Shown here: in pieces, positions 1-64,000 of the stretch
Numbering within the stretch: the stretch's first letter is position 1
Layout: every line of letters starts with the position of its first letter
Source of the DNA: Closterium sp. NIES-65
Lineage: Eukaryota > Streptophyta > Zygnematophyceae > Desmidiales > Closteriaceae
Direction: 5' to 3'
NCBI GenBank assembly: GCA_948144175.1
Contig: CANXME010000886.1
Location: 1,116,001-1,180,000, forward strand
Length of the DNA stretch: 64,000 nt
Program-made: the position numbers and the translations under genes
Notes under the pieces: model-generated
The model's input: only the letters and a program-made list of their open reading frames with translations
Databases searched by the model: none
What the model was told of the DNA's origin: nothing

Positions 1-109
1 CCTTCCCTCACTTCCCTCAGTCGCATTTGGCACGGACGCTCTGCACTCAACCCTCTGCACTAAACTCTCATTGCTCACAAGGAGCGTTGATCTGTGGCGA
101 TCCTAGTGG

Positions 110-1513
110 ATGATTTCAATGTCTTTTCTACCTTGCTTTTGCACTCTTATCAGCACTCATAAATCTTTATGGTTTTTCCTAACATCTTATATTCCTGCAG
201 CTGTGCCTCTGCCTCCTGCTGTGGCGATTGAGTCGGTCTTACGTTTCGATGCGGAGGGTCGTGCGATCGACTTTGATGAGTGGCTGCCCCAAGTCAAGCT
301 CTACCTGACGAGCCAGGTTCAGCAGGGCGTCTCCTTGTACGACCACGCTTCGGGTGAGCTCCCAACCCCGCCATGTCCTTCTGATCTTGCCGCTGACGCC
401 ACGCCGGCGCAGAAGGAGGAATATCGCGCGGCTCGCCTGGAGTACAGCGACTGGAAGGGACGCGACGCTGCTGCACACCTCGCCATCCGTCGCCACCTCC
501 CGCCGGCCGAGCGGAAGCACTTCAACCAGGTGAAGACCGCGAAGGAGTGTTTGGATGCTGTTATCGCTCGCTACTCCACTCCTTCGCCTGGTACTTTAGG
601 CCGCCTCTTTCTGCCCTTCCTATTTCCTGATCTCCCTTCGTTCCACACCGTCGGTGACCTGGTCAAGCACCTGCGCTCGCTTGACGCTAGGTTCCGCGCT
701 GCTTGCACTACTGAGTTTCTTGCTAAGAATCCGCCCCCCATGTATATCACACTGTATCTCCTCGCGACCCGCCTTCCTGATCGCTTCGTGGCTGCCCGCG
801 ATCACCTCCTCACTGTGCACCCCACGACCCTCACTATCGACCTCTTTGAGACGCGTCTCACTGAGATCGAGACTCCCCTACGCACCCTAGCCTTCGTTCA
901 TGGTACGGTGCTTCCCCCTATCTTTGAGGGGTGCACCCCGTCTCTGCTCAGTGCCTCCGCTGCCTCCGCTGCTGGAGTTGAGCCTGCTGCCCCGACGAAT
1001 ATTGTAGCAGTTGCTGCCTCTGGTGGGCAGCGACGTCGCAAGAGTGGTCGTAGGAGTGGAGGGGGTGGAGGTGGTGGAGGTGCTGGTACGTCTGGGAGGT
1101 CTGGCGCTGGAGGAGGTTCCGGGTTTGGTGGTATGGCCAGATGAGGTGCTGGTCCTGGGTGTGTGGCAGTGATGCAGCAGCAGCAGCAGTCGTCGCAACA
1201 GCATCAGCAGATCCAGGAGTGGGCCTCCCAGCAGCAGTGGGGACCTAGTGGCCTGGTGAGCATCGGCCACGGTGGCGGCCCGGACAGACAGGTATCGCAT
1301 TGCTGGGACGCCAGTCCCTGCCAGTACCGACTTCTGACTGGTCCAGGCGCTGGCACAGTCTGCAGGCGTCACGATCACTCCGCTGCGCGCTGATTCTGCC
1401 GTCTCGACGACCTCTATCGTGACCGCTTTGGCCCTCATGTGGTCACCCCTGACTGGTTTGCGCTGTTGCAGCGTGGTTTGCCTGTGTTTACTATGGACAT
1501 TTCTTATGTTTAA
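110..1513 (+). pseudogene. Ty1/copia-type gag relic
   Basis: An open frame runs from 110 to 1144. From about residue 40 it resembles copia-family gag (UBN2-like): SVLRFDAEGRAIDF, then LAIRRHLPPAERKHF, AVIARYSTPSPGTLGRL and PPPMYITLYLLATRLPD. A Gly/Ser-rich tail ends at a stop at 1144. Gag-like sequence resumes in shifted frames to 1513, where 1397-1513 reads RLDDLYRDRFGPHVVTPDWF before a stop. No protease, integrase or reverse transcriptase follows and no LTR pair was found, so this is a truncated and frameshifted element, or an isolated gag. The first 40 residues, before the gag homology, may be intron or leader. The assignment to copia gag is family knowledge; the loss of pol is seen directly. 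Confidence 0.7.
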
Positions 1514-2631
1514 TCTGCTTGCCTGCATGCTCATCTATTTATAACCTTGCATGCCTTCATCTGCACCCGCACCACTCCGGCATGACTATGGGTACAATAC
1601 ACATACGCTTGGCCATTGTTATCTCGTGCGCTATGCTATTGACGTGCAAAAGTGGAATCTCCAATCGTTACGGCTGACAATCAGTAGCACCTTCCTTTGA
1701 GCCACCAACCTCAAGCCCACGGTTTTTGCTACAGTTGCAAGGCAGCTTGCCTGGACACAACCACTGTCATTCATGCACTTACATTTCTACAATAGCTACA
1801 GGCTAGCCAGCCCTCATGTGTCTTGTCAATAGGACAGTGCGCGCTTTCAGCAGTTACTAACGTGCTTGAAATGTTGTACGTTTCTTTGTTCAGAGCCAGT
1901 TACACATTCAACATAGCTGAACATATAGGGTAACTACCAAAGAGATTTTGTTCAACTGATGTTTGTCCCTTTGTTCTCTGAGATGGGCGCAGTGTGATGG
2001 TGATGGGAGATTTGTGTTTTAACAGGTACCCACATGTGGGAGGGGTGCAGTCTCAGCTTTGGTGTTTTGGAGCAGCCGATGGTACTTTGGTGTTTTACTG
2101 TAAAATGTACACCCACTTATTCGTTTATCTCACCGAGCGCTTTGGTCGGAGGTGCTTGTTGTTTTTGCCCAGTGCTTTTAACGTCTGCGAGTCACATTTC
2201 CCTGCGTATTGCCGTCCCTTGCTCCCAAAATGGGGCTATAAATACGTTTTGCAACTGTAGGCCGGCCTGACCTAATCATAACTAATTTGGCCTCGTCTTT
2301 AGCGCGAATGCGTGCAACTGTAGTGCTCTGCCACCATTTTTTTTCAACGTTTAGCAATTCAATGCTGAGCTGATCACGCGTGTGAATCGATTCTGTGACA
2401 TAAACGCATCGCTCCCAACCTTCTATGTGAACGTACCGAGCTGGTAGCACAATCGCGAGTGCATCAAACGAATAAGTGGGTGTATATCAATCGGCTGCTC
2501 CGACACTTGCATTCAGATTCTTGCTGGCACCTTTTCACAAATCCTTTCCATGTTCGTGTTTTTCAATATACCATATTAGGCAATTATGTTGCACCATCTG
2601 AAACAGAAAGTCGGGAATCATTGCTACATGA
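1514..2631. other. Region without a recognisable gene
   Basis: No supported gene. There is an imperfect inverted repeat: a stretch at 2084-2125 containing GAGCAGCCGAT and ACACCCACTTATTCGTTT reappears in reverse complement at about 2465-2505, with a different spacer. It could be the terminal repeats of a small decayed transposon, but no target duplication was identified. A TATA-like TATAAATA at about 2236 has no open frame behind it. Confidence 0.4.
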
Positions 2632-2725
2632 GCCTTCACAGACTGCAGCACCTTCAGCTGCGTCAAATCATGTGGCAATAACTTCAATCGCACACAACCA
2701 AACAGGCTGAGCATCCTCAGCCATG
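2632..2725 (-). pseudogene. Scrap of F-box/LRR gene 3-prime end
   Basis: About 90 bases match, with substitutions, the end of the LRR gene at 6568-6660. Shared words include GCAGCACCTTCAGCTG and AACCAAACAGGCTGAGC, in the same orientation. The copy carries only the last repeat or two and cannot be translated as a gene. It is a third, older trace of the same family in this window. Confidence 0.7.
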
Positions 2726-2726
2726 T

Positions 2727-2785
2727 GGCAGTGCTGGTGGCAGTGCTGGTGGCAGTGCTGGTGGCAGTGCTGGTGGCAGTGGCAG
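2727..2785 (+). repeat. 12-bp tandem repeat GGCAGTGCTGGT
   Basis: Four to five head-to-tail copies of GGCAGTGCTGGT, directly abutting the LRR scrap. Confidence 0.9.
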
Positions 2786-2960
2786 AGAGGGGAGTGAAGG
2801 AGGGAGTGAGGTGGGATGCTGCAAGAGGAGGGATCCAATCTGGTAGGGAGAGAGTTTGGGAAAGGGTAACGATTACTAACTTAAGTTACAACATAAATGA
2901 TGCAGTTTACCATGGTGCATGATACTACAAGTGGAAATGATCAAGGAAAAAGGTGCAAAG

Positions 2961-3242
2961 AGTTTTGAGGCACCTCAATACCTCTCGGTGTGTTTTGAGT
3001 CGACTCAAAACAGTTTTGAGGCACCTCAATACCTCTCGGAGTGTTTTGAGTCGACTCAAAACAGTTTTGAGGCACCTCAATACCTCTCGGTGTGTTTTGA
3101 GTCGACTCAAAACAGTTTTGAGGCACCTCAATACCTCTCGGTGTGTTTTGAGTCGACTCAAAACAGTTTTGAGGCACCTCAATACCTCTCGGTGTGTTTT
3201 GAGTCGACTCAAAACAGTTTTGAGGCACCTCAATACCTCTCG
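2961..3242 (+). repeat. 51-bp minisatellite built from two palindromes
   Basis: About five and a half copies of a 51-bp unit. Each unit carries TTTTGAGGCACCTCAA (near-palindrome) and TTTTGAGTCGACTCAAAA (perfect palindrome). The period is 17 codons, so several frames stay open on both strands; these are repeat artefacts and not genes. Confidence 0.95.
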
Positions 3243-3496
3243 TAAGGTACCAGTATTTACCGAGGACATCTATCCTCTCCACTGCTTCATCTCTACTCAC
3301 CCCCCCTCGCCTCTCACAATTCCCCCTCTCCACTCACCCTCTCCCCCTATTGACTCACCATCTCCTCCTCCACACTTAGCGTAGGGGCGTGAATGCGAGT
3401 GTGAATATGATTTGATTGTGATTGGGGATGGGAGTTGGAGTGTAGGCATGGTTTGTATGTGACTGTGTGAGTGAGCCTGTGTATAAGTGGGAGTGA

Positions 3497-3561
3497 GTGT
3501 GTGTGTGTGTGTATGTGTGTATATGTGTGTGTGTGTCTGTGTATGTGTGTGTGTGTGTGAA
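3497..3561 (+). repeat. TG-rich microsatellite
   Basis: Imperfect (TG)n interrupted by TATG, inside a G/T-rich stretch of about 200 bases. Confidence 0.85.
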
Positions 3562-3607
3562 TAGTACTATACGTGTGAGTGAGGGGGGGGAGTGCGAGTC
3601 TGAGACT

Positions 3608-3790
3608 GCTCTATGCAGCAAGGGAAGAGTCGACCCTCCTTGAGAACAAGGTGACTTTTGAGTCGACTCAAAAGTCAGCTTGCTCTATGCAGCAAGGGAA
3701 GAGTCGACCCTCCGTGAGAACAAGGTGACTTTTGAGTCGACTCAAAAGTCAGCTTGCTCTATGCGGCAAGGGAAGAGTCGACCCTCCTTG
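3608..3790 (+). repeat. 74-bp tandem repeat with embedded palindrome
   Basis: GCTCTATGC recurs at 3608, 3682 and 3756, giving a 74-bp period. The first two units contain a perfect 24-bp palindrome (3653-3676 and 3727-3750) centred on GTCGAC with GACTTTTGA arms. Confidence 0.9.
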
Positions 3791-3792
3791 AG

Positions 3793-4110
3793 AACACTAA
3801 CAGGTTGGCTTTAGAGGGAGAGGAAAGTAAACATGTTTCTAGGGAGGGTGGGAATGCGAGTCTGAGACTGCTCAATGCAGCAGCAAGGCAGCAAGGAAAG
3901 AGTCGAACCCCTCCAAGAACACTAACAGGTTGACTTTAGAGGGAGAGGAAAGTAAACATGTTTCTAGGGAGGGTGGGAATGCGAGTCTGAGACTGCTCAA
4001 TGCAGCAGCAAGGCAGCAAGGAAAGAGTCGAACCCCTACGAGAACACTAACAGGTTGGCTTTAGAGGGAGAGGAAAGTAAACATGTCCCTAGGGAGGGTG
4101 GGATGAGGGG
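3793..4110 (+). repeat. 125-bp tandem repeat
   Basis: AACACTAACAGGTT recurs at 3793, 3918 and 4043, an exact 125-bp spacing, with near-identical units between. The start overlaps the end of the 74-bp repeat family, so one array evolved out of the other. Confidence 0.9.
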
Positions 4111-5014
4111 CACTGTGGGGGAGCGTGGGTAGGAGATTGGGTGGAAGTGTGGTTGGGAGTGTGGGCAGGAGTGTAGATGGGAGAGTGGGGGGGATTGTGG
4201 ACAGGACACAAGAAGAAAGACAAGTTCAAAGAGGAAACCAGAGGGTGGTTGAGATTCACACAGACGAGTCCAGAGAGTCCTCACTCCAGACGAGCACAGA
4301 GAGCAACTGAGAAGCTGGGCTTGCACCTGAGAAGCTGGGCTTGCACATATTGGCCAGCTTTGAATGAATTCAAGAGATGATGCATATCGTAGCAGGTAGG
4401 AAAATTGTGGTGCCAGTGTTGGCAGCGGAGGAGAGGGGAGAGGGAGAGGCGAGTGCGGCAAGATGCAGACCTGGGACGGAATGAGTCGGAAGTATAACAA
4501 TGATGGACAGGAGGAGTTGGAGAATATTGTGTGCCTGATCGTGAAAATGAGGATGATGAGGATGATGAGGATGATGAACACGATCAGCATTAAGAGTGTA
4601 ATGAGCTTGCGTCTGCACAAATTTCACAAATTCCACCTCATCTCTTTAATCCATTCATTCCCACTTCTTCCCATCCTTCTGGCAATAGGAGCTCTCAAAA
4701 GTAACTCGAAATATTCTAAAGAGGGTTCTCCGTTCTCAATCACTGCATCTTCCCACCTTTTTCTGCCAGTAGAATTCTCTTCCTCGCTCACCAGTAGCAC
4801 ATCCTCTATCTATCCCTGGCTACAGCCTGGAGGGAAGAGAGGGAGAGGAGGATGGAGGGTTTGCTGGGGAAGGAGAGAGAGGCACTTTATGGCAGGTCGC
4901 CAGAAGGAGGCAGAGAGGGGATAGTTTAAAGGCAGCACAGGAGATTAGGGAGGGGATTAAGTGAGCCAGAAGGAGGCGGAGGGGTGAGTTTAAGGCAGAG
5001 AGGTACTGTTCTGG
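4111..5014. other. Region without a recognisable gene
   Basis: Purine-rich sequence with a short GATGATGAG run near 4548-4577. Open frames on both strands are low-complexity and match no family I know. Confidence 0.4.
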
Positions 5015-5125
5015 CAGCACCTCTCCATCAGTATTTTCTGAAAGGTGGAGAGGTGCTGTCTAGTTTTGAGGCGCCTCAAAACTAGACACTCCATCAGTAT
5101 TTCCTGAAAGGCAGAGAGGTGCTGT
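5015..5125. repeat. Two-copy repeat around a 26-bp perfect palindrome
   Basis: A unit reading CTCCATCAGTATTTYCTGAA and then AGAGGTGCTG is present twice. Between the copies, 5060-5085 is a perfect 26-bp palindrome with core GCGC and CTAGTTTTGAG arms. It belongs to the dispersed palindrome family. Confidence 0.85.
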
Positions 5126-5204
5126 TCAGGAAAAACTGGGGCAGTATTGGTAAGTCTTGGCCTTTCGGGAAATACTGGGGGAAAAACCGGCAAAACCCCC
5201 CTCA

Positions 5205-5712
5205 GCCCACCCACCTCAACCCCCACTCGCCTGCACAGCCCACTCTCCCCACTCACCCAAACAGCCCACCTACCCCACTCACCCCACTCACCCCACTCAC
5301 CCCACTCACCCCTCTCACCCCACTCACGCCACTCACCCCACTCACCCCACTCACCCCACTCACCCCACTCACCCCACTCATCCCACTCACCCCACTCACC
5401 CCACTCACCCCACTCACCGCATTCATCCCACTCACCCCACTCACCTCACTCACCTCACTCACCCCACTCACCCCACTCACCCCACTCACCCACTCACCCC
5501 ACTCACCACACTCCCTCCACTCATCCCACTCCATCCACTCACCCCACTCCCTCCACTCACCCCACTCACCCCACTCACCGCATTCACCCCACTCACCCCA
5601 CTCATCCCACTCACCCCACTCATCCCACTCACCCCACTCATCCCACTCACCCCACTCATCCCACTCATCCCACTCATCCCACTCACCCCTCTCACCACTC
5701 ACCCCACTCGCC
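5205..5712 (+). repeat. CCCCACTCAC decamer array, copy 1
   Basis: About 500 bases of (CCCCACTCAC)n with scattered CCCC to TCCC or CTCC changes. It sits at the 3-prime side of the first LRR gene, and the equivalent array at 11775-12085 has the same position beside the second LRR gene. Confidence 0.9.
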
Positions 5713-6473
5713 AGCACACCAGGAGAAGGCATTTGTATGGCTGTCGTTGAAGAGAGTGACTGAAACGGAAGGAACAAGAACGTGGGGGAGGGAGGAGGAA
5801 GGGGAAAGAGCCAGGTTAGGAATTTGGTGTATTATCTCGGGGTTTGGTGGGGTATGAACAGAAGGCAGACAGCCCATGCGAGATGGTTTTAATAGGTCGT
5901 CGTGAGCATTGGTGCTGTTAAAGAGAGTGACTGGAACGAAGGGGTTGAGAGCGGCACCAGAGTGGTTGAGAAGGGTTAGGAAGGGTACAGCGGGGTATGG
6001 GAATTTGAGTCTAGAAAGAAAAACCCAGAGGGAGGATTCAGCGAGGAGAGAATTCTGGCATTGGAAAGACAGACGACAACTGATAGCTGGACGTTTTGTG
6101 ATGACTATAGTGCAAACATTCAAGTTGAAGCTACAATGACAATTAATCTGGTCAGATGTAGTGCACATTCTACCATTGTTTTGCTGTTTTTTTTGTCTAT
6201 AAGGATCCTAGAGCACGCCCGAGGGAGGGACTAGCAATATCATAGCTCCTTTCCCAAATAAGCCAACTTGGGATCAGCTTGTATTGAATCTCTCTGGAAT
6301 ATACCACTACTCAAATCTACCAAGAATCCATTACACAATCTATGCACAAGTACCGTACACACTCCACAAATGCTCTGAAGAACGCATTAACAATGGCTAG
6401 CCGAAAAAGAAACATGACACTTGCCCAAGGTCACTCTGATCACCACACACTCTGTTCGTGTCAAGCTACGGTA
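5713..6473. other. Duplicated flank of LRR gene 1
   Basis: Starts with CACACCAGGAGA and then a GTGACTGAAACGGAAGGAAC word that recurs near 12132. A further block (GGGGTTGAGAGCGGCACCAG) recurs at about 12315. This is the 3-prime flank of the minus-strand LRR gene and part of the segmental duplication; no gene is seen in it. Confidence 0.6.
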
Positions 6474-8375
6474 CTACTTCTTGATTTCCAGACCATGCAT
6501 GTCCCGAAGACCACAACACAGTGCACGGGACATGCCTTCAATCGCTTGCTTGCACCCTTTGACATTCAAGTGCCGCAGCACCTTCAGCTGAGTCAACTCC
6601 TCTGGCAAGGCCTTCAATTGCACGCAGCCAAACAGGCTGAGCCATCTCAGCCGGGTCAACTGAGCAAACCTGGGAGGAAGAGAGCTGATGGACGTCCTCT
6701 CAACTTTAAGCGTGCAGAGGCAGCTAAGCTGCGTGAGCGAAGATGGTAGCTGCTGCAGGGCCTTACATCCTGACAGATCCAGCTCACGCAGCCTGGATAA
6801 TCCACCAAATCCATAGGGGATTGAGGTCACCTTGGGTGCAACAACCTCTAACGCTGTCAGGTGTTGGAGCTGTGAGAAAGTTTCTGGTAGCTCCATAAGC
6901 TCTTCAAAGTCGAGTAATTGCAAGTCACGCAGCTGCTGCAAAGCCGAACCGATGCTTCGTGGGAGGGTCTGAAGCGACTCAGCATCAGAAATACTCAAGA
7001 GGTGGAGCTGAGAAACAGATTCGAGGGAGATTGGAAACTCAAGAACGTTGTTTGCCAACCCCAGCTCCAACTGCTGCAGACAAGACGGCAGGGAAATCTG
7101 AGGCACTGAATCAGCCCGACTGTTTCTGTACCAAGACAGAACCTCAAGGGCGAGTGGCAACGCCACAGGGAACCCAGACAGATGCCTGCACCTTCTTATC
7201 TTCAAACACTTCAGCTCCATGAGGCTACTCAGCATTCTTGGCAGCAAAGAGAGCCTTTCACAATCCTCGACGATCAAGGTTACAAGGCTAGTGAGCCCTG
7301 TAATGACATCCGGTATCTCCCTGAAAACATCACAGTCATGAATGTAGAGATGCTGCAGGTTACTCAGATTGTCCAAACCCTCAGGAAGCACTGTCAATTC
7401 GCATCTGCCAAGCTCGAGACTCTTCAGAGGAATCAGCTGAGCAAAGGAAGGGAAGAGCCGCTGCTTTGTGCAATGATACAGGTGAAGAGTCTCGAGGTTG
7501 CTGAGCCATCTGATCCTCTCTGGAAGCACCGTCAGCCAGATGCTTTTTAGGTTCAGAATTTTGAGGGATGAAAGTTGGCAGAGCGAGTCAGGTAGCTCTC
7601 GGTGAGACACTCTCGTCAGAATCAGTGACTTGAGCGAAGGCAGCTCTCCAAAGCCCTCGGGTAGGCTGTGAAGCCGCGAGCACCCAGTAATGGAAAAGCA
7701 CTCCAATGTTGTTAGGGTTGTAATATTATCTGGGAGTCGGTTGAGCTGAGAACAATCGCGAATGGTAAGCTCACGGAGGCACGGCAACAGCTCTCTGATG
7801 TCATCAGACATGTGCCGGAGGTTGGTGGCGTTGGTGATCACCAGCTGTTCTAGGCGAGTACACGGTGATCTTCTCGGGAACATTGAAGTGAAGCTGAGAC
7901 TGGGAATCTGGGTCTTGAGACAACGTAGCTGAGTTACTGCAAAAATTGCAGCTGGTGGATCATTCTTGGGGAGGCAGGCTTTACTGGAAAATGAGAGTCT
8001 GGAGAGTCTTGGCATGCGCGCGAGGCTTGACAACTGCTGATGCGTCAATTTGGAAACACTAACATGGAGGGACGTGAGAGACGAAAGTCTTGGAAATCTG
8101 GAAAATGCCACAGCTGAAACGCTGGTTAGAGAAACTGTGTGGAGATGCTGCAGCTGGAAAAAGGAATCTGGCAACTCAGTATCTTTATGAAGGCAGTGAA
8201 GTGTAATCTCCTCCAGCTGAGTGCACTTGAGGAAGAAATTCTTCAAACCGGCTTCACTAACTGGATGTTCATCCTTGTTTCCTCCACATTCCGTCAGTGC
8301 GATCCTGCCCACGTGAAGAGCTTTCAGATTTGGCCATGAGGAGGCAAGGCGAGTGAGGAAAGCGTTCTCAATCAT
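6474..8375 (-). CDS. LRR protein, F-box end eroded
   Basis: 633 residues of plant-type leucine-rich repeats. Repeats follow an LPxxLxxLxxLxxLxIxxCxxL pattern, for example LPCLRELTIRDCSQL and LPSSLTQLSCLCTLKVER. The protein is collinear with the gene at 12826-15135 but starts at a Met equivalent to residue 122 of that paralogue. The frame stays open upstream to at least 8580. It matches the paralogue as far as VQENLIVSLQDLANALACF, then similarity is lost where the F-box should be. A start-like ATGGAGC near 8797, resembling the start of the paralogue, is followed within ten codons by a stop. DNA homology resumes at about 8885. The gene therefore probably lost its F-box and may be a pseudogene or an LRR-only protein. 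In intact relatives the LRRs bind the substrate of an SCF ubiquitin ligase. Confidence 0.7.
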   Translation of the reverse strand: MIENAFLTRLASSWPNLKALHVGRIALTECGGNKDEHPVSEAGLKNFFLKCTQLEEITLHCLHKDTELPDSFFQLQHLHTVSLTSVSAVAFSRFPRLSSLTSLHVSVSKLTHQQLSSLARMPRLSRLSFSSKACLPKNDPPAAIFAVTQLRCLKTQIPSLSFTSMFPRRSPCTRLEQLVITNATNLRHMSDDIRELLPCLRELTIRDCSQLNRLPDNITTLTTLECFSITGCSRLHSLPEGFGELPSLKSLILTRVSHRELPDSLCQLSSLKILNLKSIWLTVLPERIRWLSNLETLHLYHCTKQRLFPSFAQLIPLKSLELGRCELTVLPEGLDNLSNLQHLYIHDCDVFREIPDVITGLTSLVTLIVEDCERLSLLPRMLSSLMELKCLKIRRCRHLSGFPVALPLALEVLSWYRNSRADSVPQISLPSCLQQLELGLANNVLEFPISLESVSQLHLLSISDAESLQTLPRSIGSALQQLRDLQLLDFEELMELPETFSQLQHLTALEVVAPKVTSIPYGFGGLSRLRELDLSGCKALQQLPSSLTQLSCLCTLKVERTSISSLPPRFAQLTRLRWLSLFGCVQLKALPEELTQLKVLRHLNVKGCKQAIEGMSRALCCGLRDMHGLEIKK

Positions 8376-8580
8376 CTCGACACTGCTGTCACTAAGGTGG
8401 AGATTCGTAAGGCTGTCAAAACAAGCCAGGGCGTTCGCCAGATCTTGAAGAGATACAATAAGGTTCTCTTGAACTATGATGCTGGTGACAATAAGTTTGC
8501 ATTTCGAGGTTTTACGGTCTGGGATTGTAAACGTCAGTATTATAGACAGAATTGCGCATTCTGTGGGTGTATACGTGGAC

Positions 8581-9999
8581 TTCAGTTTCGTTTTGCTGAG
8601 TCAAACCTGACTTGTACGGTGTACAGTTTGGTTGGAACGCTAAGTTACGAGCCAGGATTTCCAGATGCACTGTTCATTACCATTCAGGCAATAATGTTGA
8701 CCATCTCGGCAATGCTAGTTACCATGGTGGCGACGAGAAGACATCTCTGTTATGATTTGGAAACATGGCTAACCTCGCGTGCGATCAAGCTCCATGAGTG
8801 TTACCGCTAAGATAAATGCCCGGAAACACGGATCACGACCCACGCTGACTTGTGAGCTTGAGGTGACGAGACGAAGGAACCCGCCGTGCTTGCGTTGCTG
8901 GATGAGCTTCCAATCTCAATGAGAGTCCCTACGCCGTGTTGAAGCTATGGCATATTGCTGACGTGTTTCCGAGTTCTACCATGCCCAAATCCAACGAATT
9001 AGCTCACACGAGCGCTTCTTAGGGATCTTCAGGGAGCCTAGGCTGGGATAATCTGACTGGATTTCGCGCTGGACACACATTCACTTGACAAGGCTTGGGC
9101 TACTGGAGCACGGAATCAAGTTGTGTGATCAGCTGCTAGCAGGGACTCATGAGGGAGTTGGAGGATTCCGTTCCCACCCAGAACTCACAAATGAGACTCG
9201 CTATTGCGCTCTCTGTTTCTCTCGAACAAACGTTCAATTTCCGTAAATGCAAACTGTTTAGATTCTTTCATAAACATCCATGCTTTGGCAAAATGCTGGG
9301 CAGTCAAGCACACATCCATGATTGATATAGCACCATGAATTGATGATATCGAGTTCTTTCCTCCAATCATCCCACCTTACTACTAATAAGGGTACATTCT
9401 GCTCTGGACATGTCCCAATCGTACATGTCCCAATTGATTACCGTCCAACAGATTTTGCCAGATCATGGTTGCCCTAACCAAAGAGATGCAGAAAATCTTG
9501 AAGTCTGCACAACCCGTTGAGTGAAGAGCCACCACGTTATACCCGCTTTGATGCCTGCATGTTGTATCCTCACCTGATGCAAGCACTGTGATTCCATCAC
9601 ATAGAGGAGATGAAGAAGGAAAGCAAAGAAGGAAATGAAGTGGTGAGGCAGCAGCTGAAATATTTGTGGTGGTGATGGAGAGGTGAGTGGGAGGGAGAGA
9701 AGAGTGAGGTGGGATGGAATGGGCACACTCTCGTGTTGTCTGCTTGGGGTGAGGGGAAACAAGGAGCGGACCTGGGAGGAAGAGAGTACGAGTAGGGTGG
9801 GGATGATCATTAGGGAGTTAAAGAAACATCGCACGGATTTTCTGGATCACAAAGACATAAATGAGTACCCTATTTCCTATCAAGGACAGAGCTGAACAAA
9901 TTGAAATCAAAACTCGTTCTGGGTAAACATCTCTTTGATAACATCAGGTACTTACTTGGCCTATTTGCACATCTGTCATCCCCACTGCTTGTCCACTCA
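8581..9999. other. Upstream region of LRR gene 1, no gene seen
   Basis: 8885-8990 aligns with 15320-15425 upstream of LRR gene 2 (shared CGCCGTGCTTG and GTTGCAGG-like words), marking the far edge of the segmental duplication. The rest has only short, unconvincing open frames. Confidence 0.5.
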
Positions 10000-10053
10000 C
10001 CATCACCATTCCCCTTTTCCACTCACCAACTCTCCATCCATCCTCTCCACCTA

Positions 10054-10095
10054 CAGCAGCGCATCTGTTGTGGCCCTAACTCAAAAACGCCAGGC
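10054..10095 (+). other. Exon-edge-like repeat, copy 1 of 3
   Basis: A pyrimidine-rich tract ending in ACAG is followed by CAGCGCATCTGTTGTGGC, which can be read as QRICCGPNSK. Closely similar words follow AG at 11519 and 11703. They look like copies of the 5-prime edge of an exon with its splice acceptor; the parent exon is not recognised here. Confidence 0.4.
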
Positions 10096-10124
10096 TGCTG
10101 CACAGGCAGGGTGTGGGAGAGAGA

Positions 10125-10770
10125 GGGGGGGTGACGCTGCCATGCCCCAGTTGGGGCAGGCGGAGTGCCCTGGGCACTGCTTGAAGGGGAGGGTGTGGGG
10201 GAGAGAGAGGCACCAGGAGAGAGGAGGGCAGAGGAGGGAGAGGGCCTCTGAACACCAGTCTGCTGCGCCGGCAGGGCGACACTGCCAGGTCCCAGTTGGG
10301 GCAGGCGGACTGCCCCAGGCACTGCTCGAAGAGGAGGGTGGCGCGGAAAAAGGCACCAGGAGAGAGGAGGGCAGAGGAGGGAGAGGGCCTTTGAACACCA
10401 GTCTGCTGTGCTGGCAGGGTGACGCTGCCAGGTCCCAGTTGGGGCAGGCCGATTGCTCTGGGCACTGGGAGGAAGTGGGAGAGAACGGGGGGGTTGGGGT
10501 TGGGGGGGGTTGAAGGGGTGAGAGGTGGGCAGGGCAATGCTGCTGGGTCCCAGTTGGGTAAGCCGGCTGCTCTTGGTACATTCAGAAAGTAGGAAAGAGC
10601 ACACGAGGAGGTGAAAGTGGAACAGTAGAAGAAAGTGGGATAGGCTGGAGGGGGGTGCGGAGGATTGGAAGGGTGAGAAGCAGGCAGGGCGATGCTGCCA
10701 CCTCCGACTCATGATGTGGCAGTTGTGGCCAAGGGAGGGATGCTCTGGCTACTGCTTGAAGGAAAGAAGG
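10125..10770 (+). repeat. Diverged tandem repeat of about 110-160 bp
   Basis: A block containing GACGCTGCCAGGTCCCAGTT and GGGGCAGGC recurs at about 10130, 10275, 10420, 10535 and 10690 with growing divergence, separated by GGAGAGA-rich spacers. Open frames across it on either strand are repeat artefacts. Confidence 0.8.
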
Positions 10771-10959
10771 GAGAGAGAAAGTGGCGGAAGGAGAGTGGGA
10801 GAGAGGTGGAGAAACGGGGATGAGGTCGCAGTTTAATACACATGCCACCCGTGCAGCCTGAGAGAAAGGAGCAGAGCTTACGGGGGTAAGTAAGGTTGCG
10901 GGGGTGAGTAAAATATGGGGAGGGTTTAAGAGGGGATTGAGCATGCAAAAGGAGTGAGC

Positions 10960-11098
10960 ATTCACTCCACCCCACTCCACTCCAAGCCACTCCACTCCAC
11001 TCCAAACCACACCACTCCACTCCATTTCACTCCACTCCACTCCACTCCACTCCACTCCACTCCACTCCACTCCACACCACTCCACTCCACCCTCCTCC
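10960..11098 (+). repeat. Pentanucleotide array CCACT
   Basis: (CCACT)n with interruptions over about 140 bases. Confidence 0.9.
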
Positions 11099-11165
11099 AT
11101 CAGAGGCAAGCCTCACCTCATCAGCTCCACAGAGCTGTCAGAAGGCCAAAGCGGGAACAAACTGT

Positions 11166-11315
11166 GCTGGGCCACCCATCATAGCTCTGTGCTGGGTCAC
11201 CCATCATACCTCTGTGCTGGGTCACCCATCATAGCTCTGTGCTGGGTCACCCATCATACCTCTGTGCTGGGTCACCCATCATACCTCTGTGCTGGGTCAC
11301 CCATCATAGCTGTGC
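11166..11315 (+). repeat. 25-bp tandem repeat
   Basis: GCTGGGTCACCCATCAT recurs every 25 bases (11166, 11191, 11216, 11241, 11266, 11291), with an alternating AGCTCTGT or ACCTCTGT tail. Confidence 0.95.
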
Positions 11316-11515
11316 TGTGTCGGCCTTGGGACGCCACAAAATCAGGGCAGGGCCACACCCCACACCTCACACCCCACACACCACTCACCCAACCAGCCAT
11401 TCATACCACTCACCCACACAGCCTATTCACCCCACTCACTTAAACATCCCCTTTCACCCCACTCACCCAAACAGCCCATTCACCCCACCCCACTCACTCC
11501 ACACACCCATACCCT

Positions 11516-11748
11516 CCAGCAGCAGCACATCTGCTGTGGCTGCAACTCCAAACGCCACTCTGCTGCTGCGAATAGCTCCTTTGAGTTCCCTTGTAACTCT
11601 TCCCTCTCTCCAACTCTCTTCTTCCCTCTTTCCCAACACCGCTCACTCCCTCCCGCTCCTCCCCTCCTCCACTCACCCTCTCCTCCGCTCTCTCCATCCG
11701 CAACAGCACATCCGCTGTGGCGTCAACTCCAAATGCCAGTCTGAGAAG
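11516..11748 (+). other. Exon-edge-like repeat, copies 2 and 3
   Basis: CAGCACATCTGCTGTGGC at 11522 and CAGCACATCCGCTGTGGC at 11704 are each followed by CAACTCCAAA. One frame reads QQHICCGCNSK and QQHIRCGVNSK. Both follow C/T-rich sequence ending in AG. They are related to 10054. Confidence 0.4.
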
Positions 11749-11774
11749 GGCACGCCTTGGGCATTGACTCGCAC

Positions 11775-12085
11775 AGCTCACTCAACCCACTCACCCAAAC
11801 ACCCCACACACCCTGCTCACCCAAACAGCCCACTCAACCTTCTCACCCCACTCACCCACTCACCCTACTCACCCCACTCACCCCACTCACCACTCACCCC
11901 ACTCACCCCACTCACCCCACTCACCCCACTCACCCCACTCACCCCACTCACCCACTCACCCCACTCACCCCACTCATCCCATTCACCCCACTCACCCACA
12001 CACCCCATTCACCTCACTCACCTCACACACCCCGCTCACCCCACTCACCCCACTCACCCCTCTCATCCCACTCACCACTCACCCC
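11775..12085 (+). repeat. CCCCACTCAC decamer array, copy 2
   Basis: Same decamer as 5205-5712, followed at once by the same CACACCAGGAGA flank, which shows that the two loci are duplicates. Confidence 0.9.
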
Positions 12086-12825
12086 AGTCACCAGCACACC
12101 AGGAGAGGTCATTTGTATAGGTGTTGTTCAAGTGACTGAAACGGAAGGAACAGGAATGGGGGGCGGGAGGGGGGAGGGGTAAGAGTCAATTTTCAGGGCT
12201 TAGGTCTAAAAGCTTGCGGTTTGGTGGGGTATACAGAAGTCAGAAGGCCCATATGAGAGGGGTTTAATAGGTCGTCGTCAGCATTGGTTCTGTTGAAGAG
12301 AGTGATTGGAAACGAAGGGGTTGAGAGCGGCACCAGAGTGGTCGAGAGGGGTTAGGACGGGTACATCGGGGTGTGGGAATTTGAGTTCAAAAGGAGAAAC
12401 CCTGAGGGAGGATTCAGCGAGGAGAGAATTCTGGCACTGAAACTTCAGACGCTGACTGATAGCTGGACGTTTTTTGTCATGACTAGTGCGAACATTCATG
12501 TTGAAGCTACAATGACAAGTTGGTACAGTCAAGTGTGGTGCACATCCTGCCATAATTTTTGCTATTTTTGGCTGTATGGAGGATTCCTCTAGAACATTCC
12601 CAAAGGACCAGCAAGAGCTCCTACCCAACTACACCAACTTGGGATCAAATGGGACTATCTCAAATTCATACTAACTCGAACCTACCAAGACTTTCAACAT
12701 CCATTGCACAAATGATTTACATGAGTATACTCTCCACATAGGTTCTAAAGGACATAATACAATGGCCAACCAACATGAAACTTGACCCTTGACTTGATCA
12801 CCATCAACATTATGTTCCTGTCAGG
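12086..12825. other. Duplicated flank of LRR gene 2
   Basis: Counterpart of 5713-6473, with the same ordered words. No gene is seen. Confidence 0.6.
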
Positions 12826-15135
12826 CTAGTTTCTTTCAAATGTCAGCCCATGCATGGCCCGGAGGCCACAGCGCAGTGCACGGGACATGCCATCGAGCGC
12901 TTGCTTGCACCCTTTAACATCCAACTCCTGTAGCAGCTTCAGCTCGGTCAAATCATCTGGCAAGGCCTTCAATTGCTCACAGTCAGAGAGGCTGAGTGTC
13001 CTCAGCCTGGTCAGCTTTGCAAACCTGGGAGGAAGGGAGCTGATAGAAGTACAGTCAACTCGAAGTAGGTGCAGGCAGCGAAGCTTCGTGAGCGAAGACG
13101 GTAGCTTCTGCAGGGCCCAACACTCTGATAGATCCAGCTTACGCAGCCTGGATAATGCACCGATGCCAACCGGGATCGACGTAAGCTTGGGTGCAAGGAC
13201 CTTTAACGATGTCAGGTGTTGGAGCTGTGAAACCGTTTCTGGCAGCTCCCTAAGCTCCTCAAAGTGACATACTCGCAATTTTCGCAGCTGCTGCAATGCT
13301 GAGCCAATGCTTCCTGGAAGGGTCCGAATCCTTTCACCATGCCAGATACTCAAGACTTGGAGCTGAGAAAGTGGGCTCAAGGGAATAGGAAACTCAACGT
13401 TGTCTGCCAACCTCAGCTCCAAATGCCTTAAACGAGACAGGTGGTAAATGCAAGGCTGGATATATGTCTGACCATTGTCGTTCCAAAACAGGACCTCAAG
13501 GGAGAGTGGCAGTGACATAGGAAACTCACACAGTCGTTTACACCGTGTTACCTCCAACCTCTGTAACTCCCCAAGGCCGCTTAGCCTTCTTGGCAGCACA
13601 GAAAGCTGTTGACACCGCGCAATGATCAAGGCTGTGAGCCTTGTGAGTCGTGTAACAGATTCTGGAATCTCGACGAGAGAAGAGCAGTTCCGAATGCAGA
13701 GATGCTGCAGGTTAGTCAGATTGCACAGACACTCAGAGACATCAACAATTGAGGAAACTGAAGGGGGAAGCTGCTCCTGCTTGCAGATTTCTAAGTGAAG
13801 AGTCTCAAGGTTACTGAAGCATCCAATCCAATCTGGAAGCACCATCTTCCCAATATGCTTGAGGCTCAGAGTCTTGAGAGATGTAAGACTGCAAATCTCT
13901 GCTGGCAGCTGCATCTTGCCACAGTAATGCAGGGAAAGACTCTCCAGAGAAACAGCTTGGCAAAGGGATTCAGGTGGATTTAAACAAGACAGGTTGTGCA
14001 GGATCAGTGATTTAAGGGACGGAAGCTCTCCGAAGTCGTTGGAAAGGCTGTGAAGCTTGCTGCAGCCTAAAATGGACAAGCGCTCCAATGCACTCAGGGA
14101 AGTGATGCTAGCGGGGAGTTGCTCAAGCTTATAACAATCCTGAATGGTAAGCTCACGGAGGCATGGCAACAGCTCTCCAAAGTCATCGGGGAGTCGCTGG
14201 AGGTTGGCGGAATTGGTGATCACCAGCTTTTCTAGACGGATGCACGGTGATCGTGTAGGAAACATCGAAGTAATATTCGGGGTCGAATCCGAGAACTCGA
14301 TCATCTTCAGGTAAGGCAGCTGAGAAGATGCAAAAGTTGCAGCAGATGGTGAAGAGTTCTTAGGTTTGCAAATCTCACTGGAAATCGAAAGTATAGAGAG
14401 CCTTGAGATGCGAGCGAGGCTTGACAGTTGTTGACGTGTCAATTTTGAGACAGCAATATGGAGAGAAGTGAGAGATAATAGCGATGCAAATCTGGAAAGT
14501 GTCAAGGCTGAAACGTCGGTTAGAAGAACAGTGTGGAGATGCTGTAGCTGAAAGAAAGAATCCGGCAAGTCAGTATCTTTATGGAGGCAGTGAAGCGAAA
14601 TCTCCTCCAGGTGAGTACACTTCAGGAAGAAATGGTCCAGGCCGGCTTCAGTAACCGGGTGCTCATCCTTGCTTCCTCCACATTCCGTCGGTGCGATCCT
14701 GCGACCGACGTGAAGGGTCTTCAGCTTGGGACGTGAGGAGGCAAGCCGAGCGAGAAAAGGGTCGTCAATCATCTCGACACTGCCATCGCTCAAGTGAAGA
14801 TTGGTGAGGTTGTCGAAACAAGCCACTACGTTCGCCAGATCTTGACGAGATACGAAGCGGTTTTCTTGGACTGAGAGACTAGTGACCTGACGCTTAACGA
14901 GTTGACGCCAGCGACTGCATACGGATGCGATGAGCAGATTAACTGCTGCATCTGCCAAGGCTGGAGGAGTGAATTTATCTGCATTGAAATGCCAACGCGG
15001 AAGCAAATACCACGGTGTAGTACCTCCTTGTGAAGGCAATTTATTCTGGAACCTTATAATCCTCGTAAGAAGGTCATCTGAGAGTCGATTAATGTGTGCG
15101 AGACGCTCCATCTGAACTTCACGGATCGACAGCAA
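12826..15135 (-). CDS. F-box/LRR protein
   Basis: 769 residues, intact. The N-terminus has F-box features: INRLSDDLLTRIIRF at about residues 15-29 and VCSRWRQLVKRQVTSL at about 72-87, separated by a longer loop than usual. From about residue 120 to the end come leucine-rich repeats of the plant LPxxLxxLxxLxxLxxxxC type, such as FGELLPCLRELTIQDC and LPSSLTKLRCLHLLRV. Met 9 (MERLAHINRL) is a likely alternative start, because a matching ATGGAGC survives upstream of the decayed paralogue. F-box/LRR proteins act as substrate adaptors of SCF ubiquitin ligases; the target is unknown. No NB-ARC domain is present, so this is not a classical resistance gene. The paralogue is at 6474-8375 in the same orientation, about 6.4 kb away. 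Confidence 0.8.
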   Translation of the reverse strand: MLSIREVQMERLAHINRLSDDLLTRIIRFQNKLPSQGGTTPWYLLPRWHFNADKFTPPALADAAVNLLIASVCSRWRQLVKRQVTSLSVQENRFVSRQDLANVVACFDNLTNLHLSDGSVEMIDDPFLARLASSRPKLKTLHVGRRIAPTECGGSKDEHPVTEAGLDHFFLKCTHLEEISLHCLHKDTDLPDSFFQLQHLHTVLLTDVSALTLSRFASLLSLTSLHIAVSKLTRQQLSSLARISRLSILSISSEICKPKNSSPSAATFASSQLPYLKMIEFSDSTPNITSMFPTRSPCIRLEKLVITNSANLQRLPDDFGELLPCLRELTIQDCYKLEQLPASITSLSALERLSILGCSKLHSLSNDFGELPSLKSLILHNLSCLNPPESLCQAVSLESLSLHYCGKMQLPAEICSLTSLKTLSLKHIGKMVLPDWIGCFSNLETLHLEICKQEQLPPSVSSIVDVSECLCNLTNLQHLCIRNCSSLVEIPESVTRLTRLTALIIARCQQLSVLPRRLSGLGELQRLEVTRCKRLCEFPMSLPLSLEVLFWNDNGQTYIQPCIYHLSRLRHLELRLADNVEFPIPLSPLSQLQVLSIWHGERIRTLPGSIGSALQQLRKLRVCHFEELRELPETVSQLQHLTSLKVLAPKLTSIPVGIGALSRLRKLDLSECWALQKLPSSLTKLRCLHLLRVDCTSISSLPPRFAKLTRLRTLSLSDCEQLKALPDDLTELKLLQELDVKGCKQALDGMSRALRCGLRAMHGLTFERN

Positions 15136-16582
15136 GGACTGCTAAGAAATGTATGAGGATTGAAACAAGATTTCCTTCCCAAGGGATAAACTGACAAGGG
15201 ACTACGAAAGTCTGCTCATATACGGATCTCACAATCTCAGCTCCTCATTCATTCTGTACTAAAGATTCGAAAAACACGCAGCACCATTCGCTTTCTGACC
15301 TGCGGTCTGGAGGTAAGCAAGTACACGCCGTGCTTGTGTTGCAGGAAGAGCTGCGGATATTAGGGGAGCTCCTTAGAACTTGTCGAAGCTGGGGATATGG
15401 TGGCTGATGTGTTTTCCTACTCTCGAGGTAGACCTGACGAAGCAGCAAACGAGAGCCAGTCTTGGCTAGATGGGATTCCCTTCAGTGAGCCCAACCTGGG
15501 CTCTAGGTGACTGGATTACACGCTGGAGGCAAGGCTTGGGCAACGGGAACCTCACCCTGAATCCGGGGACCCGCCACATATAGCCTTGAAAGTACAAGGT
15601 TTGGTTAGACGTACCCTTTTCATGATTCGGACAATTTCGAGATTTAGCTCTTCAAGCGAGGGTGGTGACTTTGTTCTCTCAAGCCTCGATTTAAGCACAA
15701 CACCTCGCTTCGATTAGCTAGCCCCCTCAGCGCGCGTCGAGGTGAAATCCTTGTGACTTGAAACTCTACCCAACCGTTCTGGTTTCTTGATGAACCGACC
15801 GCAACCACGCAAAACATCTCATCAGACCACAATAAGGAACCACAATACTGTAATTTATTGCTTCAGACCCTCGTCAGAAGCTGGCTAACCGTTCAAACAG
15901 CCGTTTATGCGGCGATGCTTGAACCCGCCGAAAATAGCTCAGCGGAACCAGGCTGTTTTCGCAGGCTTTTGCATTACTTGGATAATTGGGAAGTCACTTA
16001 CGGGAACTCTTCCGTCTAGGTCGCATTTACCCCTACTACTTCACGACTACCAGTCGTCAGGTCGCAGGCACTTACCAGTCCTCTGTAATCTGACCAGCTG
16101 CGTGATCGGCCTTGCTTGTCATCCAGCTCTCGGCGTGTGCTCGCTTCACATTCGAGTACCGTCTCGGCATCGTGCATACACAATTCGACATTCCTTATAT
16201 CGTCGTGCCTAGTTAGAATCCCTTGACGTATCGTCTGAGAATTCTGAAAACCAGAAAATCCGACATTTCGGATATGGTTGTGCCTGATTAAGATCCCTCG
16301 GCGTACCCGCAATCGAGTAAACGACGATGGACGTATGATGAGCTGAGGTAGCCTTTTTCAGAGTAAATTCTAAGGTTAAGGGCTTCATAATTGATTTAGG
16401 ATAGAGCGTGTGAGCAGGATAAAACGCTTTAGCACCACTTAGGCTAGGGAACCAGCAAACAACCGCATCAGATAGCAGCTTTAGCCGGTATCCCTTCAAG
16501 GTGGCTTCTTGATTCGAACCAGGAGGCAGCTAATTGGTTTGCGGGAAGCCGTCCGGTGCAGTCCGGTGCAGTTCGGAGCAGC
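15136..16582. other. Intergenic region between LRR gene 2 and the kinase gene
   Basis: No supported gene. A diverged direct repeat of about 48 bases is present at 16180-16227 and 16253-16303: both contain CGACATT, then ATAT, GTGCCT, and finally ATCCCT. The stretch probably holds the promoters of both divergently transcribed neighbours. Confidence 0.5.
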
Positions 16583-19500
16583 ATGGCCAACGCTCTAGAG
16601 GATCTCGAGAAAACCCTCGAGGCGAGTAGCTCGGCGCGCTGCTGGTTTCACTGCGCTGTTCTGCCGCTGGCTAGGCGTTCAGGCAACCTGCGGCCTCTTC
16701 TTCCTTCCCACCCAAATTACACCCACTACTGACATCAAGTCAAATCAAGCCGCTGTTTTTGTTGCCCTCCCTCTCTCCAGACCAGCTCCCAAGTGCATGT
16801 ATCAGAGCTCCCAAGTGCACCTTTTCTGTCCTTTCGCCCTCCAGACCAGCGCTCATGTGCACATCTCAGGCCTCCACCCCACTTTTGAGGCACCTCAATT
16901 GCCGCATTCGCATGTGTGTCCTACCCTCCCTCCATCCCTCTCTCCCTCCAGACCAGCTCTCAGGTGCACATCTCAGGCCTCCACCCCACCATTGACAGCC
17001 ACCCCCCTGCTCCCACCGCCGCTGCACTCCCCATCCCACCCTCCGCCCGCCCCTCCTTGTCTTCCGCCTCCTGCCCCTCCCCCTCTCTCTCCGAATCCCC
17101 CGCCATCCGCCCCACCATCACCTCCTCTGCCTCCGCCTCTCACTCCTCCCTGCTTAACTCAACATCCTTCTCTCTCAACCGCTCGTCACTGACCTCTCTG
17201 ATTGGAGCTCACGGCAAGGAGCCGTTCCTTATTGGTGAGATCCCTTCCCCATGACCTCTCCCCCTCTCCTCCCGACATTGCTCCACGTCCTTCTCTCTCG
17301 ACCGCTCCACATTGGTGGGTGAAGAGTATTTTTGAGAATTCTTTAAAAATACTCTGTGAACTTATTCTGTACGTACAGCCCCACCCAACCACACCTCGCC
17401 CCCCTGCCCGCCTCTCCTCCTCCCCACCCTCGTTCCGCCGCCCACTCCTTCCCTCCTCTTACTCCAGGCGTGTCAGGGGGAACGGCATCGGGCAAGACAA
17501 CAGTGTGTGAGCAGATCATTCAACAACTGCACGACCACCGGGTGGTGCTGGTGCACCAGGTGAGATGCGGTGGTGTGCGATGCATTGGAAAGACAGGTGG
17601 ACTGTGGTTGTTGAGTCAAGTCAGCAGTCATTCATTCAGCAGCTGCACGACCACTGGGTGGTGCTGGTGCATCAGATGAGAGGTGGTGCAATGTGATGAT
17701 GTATGGTGGGGTGTGAGATGGGGGAGTGCAGTTCCATGCCGCGCCATGGCGTGCATGTGCCCGACCGAACCCTACTGTATGAGGAGGTTTGAGGCGTCTA
17801 CTGTACCACATGCAGCCTCCGAGGCGACATGCGTTCTCTTCAAACTCTCTGCTTTCGTGCTTGCTTGCTGACAGACAGGAATCCTTTTGCCGAGAGTTGT
17901 CAGAGGAGTGTTTCTGGGCATAAGCATGTGCGCTAAGCTGGAAACTCTGCGTGTTCTCACTTGCCTCCCTCCGTGCTTCCATGCTGGCAGGACTCCTTCT
18001 ACCGGGGGTTGACAGAGGAGGAGCTGAAGCATGCCAGTGAGGGGGTCTCTGACGCCTCAGAAACCGTGCATGTGGGGAAAGGCATGCTTCTGAAGCGTTT
18101 TCTTGCTTTCGTCCGTGCTTGCTTGCTGGCAGGACTCCTTCTACCGAGGGTTGACAGAGGAGGAGCTGAAGCATGCCAGTGACTTTAATTTTGATCATCC
18201 TGGTAAGTGCCATGGTTAGCCATGGTGATCATCATGGTTTTGCCCGTCACCATGGCTCACTCAGTTGGGTTTGCATTGGATTACCACTTGTTGCTGCTTG
18301 CGGAGCGGTTACCATTGCAATTTGACAGAGGAGGAGCTCAATCATACCATGATTGTCCTACTTCAAATCCAACCGTCCTGGTAACCGCCGCCACCACTGC
18401 TGGTTTCCTAAAACCACTGTGAATTGTTTCCTGGTAACCGCCAATTGAAGAACGCCTCACAACCATCACTACCAGTTTCCTGGTGAACATTCTTTGCTTT
18501 CCTTTCCACCCCCGTTGCTCTCAAGGAGTGCCGGCGGCCCTATCAGTGGAATGATGGATAATCTTGCAAGCTGCCCTGCCCTGCCATTGTGCCCACCCGC
18601 CTCCTTCCCCTGTCCTCCCTTCTTGCCATCTCCCCCCCACCTTCTCCCACTCAGATGCATTTGATACGAACACGTTTTGTCCCATCCTCATTGCTCCAAA
18701 GGAGAACCGGTGGATGGATGGATACCTGCAGTGCTATACGCCTTCCTCTGCCCCCGCCTCCAACTCCTGAACCCTCTCAAACCCCCCCCTTCCCCCTCCT
18801 CCCTCCTTCCCCCTTCAGACGCCTTTGACATGGACGCACTGCTTTCCAGTTCCAACCATTGTTGCTCTTAAGGAGGGTCGGTCGGTGGAAATCCCCATGT
18901 CTGTCTGTCCCCTTCCTGATCCCTCCCCTCCTCCCCTCCTGATCCCTCCCCTCCTCCCCTCTCCCCTTACCTTGTCAGACGCTTTTGACACGGATGCGCT
19001 GCTTTCAACCATCGTAGCTCTCAAGGAAGGCCAGTCAGTGGAGATCCCAGTGTATGACTTCAAGACACACCAACGGAGCACGGCCGTGAGGAAGGTGCGT
19101 GTTTGGATGGAGGGAAGGTGGTTGCACGGCCGTGTTTGTGCGTGCGTGCCCTCCCTGGTTTCAATCTCAAGGAGGGCCAGTCAGTGGAGATCCCAATGTA
19201 TGATTTCAAGACACACCAACGGAGCACGGCTGTGAGGAAGGTGCGTGAGTGGAAGGAGGGTGGGTGTGTGGTATATGACATTATTTTCCTGTGCATTCAC
19301 CCTCCCTTGGCATTCTCAAGGAGTGGCAATTAGTGGAGATTCCCGTGTATGATTTCAAGACACACCAACGGAGCACGGCTGTGAGGAAGGAGGGTGGGTG
19401 TGTGGTATATGACATTATTTTCCCGTGCATTCACCCTCCCTTGGCATTCTCAAGGAGTGGCAATTAGTGGAGATTCCCGTGTATGATTTCAAGACACACC

Positions 19501-22500
19501 AACGGAGCACGGCTGTGAGGAAGGAGGGTGGGTGTGTGGTATATGACATTATTTTCCCGTGCATTCACCCTCCCTTGGCATTCTCAAGGAGTGGCAATTA
19601 GTGGAGATTCCCGTGTATGATTTCAAGACACACCAACGGAGCACGGCTGTGAGGAAGGTGGGTGGATGGGGAATGATTACTGTGGTGGGTAAAGGTTACC
19701 GTACGATCATGCTTGCGTATGTATGCGTACTTTCGTGGTTTCACTCTCGAAGGCATTATGGTGTTCCATGATGCCAGGGTGCGAGTGCTGATAAACATGA
19801 AGATCCACATGGATACAAAGGCCGACGTGCACATATGAAATGAACTCATGAACACAGATGCACTCTCATGCACACATAACATAAGGCCTCTGGATACTCA
19901 CCAAACCCCTCAAACCCCCCCTCTTCCCTTCCTGTCTCCCTCTTTCCCGCCTGCCTCCCCTTCTTCCCCCACCCTTACCCTCCACTGAAACACACACATC
20001 AGACCAACTCTGCTGACGTCATTGTTCTCGAGGGCATCCTAGTGTTCCACGATGCGAGGGTGCGAGCACTGATGAACATGAAGATATTTGTGGATACAGA
20101 TGCCGACGTGCGATTGGCCAGGAGGATCCGCAGGGACACGCTGGAGCGAGGGCGCGACGTGCAAGGGGTGATTGACCAGGTGTGTGTGTGGTTACAACAA
20201 GGGGTGTGACTTTAACGAATGGTGATTGATCAAGTGTAATAAAAAAATATATATCATACAACAAGGGGTGATCAGCCTAGTCGGAGGGAGTAGATCTCGA
20301 ATGTGTGACTAGCGAGGCACGGCGTGCAAAGGGTGATTGACCAGGTGTGATTGTATGAGATTAGGTGTGATTATAACGGGTTTAGGTGTGACTATAAAGA
20401 GTTCCGATTGATCGAGTGTGGTTGTAGGGGGGGGGGGGGGGGGGGGGGGGGTTCACCAGGTCTTATTGTAACAGAAGGATCTTGAATATTCCACCAAGGG
20501 GTGGTTTACTGATTGACCTGATTATCGCACGCGACCATATTCGGAGACACAAACAGATGGTGACGCGCGATTGGCCAGGAAGTCGGCAGCGACACACTGG
20601 AGCGATGGCTTAGAGGATACATCTGAGAACATGAACAATCCGCTCTCATGTCTGCGGGAGCTCATCATCAGCGAGTGCGGACGTTTCTCGGCACAACCCG
20701 AGCAGTTCACCTCATTGACTCGTCTGTGCAGCTTGAGGCTCTCCAGCTGCACATTCGTCGGACGCCTGACAACCTTGAGAACATGCCCAACCTGAAAACG
20801 CGACGAGCTCGACCTCGATGTCTTGACTCATGCAGCCTCCTCAAGTCTCTAGAGATGCTGGTCATTACACACTGCATGTCTCTAGTCGAGCTACCGCACC
20901 CGTCGGGCACTTTCACTGCACTCACGACCCTTTGCCTCGAAGGTTCTCTCTTGCTCACTCTTCCTGTTGAGATTGGAGGTTGAGGAGCTCTCCAATGCCG
21001 TTAGGAAGAGTGAGCAAGGGAAAATCGTTGAGGCAGAGGGTCTTAAGTGCAGTGAGAGCGCCTAACGGGTGCGGTAGCTCGACTAGAGACGTCAGTGTGT
21101 AATGACCAGCGTCTTTAGGGACTTGAGGCGGCTGCATGAGTTAACGAATCTCGCATCAAGATCGAGCTCGTCCAGCAGGAGCGTTTTCAGTTCAGGTCGG
21201 GCATGTCCCCGAGAGGCTGTCAGGCAGTCCATCGAATGTGCAGCTGGAGAGCTTCAAGCTGCGGAGGCAGGTCAAGGAGGTGACCTGCTCGGGTTGTTCC
21301 GTGAAACGTCTGCAGTCGTTGATGTTGAGCTCCCACAGACACGGCAGCCGATCGCTCGTGTTCTCAAGGAGATCCTCCAAGTCCTTGGTCCAATCCGCGT
21401 GTCCCTGCAGATCGACGTGCAAGGGGTGATTGACCAGGTGCGTGTGATTATCACGAGGGATATTGATCAGGTGTGATTTCCACTTCCATTCCCTGCATTC
21501 CAGTATGCTTGCTTTGTGAACCCAGGCTTTATATACCCTTGCACTCCGTTTCCCCTCCATCCTGTCCTGCCTTCCTTTTTTCTTCCCTGTACTTTCAATT
21601 TTTTCCCATTCCTTCCATTTCTTTCCTGTTCCTTTCCTTCTCCTTCCCTTTTTTTCCCATCCCTACGCTTCCATCCCTATCCATCCCTCCCCTTTCACCC
21701 TGTATGCTCCCTCCGCCTTTAAAGCCAGCTTTCTGATGATTTCCTTGCTTAGCTCAAAGAAAATTTGGTGCAGATTCAGAACACAGATCATCATTTCCCT
21801 GCCATCCCATCCCGCTCCTTCCCTTCTCTTCCCTTTCTCTTCCCTACCTTTCGTCCATCCCCTTCCTTTACTCCAATCCAGTACGCTCGTTTTGTCAAAC
21901 CAGCCTTCGATGATTTCGTGCTGCCCTCAAAGAAGTTTGCTGACATAATCATTCCCAGGGGAGGAGACAACCACGTGGCAGTGAACCTGATAGTGCAGCA
22001 TATAGGGTCGAAGCTGGGGCAGCATGACCTGAGGAAGATCTACAGCAACGTACACGTTATAGAGTCAACGTTTCAGGTGTGTGGTGCAGTGTGGTGCGGT
22101 GCAGTGCGGTGAGGTGTGGTGCACTTTGGTGTGGTGCGGTGCGGTGCGGTAACAACCACGTGGCAGTGAACCTGATAGTGCAGCATATAGGGTCCAAGCT
22201 CAGGCAACATGATCCGAGGAAGATTTACAGCAGCGTACACGTTATAGAGTCAACCTTCCAGGTGTGTGGTGTGGTGCGGTGTGGTACACTCTCATTCAAC
22301 AAGCTAACCAAGCAGCGCAAAGTGCTTGTCTCCTCCTGCGTGCCTCATCCGAATTCCACTTTCTCCCCTTTTCCCTCATTCCCTCCCCCTGTCCCTCTCA
22401 TCTCATGCACACCACGCTCATCCGCAACAAAGGGCACTCTTCTGTGGGAATGAAAGCACAACATGTATACCTTTCCTGTCTGGCTCATCCACATTCTACA

Positions 22501-25500
22501 TTTATCTCCCCCTACCCGTCTCCATTTCCTCACCCCGCTGCTCTCTAATGCCACCAGGTGCGGGGTATGCACACGCTCATCCGAAACAGGGACTCCAAGA
22601 AACACTCGTCTTCTCCATGCCTCATTCCCTCTGCCCCTCTCTCCCCATCAACCACCCCTCTCTTATGCCACCAGGTGCGGGGTATGCACACACTCATCCG
22701 AAACAGGGACACCAAGAAGCCTTTACAGTCGCCTCAAGAGTTATTCCCCCTATTCCTTTCCCACAATCCCCACCAGGTGCGGGGCATGCACACGCTCATC
22801 CGAAACAGGGACACCAAGAAGCACAACTCCGTCTGTTACATGCCGCATTCCCTCTGCCGCTATTCCCCCCCCCCGCAACCCCGTCTCTCTAATGCCACCA
22901 GGTGCGGGGTATGCACACCCTCATTCGCAACAGGGACACCAAGAAGCACAACTTTGTCTTTTACATGCCGCATTCCCTCTGCCGCTATTCCCCCCCCTGC
23001 AACCCCGTCTCTCTAATGCCACCAGGTGCGGGGTATGCACACCCTCATTCGCAACAGGGACACGAAGAAGCACAACTTTGTCTTTTACATGCTTCATTCC
23101 CTCTGCTGCTATTCCCCCCCCGCAACCCCGTCTCTCTAATGCCACCAGGTGCGGGGTATGCACACCCTCATTCGCAACAGGGACACGAAGAAGCACAACT
23201 TTGTCTTTTACATGCTTCATTCCCTCTGCTGCTATTCCCCCCCCGCAACCCCGTCTCTTTAATGCCACCAGGTGCGGGGTATGCACACCCTCATTCGCAA
23301 CAGGGACACGAAGAAGCACAACTTTGTCTTTTACGCCGACCGCCTCATTCGCCTCGTGAGTCCCTCTCTCTCTAGTCTTTTCGTTACAGGCAATGCACTC
23401 ACTCACCCATGCCACTCCACACCGCACACCACCCATCTCATGCTCTCTCTCATCTCATCCATGCCACCAAGAAGCACAACTTTGTCTTCTATGCCGACCG
23501 TCTGATTCGCCTCGTAAATTGCATTCGCCTCGGACGTCCCTTTGGGGTCCACGTGTCATGGAGCTGTTACTTTTAAGAATTCTCAATGCTCACAAGAGGT
23601 TTTTGTGCCACCTCCCTGTCACAGTCATTTTTCTCCCATGGTCTCAAGTTTTTTTCCCTCCTTGTTCTCCTCTTCCCTCCTCTCTTTCCTCCACTTCCCC
23701 TCGTCTTTCTCTCCTCGTCCCCTTCTTCTTCTTCCCAATCACTCCCATATGCTGGTGGAGCATGGGCTGGCCTGCTTCCCTTTCACAATTCCAATAGTCT
23801 CATATTTGCTTTCCACCTCCTCCCCTCCTCTTCCCCTCCTCTTCGCCTCCTCCTCCCCTCCTCTTCGCCTCTTCTTCCCCTCCTCTTCCCCTCCACTTTC
23901 CTTCCTCTTTCCCTCCTCTTTTCCTCCACTTCCCGTCCTCTTTCCTTCCTCTTTCGCTTCCTCCCCCCCATCACCACCATCAGCTCGTGGAGCATGGGCT
24001 AGGCCACCTTCCTTTCACTGAAATTCAAGTCACCACCCCCACAGGTAAACCTCCTCACAAAATCAGGATTGTGGAGCGCGGGTTGAGTCATCATCCCCCC
24101 CTCTTCCACCTACCACCAACAGCTCGTGGAGCATGGGTTGGGCCACCTTCCTTTCACTGAAATTCAAGTCACCACCCCGACGGGTGAGTAGCACTGGATT
24201 GTCACAGCTGCACCTACTCGCCCTCTGTTTCAACCCACCCCACTTTTCAACCAAGGTGACTTTTAAGTCGACTCAAAAGTCCCTAGTCGACTCAAAAGTC
24301 CTTAGTCGACTCAAAAGTCCTTAGTCGACTCAAAAGTCACCTAGTCGACTCAAAAGTCCTTAGTCGACTCAAAAGTCACCTAGTCGACTCAAAAGTCCTT
24401 AGCCGACTCAAAAGTCACCTAGTCGACTCAAAAGTCCTTAGTCGACTCAAAAGTCCTTAGCCGACTCAAAAGTCCTTAGTCGACTCAAAAGTCCCTAGTC
24501 GACTCAAAAGTCCCTAGTCGACTCAAAAGTCACCTAGTCGACTCAAAAGTCCCTAGTCGACTCAAAAGTCACCTAGTCGACTCAAAAGTCCTTAGTCGAC
24601 TCAAAAGTCCCTAGTCGACTCAAAGTCCTTAGTCGACTCAAAAGTCCCTAGTCGACTCAAAAGTCCCTAGTCGACTCAAAAGTCCCTAGTCGACTCAAAC
24701 GGCACCGAATTGTCACAGCTGCACCTACTCGCCTTCTATTTCAACCCACCCCACTTTTCAACCGAGGTGACCTTTAAGTTGACTCAAAAGTCACCTAGTC
24801 GACTCAAAAGTCCTTAGTCGACTCAAAAGTCACCTAGTCGACTCAAAAGTCCTTAGCCGACTCAAAAGTCACCTAGTCGACTCAAAAGTCCTAAGTCGAC
24901 TCAAAAGTCCCTAGTCGACTCAAAAGTCCTTAGCCGACTCAAAAGTCCTTAGTCGACTCAAAAGTCCCTAGTCAACTCAAATGTCCCTAGTCGACTCAAA
25001 AGTCCCTAGTCGACTCAAAAGTCCCTAGTCGACTCAAAAGTCACCTAGTCGACTCAAAAGTCCTTAGTCGACTCAAAAGTCCCTAGTCGACTCAAAGTCC
25101 CTAGTCGACTCAAAGTCCCTAGTCGACTCAAAAGTCCCTAGTCGACTCAAAAGTCCCTAGTCGACTCAAACGGCACCGAATTGTCACAGCTGCACCTACT
25201 CGCCTTCTATTTCAACCCACCCCACTTTTCAACCGAGGTGACCTTTAAGTTGACTCAAAAGTCACCTAGTCGACTCAAAAGTCCTTAGTCGACTCAAAAG
25301 TCACCTAGTCGACTCAAAAGTCCTTAGCCGACTCAAAAGTCCCTAGTCGACTCAAAAGTCCTTAGTCGACTCAAAAGTCCCTAGTCAACTCAAAAGTCCC
25401 TAGTCGACTCAAACGGCACCGAATTGTCACAGCTGCACCTACTCGCCTTCTATTTCAACCCACCCCACTTTTCAAACGCCTTTGTCTCAGTGCAATTGAA

Positions 25501-28500
25501 GTGACCGCCCCTACAGCTTTGAGATATTCCTGGGCATTTCGGGAAGAGACACCATAGGAGCAGCTCTTACATCTTAGGTGTAGGCTAGGTCTTGCCGTCC
25601 CATTCTCTTCCCAACCTTCCCCTCCCTATCCACATGCAGGCTCAACATATGTGGGTATCAACTTTAGCAAGAAGCTATGCGGAGTGTCCATAATTCGCAG
25701 GTAGGTATTTCCTACTTGTATAGGGAGTGTGGGGTGTTAGGCATTTTTCGTTATGCTGAAGTAGGGATGAGCAAGTGGCGCGCCCCTACACGAACACCTT
25801 CGTTTGCCGAACCTAACACTGTTCGGTTCGGCGAACACTTTGAGCAAAAAATGGTGTTCGCCGTTCGCCTGTGAAGGCGTGTTCGGGCGAACCTCGAACA
25901 CTGTTCGTGTTCGTCGCGGGCAAATTGCAGCAGCGGCCCGAACACGAACGTGTTCGGGCGAACATCGAACACTGTTCGGCGAACATTTTAAGCCAAAAAA
26001 AAATACCTGTTCGGTTCGCCTGTGTTTTTGCTCAACCCTATGCTGAAGTATGTGATTGTGTCTGTGTTTATGATTTCTCTGTGGAGTGTCCACTTTTCAA
26101 AGGTATGGCGTACGGGGTGTGTGTGTGTGTGGGATGCGAGGCATGCTTTGTGTTTCTCGTCCCTTGTGCATATGTGTCTATTTTTGCCCCACGCGTGTAG
26201 TGAGTCTATGTTTGAGTCGACTCAAAAATAGACTCGCTATGTTTGCCCCATCCTCCCTTTGCACTGGCAAGCGCATGTAGGACGATCGTGCTTCAGGGGA
26301 ATGAAGATCCTCTGTCTGTCCCATACACCCTTCCTATTGGGCGTATCTGAATGAAACCATGTCTGCTTCTGCCCGAGTTTTGAGACGTCTCAAAACTCGA
26401 AAACTCGCTTCTTTTTGAGACGTCTCAAAACATGAAGATCCCCTGTCCCATACACCCTCCCTATTGGGCGTATCTGAATGAAACCATCTCTACTTGTGCC
26501 CCTCCTTGTACCCCCCTTCTTTCATCCCATGGCACGGCAGTGGCGAGAGCATGGAGAATGCGTTAAGAGCATGCTGCAAGGGAGTGAAGATTGGGAAGAT
26601 ATTGATTCACAGAGAGGGGGACTATGGCAAGCAGGTAAGGATTGGATTTTCAATCTTGTCGAGTATGTGTGTGGGTGCATGCGTGTGTGCATCACTCGTT
26701 TGTTTTTTCATGCTGCACAGGAGGGGTGCCTACAGCAAGCAGGTGAGGCGCAAACCACCCCTAAAACTCCCTCCCTCTCTCTCCTCTCTGTTTCCCTGCT
26801 CTCGTTTGTATGCATATGCATGCATACACCGGTGGTGCCTTCTGCATAACATGTTGATGCTGACGTGAATCGTTCCGAATCGGTGGCAATTTTGAAGGGA
26901 GTGAAGATGGACAGAACACCCATCCACAGGGATGGCGACTTTGGCAAGCAGGTGAGGCTTCTTTGCCTTCTATGATGTGTGTGTGCGCACTGTGCATTTT
27001 GCATTGTATGTGCATTCTCTTAAGCATTAGTGTGATCTCACCTTGCCTCGCCCCTGTGCTGAAAGGGAGTGAAGATGGGCAGAACACCCATCCATCCACA
27101 GGGATGGCGACTTTGGCAAGCAGGTGAGGCTTCTTTGCCTTCTGTACAAGCCATTCAGCATGTGTGTACAGAAATTGACAGACAGACCATTCCCATCTCA
27201 AATGTCCTAAACCCATTTAGCAACAAACCTCACTTTTAAAATGGGCTTGGGAAGCAGGTGAGGCATCTTCCCTCTCTGAATTTTGAGTCGACTCGAAAAG
27301 TCAGAAGTCAACTTTTGAGTCGACTAAAAAGTCAGGGGGTGAGGCATCTTTGCTCTTTGCTCATCGCAGCTCCTAGTTTATTCCACTTCGACATGTGTGT
27401 GCTATAAGTGCATTATGTGTGTCGCTTTCTCCCTTGCTGCTCATGCTCCCTCTCCCCCTTCGCCTCCCCTTCTCCCTTCCCCACCAGCTCATACACAAGA
27501 ATTCCCCAGGGACATCGCCCAGAGGCATTCTTTCTCCCCCTTCCTCACATCTTTGCTCCCTCACTCCCCATACTCCACCTCCCCCATCCCCTTTCTGCAA
27601 TCTTCCGCCAGCTCATACACGAGAAGCCCCCCCGAGACATCATCTCACAGAGGCATTCTTTCACCTTGTTTATCTTACCTTCCCTCCTTGCTCCCCATTC
27701 TCTCTACCCCTCCTCTTCCCCCTTTCCATCCCCGCCAGCTGATATACGAGAAGCTCCCCCGGGACATCGCCCAGAGGCATGTCATGCTGCTCGACCCTGT
27801 GCTGGCGTCAGGTGAGGCTTTACCCCCCTCCCTCCTCGCCTGGCACGTGATGCTGCTGGGCCCGGTGCTCTCCTCAGATAAGCACCCTTATCCCGGTACT
27901 ACTTACTACTTACTGCTTACTAGTTCCTATTTAGTGCTTACTCGTTACTACTTACAGCTTACTGCCAATCAAGTGACCTATACACTGCCCTTCGATCTTA
28001 TTAAAGTGCTGCTTTGCTTGGCCTTCTGCCTTGATTTCACCCCTCTCCATCAGGCCGCTCTGCCATGAAGGCTATCGAGCTGCTGTTGCACCGAGGGGTG
28101 GTAGAGATGGGACTGAACCTTCATGCTTACGCTCCGCATCCTTTGCCTTGATTCCGATCCCCCTTATTCTCCTATTCCCCCTATTCGCTCTCCCCTCCAG
28201 GCCGCTCTGCCATCAAGGCTATCGAGCTGCTGCTGCACCGAGGGGTGCCTGAGGAGCGAATCATCTTCCTCAACCTCATCTCGGTAAGTTCATGATTAGA
28301 AGGGGGGCAGAATCATATTCCTCAACTCATTCCAGTGAGTTTATGAGGAGCGCAGAGCGGTATTTAGTGGTGCAGGATATTATCAGCTGGGTTATTCTTC
28401 ATCCGAGCTGCTGCTGCAACAGAAGGGTGCCTGACGAGCAAACCATTTTCCTCAACCTCATCTCGGTGAGCTCATGACTTCAAGGGATTAAGAACGGTAC

Positions 28501-30168
28501 TTGGTGGTGAAGAGAACAACCAGTTGGGTTCTTGCTCACCACAGCTGCTGCAAGCAGGGGTGCGTGACGAGCAAAGCATGTTCTTCAACCTCACCAGTGA
28601 GTGTAATAAGCGAATTACAGAGCGGTAATTAGTGGTGAAGAGGGTTATCATCTTGGACATTCCTTACCCCTGCTCCCTTTCTATCTTCCCTGCTCTAACC
28701 TCCCTCCCCCAGGCCCCTGAGGGCATTCACAAAGTGTGTCGGTGCTTCCACCACCTCATTAGTTCATTTCCATGTTCCATCTTTCACCTTACCTTTCCCC
28801 CCATGCTCCTTCACACCCATCCTTCCCTCCCCCAGGCCCCAGAGGGCATTCACAAAGTGTGTCGGTGCTTCCACCACCTCAAGATCGCCATGCCTTCCCA
28901 TTTACCTTTCCTGCTCCCACCCACCCTTCTCTCTGCTCCTTCTTCGCCTGTTGCAAACCTCCATCCTCCCGCCAGGCACCGGAGGGCATTCACAATGTGT
29001 GCCGCCGCTTCCCCCACCTCAGCGTCCCTGTGTCTTGTTCTTTCTCTGCCCTTCCATTGCTCGCCTCCTCTTCGCGCCCCTTCCATTCCCTACACCCCAC
29101 CACTCCTCCCCCCCCCCAAGGCTCCGGAGGGCATTCACAATGTGTGCCGCCGCTTCCGCCACCTCAAGGTCCTTACTCATCTTTGTTCTTTCTCCTGCCT
29201 TCCCTGCACCCACCCATCCTTCCCTCCCCCAGCCCCCGGAGGGCATTCACAATGTGTGCCGCCGCTTCTGCCACCTCAAGGTCCATACTCATCTCTGTTC
29301 TTTCTCCTGCCTTCCCTGCACCCACCCATCCTTCCCTCCCCCAGCCCCCGGAGGGCATTCACAATGTGTGCCGCCGCTTCCGCCACCTCAAGGTCCATAC
29401 TCATCTTTGTTCTTTCTCCTGCCTTCCCTGCACCCACCCATCCTTCCCTCCCCCAGCCCCCGGAGGGCATTCACAATGTGTGCCGCCGCTTCCGCCACCT
29501 CAAGGTCCATACTCATCTTTGTTCTTTCTCCTGCCTTCCCTGCACCCACCCATCCTTCCCTCCCCCAGCCCCCGGAGGGCATTCACAATGTGTGCCGCCG
29601 CTTCCGCCACCTCAAGGTCCATACTCATCTTTGTTCTTTCTCCTGCCTTCCCTGCACCCACCCATCCTTCCCTCCCCCAGCCCCCTGAGGGCATTCACAA
29701 TGGTTTTGAGACGTCTCAAAAACAACCTCGCTGCACGTTGCCGCCGCTTCCCCCACCTCAAGATAGTGACATCGGAGATCGATTCGGGGTTTAATGAGGA
29801 GTATCGAGCAGGGTAGGGGTGGGGGTTTGGCGTGGGGAGTAATGAGGAGTGCAGAGTGGTGTCAGCACCTCCCTCACCTTGCGATCCCTGTGTCTTTTTT
29901 CCCTCGCCGCCCATCCATTGCTCGCCTCTACCTGTTACTGTGCCCCACCCAACCCCTCCTTCAGGCCCCGGAGGGCATTCACAACGTGTGCCGCCGCTTC
30001 CCCCACCTCAAGATCGTGACATCGGAAATCGACTCGGGGATTAACGAGGAGTACAGAGTGGTGCCAGGAATGGGGGAGTTTGGGGACCGGTACTTTGGTA
30101 CAGAGGAGGGGGATGCTGGGAGGGATGATGAGAGGGATGGTGATGGTGACGCTTTTGAGGCGTCTTGA
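16583..30168 (+). CDS. UKL: Uridine kinase-like / UPRT fusion protein
   Basis: Pyrimidine salvage enzyme: the N-terminal half phosphorylates uridine/cytidine and the C-terminal half is uracil phosphoribosyltransferase-like. Exons join in frame with GT-AG introns: 16952-17234, 17468-17559, 18133-18202, 18979-19094, 20003-20179, 21882-22076, 23272-23355, 23984-24044 or 24123-24183, 25640-25700, 26541-26634, 27739-27811, 28201-28283, 29965-30168. They sum to 1593 nt (530 residues plus stop). A first exon with ATG 16583 ([15 protein letters not shown]) is tentative. Motifs: P-loop [64 protein letters not shown] part [53 protein letters not shown]. The last residues are acidic (GDGDAFEAS). Every exon phase fits, so the gene looks functional despite introns packed with truncated exon copies, listed separately. 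The symbol is the plant family name, not a proven orthologue. Confidence 0.88.
16782..16876 (+). other. 5-prime edge shadows of kinase exon 2
   Basis: CTCCAG followed by ACCAGC occurs three times: at 16782 (short copy), 16846 (about 30 bases of exon) and the real exon at 16952. The second copy breaks off exactly where a TTTTGAGGCACCTCAA palindrome begins (16871). Confidence 0.75.
17287..17314 (+). other. 3-prime edge shadow of kinase exon 2
   Basis: CCTTCTCTCTCGACCGCTC resembles exon 2 sequence at about 17168-17187 and ends in ATTG followed by GTGGGT, matching the real donor ATTG/GTGAGA at 17234. Confidence 0.65.
17323..17355. repeat. Palindrome, AATT-core variant
   Basis: Inverted arms AGAGTATTTTTGAG and CTTTAAAAATACTCT flank an AATT core, just after the exon 2 donor shadow. 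One arm is one base longer than the other. Related to the TTTTGAG...CTCAAAA family. Confidence 0.7.
17633..17675 (+). other. 3-prime edge shadow of kinase exon 3
   Basis: Copy of the end of exon 3 (CAGCTGCACGACCAC, GGTGGTGCTGGTGCA), downstream of it. The donor has decayed from CAG/GTGAGA to CAG/ATGAGA, and one codon has changed from CGG to TGG. Confidence 0.85.
17875..18050 (+). other. 5-prime edge shadows of kinase exon 4
   Basis: Two truncated copies precede the real exon at 18133: a diverged one at about 17876-17913, and a near-perfect one at about 17993-18042 with GCAG acceptor and [16 protein letters not shown] intact. The second leaves exon homology before DFNFDHP. Confidence 0.85.
18322..18490 (+). 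other. 3-prime edge shadows of kinase exon 4
   Basis: GACAGAGGAGGAGCTCAATC at about 18325 continues to TCCTG/GTAACC at 18380. Shorter TCCTG/GTAACC and TCCTG/GTGAAC remnants follow near 18432 and 18482. They copy the end of exon 4 and its donor TCCTG/GTAAGT with progressive loss. Confidence 0.65.
18655..18905 (+). other. 5-prime edge shadows of kinase exon 5
   Basis: After AG at 18654 and 18818 come copies reading DAFDTNTF... and [10 protein letters not shown].... The second continues, with a small frame-shifting insertion, through [14 protein letters not shown] before losing homology. The real exon starts at 18979. Confidence 0.85.
19164..19660 (+). other. 3-prime edge shadows of kinase exon 5 (four copies)
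   Basis: Copies begin at about 19164, 19314, 19448 and 19582; the last three are spaced exactly 134 bases. Each encodes the end of exon 5 ([19 protein letters not shown]) and runs into its intron. Donors are GAAG/GTGCGT in the first, lost (GAAG/GAGGGT) in the middle two, and GAAG/GTGGGT in the last. Confidence 0.9.
19745..19832 (+). other. Shadow of kinase exon 6, upstream copy
   Basis: A diverged copy of the first half of exon 6: CTCGAAGGCATTATGGTGTT, then GATGCCAGGGTGCGAG and GCCGACGTGC. It has lost the acceptor and carries several replacement changes. Confidence 0.75.
20214..20610 (+). other. 3-prime shadows of kinase exon 6
   Basis: Remnants of the exon 6 end (GTGCAAGGGGTGATTGACCAG/GT) recur at about 20214, 20320 and 20402. 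A longer copy at 20555-20605 (ACAGATGGTGACGCGCGATT, then GGCCAGGAAG) leads into the inverted LRR fragment. A further clean copy, GATCGACGTGCAAGGGGTGA, lies at about 21411-21438 on the far side of that insert. Confidence 0.75.
20427..20451 (+). repeat. 25-base poly-G tract
   Basis: An uninterrupted run of 25 G residues within the intron after kinase exon 6. The length may be uncertain for sequencing reasons. Confidence 0.9.
20606..21405. pseudogene. Inverted duplicate of an LRR gene fragment
   Basis: Two arms face each other with a loop of about ten bases near 20984. The plus-strand arm (about 20606-20980) reads [20 protein letters not shown], then [15 protein letters not shown]. The minus-strand arm (about 20990-21400) reads [15 protein letters not shown], then [15 protein letters not shown] and [18 protein letters not shown]. 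The arms are similar along their length and nearly identical near the loop (CTTGCTCACTCTTCCT and its complement). It is a gene fragment of the same broad LRR type as the genes at 6.5 and 12.8 kb, nested in a shadow of kinase exon 6. A transcript of the kinase pre-mRNA would fold here into a long hairpin. Confidence 0.85.
21498..21810 (+). other. 5-prime edge shadows of kinase exon 7
   Basis: CAGTATGCTTGCTTTGTGAA at 21500 and AAGCCAGCTTTCTGATGATT, followed by CTCAAAGAAAATTTG, at 21722-21763 are diverged copies of the start of exon 7 (CAG/TACGCTCGTTTTGTC). Confidence 0.7.
22150..22261 (+). other. 3-prime edge shadow of kinase exon 7
   Basis: The last 37 codons of exon 7 are repeated ([20 protein letters not shown] ... 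VHVIESTFQ) with an intact CAG/GTGTGTGG donor and three residue changes. Upstream is a GTGCGGTGCG-rich junction. Confidence 0.9.
22404..23240 (+). other. 5-prime edge shadow array of kinase exon 8
   Basis: Six copies with acceptor CACCAG start at 22558, 22675, 22777, 22902, 23026 and 23149, before the real exon at 23272. A more decayed copy lies near 22404. The last four spacings are 123-125 bases. Each carries [17 protein letters not shown], then drops out of exon homology before YADRLIRL. The later copies are almost identical to each other and to the real exon, so the array is still growing or being homogenised. Confidence 0.95.
23461..23514 (+). other. 3-prime edge shadow of kinase exon 8
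   Basis: [16 protein letters not shown] is repeated downstream of the real exon, with donor CTC/GTAAAT in place of CTC/GTGAGT. Confidence 0.9.
23571..23586. repeat. Palindrome, AATT-core variant
   Basis: TTTTAAGAATTCTCAA, a diverged member of the palindrome family, in the intron after exon 8. Confidence 0.5.
23752..24095 (+). other. Second complete copy and shadows of kinase exon 9
   Basis: Two complete 61-base copies with CAG acceptors and GT donors lie at 23984-24044 and 24123-24183. They encode the same peptide and differ only by CTA/TTG, CCC/CCG and ACA/ACG. Decayed 5-prime shadows lie at about 23753 (GTGGAGCATGGGCTGGCC) and 24068 (GTGGAGCGCGGGTTG). A 3-prime remnant is at 25486-25517. 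Since 61 is not a multiple of three, only one copy can be used per transcript. Confidence 0.9.
24256..25415 (+). repeat. Higher-order palindrome-derived satellite in kinase intron
   Basis: Roughly fifty head-to-tail units of 19-20 bases (AGTCGACTCAAAAGTCCCT and variants), each one half of the TTTTGAGTCGACTCAAAA palindrome. Runs of units are punctuated by a spacer (TTGTCACAGCTGCACCTACT, then CGCC and TTCAACCCACCCCAC) at about 24203, 24713, 25183 and 25425, giving higher-order periods of about 510, 470 and 245 bases. The spacer is also the sequence directly after exon 9, so the intron itself was amplified. Confidence 0.95.
25764..26038. mobile_element. MITE-like element with 12-bp target duplication
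   Basis: 275 bases bounded by GGGATGAGCAA and TTGCTCAACCC (an inverted pair with one mismatch) and flanked by the perfect direct repeat TATGCTGAAGTA at 25752-25763 and 26039-26050. The body repeats GTTCG/CGAAC words such as GTTCGGCGAAC and has no coding capacity. It sits in the intron after kinase exon 10. The superfamily is not determined; a 12-bp duplication is longer than most DNA transposons make. Confidence 0.8.
26078..26103 (+). other. 3-prime edge shadow of kinase exon 10
   Basis: TGGAGTGTCCACTTTTCAAA/GGTATG resembles the exon 10 end GGAGTGTCCATAATTCGCAG/GTAGGT. Short and diverged. Confidence 0.5.
26202..26235. repeat. Extended palindrome, TCGA core
   Basis: Arms GAGTCTATGTTTGAG and CTCAAAAATAGACTC around TCGA. 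Pairing extends well outside the core motif, with one mismatch. Confidence 0.85.
26374..26437. repeat. Two adjacent palindromes, ACGT core
   Basis: 26374-26399 is a perfect 26-bp palindrome (CGAGTTTTGAG arms, ACGT core). 26408-26437 is an imperfect one with CTTC...GAAG outer arms and the same core. Confidence 0.9.
26715..27256 (+). other. 3-prime edge shadows of kinase exon 11 (four copies)
   Basis: Copies end at CAAGCAG/GTGAGG or a variant: about 26717-26741 (decayed), 26893-26951 ([19 protein letters not shown]), 27061-27123 (same, with a 4-base CATC insertion) and a trace at 27243. The real exon is 26541-26634. Confidence 0.85.
27282..27332. repeat. Pair of decayed TCGA-core palindromes
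   Basis: ATTTTGAGTCGACTCGAAAA and TTTTGAGTCGACTAAAAA, each with one damaged arm, placed between exon 11 and exon 12 shadows. Confidence 0.8.
27488..27662 (+). other. 5-prime edge shadows of kinase exon 12
   Basis: After CAG at 27487 and 27611 come CTCATACACAAGAATTCCCC and CTCATACACGAGAAGC, each leading to CAGAGGCATTCTTTC. These are diverged copies of the first two thirds of exon 12 ([14 protein letters not shown]). Confidence 0.85.
27842..27877 (+). other. 3-prime edge shadow of kinase exon 12
   Basis: CACGTGATGCTGCTGGGCCC, then GTGCTCTCCTCAG, repeats the end of exon 12. The donor is lost (ATAAGC in place of GTGAGG). Confidence 0.85.
28054..28104 (+). other. 5-prime edge shadow of kinase exon 13
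   Basis: Acceptor ATCAG then [16 protein letters not shown], leaving exon homology after GGGGTG. The real exon is 28201-28283. Confidence 0.9.
28303..28600 (+). other. 3-prime edge shadows of kinase exon 13 (three copies)
   Basis: Copies at about 28305-28332, 28405-28466 and 28541-28598 retain IIFLN-like ends followed by GTGAG-type donors, with decay from copy to copy. The middle one keeps the CTCATCTCG/GTGAGC junction. Confidence 0.8.
28713..29816 (+). other. 5-prime edge shadow array of kinase exon 14 (nine copies)
   Basis: Copies start after AG at 28713, 28836, 28976, 29121, 29233, 29345, 29457, 29569 and 29681. The last six are spaced exactly 112 bases and are near-identical. Most carry 48 bases of exon ([15 protein letters not shown]) followed by GTCC, a weak but possible donor. 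The ninth copy has a palindrome inserted and runs on through [17 protein letters not shown]. The real exon starts at 29965. Confidence 0.95.
29704..29721. repeat. Palindrome inserted in an exon 14 copy
   Basis: TTTTGAGACGTCTCAAAA within the ninth exon-14 copy. The eight sister copies lack it, and the net gain relative to them is about 34 bases. Confidence 0.9.
29825..29895 (+). other. Decayed shadows between exon 14 copies
   Basis: AATGAGGAGTGCAGAGTGGT resembles the exon 14 segment encoding NEEYRVVPG. The following CACCTCCCTCACCTTGCGAT resembles CCCCACCTCAAGATCGTG. Both are out of order relative to the real exon. Confidence 0.55.
30149..30168 (+). repeat. Half-decayed palindrome forming the kinase stop codon
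   Basis: TTTTGAGGCGTCTTGA encodes the final FEAS and the TGA stop. It resembles the GCGC/ACGT-core palindromes with one arm damaged. Confidence 0.6.
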
Positions 30169-30195
30169 TGTGTGGGGAGGGGTGGGAGGTTGTTG

Positions 30196-30408
30196 CGGGG
30201 ATTGAGGAGGAGTTGAGAGTTGTGCCTGGGATGGGGGAGTTCGGAGACAGGGATGGGGGAGTTCGGAGACAGGTACTTTGGCACAGAGGAGGGGGATGAT
30301 GGGAGGGTTGATGATGGGGATGGTGATGGGGATGGGGATGGGGATGGGGATGGGGATGGGGATGGTGATGGTGACGGTGATGGTGATGGCGATGGTGATG
30401 GCAGGCAA
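30196..30408 (+). repeat. Tail shadows of exon 14 and GATGGG minisatellite
   Basis: After the stop, the exon segment encoding [18 protein letters not shown] is repeated once fully and once partly (30196-30320). It is followed by (GATGGG)n/(GATGGT)n to about 30408. The acidic GD tail of the protein probably comes from the same slippage-prone sequence. Confidence 0.85.
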
Positions 30409-30757
30409 TGCTTTTGAGCTTGGTGAGGAGCGACGAAGGAGGGGAGGGAGAGGAGAAATGTGGAGCCCTTGTTGCTTCCAATGCTGCTGTGGCTGTTAGT
30501 GCTGCCAGTGCCAGTAATACCGGTAGTCCCGGTTTTAACCATTGGGACAGCATAAACATGATTTGTTCAACAGGAAAAATAAACGAAAGCTGTTGTCCTA
30601 TCATATGGTAGTAGCTTATCCATCGCTGTCAACTGGGAATGTGCTTTCCCTAAAGGCCCGGTGGTCAGTCAGACCATGTCTTGCACAGTCATACATACGT
30701 CAGGTTGAACAAACAAGAAATAAATTAACGAGCAATCAAAACCGAGCATATCATTGA
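30409..30757 (+). other. 3-prime flank of the kinase gene
   Basis: No gene. AATAAA-like polyadenylation signals are seen at about 30578 and 30718, suitable for the kinase transcript. The right end AAAGC (30758-30762) is the target duplication of the next element. Confidence 0.5.
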
Positions 30758-30762
30758 AAAGC

Positions 30763-31094
30763 TGTTACGAGTGCAATTGAGTGAACGAGTGAGAATTGCA
30801 CTATCGAAGCAAGAGTCCAATGGGCGAAGGGTATGAGCGAAGAATATATAGCGAAACTACAGTGGTAACGGTAATGGTCGCGCGACGAGCCTGGGACCGA
30901 GGTTGGGAACGTGTCGAAGCGTAGGCCCGGAGCGCGGGTTACCAGCCGAGCCGTGAGGTCGGGATGCGATGTGCGAAAATGGCGGGATGATGAATGATGC
31001 GATGGTTGTGAGTGGTAACGGTGCTGACTGAGGTGCTACAGTGATGTACGCGTTGAGCAGAGATGCGAAGTAAGGAAAAGGGAATTTCCTTACA
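30763..31094 (-). repeat. Chromovirus 3-prime LTR
   Basis: 332 bases, nearly identical to 35970-36300. The visible differences are GTGAG/GCGAG, AAGGGT/AAGGT and GACCGAG/GACTGAG. Confidence 0.95.
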
Positions 31095-31121
31095 CTACCC
31101 CCCCCTCCTAAAAGGTCCTCC

Positions 31122-32006
31122 TTACGAAAGCGCGAGGGCGTCTTTGAAGTTTCGGCTGCGTAGATAGTCGGTGACGACAGGGTGGTTTTCAATTCTGTCC
31201 AGGGGAACCCAGTTGTCCTCGGTGGGTGTACGATCTTTCCAGCGAATCAGAAACTCAACTTTTCGGGCCCCTCGAGGGTCGCGAACTCTGTGGCTCAAGA
31301 TTTTGTCGGGGGTGATGACTGGTTCGGTTGGTGGTCGTGACATGCTGGATGGTCGATGTCGTGGGAGTTGGCTGGTGGATGGTACGTAAGGGCGAAGCAG
31401 GCTGACGTGGAACGAGGGGCTGACGTACCAGTCAGCAGGAAGGAGGAGGTGCGCGGTGACAGGTGTGATCATGTGACTGATTCGAAATGGCCCACAGTAT
31501 CGAGGGCGGAGTTTGGGAGTGATGGGCAGGCGGAGGTTCTGAGTGTCGAGTAAAACGAGGTCGTCGGACTGATAAGTGACGGGTCTGCGGTGGCGATCGG
31601 CGTTGCGTTTAGCGATGATATTTGATTTTTTAATTGCTTCTGCTGCCCTGGTCCGTGCTGCTTGCAAAATCTCGGCGAACTGTTGTGCGCGTGGAACGGG
31701 ATTGTCGGGGTTTGGTGTCATGGGTACTGTTGGGTTATGTCCGTAATTCAAGTAGAATGGCGACTGTTGGGTCGTGGCAGATGGCGCGTTGTTGTATGCG
31801 AACTCGATGAGAGGCAGCTGCTGCTCCCACGTGTTTGGATCGTCACACGTGGCTCGAATGAGTTGCTCCATAGTCTGGTTTGTCCGTTCTGTCTGTCCGT
31901 CGGTTTCGGGGTGATACGATGAACTGAATTGAAGTCGCGTGCCGAACTGCTGCCACAGGTTCCGCCAGAAATTACTGGTAAACTTCGTGTCCCTGTCGCT
32001 GATGAT
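31122..32006 (-). pseudogene. Chromovirus integrase end and chromodomain
   Basis: Continues the integrase after the in-frame TGA at 32007-32009. It carries the second catalytic Asp (SDRDTKF) and the Glu region ([13 protein letters not shown]), then the GPY-like region (YCGPFRI) and a C-terminal chromodomain ([17 protein letters not shown], about residues 210-226 of the 31871-31122 frame). Chromodomains of this class steer integration towards methylated histone H3 heterochromatin; that role is family knowledge. Confidence 0.88.
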
Positions 32007-33313
32007 TCACGCTGGTATCCCGTGCAGTCGAACGACGGTGGCGATGAAGAGTCGGGCTGTTTCCTCGGCTGTGATTGATTTCGTGCATGCTGCGAAATGT
32101 GCCATTTTCGTTAGTCGATCGACGACGACCAGGATCGCGTCATTCCCACTCGCCCCGGCCGGTAACCCCGTGACGAAGTCCATCGTCACCTGCTGCCAAG
32201 CACGCTCTGGAGGTGGGATTGGTTGTAATTGTCCTGCCGGCCGCTTCCTGGTTGACTTCATGAGTTGGCAAGTGGGACACGATGCCACGTGTCGTTGCAC
32301 GTCGGTCAACATTTCCGGCCAGTAATAGTACCGCTGCAGCTGCTGCCGTGTTTTTTCTACTCCGAAATGTCCCGAGGTAACTCCGTCGTGTGCCTCCTGT
32401 AACAGTAGTTCCCGTAGTAGCGTGTACCCTGGTACCCAGATGCGGTCGGATCCAGCTTTTACGTAATAGGCTCCCTTGGCTGCTGCGAATTGCTGTGAAT
32501 TTCCTCCTGTGAAGAATGGGTCTGTTTGATATCCGTGGGTAAATACTCCTGTCAGTAACGGGCTGGTCTGGGCGAGTAGTATCGCATGTATTTGGGCAGT
32601 GGGGCGGGTCAGTGCGCCGGCGATATTCGAGGCTCCTTTTTTATATGTGACCGTATAGTGGAAATTCGATTCGAGGAAGTCGAGCCACCGAATCTGTCGT
32701 GGGTTGAGGTGGGGCTGTGCGAGAAGGTACTGTAGGGATCGATGGTCTGTCCGTACTGTCACGTCTGCGCCGGTCAAGTAGCAACGCCACACTTTGAATG
32801 CATGCACGATCGCGAGCATTTCGCGGTCGTGTATCGGGTAATTTCGCTCAGGTGGATGTTGCTTGCGTGATTCGTAGGCGATGGGTTGGAGGCCGTTGCC
32901 GAAGTCCTGTAACAGTACGGCTCCGATGGCGATGTCACTCGCGTCTGTAACAACTTCGAAGGGGCGGTGTGGGTCAGCGATGCGTAGGACGGGTGGTGAA
33001 CAGAGAACATTTTTCAGGGCAGAGAAGGCAGCATGCTCTTTCTCCCCCCACGTAAAAGGGACCCCCTTACGCAGTAAATCAGTGAGCGGGGCTGTTAAGC
33101 GTGCCATGTCGGGGACGAACCGACGAACGTAATTAACAAACCCTAAAAAACTCTGTAGTTCCGTGATGTTCGTCGGGGGATGCCACGCTTTTACGGTATC
33201 CAGCTTCTTAGGGTCTATCTCAACCCCAGCCTCCGAAATGACGTGACCTAAAAACTCTAGCCTGTCCCGAAAAAACTCGCACTTGGAGCCCTTGGTGAGT
33301 AACCGATGTGCCT
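32007..33313 (-). pseudogene. Chromovirus RNase H and integrase N-terminal half
   Basis: After a frameshift at about 33314 the frame reads through SFLGFVNYVRRFVPDM (end of reverse transcriptase). It continues to RNase H (VTDASDIAIGAVL, IHDREMLAIVHA, VRTDHRSLQYL), then the integrase HHCC finger (HDGVTSGHFGVEKT and CPTCQ) and the first catalytic Asp (VTMDFVTGLP). It ends at a TGA at 32007 that interrupts the integrase core. Confidence 0.88.
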
Positions 33314-34408
33314 CTAAATTTTAAAAACTGCTTCGAGATCTACTAAGTGCTGCTGCTGGTCCCGACTGTAAACGAGGATGTCGTCGAGGTAAACTATGAC
33401 GCATTTATCTAAAAGTGGCCTAAACGCCTCGTTCATGGTCATCTGAAATGTTGCAGGCGCGTTGGTCAGCCCGAAAGGCATCACCGTGTACTCGAATGAC
33501 CCGTACCTAGTCCTAAATGCTGTCTTGGCGCAGTCCGATGGTTCGACCCGAATTTGATGGTAACCTCCCCGTAAGTCTATTTTCGAAAATACTCGTGCGG
33601 TTCGCAGCTGGTCAATCAGTTCGTCGGCGCGGGGGATGGGGTATCGTGATTTTACTGTTATCCTGTTAAGCGCTCGGTAGTCGATGCACATGCGAAACCC
33701 CCCGTCTTTTTTCGGTGTGAACAGTATCGGTGCGGCGAACGGTGACGAGCTCGGTCGGATAAACTGCTTCTCTAACAGGTAATCTAACTGCTTCCTTAGC
33801 TCGTCGAGCTCGGGCTGTGTCAGTCGAAATTGGCGCTGTACAGTTGGCTGTGCCCCCGGTTCTAACTCGATCCTATGGTCATGCGCCCGCTGAGGTGGCA
33901 GCCCTTGCGGTAAGTCATCCGGAAAGATACCCGGGAACCGTTTCAGTAGTGCCTGTAGTTCGGGTGGTACGGCTGCCAACAGTTTCTGCAAATCACTCGG
34001 CCGGTCCTCTTTTTCCACTAATGCGATATCCACTGCGTACACGTCAGCTCCAGCAGCGACAGCCCGTTTCATCGTGATGGCGTTGACCTGGACCGTCGAA
34101 GACTCGGGTGGCTGCTAGCGAGGTAGGACGACCCAGTTACCACTACTTCGCACTGTGCAGCTACCCGTCGTCCAGTCAATTCGTGGGTTATACCGTCGCA
34201 GCCAATCACGTCCCAATAAAATGTCGTGCCCATCCAGTGTCGTTGCGAGCATTTCCTGTGTAAACCCGAAGTTCCCTCCGCAGCGGACCTTTACTCTCTC
34301 CACCTTTTCCCGTATAGCCAGCGGCGTGCCGTCGACTAAGCGTGCATCTATCTCAGGTAAGCATCGGTTAAGTGTTAACTGTAATTTCCGTGCGGTTGCG
34401 GTATTAAC
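33314..34408 (-). pseudogene. Chromovirus protease and reverse transcriptase
   Basis: The protease flap/core region (ILLGRDWLRRYNPRIDW) is at about 34180-34230, cut off from its active site by an in-frame TAA (34409-34411) and followed by a TAG (34115-34117). The reverse transcriptase from 34072 has [39 protein letters not shown] and the catalytic YLDD, then a stop at 33314-33316 caused by a one-base shift. Confidence 0.9.
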
Positions 34409-34717
34409 TTAGCTGTGACTTGCTCCTCCGTCAATAAAAATCTTCACTGCTGCTCCCTGTATTTTCCCGTAGATTAGTACCGGGCAATCCATCGCTGTAC
34501 CCTCCTTATTCATCCGAGCCCGATCGATGGCATGAATCGGTACTGTGACTCGGTGAGGGTCGGTGTGGTTGGGCGAGCAGGCAGTCTCGTCAGTAGTTGG
34601 CCCAACTTCTACTGACTGCTGGCGTTTCCCTGCCTCTGAGACTCCCTCCCCTGCTCTGCTCCTCGGCGCCTCAGCTCCTCTGGGCATTCGCTCTTGCGAT
34701 GGCCCGGCCTGTTGCAA
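34409..34717 (-). pseudogene. Chromovirus protease active-site segment
   Basis: Contains FIDGGASHS, an aspartic protease motif in which the usual DSGAS Ser is Gly (DGGAS), directly before the TAA. The same frame continues on the other side of the stop. It overlaps the end of gag by about 100 bases in a different frame, as expected for a gag-pol shift. Confidence 0.8.
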
Positions 34718-35853
34718 GCAAAGCAGCGCCCCTTAAACGGTGCGGCAGCTGCATTCGTTGCGACGGCGTGTACAGTGGCATGCTCGGTCGGTCCCCGAGG
34801 ACGATGTCCGTAATAGGACCCCAGTCTCGGTCGGCGTAGAATGTCGATCTTCTCGGCGAGCGCGAGAATCTCGTTGAAGTTAGAGAGTCCGCGCAGCATT
34901 ATCTCGTGCGAGATGTCCGGCTTCAGCCCTCCGACGTAACGGTCCACCCGCTCCGCTTCGTGCATGTAGCCGACCTGCTCGCAAAGTGCGAGAAAACCGC
35001 TGGTATAGTCTTGAACTGACCCGAGCTGGCGCCAAGTGCGCAGTTTCTGACGCGCCGAAATTGAAGCCGCGATCGGCTCAAAACGCGCCCGAAGTCCTGG
35101 GCACCACGCATCCCACGTGCTGTATTGGGCGGTCTCGCAGAACGAACTCCAGGTGACAGCTGGACCCGAGGGCCCTTCCTCGTGCGACGGTGGCTCGTTG
35201 GCGCGTGGCGACGTCACGATGACTCGCCACAAGTCCATGGCGGGGCCTCTTAGCAGTGAAACCGCATACCGGATCTTTGCGGCGTCCGACTCGACGTAAT
35301 TGGCGTCGAAGAAAACGTTCATCGTGAAGACCCACGATTGAACTGTCGGACCGCCGCGTTGACTTGGGTCGAAGCAGGGCGGGCGTTGCGGCTTGAGCGG
35401 CATTGGTGCCATGTTGGGTTGTTCGCCACTTGTCGCCGCAAATTCCACGTGCCGACGGACTTCTCGAGGCTCCCGTGGGCTTGGTGCGATCCTGTTTCCT
35501 CCCATGCCAGGCATCAGCTGGGCGGCGCCCTCACTGGCTGCGCCTGAGCGTTGTCCCGTGCTGTCGTGTTGTGTTGGTGTGCCGGACGAGATGATGATCG
35601 GCTCATCCGAACATGCAGATGCGTTTGTTGGTGCGTGGGATGTCGTCGGTACGTTCATCGTGGATTGTTGACGGGCGGAGTCGCGTTCCGCCGTGAGGGT
35701 CGCGATTTCAAGCGCCGAATCCTCCAGTTGACGCACGAGACGATCAAGTTGCTCCTGCGTCAATGTGGCGAGCGTGAAATCGGCCATGGCGGGGGTGTCA
35801 GGCAAGCTCAGCGAGAGCCTCGGTCGTGGCCGTGCGTGCTTGCGAGAGAGCAC
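34609..35853 (-). CDS. gag: Chromovirus gag
   Basis: 414 residues, intact. It has a retrotransposon gag domain in the middle (QSWVFTMNVFFDANYVES, TWRQLGSVQDYTSGFLALCE, then YVGGLKPDI) and a single CCHC zinc knuckle near the C-terminus (CFACNRPGHRKSEC). It packages element RNA into virus-like particles. It is the only intact frame of this element and could still act in trans with other copies. Confidence 0.9.
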   Translation of the reverse strand: MLSRKHARPRPRLSLSLPDTPAMADFTLATLTQEQLDRLVRQLEDSALEIATLTAERDSARQQSTMNVPTTSHAPTNASACSDEPIIISSGTPTQHDSTGQRSGAASEGAAQLMPGMGGNRIAPSPREPREVRRHVEFAATSGEQPNMAPMPLKPQRPPCFDPSQRGGPTVQSWVFTMNVFFDANYVESDAAKIRYAVSLLRGPAMDLWRVIVTSPRANEPPSHEEGPSGPAVTWSSFCETAQYSTWDAWCPGLRARFEPIAASISARQKLRTWRQLGSVQDYTSGFLALCEQVGYMHEAERVDRYVGGLKPDISHEIMLRGLSNFNEILALAEKIDILRRPRLGSYYGHRPRGPTEHATVHAVATNAAAAPFKGRCFACNRPGHRKSECPEELRRRGAEQGRESQRQGNASSQ

Positions 35854-35969
35854 TACGAGCGGCGGTGCTATATCGCTGAGAGACGTCTACCCCCCCCAAA
35901 ATTTGAGATAGTGGGGAAGTGAAAGTGTGGATGCGGTCCGAGATGGGATCGTAGGCTCTGAATACCAAG

Positions 35970-36300
35970 TGTTACGAGTGCAATTGAGTGAACGAGCGAG
36001 AATTGCACTATCGAAGCAAGAGTCCAATGGGCGAAGGTATGAGCGAAGAATATATAGCGAAACTACAGTGGTAACGGTAATGGTCGCGCGACGAGCCTGG
36101 GACTGAGGTTGGGAACGTGTCGAAGCGTAGGCCCGGAGCGCGGGTTACCAGCCGAGCCGTGAGGTCGGGATGCGATGTGCGAAAATGGCGGGATGATGAA
36201 TGATGCGATGGTTGTGAGTGGTAACGGTGCTGACTGAGGTGCTACAGTGATGTACGCGTTGAGCAGAGATGCGAAGTAAGGAAAAGGGAATTTCCTTACA
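35970..36300 (-). repeat. Chromovirus 5-prime LTR with promoter
   Basis: 331 bases. A TATATA at 36051-36056, read on the minus strand, is a plausible core promoter. The primer binding site lies just inside at 35954-35967. Confidence 0.9.
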
Positions 36301-36305
36301 AAAGC

Positions 36306-37174
36306 ATATCACCATCTTAGGAGGTGCGATGACCAGCTGAACACTGACTGGCTGCATATTAGCGCATTAACATCTGCCATCAAACCAACAAACCTGGAGC
36401 ATGAACAGAAATCCCGTCTGAACATACGTTCAGTACAGTACTCACGACAAGGGAAAATCGATGACCAGACACGAGACGAGACATGCTTCCGTACTGCATC
36501 AGTGTTACTGTCGTGATGCAGAAATCGTCTTGCGCGAGAGTACTCGCGAAACTCGTTGACGTTCGCTCGTTCGTCGTCAGCTGACAGTTGTTGCCAGGTT
36601 GTCTTGTCCACATGACCAGGGGTATTCCTTCCTCTGACCAGTCAAAAACTGTCGGCGCTGTGTTGATGTAGTTTTGTCAATGTTTCCCTGCCCGACATCT
36701 ACACATCAAATCCTGAAGATGAAAATTGCTGGGGGATTGTACATTCAAATTGACACTTATACTAGGGTACCAATCAGTTCAAAGGAGTGGTACGTAAACA
36801 ATCTCTTGTTTCGGGCAGAGCCTGAATGTCGAAACGATGTTCCTGCTGTGCTGAAAAACGACGACTTCTTTGTGAAAGAAAATTCCTCCCAATCTTTCCT
36901 GGGGTTGGTTGGTCTCCGCGGACCGCGACCCACACTGTTCAGTGGTCTGACCAGTCTGCCTCTCACACTTCCGCCTAGGCTCTGCGCAGCGCGACCTTGG
37001 CTGTGTGTGCGCCAACTGAGAATTGCTCTCAAGTCTACTGGACAAATACCTGCACGCATTCCCTCATTCACCAGCAGAACGCATTTGAGCATCCTTTTAC
37101 ACACGCCCTGCACTCGTAGCTTCCCTCGAAAATCGACTGTTCTTGGCGTAACTTGCTTCGATCGTCAGACACGA
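36306..37174. other. Intergenic region, no gene recognised
   Basis: An open frame of 167 codons (36674-37177, plus) resembles nothing I know and is probably upstream sequence of the glycine-rich protein gene. Confidence 0.4.
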
Positions 37175-38528
37175 TGACGCGCGCCGGTCTTATCCCTCTC
37201 CTCGTCCTGCTCCTCGTCGCGCCTGGTATGCTCGTAGCTCAGAAAAACTCGTCTACTAAATTGGTCCAGTGGACGCCGACTTCCCAGCCTTCCTTGTTTG
37301 AATTAAAGTAGTTGGCCGGCGCTCCCTTTCCTTGAATGTCAGACGCGTTACTTCGGGTGTCAATGTGTCATTACGATCTTAACGCGTCAACTTGCAACAT
37401 CTGATCTGTTTTTTTCTTGCGCTGCCTGCGCAGTTCTCGGTCACGGGGGTGGCGGTGGTTTCGGCGGCGGAGGCCGCGGCGGAAGGGGTCCCCACGGCCC
37501 GCCGATCGACGCGTCCGTCACCGGAAATCTCACAGGTGCGACGAGTGCACCATCTAGCACGGTTCAGTCCGCCAGATTCGTTCATCCCGTCACAATGCGA
37601 TCCCGAATACATTTTTTTCTGGAATTTCCGTTCACTATTGGATGCCAAACGTGCGCTGGTCTCTTTCCGCCCCTCCCCGGAACCCCCACTCCCCCCTCCC
37701 CTTCTTCCCCCACCGCCCCCCTTCTTCCCCCTCCCTCGCCCCTTCGTACCATCCGCAGGTCGCGTGGGCGCCTGGGTCTCTAACTGCACGACGGACATCG
37801 GAGCGACTCGCGGCAAGTTCCTGCTCGCCGTCTTTAAGGACGAGTCGTCGGGCACGCCCGTCTACAACCTCTATTTCGACGCGGATCTTGACGAGTACAG
37901 CGGAACCGCGCCCGACACGATCAACATCGTGCAAGGCGCGGCGTGTGACTCCACCGCCACCGCCGCCCTCACTCTGCCGTCCACCGGCTGGACCACACAG
38001 ACGCGCGGCGGGCGCGGCGGCTCGCACACGGAGCTGCGCGTGACGGGCACCGTGGAAGGCGCCGACGCGACGGTCGTCGAGGCGCTTCTCGCGGGCGTGC
38101 CGAACGCGACGGTGACGCAGAACGTGTTCACCAAGGTGATCAACGGCGCGAAGCAGGGCTTCCAGAACGCCTTCGGCGGACGCCGCCGCGGGCGCGAGCT
38201 CGCGGGGAACAGCGCGGGGAAGCTGACGCAGCAGTTCCTGAAGCGCCAGCGCCAGCGCCTCGCGTGGATGGGCGCGAAGACCAAGGCGCTGTTCGCGACG
38301 TTCATCGGGACCACCGACACCACGACTGATTCGCCGTACGCTGTCATTTTTACCGACAGCACGACCGGCAACTCCTGGAGCGCCGCGCTCACTGGGAACT
38401 TCGGCAAGTGCGGCGGTCGTGGCGGGCGTGGTGGCAACGGGCCTGACGGTGACAGCGATGGTCCTGGTGGCGCTGGTGGCCGTGGTGGCCGTGGTGGCCG
38501 TGGTGGTGGCCGTGGTGGTGGCTATTAG
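37175..38528 (+). CDS. Secreted glycine-rich protein, three exons
   Basis: Proposed exons: 37175-37225, 37434-37535 and 37759-38528, with GT-AG introns. Exon 2 reads LGHGGGGGFGGGGRGGRGP and then IDASVTGNLTG. Exon 3 has a domain of about 150 residues with GRVGAWVSNCTTDIG, FLLAVFKDES, YFDADLDEYSGT, DTINIVQGAACDST and TLPSTGW, vaguely like a CHRD module. It is followed by a basic stretch and a GRGGRGG tail. The frame that fits exon 2 gives LVLLLVAP, a good signal-peptide core, but the ATG at 37175 is in another frame. One base seems to be missing in CCCTCTCTCGTCC near 37200, or another start exon exists. The role is unknown; cell wall or extracellular matrix is plausible. No intron copies of exons were noticed here. 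Confidence 0.65.
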
Positions 38529-39005
38529 AGTGATGCTATGAACTCAGCTGAAATGTGGGGGCGGATTTGATTCAAGCGTGGATCACGGAGAGGAGTGAAG
38601 CTAGCATGTCAGGGGAATGCGGCGTTGGGTGAGGGGGGGAATTGGGGTGGGGTTTAGAGGGGAGGGGGGAAGAGTAGGAGGTGGGGGGGGTGGGGGGGGG
38701 TCGCAGGGGGAGGGGATGCGGGGGGTTTGATCACGTGGGGTCTTCGGTCGACTTTTTGAGAAACTCGGTTATGGACGCTTCGTTATTGTCCTCTAGAGTC
38801 GACCCAAGACAACCACTTGTGTGTTTTTTTGTTGAGTGGCAGTGTTAAAGTGGGACTAAAATGAAATTTCGCTTAATACAATAGCTTGTTCACATTCTGG
38901 TATTCCAAGCGGCAGAATGCTCCAATGTTCCACTTGGACGCAAACATATGATAAAATAATCATGTTAATGTTTCAATGGCATAGAGAGATTAACACATCA
39001 GCCTC
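38529..39005 (+). other. G-rich 3-prime flank
   Basis: Between 38620 and 38725 the plus strand has many G runs (GGGGGGG, GGGG, GGGGGG, GGGGGGGG), able in principle to form G-quadruplexes. No gene. Confidence 0.6.
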
Positions 39006-39598
39006 TCACTGCTGCTTAGCTTTACTGAACCTCACCAGAAGCAGAAACGTAACCAACCGTACAAACACCCCAAAACCCAGCAGCACCGCAACATTCTCCC
39101 ACATGTCGAGCTGATTCAGAGCCAGTGTAGTCGTTAGCAGCTGAGGCCCGTCCCGCAAACATGTGCTTGTAGTGATTTTGCTATAAGGAGTACCAGCCAG
39201 CACCTGCCGCATCCCCACCATGGCCTTATTGATTCTGGTTGCATTTAAATACGGCGCCACGGGTGTATTATCAAACATTGTGCCAGCTTCCAAGTAACAG
39301 GGTCCTCCGGGCCTGGTGGGGTGATGATTCAGGAGAGAAATGGAGATTGGGGATTGGTGCTGAGGAGTGGGAGACGGTGGGGAAAGATGGTGGGGAGTGG
39401 GAGATGGTGGGGAAAGATAGTGAAGAAGTGGGAGATGGCGAGAAGTGATGCCCACATCATTCCACCCATACTCATGTCCCCAGCAAAAGGGTGCCGATTT
39501 CTCACCTGCCAAACTTGGTTGATCGTCAGCGCTTCATAAGCATACTTCATGGGCGAGAGGTAGTGCAGCCAGACCCAGCCGTCCGGGATGCCATTCCA
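39006..39598 (-). pseudogene. ABCG (half-size) transporter, last exons only
   Basis: 39598-39506 is an exon with AG acceptor and GTGAGA donor. It reads IPDGWVWLHYLSPMKYAYEA and ends INQVWQ, typical of the last extracellular loop region of ABCG/WBC transporters. The terminal exon (about 39312-39006) reads MVGMRQVLAGTPYSK and ends in a membrane span, MWENVAVLLGFGVFVRLVTF, then LLLVRFSKAKQQ. The two exons do not join in phase at the obvious sites, so a small exon or a different splice site lies between, or the gene is dead. Nothing of the ATPase domain is found upstream, where satellite DNA begins. It is probably a truncated relic. Confidence 0.7.
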
Positions 39599-39644
39599 CT
39601 GCATGCAGTGTCACCCTCAGCATACTGGTTAAACCCACTCCTCA

Positions 39645-39705
39645 CCTGCCAAACTCGTTGATCGCCCGTGCCTCATAGGCATACTTCATGACCACACCAC
39701 GACCC
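39645..39705 (-). other. Exon copy of the ABCG gene
   Basis: On the minus strand, MKYAYEARAINEFGR is followed by a GTGAGG donor. It repeats MKYAYEALTINQVWQ/GTGAGA of the exon at 39506-39598 with several changes. The DNA upstream of it does not match the rest of that exon. Confidence 0.75.
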
Positions 39706-40045
39706 GACGTGCTGTACACCCCCCTGCCCGCTACGGTTCCAACCAAGTACAGAACCTTGACCCCATCGCAGCTCTCCAACTTACTTCCCGCCATCAGCTA
39801 TTCCTCACGCTATTACTAGTAGCTATAGCTTTCGCCAGCTGGCTTCCCGTTCATGCATCCAAGGCGTTCGTTAGCAGCACCTGACGTCTATCAACGGTGC
39901 GTGCCTTAGCCCTAAAGCCTTTCCCCATCCATTCACGTTTAGTCCCTTGTTACTCGAAAATTACTAATAATATGAATGAATAAAGTCGATCAGACCGCTG
40001 TCGCAATGCGCCCACAAACCGGCGTGCCAAACAGCGCATCGCCCG
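39706..40045. other. Region without a recognisable gene
   Basis: Nothing supported; short open frames only. Confidence 0.4.
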
Positions 40046-40300
40046 ATGCATCGGGCCCGATCGTCGCGAGATGCATCGCGACGATCAGGAGCAGCCGCCG
40101 CCGCGATGCGCATTGCGGCCACCTTCGGGCCGCAAAGCGCATCGCGCCGACCGGGCCGCCGCCGCCGTGATGCGCATTGCGTCCTGCTTTTGGCCGCTCC
40201 GCGCATCGCGCCTACCAGGCCGCCGCCGTCGCAATGCGCAATGCGGCCACCCTGCCGGGCGCATTGCGACGATCCGCCACCGTGATGCGCTAACCCGCCG
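40046..40300 (+). repeat. GC-rich tandem repeat of about 64 bp
   Basis: GATGCGCATTGCG-type words recur at 40105, 40169 and, diverged, at 40232, with GCCGCCGCCG spacers. The words are themselves near self-complementary (GCGCAATGC / GCATTGCGC). Confidence 0.8.
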
Positions 40301-40534
40301 CTCAGCGAGTCGCGCCTCTCTGGCTACCGCCGAGGCCAGGGTGCCCATGCACTCTCGTCTGCTAGCCTCCCCTCTCGTGCTCTCTTGTCTCCTACCCATC
40401 TTTCCTCACTCCCTCGCATGCCGTGTCATCCCCGGCCAAAGCCTCGATTACGTCAATTCCCTCTCTCGTGCCAGGCTTTTCTTTTATGCTATCTCGTGCT
40501 TGACTGCTCTCTAGTCCCCTCTAGTTACGTTGAG

Positions 40535-43444
40535 TCTTCTCTCCATCCCTCTCGCACACCCCCTCTCATACACACTCATCGCCTCTCCATCCCTCTCGCT
40601 CACCCCCTCTCGTACACACTCATCCCCTCTCATCCCCTCACACACACTCCCGTTCCCTCTCATCCCCTCTCATTCACTCTCATTCCCTCTCATTCTCTCT
40701 CATTCCCTCTCATTCCCTCTCTTTCCCTCTCATCCCTTCTCATCCCCTCTCATTCACTCTCATACACTCTCATACACTCTCATCCCTTCTCATCCCCTCT
40801 CATTCACTCTCATACACTCTCAACCACTCTCATCCACTCTCCTAATCTCTCATACTCTCTCATAATTCCTTATCATACACTCTCATTCACTCTCATCCCC
40901 TCTCATCCTCTCTCATCCCATGTCATTCCCTCTCATACACTCTCATACCCTCTCGTACCCACTCATATACACTCATATACACTCTCATCCCCTCTTATAC
41001 ACTCCCATACACTCTCATTCACTCTCATACGCTCTCATCCCCTCTCATCCCATGTCATTCCCTCTCATACACTCTCATACTCTCTCGTACCCACTCTCAT
41101 ATACACTCATATACACTCTCATCCCCTCTTATACACTCCCATACACACTCATACACTCTCATACACTCTCATTCACACTCATCCCCTCACATCCCCTCTC
41201 ATCCCCTCTCATCCCCTCTCATCCCCTCTCATACACTCTCACACACTCTCATACACTCTCTTAAACACTCTCATCACTCCTCATCCACTCGCATACACTC
41301 TCAACCCCTCATCCTCTCTCATACACTCACATACACCCTTATTCACTCTCATCCCCTCTCATCCACTGTCTGATATACTCTCATCCCCTCTCATCCACTG
41401 TCTGATACACTCTCATCCCCTCTCATACAACCTCATACCCCCTAATCCGCTCTCATCCACTCTCATACACTTCCATACACTCTCATTCACACTCATCCCC
41501 TCTTATCCCCTCACACCCCCTCTCATACACTCTCATCCCCTCTCATACACACTCATCCCCTCTCATACACTCTCATACACTCTTGTACACTCTCATACCC
41601 TCCCATCCACTATCATATACACTATCATCCCGTCATACTCTCCCGTACACACTCATACACTCTCATCCCTTCTCATATACTCTCATACACTCTCATCCTC
41701 TCTCATACACTCTCATACACTCTCAACCACACTCATTCAATCTCCTACACTCACTCTCATACACTCCCATCCCCTCATACACACCCATTCACTCTCATAC
41801 ACACTCATTTCCTATCATCCGTTCTCATCCTATCTCACACACTCTCATCCCCTCTCATATACTCTCATCCCCTCTCATATACTCTCATCCCCTCTCATCC
41901 CTTCACATCCCCTCTCGTTCACTCTCATACACTCTCTTACACTCTCATCCCCTCACATACACTCTCCTACACTCTCAACCACTCTCATCCACTCTCCTAA
42001 ACTCTCATACACTCTCATCATCCCTTATCATACACTCTCATTCACTCTCATCCCCTCTCATCCCCTCTCATCCCATCTCATTCCCTCTCATACACTCTCA
42101 TACACTCTCGTACCCACTCATACCCACTCATACACTATCATATACACTCTCATCCCCTCTTATACACTCCCATACACACTCATACACTCTCATACACTCC
42201 CTTTCACTCTCGTGCACTCTCATCCCTGGTCATCCCCTATCATCCCCTCTCATCCCCTCTCATCCCCTATCATCCCATCTCACACACTCTCACACACTCT
42301 CATACACTCTCTTACACACTCTCAACCCTCCTCATCCACTCTCATACACTCTCAACTCCTCTCATCCTCTCTCATGCACTATCAGACACTCTTAAACACT
42401 CTCATCCCCTCTCATACACACTCATACCCCCTAATCTGCTCTCATCCTCTCCCATACACTTCCATACACTCTCATTCACTCTCATCCCCTCTCATCCCCT
42501 CTCATCCCATCTCATTCCCTCTCATATACTCTCATACCCTCTTGTACCCACTCATATACACTCATATACACTCTCATCCCCTCTTATACACTCCCATACA
42601 CACTCATACACACTCATACGCTCTCATCCCCTCTCATCCCATGTCATTCCCTCTCATACACTCTCATACCCTCTCGTACCCACTCATACCCACTCATACA
42701 CTATCATATACACTCTCATCCCCTCCTATACACTCCCATACACACTCATACACTCTCATACACTCCCTTTCACTCTCGTGCACTCTCATCCCTGGTCATC
42801 CCCTCTCATCCCCTCTCATCCCCTCTCATCCCCTCTCATCCCATCTCATACACTCTCACACACTCTCATACACACTCTTACACGCTCTCAACCCTCCTCA
42901 TCCACTCTCATACACTCTCAACTCCTCTCATCCTCTCTCATGCACTATCATACACTCTTAAACACTCTCATCCTCTCTCATACACACTCATACCCCCTAA
43001 TCCGCTCTCATCCACTCTCATACACTTCCATACACTCTCATTCACTCTCATCCCCTCTCATCCCCTCTCATCCCATCTCATTCCCTCTCATACACTCTCA
43101 TACCCTCTCGTACCCACTCATATACACTCATATACACTCTCATCCCCTCATATACACTCCCATACACACTCATACACTCTGATACAGTCTCATGAGCACT
43201 CATCCCCTCTCATCCCCTCACATCCCCTCTCATAGCCTCTCATCCCCTCTCACCCCCTCTCATCCCCACTCATACACTCTCACACACTCTCATACACTCT
43301 CTTACACACTCTCAACCCTCCTCATCCACTCTCATACACTCTCAACTCCTCTCATCCTCTCTCATGCACTATCAGACACTCTTAAACACTCTCATCCCCT
43401 CTCATCCCTTTACATCCCCTCTCGTTCACTCTCATACACTCTCA
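40535..43444 (+). repeat. Decamer satellite, plus orientation, block 1
   Basis: About 2.9 kb built from ten-base words CTCTCATACA, CTCTCATCCC, CTCTCATTCC and relatives. Larger segments recur inside it (CACTCATACCCCCTAATC, for example), showing block duplication. The 10-base period leaves long open frames that are artefacts. Confidence 0.95.
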
Positions 43445-44318
43445 TTGTTGTGTGATGCAACCATATGCATTCACGTCTGTCTGCCTCCCATCATGTGTTT
43501 GTGCGTTGCATGCGTGGTGTGAGCGTGTGCAAGAAATTTGTGTCTTGTGTGGTTTGGATTTTCTGTGTGTGTGTGTGTGTGTGTGTATGTTATTTGGCTT
43601 GAGCAGATATCTGAAGTGATTTCTCTACTCAAGAGCTTTCCGACGAACCATGAATCGTCGCGATCGGAGCACAACCAAGAAAGTTACGAACATTGGAGTT
43701 CGTATGCTTATATATTTTGGTTGCAGCTACTTTGGGAAGTTGTGGCATTGACTCAATATGGGGTACAGACTTGTGGGGGTTGGGAAATTCGAACCCATCA
43801 CTGTAGATGCTGCCAAGAGGTTGGGTGAAGCCAAACCAGGTTGGTAAGTGTGGCCAAGTTGTGGTGAGGTGGATGGCATGGGTTGGAAAGTGACAAAGGT
43901 CAAAGTTTGTTGCCTATGGGGAAGGGAATTGTGTGGCATGGGGTTTCCTTGGTTGGGGACTCTCTCTTGGGACCTTCCCTCTCGTCCTCCTCTTCCCCTC
44001 CTACCAGGTTTAGTGTTACTCTAATGTTCTTTTGTGGGACTTGTGAGTTAATTGTGATTGAGTTAAATTTCTGTGGCAGCATACCCCCTAGTGCGCCGAA
44101 AAGCATACCTCAAGATATTCTTCATATTTTGATACGATTCAAATTGGGAAATGTAGCCACGGTCTAGGGCTACAACATATTTGAATTTCGTGGGATTCTA
44201 ACAGTGCACCTTTTGTCGACAACGTTTCTTGTGAAGTCGACGTTTCTGTCCAGAAATTGAGACCAACGATTTTGAGAAATTTGGGCACCTAATCTTCCTA
44301 GACTCCGTCCTTAGTCTC
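43445..44318 (+). repeat. Unique island in satellite, copy A
   Basis: 870 bases of non-satellite DNA. About 43452-44133 is nearly identical, in inverted orientation, to 58397-59945 apart from a (TG)n tract of about 13 units at 43560-43587. Its outer end (44140-44318) has no counterpart in copy B. It is not visibly coding. Confidence 0.85.
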
Positions 44319-45052
44319 TAACACTCATACACTCTCATCCCCTCACATACACTCTCATACACTTTCAACCACTCTCATCCACTCTCCTAAACTCTCATAC
44401 ACTCTCATCATCCCTTATCATACACTCTCATTCACTCTCATCCCCTCTCATCCCCTCTCATCCCATCTCATTCCCTCTCATACACTCTCATACACTCTCG
44501 TACCCACTCATACCCACTCATACACTATCATATGCACTCTCATCCCCTCTTATACACTCCCATACACTCTCATACACTCTCATACACTCCCTTTCACTCT
44601 TGTGCACTCTCATCCCTGGTCATCCCCTCTCATCCCCTCTCATCCCCTCTCATACACTCTCATACACTCTCTTACACACTCTCAATCCTCCTCATCCACT
44701 CTCATACACTCTCAACTCCTCTCATCGTCTCTCATGCACTATCAGACACTCTTAAACACTCTCATCCCCTCTCATACACACTCATACCCCCTAATCCGCT
44801 CTCATCCACTCTCATACACTTCCATCATTCACACTCATCCCCTCTTATCCCTTCTCAGCCCCTCTCATACACTCTCATCCCCTCTCATACACACTCATCC
44901 CCTCTCATCCCCGTACACATACTCCCGTTCCCTCTCATCCCCTCTCATTCACTCTCATTCCCTCTCATTCCCTCTCATTCCCTCTCTTTCCCTCTCATCC
45001 CCTCTCATCCCCTCTCATCCCCTCTCATACGCTCTCATACACTCTCTTGTCT
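44319..45052 (+). repeat. Decamer satellite, plus orientation, block 2
   Basis: Same decamer family as block 1, resuming after the island, with long identical stretches shared between the two. Confidence 0.95.
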
Positions 45053-45390
45053 GTGTGACATTCTTTCTTGTCCCCTAACTCTTGAAAGGCTCTCAATTTT
45101 CCCCCTTCCATTCTCTCTTATGCAGAATACTACACCTTATATCCGCATGGTCTTATTGTCCAACAGAGCTTGAGGCGGTCGTGAGGAACAACATGTTTCG
45201 CCTCATACGTTCAAGGTGAGAGGCTGAGGTTGAATACACATGTTGAATCTGCATGGTCTTATTGTCCAAACTAGCTAAAGTGCATTGTTAACATCAGCCA
45301 TCGTTCATTTCCAAACAAGAATTGTATAAGATAACTTGCAAACTTCCGTGTGGTATCCCTCCATCCGTTATCTTTTGGTCCTGTAGCAAT
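45053..45390. other. Spacer before MULE
   Basis: Contains GCATGGTCTTATTGTCCAA twice (about 45146 and 45251). It could be the subterminal region of the MULE; no long terminal inverted repeat was found by eye. Confidence 0.4.
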
Positions 45391-47287
45391 TTTGATGTGC
45401 AGGAAGATGATGCTGTCAACATTTACAAGGGGAAGCTCTACCCAACTGCTGTAGCAGCAAGGGAGGAGGTGCGGTTGTACTATAGGCAGCAGACGTTTGC
45501 TCCCTATTTCCGCTATAATCGGTCGAATCTCATTGAGGTGTGGTTCAAGTCCATGGAGGGCAAGGTATGGCCTCGTGGGGAGGTGCACATCGGAGAAGGG
45601 ATGTGTCCATTCCGTGTTGTCATGCGGGGACCGCGCTATAGTAGCCTGCGGGTCACGGTGGCTGATTTGGATCACGCCGATAGGTGTGTCACTGAAGCTG
45701 CAAGGATTCGGAGGGATGAAGTCAAAGAGGTTGCGCGTGAGATGCTAAAGCATGGCGACGTGAGACCTCATGCGCTGATGAGTCGTGTTAGGGCGGTTTT
45801 ACGTGTGGAGTGCTCGTACACGGTTGCGCGCGAGGTGCTCTTTGAGCTGAGGAATGCGGATCCGTTTTATGGAGACGATGGATTTCAATACATGGAGGAC
45901 CTGTTATGAAAGTTCAAGGATAAAAACCCCTCATCTGTCGTGTCCATGATCAGGCGGGGAAATCTCTTCTACCGTGCAGGAATTATATTTCTAGGGGCGA
46001 GAGATGCGGTCATGAACTGCCTGCCCATCATTTTTGCGGATGGATGTCATAATAAGACCGCATGGGGGGGATACACCTTGAACATATGCATGTTGGATAG
46101 CCAACACAAACTTGTTATGCTGGGATGTGCATGGGTGGAGGGGGAAAACAAGCATGCATGCGCCTTCCTATTCAATCTCCTGCTGGAGGCCGTTCCGGAG
46201 GTGAACTCCTCCGACTTTGTCATGATGCATGATAGGGGAGGGGCATGGATATCCGCCACATCCATTTGTCTCCCCCTTGTACGGGAGTCTTTTTGCATCA
46301 CCCATTTGGTTCGAAACTTCAAAAACAAGTTCAGGACAGATCTGGACGGACGAATTCTTGCAGCTGCCGCGGCTCTGACGGAGCTTGTGTACCTCAAGAC
46401 AATGGAAAAAATTGAGATGGAATGTCCCGGTGGATCCTCGTACCTTGTGGACAATGGGTTGTGTGGTAAGTGGGCGACAGCTTATTTTGGAGCACCCCGT
46501 TACGGCTGCTTGTCTTCCAATCCCGTTGAGTCTCACCATGCGTCGCTTTCGGGATTGCGGGATAAGAGTCCGCCGCAGGTGCCGCTGCTAGGCTTGGCAG
46601 ATAAGCTATCGACGAAGATCGAAGAGAGGCGCCAATTATACTCCGAGATGATAGTTGCTGACTTCCCTCCCAGGACAAAGCCAATAGTAATTGGGAATCG
46701 CGATGAGGGCAAAAGATACAGGGTGGCTGAATCGGGGGAACACGAGTACATAGTACGCTAAAGGGACGAGAGGCGAGTCGTGACCACAAACCCCGAGGAT
46801 CCTGCAGACACCCGCTGCTCATGTGGCTACACCAAGTAAGTGGTGTTTAGATTCTGTTTTTAGCACAGCTAGCGTATGTTTCACTGGTGTATACTTGAAT
46901 ATTGTGTTCATCAGCTTCCCAAACGCCATGCAAGATCAACCCTCATATTGTACCCACTCTAAATTTCAGCCCCCAGTTATCATAATAGGTCTGCGTAACT
47001 TATGAAATCCCCTTTCCTGCCCATTTATCCCAACATGAGTGGTATTTGAGGCGGCCTAAGAGCCATGTAACCTCGTTCCTACTGCTATTATCATGTTGTC
47101 TAAAACCTTATGCCCATTTTCTCCTACGTTATACCCTCTCTAACTTAATGCCCATTTGTCCCATTTATCACGAGCCTTCCCCGTGCGACATGGGGAATAT
47201 GGCGATATGCGATATCCTGTTTAAACTGAAATGTCTAGTTGCCTACAACTCAAAGAACCTTCCCTATCCCTCCACCTTGCCCATGCA

Positions 47288-47345
47288 GGGGCATAAGGTC
47301 GCCAAAGTGTCGTGTGTGCATATGCTTGCCGTAATCATATTTGCT
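47288..47345 (+). other. Shadow of the MULE SWIM exon
   Basis: Inside the MULE intron, ATGCAG is followed by GHKVAKVSCVHMLAVIIFAE, which parallels EYGLPCVHIFAVLKNDA of the real exon at 47473. The SWIM C-x-H (CVH) is kept. It is a diverged 5-prime exon-edge copy with its acceptor. Confidence 0.6.
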
Positions 47346-48509
47346 GAATGTGGGCTTCTTTAAGCCATGTGTTCATGTGTGTGATGAAATCCTGCAGGTT
47401 TTAGCTATTCTTGCTGGTTTCAGTCATGCGTTAATCCCTTTTTACCTCTTCGCCTATTTATCCCAAAAACAGGGAATACGGGCTGCCATGCGTACACATC
47501 TTCGCCGTGTTAAAAAATGATGCTCAGAGGGCGCACGCAGTGATCCAAAAATATCACACAACTTCAGCACTGCAGCAAGTGTACAGAACGCCGATCCGAC
47601 TTCTCGACCCAACCTCTGTGGTCCCTGACGGCGTTACCCTCCCTCCGGTCTACAAGAAGAAGGCCGGTCGGCCACCAAAGCGTAGAATGCGGTCCACAGG
47701 AGAGATGGACCCAATCAAGTTGCGCAAGTGTGGAAAGTGCGGTGAGTACGGTCATAATGCCCGAACTTGCGAGGTCCGTGCAGCCAACAGAGTGTTGTGG
47801 GAAGCTTTACAAACCCCCGCAAGGCAATTGTCAGTGCAAACAATGACGGACGCAGATGGTGCAGTGCATGTAGCCCCGTGCAACGCTTGCAGCCGAACAC
47901 ACCGCAGAGGGACTAGGTGCCAAGCCATGCGTAAACAAGGACAGCCAGGTGATGTGGAGGAGGAGCCATGCAGCGAGGATGATGGGAGTGTCGGTTTGGT
48001 TGAAGTGATTGGTGAAGTGGATGAGGAGGGACGGGATGATCGTGATGCCGTGACATATGGTGGGGCGCTGGTCGAGGTGTTTGGTAGGGATCCCGGAACT
48101 GCCGGTGATGTTGGTCTTGGTGAACGCACAACCACGAACTCAGACTTGCCCACTCAAACAGATAATTCGGCGGGGACACAGATAGACATCACCCAAGAGA
48201 TTCAGGCGGGACGACTGTCGGATACTTCGGTGGCCGAGCGGGTGGAAGGGTTGAGGATTGCGGAGGACGTGGTTGCAGGGCGTATACGGCGGATGCAGGG
48301 ATTACTCCTGCAGCGTGATGTGGCAAGACAGGCAGGAGAGGAACGTGCAACAACTGAAGGTAGGGGCAGAGGCAGGGGACGCAATGCAAGCCAAGGAGAA
48401 CGGGGAAGAGGGAGAGGGAGAGGCAGAGGTAGATATGGATCTCGGTCTACCACGGAACAGCAGGGAGGAGCTGAACGGTTGGAACAAAATGGTGGGAGCG
48501 GATTGGAAG

Positions 48510-49490
48510 GGATGGAAGGTCAGCAGGGGTTGAGAGGGCAGCAGGGGATGGGAGGACACCCGGGGTTGCGAGGGCAGCAGGGGATGGCAAGGCAGCAGGG
48601 GATGGCAAGGCAGCAGGGGAATGGCAAGGCAGCAGGGGATGGCAAGGCAGCAGGGGATGGCCTGGCAGCAGGGGAGCGGCGGACAGGCAGGGTTGGGAGG
48701 GCGGCAGCGGATGGGAGGGCAGCAGGGGATGGCAAGGCAGCATGGGATGACAGGGCAGCAGGGGAGCAGCGGACAGGCGGGGTTGGGAGGGCAGCAGAGG
48801 ATGGGAGGGCAGCAGGGGTTGGGAGGGCAGCAGGGGTTGGGAGGGCAGCAGGGGTTGGGAGGGCAGCAGGGGTTGGGAGGGCAGCAGGGGTTGGGAGGGC
48901 AGCGGGGGTTGGGAGGGCAGCGGGGGTTGGGAGGGCAGCGGGGGTTGGGAGGGCAGCAGGGGTTGGGAGGGCAGCAGGGGTTGGGAAGGCAGCAGGGGAT
49001 GGGAGGGCAGCAGGGGATGGCAAGGCAGCATGGGATGACAGGGGAGCAGGGGTTGGGAGGGCAGCAAGGGATGGGAGGGCAGCAGGGGTTGGGGGGGGCA
49101 GCAGGGGTTGGGAGGGCAGCAGGGGATGGCAAGGCAGCATGGGACGACAGGGGAGCAGGGGTTGGGAGGGCAGCAGGGAATGGGAGGGCAGCAGGGGTTG
49201 GGGGGGCAGCAGGGGTTGGGAGGGCAGCATGGGATGACAGGGCAGCATGGGATGACAAGGGAGAAGGGGTTGGGAGGGCAGCAGGGGATGGGAGGGCAGC
49301 AGGGGTTGGGGGGGCAGCAGGGGCTGGGAGGGCAGCAGGGGATGGCAAGGCAGCATGGGATGACAGGGCAGCAGGGGAGCGGCGGACAGGCGGGGTTGGG
49401 AGGGTAGCAGGGGTTGGGAGGGCAGCAGGGGTTGGTAGGGCAGCAGGGGTTGGGAGGGCAGCATAGGATGGGAGGGCAGCAGGATACGAG
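48510..49490 (+). repeat. 18-bp minisatellite in MULE tail
   Basis: Unit GGGCAGCAGGGGTTGGGA and variants (GGGATGGCAAGG, GCATGGGATGACA). In one frame it encodes GGQQGL repeats. Longer blocks of several units are themselves duplicated (compare 48740-48790 with 49350-49400). Confidence 0.9.
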
Positions 49491-49725
49491 AGGCCAACTT
49501 GGGTCCCAGGATGCGTTACAAGGGCAATTTGGGTACGTTCAAGCCCTTAACCAACGATGGGGACGCATGGGAATGCCAATGCATGGGAATGTTGCAGGTC
49601 TGGAGCAACGTTGGAGCCATGTGGGCATGCCATTGCAACGGGAGGTCGAGGGGTCGGCGTCTGGTATGCACAACAGGTCGTCGTGCCAACAGGGATACGA
49701 GAACAGCAACAGCTCTTTGCAGTAG

Positions 49726-50960
49726 AACGTGTGGGCTATGCATGTTATTATTCATGGATACATGATTGACTTCTTGAGCGCTCTGCACCTGGTTTGATAA
49801 CATGTCCTTTTCTTTTATTTCCCACATTGTCTCTGCAACGTCACGAATGGTGGGGTCTTGGGTATCAAAATACTCCAATGTCAGTGTATGGTGCCTATAT
49901 TTAACATTTAAAATAGGTAGTATCAAATGTTTAACATCTTCTAGTTGCATCATTCTATTGTTTGTGTTGTTCGGTGTGCAAAATTTTTACTTGCCATATT
50001 TATCTCAAACACAAGTGTTGTTCGGTTTCCTCCTAAACAAGGACACCTTGTTGTGGGCCGATGAAGGTCGTGGGGCGGTTGCGTGATGCTACATGACTTC
50101 CCTTCCATCCCTGCAGGGGTTTAGATGGTACATACGGTAAATGTGTCAAATTGTGTATGTACAGTATGTCACATGGTTTTGGACGGTGCAGTATTGCACA
50201 TATGCGATAGCTGAAAGCAGAGTTGGTGTTTGATACAAATGTTTCAGAACCCGCACGACAGTATGCAGTGGTGATTGTATTAAAATAACATACAACGCCT
50301 TGATTCTATCATGTTTTTTATGGTCTGATCAGCTTTGTGTCCCACGGAGAAGCCAGCCACACTTCTACTAGGAAACATGCTCGCAGATGATCGCAAACGT
50401 ATTGCATTTGCATATGATAGTCATGGGCAATGAAGAGGACTGGCATGTACACATTAATGCTGTGAGTGGCAAATGTGTGGCACTCTTGTGCAAATAGTCC
50501 ACTCTCACCAACTTGTTGATCACGAATTCGTAAACCAGATGATGATTATATATGACTGCAATACCAACTGCTATTCATAGTGGTAGTGGTGGCCCTCTTG
50601 TTATGTCCAGCATTAAACCGTCCAAACTGACAAGGAAATATCTCAACACCACGCTTATCGTCCATGTACCTCATCGACAGGCGCCGTCTCACCTACCACT
50701 AATTACCACCAACACCAATTTACCCACCCTCTAACCGTCACCTTAGGTAACATTCATAGGTGTATGAACAAGGTAAGCTCCTCTCATCTCTTCTCCTTCC
50801 GCCATCCCATCTCCTACAACCAGCATAGTATGTGTCTTGCAGCCATGTCCTTCGCAGTCCTCAACCCGCGCCCGTCCACCGATATATCTGGCACTCTTGG
50901 TGGGTCCGTCATCGTCATGGTGATTTGCCGTCTCCCTTGTACACATTCCGACAGCTATCT
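49726..50960. other. Region without a recognisable gene
   Basis: AT-richer sequence between the two MULE pieces. No convincing coding region or terminal repeats were seen. Confidence 0.4.
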
Positions 50961-50963
50961 TCC

Positions 50964-51270
50964 TAACACTCCTAGCACCAGATGTACATAGGTCGGCATG
51001 CCTCAAGCTAGCTAGCGAGACCTTCATGGTTATGTTTTTGGACCCTTGTATGACAATGCGGAAGGGACATAACTCATCTTTGCTGCTCACCTCTCCACCA
51101 ACCCAACTCAAATTCTTCATCGAGTTGCACCGTACCTCGATAAGTTCTTTGTGACTATAATAGTAGAACTCCCTAATCATATTCTGCCGACAATACAACC
51201 GAACATCCTCCCTCGCTTCTGCAGCTGACGGATAAACTTTCCCCTTGAATATGTTGCATACGTCAAAGTC
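50964..51270 (-). pseudogene. MULE N-terminal fragment
   Basis: The minus strand reads IFKGKVYPSAAEAREDVRLY, then LIEVRCNSMKNLSWVGGEV, CPFRIVIQG and RHADLC. This matches the N-terminal module of the MULE at 45391 with roughly a third of residues changed. The catalytic domain is absent. An AG acceptor (GTGCAG at about 51277) precedes it. It is an older or different MULE, and its orientation mirrors the first one. Confidence 0.8.
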
Positions 51271-51509
51271 CTGCACAGCGACATAACTAGTGCACCAAAT
51301 GAAATAGAGATCAAGCAACATCACAACATTGCAATTTGTGAGTGAAAATTGGCATTACAATGGAGTGTACGAACCCACGCACAGTAAACCACGAGGATCT
51401 GCGAAGGCCAACCCTAAATTCATAGGCCAGACCTCACCTGGCTTGCAGTGGGTGAGACATGACGCTGATCACAAGTGCCACGAGGTCTGATGGATAATGA
51501 GCATAGGAA

Positions 51510-51934
51510 GATAACGGGGAATGAGAGGGGATGATAGGAACGGGGAATCAGGACCAGAGAGGTGATGAGAGGGGATGAGAGTGTATGAGAGTGGGTTAGA
51601 GTGTAGGAGAGGGGATGGGGGGGAATGAGAGTGGAAGAGAGGGGATGAGAGTGTATGACAGGGAATGAGAGTGTGTGAGAGGGGATGAGGGGGGATGAGA
51701 GGGAATGAGAGTGTGTGAGGGGGAACAAGAGTGGATGAAAGAGGATGAGAGTGGATGAGAGTGTGTGAGAGGGGATGAGAGGGGATGAGAGGGGATGAGA
51801 GTGTATGAGAGTGTAGGAAACGAGATGAGAGAGAATGAGAGGGGATGAGAGGGGATAAGAGGGGATGAAAGGGGATCAACGTGAATGAGAGGGGATGAGA
51901 GGGAACGATAGTGTGCGAGAGGGGATGAGAGGGG
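51510..51934 (-). repeat. Decamer satellite, minus orientation, block 3
   Basis: The same decamers as 40.5-45 kb but reverse complemented (GAGAGGGGATGAGAGTGTAT and relatives). It abuts the copia LTR with no intervening island sequence. Confidence 0.95.
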
Positions 51935-52764
51935 TGCTGGTGCAACCCTACGGTTTGCACTCGGCTTGTTGTCCGTGTGCGTGCATGTGTGTGTGTATGG
52001 AATGGTATGAGGGCATGGGATAATATATATTTCATGCTTATAATTGTGTGTGAATGTTGAGTCATGATGTCGAGTGTGTGTGTCGAGTCAATAGCGAGTT
52101 ATCGCTAGACGCGTGTTACGCGGTCGTTTGTGTCTCGCGCGCGGTTTCTATTTTTGTCGTGCGCGGTTTCTATTTTGTCCTGTGTCGAACGTTCCGCGTG
52201 TCGCAGGTGTGTGCAGCAGACCCATCAAGAACTCAAGGATGAGTTTGTGATGAAGAGCCCGAGCCTTGGTGTCAAGCCTCAAGTGATTTCGAAGCTCGCC
52301 AAAAGGGTACACCTCAAGATATTGAAGATAGTTACATTACTTTGTGTAGTGTAACATTTCACTTGGTGTAGGCCCTAGTGAAGGGTAGTTTCGAGACCCT
52401 TCGTGGTTGGGGACAGTGTGGCACTGTTCCACATCACTGTACCTCGGCTCTTGGGGTTTGTAGGAGCTGGGAGTCATTCCCAACTCGTAACTCTTCATAT
52501 CTCTTCCTATTTTGTGTTCTAAGACTATAGTGGCTGCCATAGTGCCGTTCGTTCAAACCGACACTGTGTCGTCAATACTTGGTGAAATTGTGCGATCTAA
52601 ATTGCCTATTGTAGGCGAGAATAAGACGCTCCAGATCCAAGTTGAATCAGGTCATTCAAAGTTGTGACCAGAACGCTATGAACGTTTGAAGCCGTTGTGC
52701 AGAAATCCGGCTGTGCACACTATCTTTCGTTTTAGGCACATTGGAGCCTATTGTGACTATAAAA
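51935..52764 (+). repeat. Copia 5-prime LTR
   Basis: 830 bases. A TATA-like AATATATATT lies at about 52022. It differs from the 3-prime LTR by one indel of about 22 bases and scattered substitutions. Confidence 0.92.
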
Positions 52765-52881
52765 GTGGTATCAGAGCCCCTTGGAGCGGTTTTGACAGAG
52801 GCTGGACCTGAGGAAAGGGGTGGCAGAGGTGCTGGTGGCAGAGGAGAAGCCCAAGCTCAAGGCCAACCCCGTGATTCAGCC

Positions 52882-53813
52882 ATGGCGCCTGTGCAACCAA
52901 GTGTTGGCCCATCTAGGGATGAGCCTAGAGTGTTTGGCCTTGACAAGTTCAATGGTGACAACTTTGCTGAGTGGTCCTTCAGAATGGAGAACATATTTGA
53001 CCACTATGACCTGCTGGAGGTAATGGAAGGAACGGAGAAGCGTCCCGAGAACGACCCGGAGAAGAGCCACAAGGCTACCTCCTACTTGGGCAAGCGTTGG
53101 GGAGCAGCCAAATCCGTCACATCAAGCCTTTCCAGCGTGAACCAGAGAAGGGACCAAAGGCATGGGCTGCTCTCAAGGGTGTACACGCTCCTGCAACAGC
53201 GGCGGTAGCTGTGGTGTTGGAACGGCAAATGGCGACACTACGAATTGAAGAGGATGAAGTGGTTGAAGAAGGGGTGCAGAAATTCTTCGACTTGTTGACG
53301 CGGCTTGAGGGAGCTGATTTGAACTATAGTGGGCTCCAAAAAAAGACCAAGTTGCTGGCCCTACTCCTTGAGTCATGGTCCTCGCTCATCATCAACCTTA
53401 ATCGCGACTTGCCCCGCCTCTCGCTTGAAGACGTGAAGCGAGCTATCCTTCAAGAGGATTTCCACCGCCGTGAGTTGGTGAGTGCGGATGGCGCTGGGGC
53501 AGCAAGCATCGGCCGTGGATATGGTCGAGGAAGAGGTAGAGGACGAGGGGGAGGAAGGTTTGGTGGCAGCAACTTCGGCGGAGGCCGCGGGAGTGGCGGT
53601 TACGGCAGCGACAACAAGAGCTACGGACGCGGTCGCCGCCGATTCGACGGCGAGTGTCACTATTGCCACAAGAGCGGACACATGTGGCGCGACTGCTACA
53701 AACTCCCTGATGGTTGGACCCCTGCTCAAGGCCAAGAGGGTAGAGGAGCAGGAGGAGGGAGAGGAAGAGGCCGTGGAGGCCGTGGCGGTCGCGGTGGCGG
53801 AGCTGCAAACATG
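52882..53813 (+). pseudogene. Copia gag with frameshift
   Basis: Starts MAPVQPSVGPSRDEPRVFGL and KFNGDNFAEWSFRMENIF in one frame. It must change frame near 53080 to continue through KFFDLLTRLEGADLNYSGLQ, an RGRGRGRGGGR segment and the CCHC knuckle CHYCHKSGHMWRDC (53651-53697). Confidence 0.85.
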
Positions 53814-55325
53814 AAGAGCGGAGACAACGACAAGGACCCGAGCAACGATCGGTACCCGGGTCTATTCTACTTCGTGTCGACGCAAGTACCGACTGGTCCA
53901 GAGAAGGATGAAGGCTTTGAGGAGCCAGCAGCTGTGGGGAAGGTGACTCTACACCCTCTGGACTATTGGGTGATCGATAGTGGCGCTACCTATAGCATGA
54001 CACCTCGCCCGGACTTGCTCACCAAACTCGAACCGTCACCGGTGAAGCATGTCACATCAGCTTTGGGGCAGCGAGCGGAGGTGAAAGGCATGGGCAAGGC
54101 CATGTTTAAGGGTGCTGATGGGAAGATGGTGGGCCTCAAGAATGTGCTTTGTGTGCCCAGCCTTGCTGCCAACCTGATTTCCGTGCGGCGGTTGGCAAAG
54201 GCCGGCATGGACACGAACTCAAAGGGAGCCAAGACCTACACCGCAAGGCTTGGCGATCGGATTCTTTGGGACCTTCATGAGGACAGAGATGTCTACAACG
54301 AGATGTGGCAGATCCCTGTGGTCCCAATGCCTAAGGAGAGGCAAGTGGCAGCAAGTGTCAGCACCAAAGGTGGAGCGGTTGGTAGCGGCGATTGCGCGGA
54401 CGGTCGTGCTAAGGAGAAGGAGTCCAAGAAGTGCAATCTTGGAGGGACCAGCAAGCTTGGTGATCCTATGGAGAGAGGTGTAGCAGCCAAGGAGCAGCAA
54501 AAGGGTGAGGAGAACCCCAAGGCAGCAGCGGAGGAGGACTACGGAGAGAGTATGTGGGGCGCTATTGCGAGCGCGGCATTCTCCAATCCAACTTCGGCTA
54601 CGGGGGAGTGTGATTGGCTCACCTTGCATCGGCGCATGGGGCATATGGCCCTGCCCATCTTGCAGCAGCTAGTAAAGAATGAGATGGTTGCTGGCATACG
54701 TGTGAAGGGGGAGCCCGATGAGGTACTTGGCTGCCCGACGTGCATGCAAGCCAAGTTCACCCGTTTCCCATTCTCTAGTTCGGAGGCAACGGCTAAGGCA
54801 CCACTTGATGAGGTGGTGATGGACGTGGTGGGCCCCCTGAAGCTTGGAGCTGCTGGAGCTGAGTACTTCCTCACTATTGTGGACGTCTACACCCATATAA
54901 CTTGGGTGTACGTGCTGGCCAAGAAGAGCGACGTGGCTGAAACGTTGAAGGCGGATTGGTTCCCGATGGTGGAGCGGCAACAAGACCGTCTAGTCAAGTC
55001 AATCCGCACCGATCGAGGGGGAGAGTTTCTTAGCAAGGAGTTTGGGTTGTGGCTGAAGAAGAATGGTATTCGGCACTCCCTCACCATGCCATACTCCCCT
55101 GCAATGAACGGCATCGCCGAGCGAGCGAACCGCACAATCACGGAGGCGGCACGCGGGTTGCTCATTGAAGCCGGGCTACCCGACTATTTCTGGCCTGATG
55201 CGGTGCGGAGCGCGTGTGTGGCCAAGAACCGAGCCTTGACTCATGTGGGAGCAGACAAATGGGTGCCCTATGTGGAGTGGCTAGGAAGGAAGCCAAATGT
55301 GGATATGCTTCGGGTGTTCGGGTGA
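53814..55325 (+). pseudogene. Copia protease and integrase
   Basis: The protease active site WVIDSGATYSMT is at about 53967-54002. After a linker rich in Lys/Glu comes the GAG-pre-integrase/HHCC finger (LHRRMGHMALP, CPTCMQAKF). The integrase core follows with VVMDVVGPL, IRTDRGGEF and GIAERANRTI, the D,D,E residues being present. It ends at an in-frame TGA (55323-55325), after RVFG, where copia elements normally continue. Confidence 0.9.
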
Positions 55326-56819
55326 ATGTGCATGGCGCTCGTGCCTAAGCATCTTCGGCACAACAAGCTTGGTGCCAAGGCGGTGTGGGCCGTGCACTTG
55401 GGCATGGCTCAAAACAGCAAGGGATGGCTTCTTTGGGACCCATTCACCAAGAAGTTCTTGGTGAGCAGGGACTGCAAGTTCATGGAAAACTTCATGTACA
55501 AAGACTGGAAGGCGGAGAATGAGGCGAAGATAGGCGTGCGGTTTGGGGAGGTGAAGAGTTCCGGTTTGGAGCATGTGGAGCTGCCTTTGGAGCTGAGCAG
55601 CGCCAGCACAACCACAAGGCAATCCTCCCTTGTGAATGGGGGAGAGGAGGCCAATGATGCAGAGGAAGAAGAGGAGGAGGTGCAGTAAGTGAGCGAGCGT
55701 GCACCGTCACTCCCTTCCCGTACTACGAGTGCTCCACGGATTCGAGCCACACCGCAGCAACGCCAAGGCCTTCAAGTCCCTGCAGCCGAGGAGGAAGGAA
55801 GGGGCAAGAGGAGAGTTCAACCCCCTAATAGGCTGACCTATGATGCGCTGGGAAAGCAGGGCAAGACAGCCCTGGCCGGAGCGGCAATGATGGTCGGAGA
55901 CGACGAGGAGAGTGACTACGAGGAGTGTGCCTTCGCGTTCTTCTCTCCGGTGGAGATGCCGGGAGAACCAGCAACTCTCAAGGAGGCTTTGGAGAGTAGT
56001 GATGCTGAGGAGTGGAAGAAGGCCATGGAGAGTGAGCTGAAGAGCATCAAGGAGAATGACACGTTTGAATTGGTGGAGCTACCGGAGGGGCGTACGGCAA
56101 TAACGTCCAAGTGGCTCTTCAAAATCAAGTCGGATGCCAACGGCAAGATCGAGCGCTACAAGTCTAGGCTTGTAGCCAAGGGGTACCAGCAGAAGGAGAA
56201 GGTGGACTTCAAGGAGCTGTTTGCCCCTGTGGTGAAGCCGACGACGCTGCGAACCCTATTCGCGGGAGCCGCCATCAAAGGATGGGTAGTAAAACAAATG
56301 GACATCGTAACGGCATTCCTTAACGGCATCCTTGAGGAGGAGATTTTTATGGCGCAGCCAGAGGGGTTTGATGATGGTAGTGGCAGAGTGTGGAAGCTGA
56401 AGAAGGCCCTCTATGGGCTGAAGCAGGCCCCTAGGCAATGGAACATGAAGCTGCGCGAAGTGTTGGAGGAGATCGGCTTCACTCCCTCAACGGCCGATCA
56501 CTCCTTGTTCATGCTTGGCGAGGGGGAGCAGAGGAGCTTCATGGTGGTTTATGTGGATGACATTCTTATATTCTCACCCTCCTCTGACCTTGTGAAGGAG
56601 GTGATGCTGAAGCTGCATGACAAGTTCAAGTGCAAGTCCCTTGGTGACGTGAACTTCTACCTTGGGCTCCACATCGAACGAGACGTGGAGAAGCGGAGCA
56701 TGCGAGTGCACCAACGGAAGTACCTGGAGGCGTTGGCTGCCAACTTCGGCCAGAGTGAAGGTCATGTGGCTACTCCCTTTCCCTCTGGGTTCAAGTGTGT
56801 GAAGGGACCAGAGGAGTAG
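55326..56819 (+). pseudogene. Copia integrase tail and reverse transcriptase
   Basis: The same frame resumes after the TGA, is broken by TAA at 55686-55688, and continues to TAG at 56817-56819. Reverse transcriptase motifs: KWLFKIKSDANGKIERYKSR, KQMDIVTAFLNG, LYGLKQAPRQWN and the catalytic YVDDILIF (56550-56573). Confidence 0.9.
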
Positions 56820-57548
56820 AGCGTTTGTGAAGAGAAGAGGCGCCGTTTTCACTCGTTGGTGGGCAGCCTCATGTATGCGGCGGTAAACACCCGACCGGAC
56901 GTCGCGTTTGCTACCGGGCAGCTGGCTAGGGTTGTGCAATGCCCTAATGAGGAGCAGGTAGCAGCTGGAATGAGGGTGGCCAAGTATCTTGGCCAAACAC
57001 CGACCGTTGGGCTGCAATACTCGGCGGCGGCACAAAGGCGCCAAAAGGGCGCGGATGGTGTTGAACCCGGGCGTTTGTTCCTCACCGCCTACTCGGATGC
57101 GTCATATGCATCGGAACCAGAGGACATGACAAGTGTGGGAGGCTTCATATGCTGTGTTGGTGGAGGTCCAACTGCTTGGGAGAGCAAGAAGCAGGTTGAC
57201 CAAGCTTTGAGCTCGGTGGAGTCCGAGTACATGGCACTCTTCCGTGCCGTACGGGAGATTGTGTGGCAGCGGCGTTTGTTGGCTGAATTGGGGGAGGAGC
57301 AGCAAGGACCTACCCCACTCTACTGTGACAGCCAGGGTGCCATTGCTCTTGCTAAGAACCCTGTGTTGCATGGACTCACAAAGCACATGAGGGTGAAGTG
57401 GCATTGGACGAGGAGCATGGTGACCGCGGGTGAAGTTGAGTTGCGGTACGTGAAGACCACGGGGCAGCCGGCTGACATGATGACTAAGAGGCTGGTGGAG
57501 CAGCAGCATTGGAACTGTTGCAAGCTGGCTGGGATGGCTCTGAACTGA
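56820..57548 (+). pseudogene. Copia RNase H
   Basis: The same frame after the TAG: MYAAVNTRPDVAFATGQLAR, then YSDASYAS, SSVESEYMALFRAVRE, YCDSQGAIALAKNP and KHMRVKWHWTRS to a natural stop at 57546-57548. All RNase H acidic residues are visible. Confidence 0.9.
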
Positions 57549-57590
57549 GAGAGCAACATATCCTAAGGCCAACAATCCGAGGGGGAGTTT

Positions 57591-58396
57591 GTTGGTGCAA
57601 CCCTACGGTTTGCACTCGGCTTGTTGTCCGTGTGCGTGCATGTGTGTGTGTATGGAATGGTATGAGGGCATGGGATAATATATATTTCATGCTTATAATT
57701 GTGTGTGAATGTTGAGTCATGATGTCGAGTGTGTGTGTCGAGTCAATAGCGAGTTATCGCTAGACGCGTGTTACGCGGTCGTTTGTGTCTCGCGCGCGGT
57801 TTCTATTTTGTCCTGTGTCGAACGTTCGGCGTGTCGCAGGTGTGTGCAGCAGACCCATCAAGAACTCAAGGATGAGTTTGTGATGAAGAGTCCGAGCCTT
57901 GGTGTCAAACCTCAAGTGATTTCGAAGCTCGCCAAAAGGGTACACCTCAAGATATTGAAGATAGTTACATTACTTTGTGTAGTGTAACATTTCACTTGGT
58001 GTAGGCCCTAGTGAAGGGTAGTTTCGAGACCCTTCGTGGTTGGGGACAGTGTGGCACTGTTCCACATCACTGTACCTCGGCTCTTGGGGTTTGTAGGAGC
58101 TGGGAGTCATTCCCAACTCGTAACTCTTCCTAACTCTTCCTATCTTGTGTTCTAAGACTATGCTGCCGCCATAGTGCTGTTCGTTCAAACCGACGCTATG
58201 TCGTCAATACTTGGTCAAATCGTGCGATCTAAATTGCCTAGTGTAGGCGAGAATAAGACGCTCCAGGTCCAAGTTGAATCAAGTCATTTAATGTTGTGAC
58301 CAGAACGCTATGAACGTTTGAAGCCGCTGTGCAGAAATCCGACAGTGCACTCTATCTTTCGTTTTAGGCACATTGGAGCCTACCGTGACTATAACA
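57591..58396 (+). repeat. Copia 3-prime LTR
   Basis: 806 bases. It lacks the 22-base internal duplication of the left LTR and ends in ATAACA followed by island sequence AATATGAAGC. Confidence 0.92.
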
Positions 58397-59945
<1,549 letters not shown>

Positions 59946-62900
59946 AACATGAGAGTGGGTGAGAGGGAATAAGAGCGTATGAGTGTGGGTGGGAGGAAAT
60001 GAGAGCTTATGAGAGTGGGTGAGAGGGAATGAAAGCGTAAAAGAGTGGATGAGAGGGAATGAGAGGGTATGAGAGTGGGTGAGAGGGAATGAGAGTGTAT
60101 GAGTGTGGTTGAGAGGGAATGAGAGCGCATGAGAGTGGGTGAGAGGGATTGAGAGCGTATGAGAGTGGGTGAGAGGGAATGAGAGCGTATGAGAGTGGGT
60201 GAGAGGGAATGAGAGCGTAGGAGAGTGGGTGAGAGGGAATGAGAGCGTATGAGAGTGGGTGAGAGGGAATGAGAGCGTATGAGAGTGGGTTAGAGGGAAA
60301 GAGTGTATGAGAGTGGGTGAGAGGGAATGAGAGCGTAAGAGAGCGGGTGAGGGGAATGAGAGGGTATGAGAGTGGGTGAGAGGGAATGAGAGCGTATGAG
60401 TGTGGGTGGGAGGGAATGAGAGCGTATGAGAGTGGGTGAGAGGGAATGAGAGCGTAAGAGAGTGGATGAGAGGGAATGAGAGCGTATGAGAGTGGGTGAG
60501 AGGGAATGAGAGCGTATGAGAGTGGGTTAGAGGGAATGAGAGCGTATGAGAGTGGGTGAGAGGGAATGAAAGCGTATGAGAGTGGGTTAGAGGCAATGAG
60601 ACCGTTTGAGAGTGGGTGAGAGGGAATGAGAGCGTATGAGTGTGGGTGAGAGGGAATGAGAGCGTATGAGAGTGGGTGAGAGGGAATGAGAGCGTATGAG
60701 AGTGGGTGAGAGGGAATGAGAGCATATGACAGTGGGCGAGAGGGAATGAGAGCGTATGAGAGTGGGTGAGAGGGAATAAGAGCGTATGAGAGTGGGTTAG
60801 AGGGAATGAGAGTGTATGAGAGTGGGTGAGAGGGAATGAGAGCGTAAGAGAGTGGGTGAGAGGGAATGAGAGGATATGAGAGTGGGTGAGAGGGAATGAG
60901 GGCGTATGACTGTGGGTGGGAGGGAATGAGAGCGTATGAGAGTGGGTGAGAGGGAATGAGAGCGTAAGAGAGTGGGTGAGAGGGAATGAGAGCGTATGAG
61001 AGTGGGTGAGAGGGAATGAGAGCGTATGAGAGTGGGTGAGAGGGAATGAGAGCGTATGAGAGTGGGGTGAGAGGGAATGAGAGCGTATGAGAGTGGGTGA
61101 GAGGGAATGAGAGCGTATGAGAGTGGGTGAGAGGGAATGAGAGTGTATGAGAGTGGGTGAGAGGGAATGAGAGCGTAAGAGAGTGGGTGAGAGGGAATGA
61201 GAGGGTATGAGAGTGGGTGAGAGGGAATGAGAGGGTATGAGAGTGGGTGAGAGGGAATGAGAGTGTAAGAGAGTGGGTGAGTGGGAATGAGAGGGTATGA
61301 GAGTGGGTGAGAGGGAATGAGAGCGTATGAGTGTGGGTGGGAGGGAATGAGAGCGTATGAGTGGGTGAGAGGGAATGAGAGCGTAAGAGAGTGGATGAGA
61401 GGGAATGAGAGGGTATGAGGGTGGGTGAGAGGGAATGAGAGTGTATGAGTGTGGGTGAGAGGGAATGAGAGCGTATGAGAGTGTGTAAGAGGGATTGAGA
61501 GCGTATGAGAGTGGGTGAGAGGGAATGAGAGCGTATAGAGAGTGGGAGAGAGGGAATGAGGGCGTAGGAGAGTGGGTGAGATGGAATGAGAGCGTATGAG
61601 AGTGGGTGAGAGGGAATGAGAGCGTATGAGAGTGGGTGAGAGGGAATGAGAGCGTATGAGAGAGGGTGAGAGGGAATGAGAGCGTATGAGAGTGGGTGAG
61701 AGGGAATGAGAGCGTATGGAGAGTGGGTGAGAGGGAATAAGAGCGTATGAGAGTGGGTGAGAGGGAATGAGAGCGTATGAGAGTGGGTGAGAGGGAATGA
61801 GAGCGTATGAGAGTGGGTGAGAGGGAATGAGAGCGTATGGGAGTAGGTGAGAGGGAATGAGAAGGAATGAGGGCGTATGAGAGTGGGTGAGAGGGAAATG
61901 AGAGCGTATGAGAGTGGATGAGAGGGAATGAGAGCGTATGAGAGTGGGTGAGAGGGAATGAGAGCGTAAGAGAGTGGATGAGAGGGAATGAGAGGGTATG
62001 AGAGTGGGTGAGAGGGAATGAGAGTGTAGGAGTGTGGGTGAGAGGGAATGAGAGCGTATGAGAGTGTGTGAGAGGGATTGAGAGCGTATGAGAGTGGGTG
62101 AGAGGGAATGAGAGCGATATGAGAGTGGGTGAGAGGGAATGAGAGCGTAGGAGATGGGGGTGAGGATGGAATGAAGAAGCGTATGAGAGTGGGTGAGAGG
62201 GAATGAGAGCGTATGAGAGTGGGTGAGAGGGAATGAGAGCGTATGGGAGTAGGTGAGAGGGAATGAGAGCGTATGAGAGTGGGTGAGAGGGATGAGAGCG
62301 TATGAGAGTGGATGAGAGGGAATGAGAGCGTATGAGAGTGGGTGAGAGGGGAATGAAAGCGTATGAGAGTTGGGTGAGAGGGAATGAGAGCGTATGAGAG
62401 TGGGTGAGAGGGAATGAGAGCGTAAGAGAGTGGATGAGAAGGGAATGAGAGGGTATGAAGAGTGGGTGAGAGGGAATGAGAGTGTGTATGAGTGTTGGGT
62501 TGAGAGGGAATGAGAGCGTATGAGCGTGTGTGAGAGGGATTGAGAGCGTATGAGAGTGGGGAGAGGGAATGAGAGCGTATGAGAGTGGGTGAGAGAATGA
62601 GAGCGTAAGAGAGTGGATGAGAGGGAATGAGAGCGTATGAGAGTGGGTGAGAGGAATGAGAGCGTATGAGTGTGGGTGAGAGGGAATGAGAGCGTATGAG
62701 AGTGGGTGAGAGGGAATGAGAGGTATGAGAGTGGGTTGAGAGGGAATAAGAGCGTATGAGAGTGGGTGAGAGGGAATGAAAGCGTATGAGAGTGGGTTAG
62801 AGGCAATGAGAGCGTTTGATAGTGGTGAGAGGGAATGAGAGCGTATGAGAGTGGGTGAGAGGGAATGAGAGCGTATGAGAGTGGGGAGAGGGAGGATGAG

Positions 62901-64000
62901 AGCGTATGAGAGTGGGTGAGAGGAATGAAGCGTATGAGAGTGGGTGAGAGGAATGAGAGCGTATGAAAGTGGGTGAGAGGGAATATGAGCGTATGAGAGT
63001 GGGGAGAGGGAATGAGAGCGTATGAGAGGGTATGAGAGTGGGTGAGAGGGAATGAGAGGGGTATGAGAGTGGGTGAGAGGAAGTGAGAGCGTATGAGAGT
63101 GGGTGAGAGGAATGAGAGCGTATGAGAGTGGGTGAGAGGGAATGAGAGCGTATGGAGTGGGTGAGAGGGAATGAGAGCGTATGAGAGTGGGTGAGAGGGA
63201 ATGAGAGCGTATGAGATCGGATGAGAGGGAATGAGAGCGTATGAGAGTGGGTGAGAGGGAATGAAAGCGTATGAGAGTGGTGAGAGGGAATGAGAGCGTA
63301 TGAGAGTGGGTGAGAGGGAATGAGAGCGTAAGAGAGTGGATGAGAGGGAATGAGAGCGTATGAGAGTGGTGAGAGGGAATGAGAGCGTATGAGTGTGGGT
63401 GAGAGGGAATGAGTGGGCATGAGAGCGTACGAGAGTGGGTGAGAGGGAATGAGAGCGTATGAGAGTGGGTGAGAGGGAATGAGAGCGTATAGAGTGGGGG
63501 AGAGGGAATGAAAGCGTATGAGAGTGGGTTAGAGGCAATGAGAGCGTTGAGAGTGGTGGTTGAGAGGAATGAGAGCGTATGAGTGTGGGTGAGAGGAATG
63601 AGAGCGTATGAGAGGGGTGAGAGGAATGAGAGCGTATGAGAGTGGGTGAGAGGGAATGAGAGCATATGACAGTGGGCGAGAGGGAATGAGAGCGTATGAG
63701 AGTGGGTGAGAGGGAATAAGAGCGTATGAGAGTGGGTGAGAGGGAATGATGAGCGTATGAGAGTGGATGAGAGGGAATGAGAGCGTATGAGAGCGTATGA
63801 GAGTGGGTGAGAGGGAATGAGAGTGTAAGAGAGTGGGTGATGTGGAATGAGAGGGTATGAGAGTGGGTGAGAGGGAATGAAGCGTTTGAGTGTGGGTGGG
63901 AGGGAATGAGAGCGTATGAGAGTGGGTGAGAGGGAATGAGAGCGTAAGAGAGTGTATGAGAGGGAATGAGAGGGTATGAGAGTGTATGAGTGTGGGTGAG
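59946..64000 (-). repeat. Decamer satellite, minus orientation, block 4
   Basis: Over 4 kb, running off the window, of a 30-base higher-order unit (GAGAGTGGGTGAGAGGGAAT then GAGAGCGTAT) made of three related decamers. Units vary at a few fixed positions. Single-base indels become frequent after about 61500, which shortens open frames there. Confidence 0.95.

Follow-up and report, generated by a model that had tools for sequence, protein, structure and literature searches.

Local tandem duplication across splice junctions as the probable source of partial exon copies in a uridine kinase/UPRT gene of Closterium sp. NIES-65

Why do pieces of exons recur in the introns beside them? This question is raised by a uridine kinase/UPRT gene of Closterium sp. 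NIES-65, located at 16583-30168 (+) of the window, i.e. of the whole 64,000-nucleotide stretch of DNA that was analysed. Our gene model comprises 14 exons encoding 543 aa and 13 introns, all of the GT/GC-AG type. An N-terminal PF00485 (uridine kinase) match (E=5.6e-51, residues 106-291) and a C-terminal PF14681 (UPRTase) match (E=1.6e-74, residues 321-522) lie in one frame, as in a UKL (uridine kinase-like / UPRT fusion) gene. The original prediction had described an intact frame of 530 residues: the frame is indeed intact, while the shorter length is obtained when the 13 aa of exon 1 (GC donor) are left out of the same model. The depositors' model P0004 (609 aa) differs from ours in its N-terminus, in intron-6 sequence that replaces the end of exon 5 and exon 6, and in an additional copy of part of exon 11.

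We searched the region 16300-30700 for exon copies at a cut-off of E<0.01, with the reversed sequence as control. The search returned 62 rows compared to 5 in the control, all of the latter from the low-complexity exon 2. Exon-edge copies accounted for 38 rows and adjoined 12 of the 14 exons (Table 1): 24 upstream copies carried the 5' part of an exon together with the acceptor (exons 2, 4, 5, 8, 9, 12, 13 and 14), and 14 downstream copies carried the 3' part with the donor (exons 3, 5, 6, 7, 8, 11, 12 and 13). Within this region and cut-off none of the 38 edge copies of the gene was found on the wrong side of its exon. One copy, of exon 9, reached both exon edges. Of the other 24 rows, 8 belong to exon 2 and do not exceed the control. 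Inner pieces make up 6 more, 4 from exons 4, 5 and 6 and 2 located upstream of exon 14. The 3' flank of exon 14 contributes the final 10, as repeats. One of the exon-4 pieces, nt 19-46 of 70, fits this polarity poorly: it comes from slightly 5' of the exon centre yet lies downstream of the exon, which leaves its side ambiguous.

Table 1. Exons of the uridine kinase/UPRT gene and their copies, in window coordinates.
Feature	Position	Strand	Remark
Exon 1	16583..16621	+	GC donor; gene model
Exon 2 acceptor + first 44 nt, upstream copy	16830..16888	+	90% over 59 bp
Exon 2	16952..17234	+	gene model
Exon 3	17468..17559	+	gene model
Exon 3 last 44 nt + donor flank, downstream copy	17632..17698	+	copy search
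Exon 4 acceptor + 30 and 50 nt, two upstream copies	17850..18040	+	copy search
Exon 4	18133..18202	+	gene model
Exon 5 acceptor + ~80 nt, upstream copy	18783..18906	+	copy search
Exon 5	18979..19094	+	gene model
Exon 5 last 76 nt + donor, four downstream copies	19165..19669	+	last three in 134-bp tandem array
Exon 6 nt 24-109, upstream inner piece	19745..19830	+	copy search
Exon 6	20003..20179	+	gene model
Exon 6 end + donor, downstream copy	20311..20354	+	copy search
Exon 6 end + donor, second downstream copy	21413..21446	+	97% over 34 bp
Exon 7	21882..22076	+	gene model
Exon 7 last 119 nt + donor flank, downstream copy	22143..22288	+	43 bp absent in C985
Exon 8 acceptor + 46-63 nt, six upstream copies in tandem array	22541..23271	+	C985: seven
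Exon 8	23272..23355	+	gene model
Exon 8 last 75 nt, downstream copy	23440..23515	+	copy search
Exon 9 first 35 nt, older upstream copy	23752..23786	+	copy search
Exon 9 complete second copy, own acceptor + donor	23984..24044	+	4/61 bases differ, same peptide
Exon 9	24123..24183	+	gene model; downstream one of two complete copies
Exon 10	25640..25700	+	gene model; without local copies
Exon 11	26541..26634	+	gene model
Exon 11 3' part, downstream copy '11b', 18 codons in frame	26898..26951	+	exon in six annotated models
Exon 11 3' part, second downstream copy	27057..27123	+	4 gap bases
Exon 12 first 42 nt + acceptor, upstream copy	27488..27528	+	copy search
Exon 12 first 30 nt + acceptor, upstream copy	27612..27641	+	copy search
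Exon 12	27739..27811	+	gene model
Exon 12 last 36 nt, downstream copy	27842..27877	+	copy search
Exon 13 acceptor + 47 nt, upstream copy	28043..28100	+	copy search
Exon 13	28201..28283	+	gene model
Exon 13 3' part, two downstream copies	28404..28593	+	copy search
Exon 14 acceptor + 19-56 nt, nine upstream copies	28701..29702	+	later ones in 112-bp tandem array
Exon 14 incl. stop codon	29965..30168	+	gene model

The copies have the properties of tandem duplications that span splice junctions: they are direct, lie near their parent and are polar, with the matching side copied, and most continue through the splice site into the flanking intron. The copies found match their own neighbouring exon. 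On the minus strand none of the 14 exons had a copy at E<0.001. Identities of the edge copies range from ~74% to 100%, and the younger arrays are built of simple tandem units of 134, 123 and 112 bp. Members of an array are not independent; counted once per edge, the gene has 16. The differences between copies and exons amount to 140 synonymous and 120 nonsynonymous changes and 2 stops, where 24% synonymous changes would be expected if only one unconstrained side had changed. Such figures fit an exon under constraint whose copy drifts.

The exon-edge copies described in the original prediction are thus real, with consistent polarity, although some of those named were not found. Upstream, 8 of the 10 listed exons possess edge copies; exon 6 has an inner piece only, and for exon 7 a marginal edge copy appeared solely in a run without low-complexity masking. 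Downstream, edge copies were obtained for 8 of the 13 listed exons. Among the other five, exon 4 is represented by an inner piece only, exon 14 by the repeats in its 3' flank, and exon 2 is not above the control; for exons 9 and 10 no downstream copy was found, and exon 10 lacks upstream copies as well (16300-30700, E<0.01). The nearer exon-9 copy, taken to be truncated, turned out to be a whole exon that has an acceptor and a donor.

A second, near-identical copy of the gene (C985) differs from the window gene (C885) in the number of copies at exons 5 and 8. Downstream of exon 5 there are 4 copies in C885 and 2 in C985, upstream of exon 8 there are 6 and 7, respectively. Of the upstream copies, the two closest to exon 8 in C885 match its first 63 nt exactly, while the three closest in C985 differ by one base each. 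Complete exon 9 is present twice in C885 but as a single hybrid exon in C985 and in C2075; in C985 it matches one C885 copy in the 5' flank and 5' half, and the other in the 3' half and the donor flank. From the copy-number differences between the two gene copies at exons 5, 8 and 9 it follows that the duplication process is still active. Two gene fragments (L025 and L026), where the gene was detected only in its 3' parts, differ as well: exon 13 has 1 upstream copy in the window and 2 in each fragment, and exon 14 has 8 in the window, 5 in L025 and 7 in L026 (E<1e-4). Whole-exon copies, which were expected in L025 and L026, were not found on inspection among the extra exon-13 copies, which are again 5'-edge copies beside an intact exon.

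The pattern is not a property of the uridine kinase gene alone. It recurs in a paralog (11 edge copies), in chaperonin genes chosen by family (copies at 10 of 14 exons, 20 edge copies) and in kinesin exons (copies at 2 of 14, 2 edge copies). Including the 38 described above, 0 of 71 edge copies are wrong-sided, with none in any set. No minus-strand copy was found for the 14 chaperonin exons examined; the kinesin set gave 1 minus-strand match. Neither is duplication confined to splice junctions: tandem duplications also fill intron interiors and flanks, and the chaperonin loci contain many duplications that involve intron only. Exon copies sit where local duplication is dense, being present at 10 of 10 loci with a flanking duplication coverage of at least 0.37 and at 2 of 12 below, a coverage that partly consists of the copies themselves.

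These observations are probably best explained by regionally intense local tandem duplication, in which junction-spanning outer copies become intron and other kinds would be removed, rather than by a special splicing device. Some gene-bearing DNA of this alga would frequently undergo local head-to-tail duplication, and the arrays would then expand and contract by recombination or slippage between copies. When a duplicated segment straddles a single splice junction, the copy beside the exon body would stay functional while the outer one turns into intron. Such duplications may be tolerated: with an acceptor that lacks a donor at exon distance, or a donor that lacks an acceptor, the outer copy could be ignored by exon recognition (exon definition). 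Duplications within an exon or of a whole exon would usually harm the product and be eliminated, so that the survivors, drifting in place, would chiefly be 5'-edge copies upstream and 3'-edge copies downstream. The simple model originally put forward, repeated tandem duplication across splice junctions with the outer copy becoming intron, is supported by direct, local and polar copies that include the intron flank, and by the copy-number differences. Some results speak against this explanation. Simulations of random placement with an ORF filter and decay do not reproduce the uridine kinase gene (see below). The gene fragments L025 and L026 lack the whole-exon copies expected under a selection filter, and an apparently intact gene retains a second complete exon 9, which argues against a strict filter.

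Noisy long reads in repeats could in principle create copies as an assembly artefact, and the assembly is a draft: C2075 and C985 differ by 81 gap openings but 13 mismatches over 22.8 kb, and in C2075 exons 2, 7, 8 and 12 differ in length or alignment. However, the copies are diverged and different gene families show the same pattern. Because the same copies occur on three contigs, and copies of exons 8, 5 and 6 are part of a NIES-64 model too, such an error is very unlikely. Equally improbable is ectopic insertion of gene fragments by gene conversion, retrocopies or mobile elements. Partial copies of the gene do exist elsewhere in the genome, but the copies seen here adjoin their own exon in the same orientation and on the matching side, mostly with flanking intron, which retrocopies would lack; ectopic insertion is thus disfavoured. 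That the copies are functional, with spare acceptors and donors regulating splicing or supplying cassette and alternative exons, is suggested by annotated models, though we regard it as unlikely. Copy 11b is called as an exon in 6 of the 7 listed Closterium orthologue models that span it (P0001, P0002, P0004-P0007; strains Naga37s-1, NIES-65 and NIES-64). P0005, P0006 and P0007 each contain the exon-6 end twice, and P0007 also includes the exon-8 start four times. The published annotation made use of RNA-seq assemblies, according to its Gene Prediction section (PMC10407611), but the models may have been called ab initio or from protein hints. In P0003, the NIES-67 model that spans the site, 11b is missing, and P0014 ends at exon 11; the conservation of 11b is indistinguishable from that of a weakly constrained linker (1/18 vs 14/65 changed residues, P=0.17). 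Most copies carry only one splice site. A complete duplicated exon with both splice sites, as for mutually exclusive exons, is found for exon 9 only (23984-24044 and 24123-24183); the second copy encodes the same peptide, but using both would shift the frame because each is 61 nt long.

Compared to local duplication filtered by selection, a preference for splice junctions goes one step further: duplication would start there more often (e.g. by transcription- or splicing-linked breaks, or at the tract beside the exon), or junction copies would be kept longer. We consider this possible but less likely. In its favour, 0 of 96 simulations, with rates that are guesses and for a gene picked for its looks, reached 15 of 26 spanned edges with at most 13 intron-only blocks (0 of 24 in earlier simulations). 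Of the 28 chaperonin edges, 15 are spanned, compared to 4-12 and 4-9 in the two settings whose interior coverage was most similar (12 runs each), though some settings with clearly higher interior coverage did reach 15, and the flanks may hold unrecognised exons or other DNA lowering the interior coverage. The extra exon-13 copies of the two gene fragments also point this way. A simpler count, however, revealed little excess for the uridine kinase gene (16 of 26 edges spanned vs 54% of interior points) and none for the paralog (3 of 19), and the intron-only duplications of the chaperonin loci weigh against a preference as well. The comparison of junction-anchored with other copies is thus inconsistent, and splice junctions may be moderately over-represented among duplications. 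It is doubtful that Closterium junctions are preferred to the extent that edges are copied again and again, exons are now and then rebuilt by recombination with their own copies (exon 9) and intronic copies form a standing supply of cassette (11b) and alternative exons.

In the open-access literature searched, a scope that leaves most subscription papers outside, no description of the exon-edge pattern was found. The closest case is the potato RdRp gene, for which Ma, Lan & Niu 2016 (PMC4974935) report one tandem duplication across an intron-exon boundary that gave rise to a new intron, the splicing of which is supported by RNA-seq reads. There, as here, the boundary-crossing duplication carries a splice site, the polypyrimidine tract and part of the exon. 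In contrast to this single event, Closterium has many events per gene in several genes, and the outer copy mostly seems left in the old intron; 11b would be the nearest equivalent of the new potato intron if transcripts confirm it. The case of Hellsten 2011, as described in PMC4974935, likewise involves a tandem duplication that interacts with splice signals and alters intron content, whereas the Closterium segment contains an existing splice site and visibly lengthens the intron. Kawaguchi et al. 2023 (PMC10407611) report copy number variation and widespread recent duplication in the Closterium psl. complex, including strain NIES-65 with a long-read assembly; they treat whole genes, and the sections consulted do not describe sub-exon tandem copies. 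Where PMC4974935 provides a single duplication across an intron-exon boundary, the NIES-65 genome offers many of varied age. Near-identical gene copies with gains and losses make it testable at which rate such duplications occur, which ones survive, whether spare sites are ignored and whether they give rise to new exons. The pattern also carries a warning, as Closterium gene models may include exon copies as exons. With its two complete adjacent 61-nt copies that are not both usable in frame, exon 9 of the window resembles the general class of tandem exon duplications and mutually exclusive exons, from which nearly all other copies in the window differ in being truncated, with one splice site only.

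The window (positions 1,116,001-1,180,000 of contig C885 in an 874-Mb assembly) carries a uridine kinase/uracil phosphoribosyltransferase fusion gene, which we modelled with 14 exons, 543 residues and introns that are all GT/GC-AG (feature coordinates are collected in the table). The nearest proteins among the matches listed are the annotated Closterium orthologue models P0001-P0007 with identities of 72-92%, the lower values belonging to models that include intron sequence. As described in PMC10407611, four Closterium strains including NIES-65 have assembly sizes of 438, 703, 876 and 975 Mb, and NIES-65 was assembled from PacBio reads using Canu and Arrow followed by scaffolding with 10x linked reads.

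We took each exon in turn as query for a same-strand search of the gene region, with the reversed sequence as control. At E<0.01 we obtained 62 matches compared to 5 in the reversed sequence, the latter all from the low-complexity exon 2. Edge copies, i.e. partial copies touching an exon edge, made up 38 of the 62 matches, and 12 of the 14 exons had at least one. Copies of the 5' edge were located upstream (n = 24; exons 2, 4, 5, 8, 9, 12, 13 and 14) and copies of the 3' edge downstream (n = 14; exons 3, 5, 6, 7, 8, 11, 12 and 13). None of the 38 was on the wrong side, and no inverted copy was found for the 14 exons. At most edges the nearest copy was spaced from its exon by approximately 107-185 bp, with larger distances for exon 11 (317 bp) and exon 14 (396 bp). 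Self-alignment revealed that the majority of copies extend across the splice site into the adjoining intron. The younger copies form simple tandem arrays with units of 134, 123 and 112 bp.

The original prediction had proposed, as a simple model, repeated tandem duplication of segments that span splice junctions. This is supported, since the copies lie near their exons in direct orientation, show consistent polarity and for the most part bring intron flank with them; for the same reasons retrocopying or ectopic insertion was rejected. For individual exons the picture had to be corrected: exon 10 was without copies in the same-strand search of the gene region, and the downstream end copies claimed for exons 9 and 10 were not found in it. 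Exon 6 has a copy upstream and exon 4 one downstream as anticipated, but both are inner pieces that touch neither exon edge, the latter being derived from slightly 5' of the exon centre despite its downstream position.

A tandem duplication straddling a single junction would leave the exon whole and place a piece with one splice site into the intron, while duplication of a whole exon or within an exon would alter the message. We therefore infer a filter against the latter two types. Its absence was sought in L025 and L026, two fragments elsewhere in the genome for which 3' parts of the gene alone were found. No support was obtained, as the extra exon-13 copies were 5'-edge copies beside an intact exon. 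Whole-exon copies in the fragments were likewise discarded as proof of the filter: three apparent near-complete exon-13 copies in L026 and an apparently broken exon 13 in L025 proved in both cases to be an intact exon 13 accompanied by extra 5'-edge copies alone. Between copies and exons (exons 1, 2 and 10 left out) we counted 262 differences, comprising 140 synonymous and 120 nonsynonymous changes and 2 stops, as would be compatible with drift of the copy next to an exon under constraint. We do not claim purifying selection for the copies, since synonymous change in the exon itself can at least partly explain the synonymous excess (140/262).

The copies differ between versions of the gene. 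Two further near-full copies are present in the genome, on contigs C985 and C2075, which are 99.6% identical to each other (13 mismatches, 81 gap openings). Most introns differ by approximately 0.4-2% between C885 and C985, and introns 5, 9 and 10 by 7-10%, where the lengths of arrays or inserts are unequal. In introns 12 and 13 all 2,070 aligned bases agreed, so that this part may have undergone recent conversion or share its descent. The exons of C885 and C985 are identical except for 2 bases in exon 9 and 4 in exon 2, consistent with maintenance of both gene copies. In C2075, exons 2, 7, 8 and 12 deviate in length or alignment, which may be due to sequencing errors.

Exon 5 has four downstream copies in C885 and two in C985, and exon 8 six and seven upstream copies, respectively. 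Exon 13 has one upstream copy in the window and two each in L025 and L026; for exon 14 (E<1e-4) the numbers are eight, five and seven. Over the first 63 nt of exon 8 the two nearest C885 copies are identical to the exon, and the three nearest C985 copies are each one base off, a pattern that ongoing junction-spanning copying since the split of the two lineages would produce. Exon 9 is complete twice in C885, the two being 139 bp apart and differing at 4 of 61 bases with unchanged peptide. In C985 and C2075 it is single: the acceptor flank and 5' half match the first C885 copy, the 3' half and donor flank the second. The stretch separating the two copies in C885 is missing from this site in C985, so that most simply the C985 exon would be a working hybrid left by contraction through recombination within the exon.

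Extending the scan to other genes, which the original prediction had proposed as a check, we found the same polarity again in a paralog, the chaperonins and the kinesins, but unevenly and together with inner pieces. In the paralog (contig C1772) exon b3 has four upstream copies, b6 four upstream and one downstream, and b7 two downstream edge copies; b7 and b8 also gave inner pieces, and the polarity of all copies was as in the main gene. Six of its 10 modelled exons were without copies, and the reversed-sequence control yielded 2 matches for the 10 exons. The chaperonins (PF00118) were chosen as a family irrespective of the exon-copy question. Of the 30 loci, 23 had local exon copies at E<0.001, as did 9 of 11 gene groups (one of these groups marginally), compared to a single reversed-sequence match in the 30 loci. 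From the 30 loci we retained 16 exons, one homeolog each, and leaving out L036 and L048, due to stops within the exon model, gave 14 cleanly bounded exons from 10 gene groups. Ten of these had copies, 46 in total (20 edge, 26 inner), with none wrong-sided or inverted. Each inner piece was derived from the exon half nearest its side, and 17 of the 26 were in the single locus L043, mostly in a 22-bp array. For the kinesins we took 14 exons from eight hand-picked small plus-strand stretches, one per gene group and not strictly the top eight; groups with already overlapping rows (C1673, C1440, C2165) were not sampled. Copies were found for 2 of the 14 exons, a fraction that may be low given flanks of approximately 600 bp or less; the polarity was right in 4 of 4 copies, and one exon gave a single minus-strand match. 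Exon-edge copying in this genome is thus general but uneven across genes. Copies were found where flanking tandem duplication is dense, although this density measure counts the copies themselves. The pyrimidine content of the flanks showed no visible difference between loci that have copies and loci that do not. Within the window local duplication is patchy, being absent from 5 of 16 four-kb tiles.

In a potato gene, a new intron was created when a segment crossing an intron-exon boundary was duplicated in tandem (PMC4974935). Compared to the case described there, the present genome shows numerous events in each of several genes, with variation between gene copies persisting, and these seem mostly to lengthen introns.

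Splice junctions could be modestly preferred. The data were compared with a simulated process in which tandem duplications fall at random and are subject to an open-frame filter, decay and deletion. The main gene has 1.15 spanned edges per intron-only block, while the simulated maximum was 0.63, and the observed pair of values was reached in none of 96 runs (0/24 in an earlier version). However, the gene was picked for its looks, the simulation rates are assumptions, and in a simpler count that treats exon copies as interior, 16 of its 26 edges are spanned, compared to 54% of interior points. For the chaperonins, 15 of 28 edges were spanned, while the share among random flank points was one third. 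Simulated sets gave 4-12 and 4-9 edges under the two settings most similar in interior coverage, with 0 of 24 runs at 15, but some settings with clearly higher interior coverage attain this number. The paralog had no excess, either by the simpler count (3/19 edges) or against the simulations (3 edges, 5 blocks). A modest preference is therefore possible.

Possible use of the copied splice sites is suggested by 11b, which lies downstream of exon 11, repeats its last 18 codons, has kept the donor and is directly preceded by AG. Six models, drawn from three strains, include it as an exon (P0001, P0002 and P0004-P0007), but it is missing in P0003, the sole NIES-67 model spanning the site. Conservation of 11b across strains was not significant (P=0.17), and the predicted structure of the Naga37s-1 model with 11b had a mean pLDDT of 50.5 and was set aside. 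In one NIES-64 model the exon-8 start is present four times, showing both that the copies are present in another strain's assembly and that gene finders stumble over them. The published models combine Augustus (weight 1) with RNA-seq assemblies via PASA (weight 10 or 20), as described in PMC10407611.

Intron 9 is longer in C885 (1,456 bp) than in C985 (737 bp). Further repeats and open frames of the window, and matches on other contigs, are listed in the table.

Coordinates of the features (window positions unless a contig is named)
Location	Feature	Observation
6.5-8.6 and 12.8-15.1 kb	LRR-like open frames	
16583-30168	Fusion gene	
20598-21392	Intron 6, large imperfect inverted repeat	Arms of 166, 101 and 52 nt with 80-90% complementarity; on visual inspection similar to fragments of the LRR-like open frames
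24266-25413	Intron 9, 19-bp satellite	~59 copies, on palindromic motif AGTCGACTCAAAAGT
26898-26951	11b	
27812-29964	Introns 12 and 13	
29701-29738 and ~26379-26432 (by eye)	Short palindromic inserts	Type TTTTGAGACGTCTCAAAA; one within an exon-14 copy
30.7-36 kb (-)	Open frames, presumably Ty3/gypsy-like element	
45.3-46.8 kb (+)	Open frames, presumably MULE-type transposase	
52.7-57.5 kb (+)	Open frames, presumably Ty1/copia-like element	
40-44 and 60-64 kb	Local self-repeats	Cover 82-100% of blocks
Last 4 kb	G over C skew	Very strong
C885:936.4-938.7k	Partial copy of the gene's 3' half	L025
C443:40.4-42.5k	Partial copy of the gene's 3' half	L026
C2284:180-182k	Partial copy of the gene's 3' half	
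C2075:120.5-122.6k	Partial copy of the gene's 3' half	
C511:712945-713361	Adjacent inverted kinesin-domain matches	Unlike the direct exon copies
C1725:169179-169595	Adjacent inverted kinesin-domain matches	Unlike the direct exon copies
C1052:556971-557362	Adjacent inverted kinesin-domain matches	Unlike the direct exon copies
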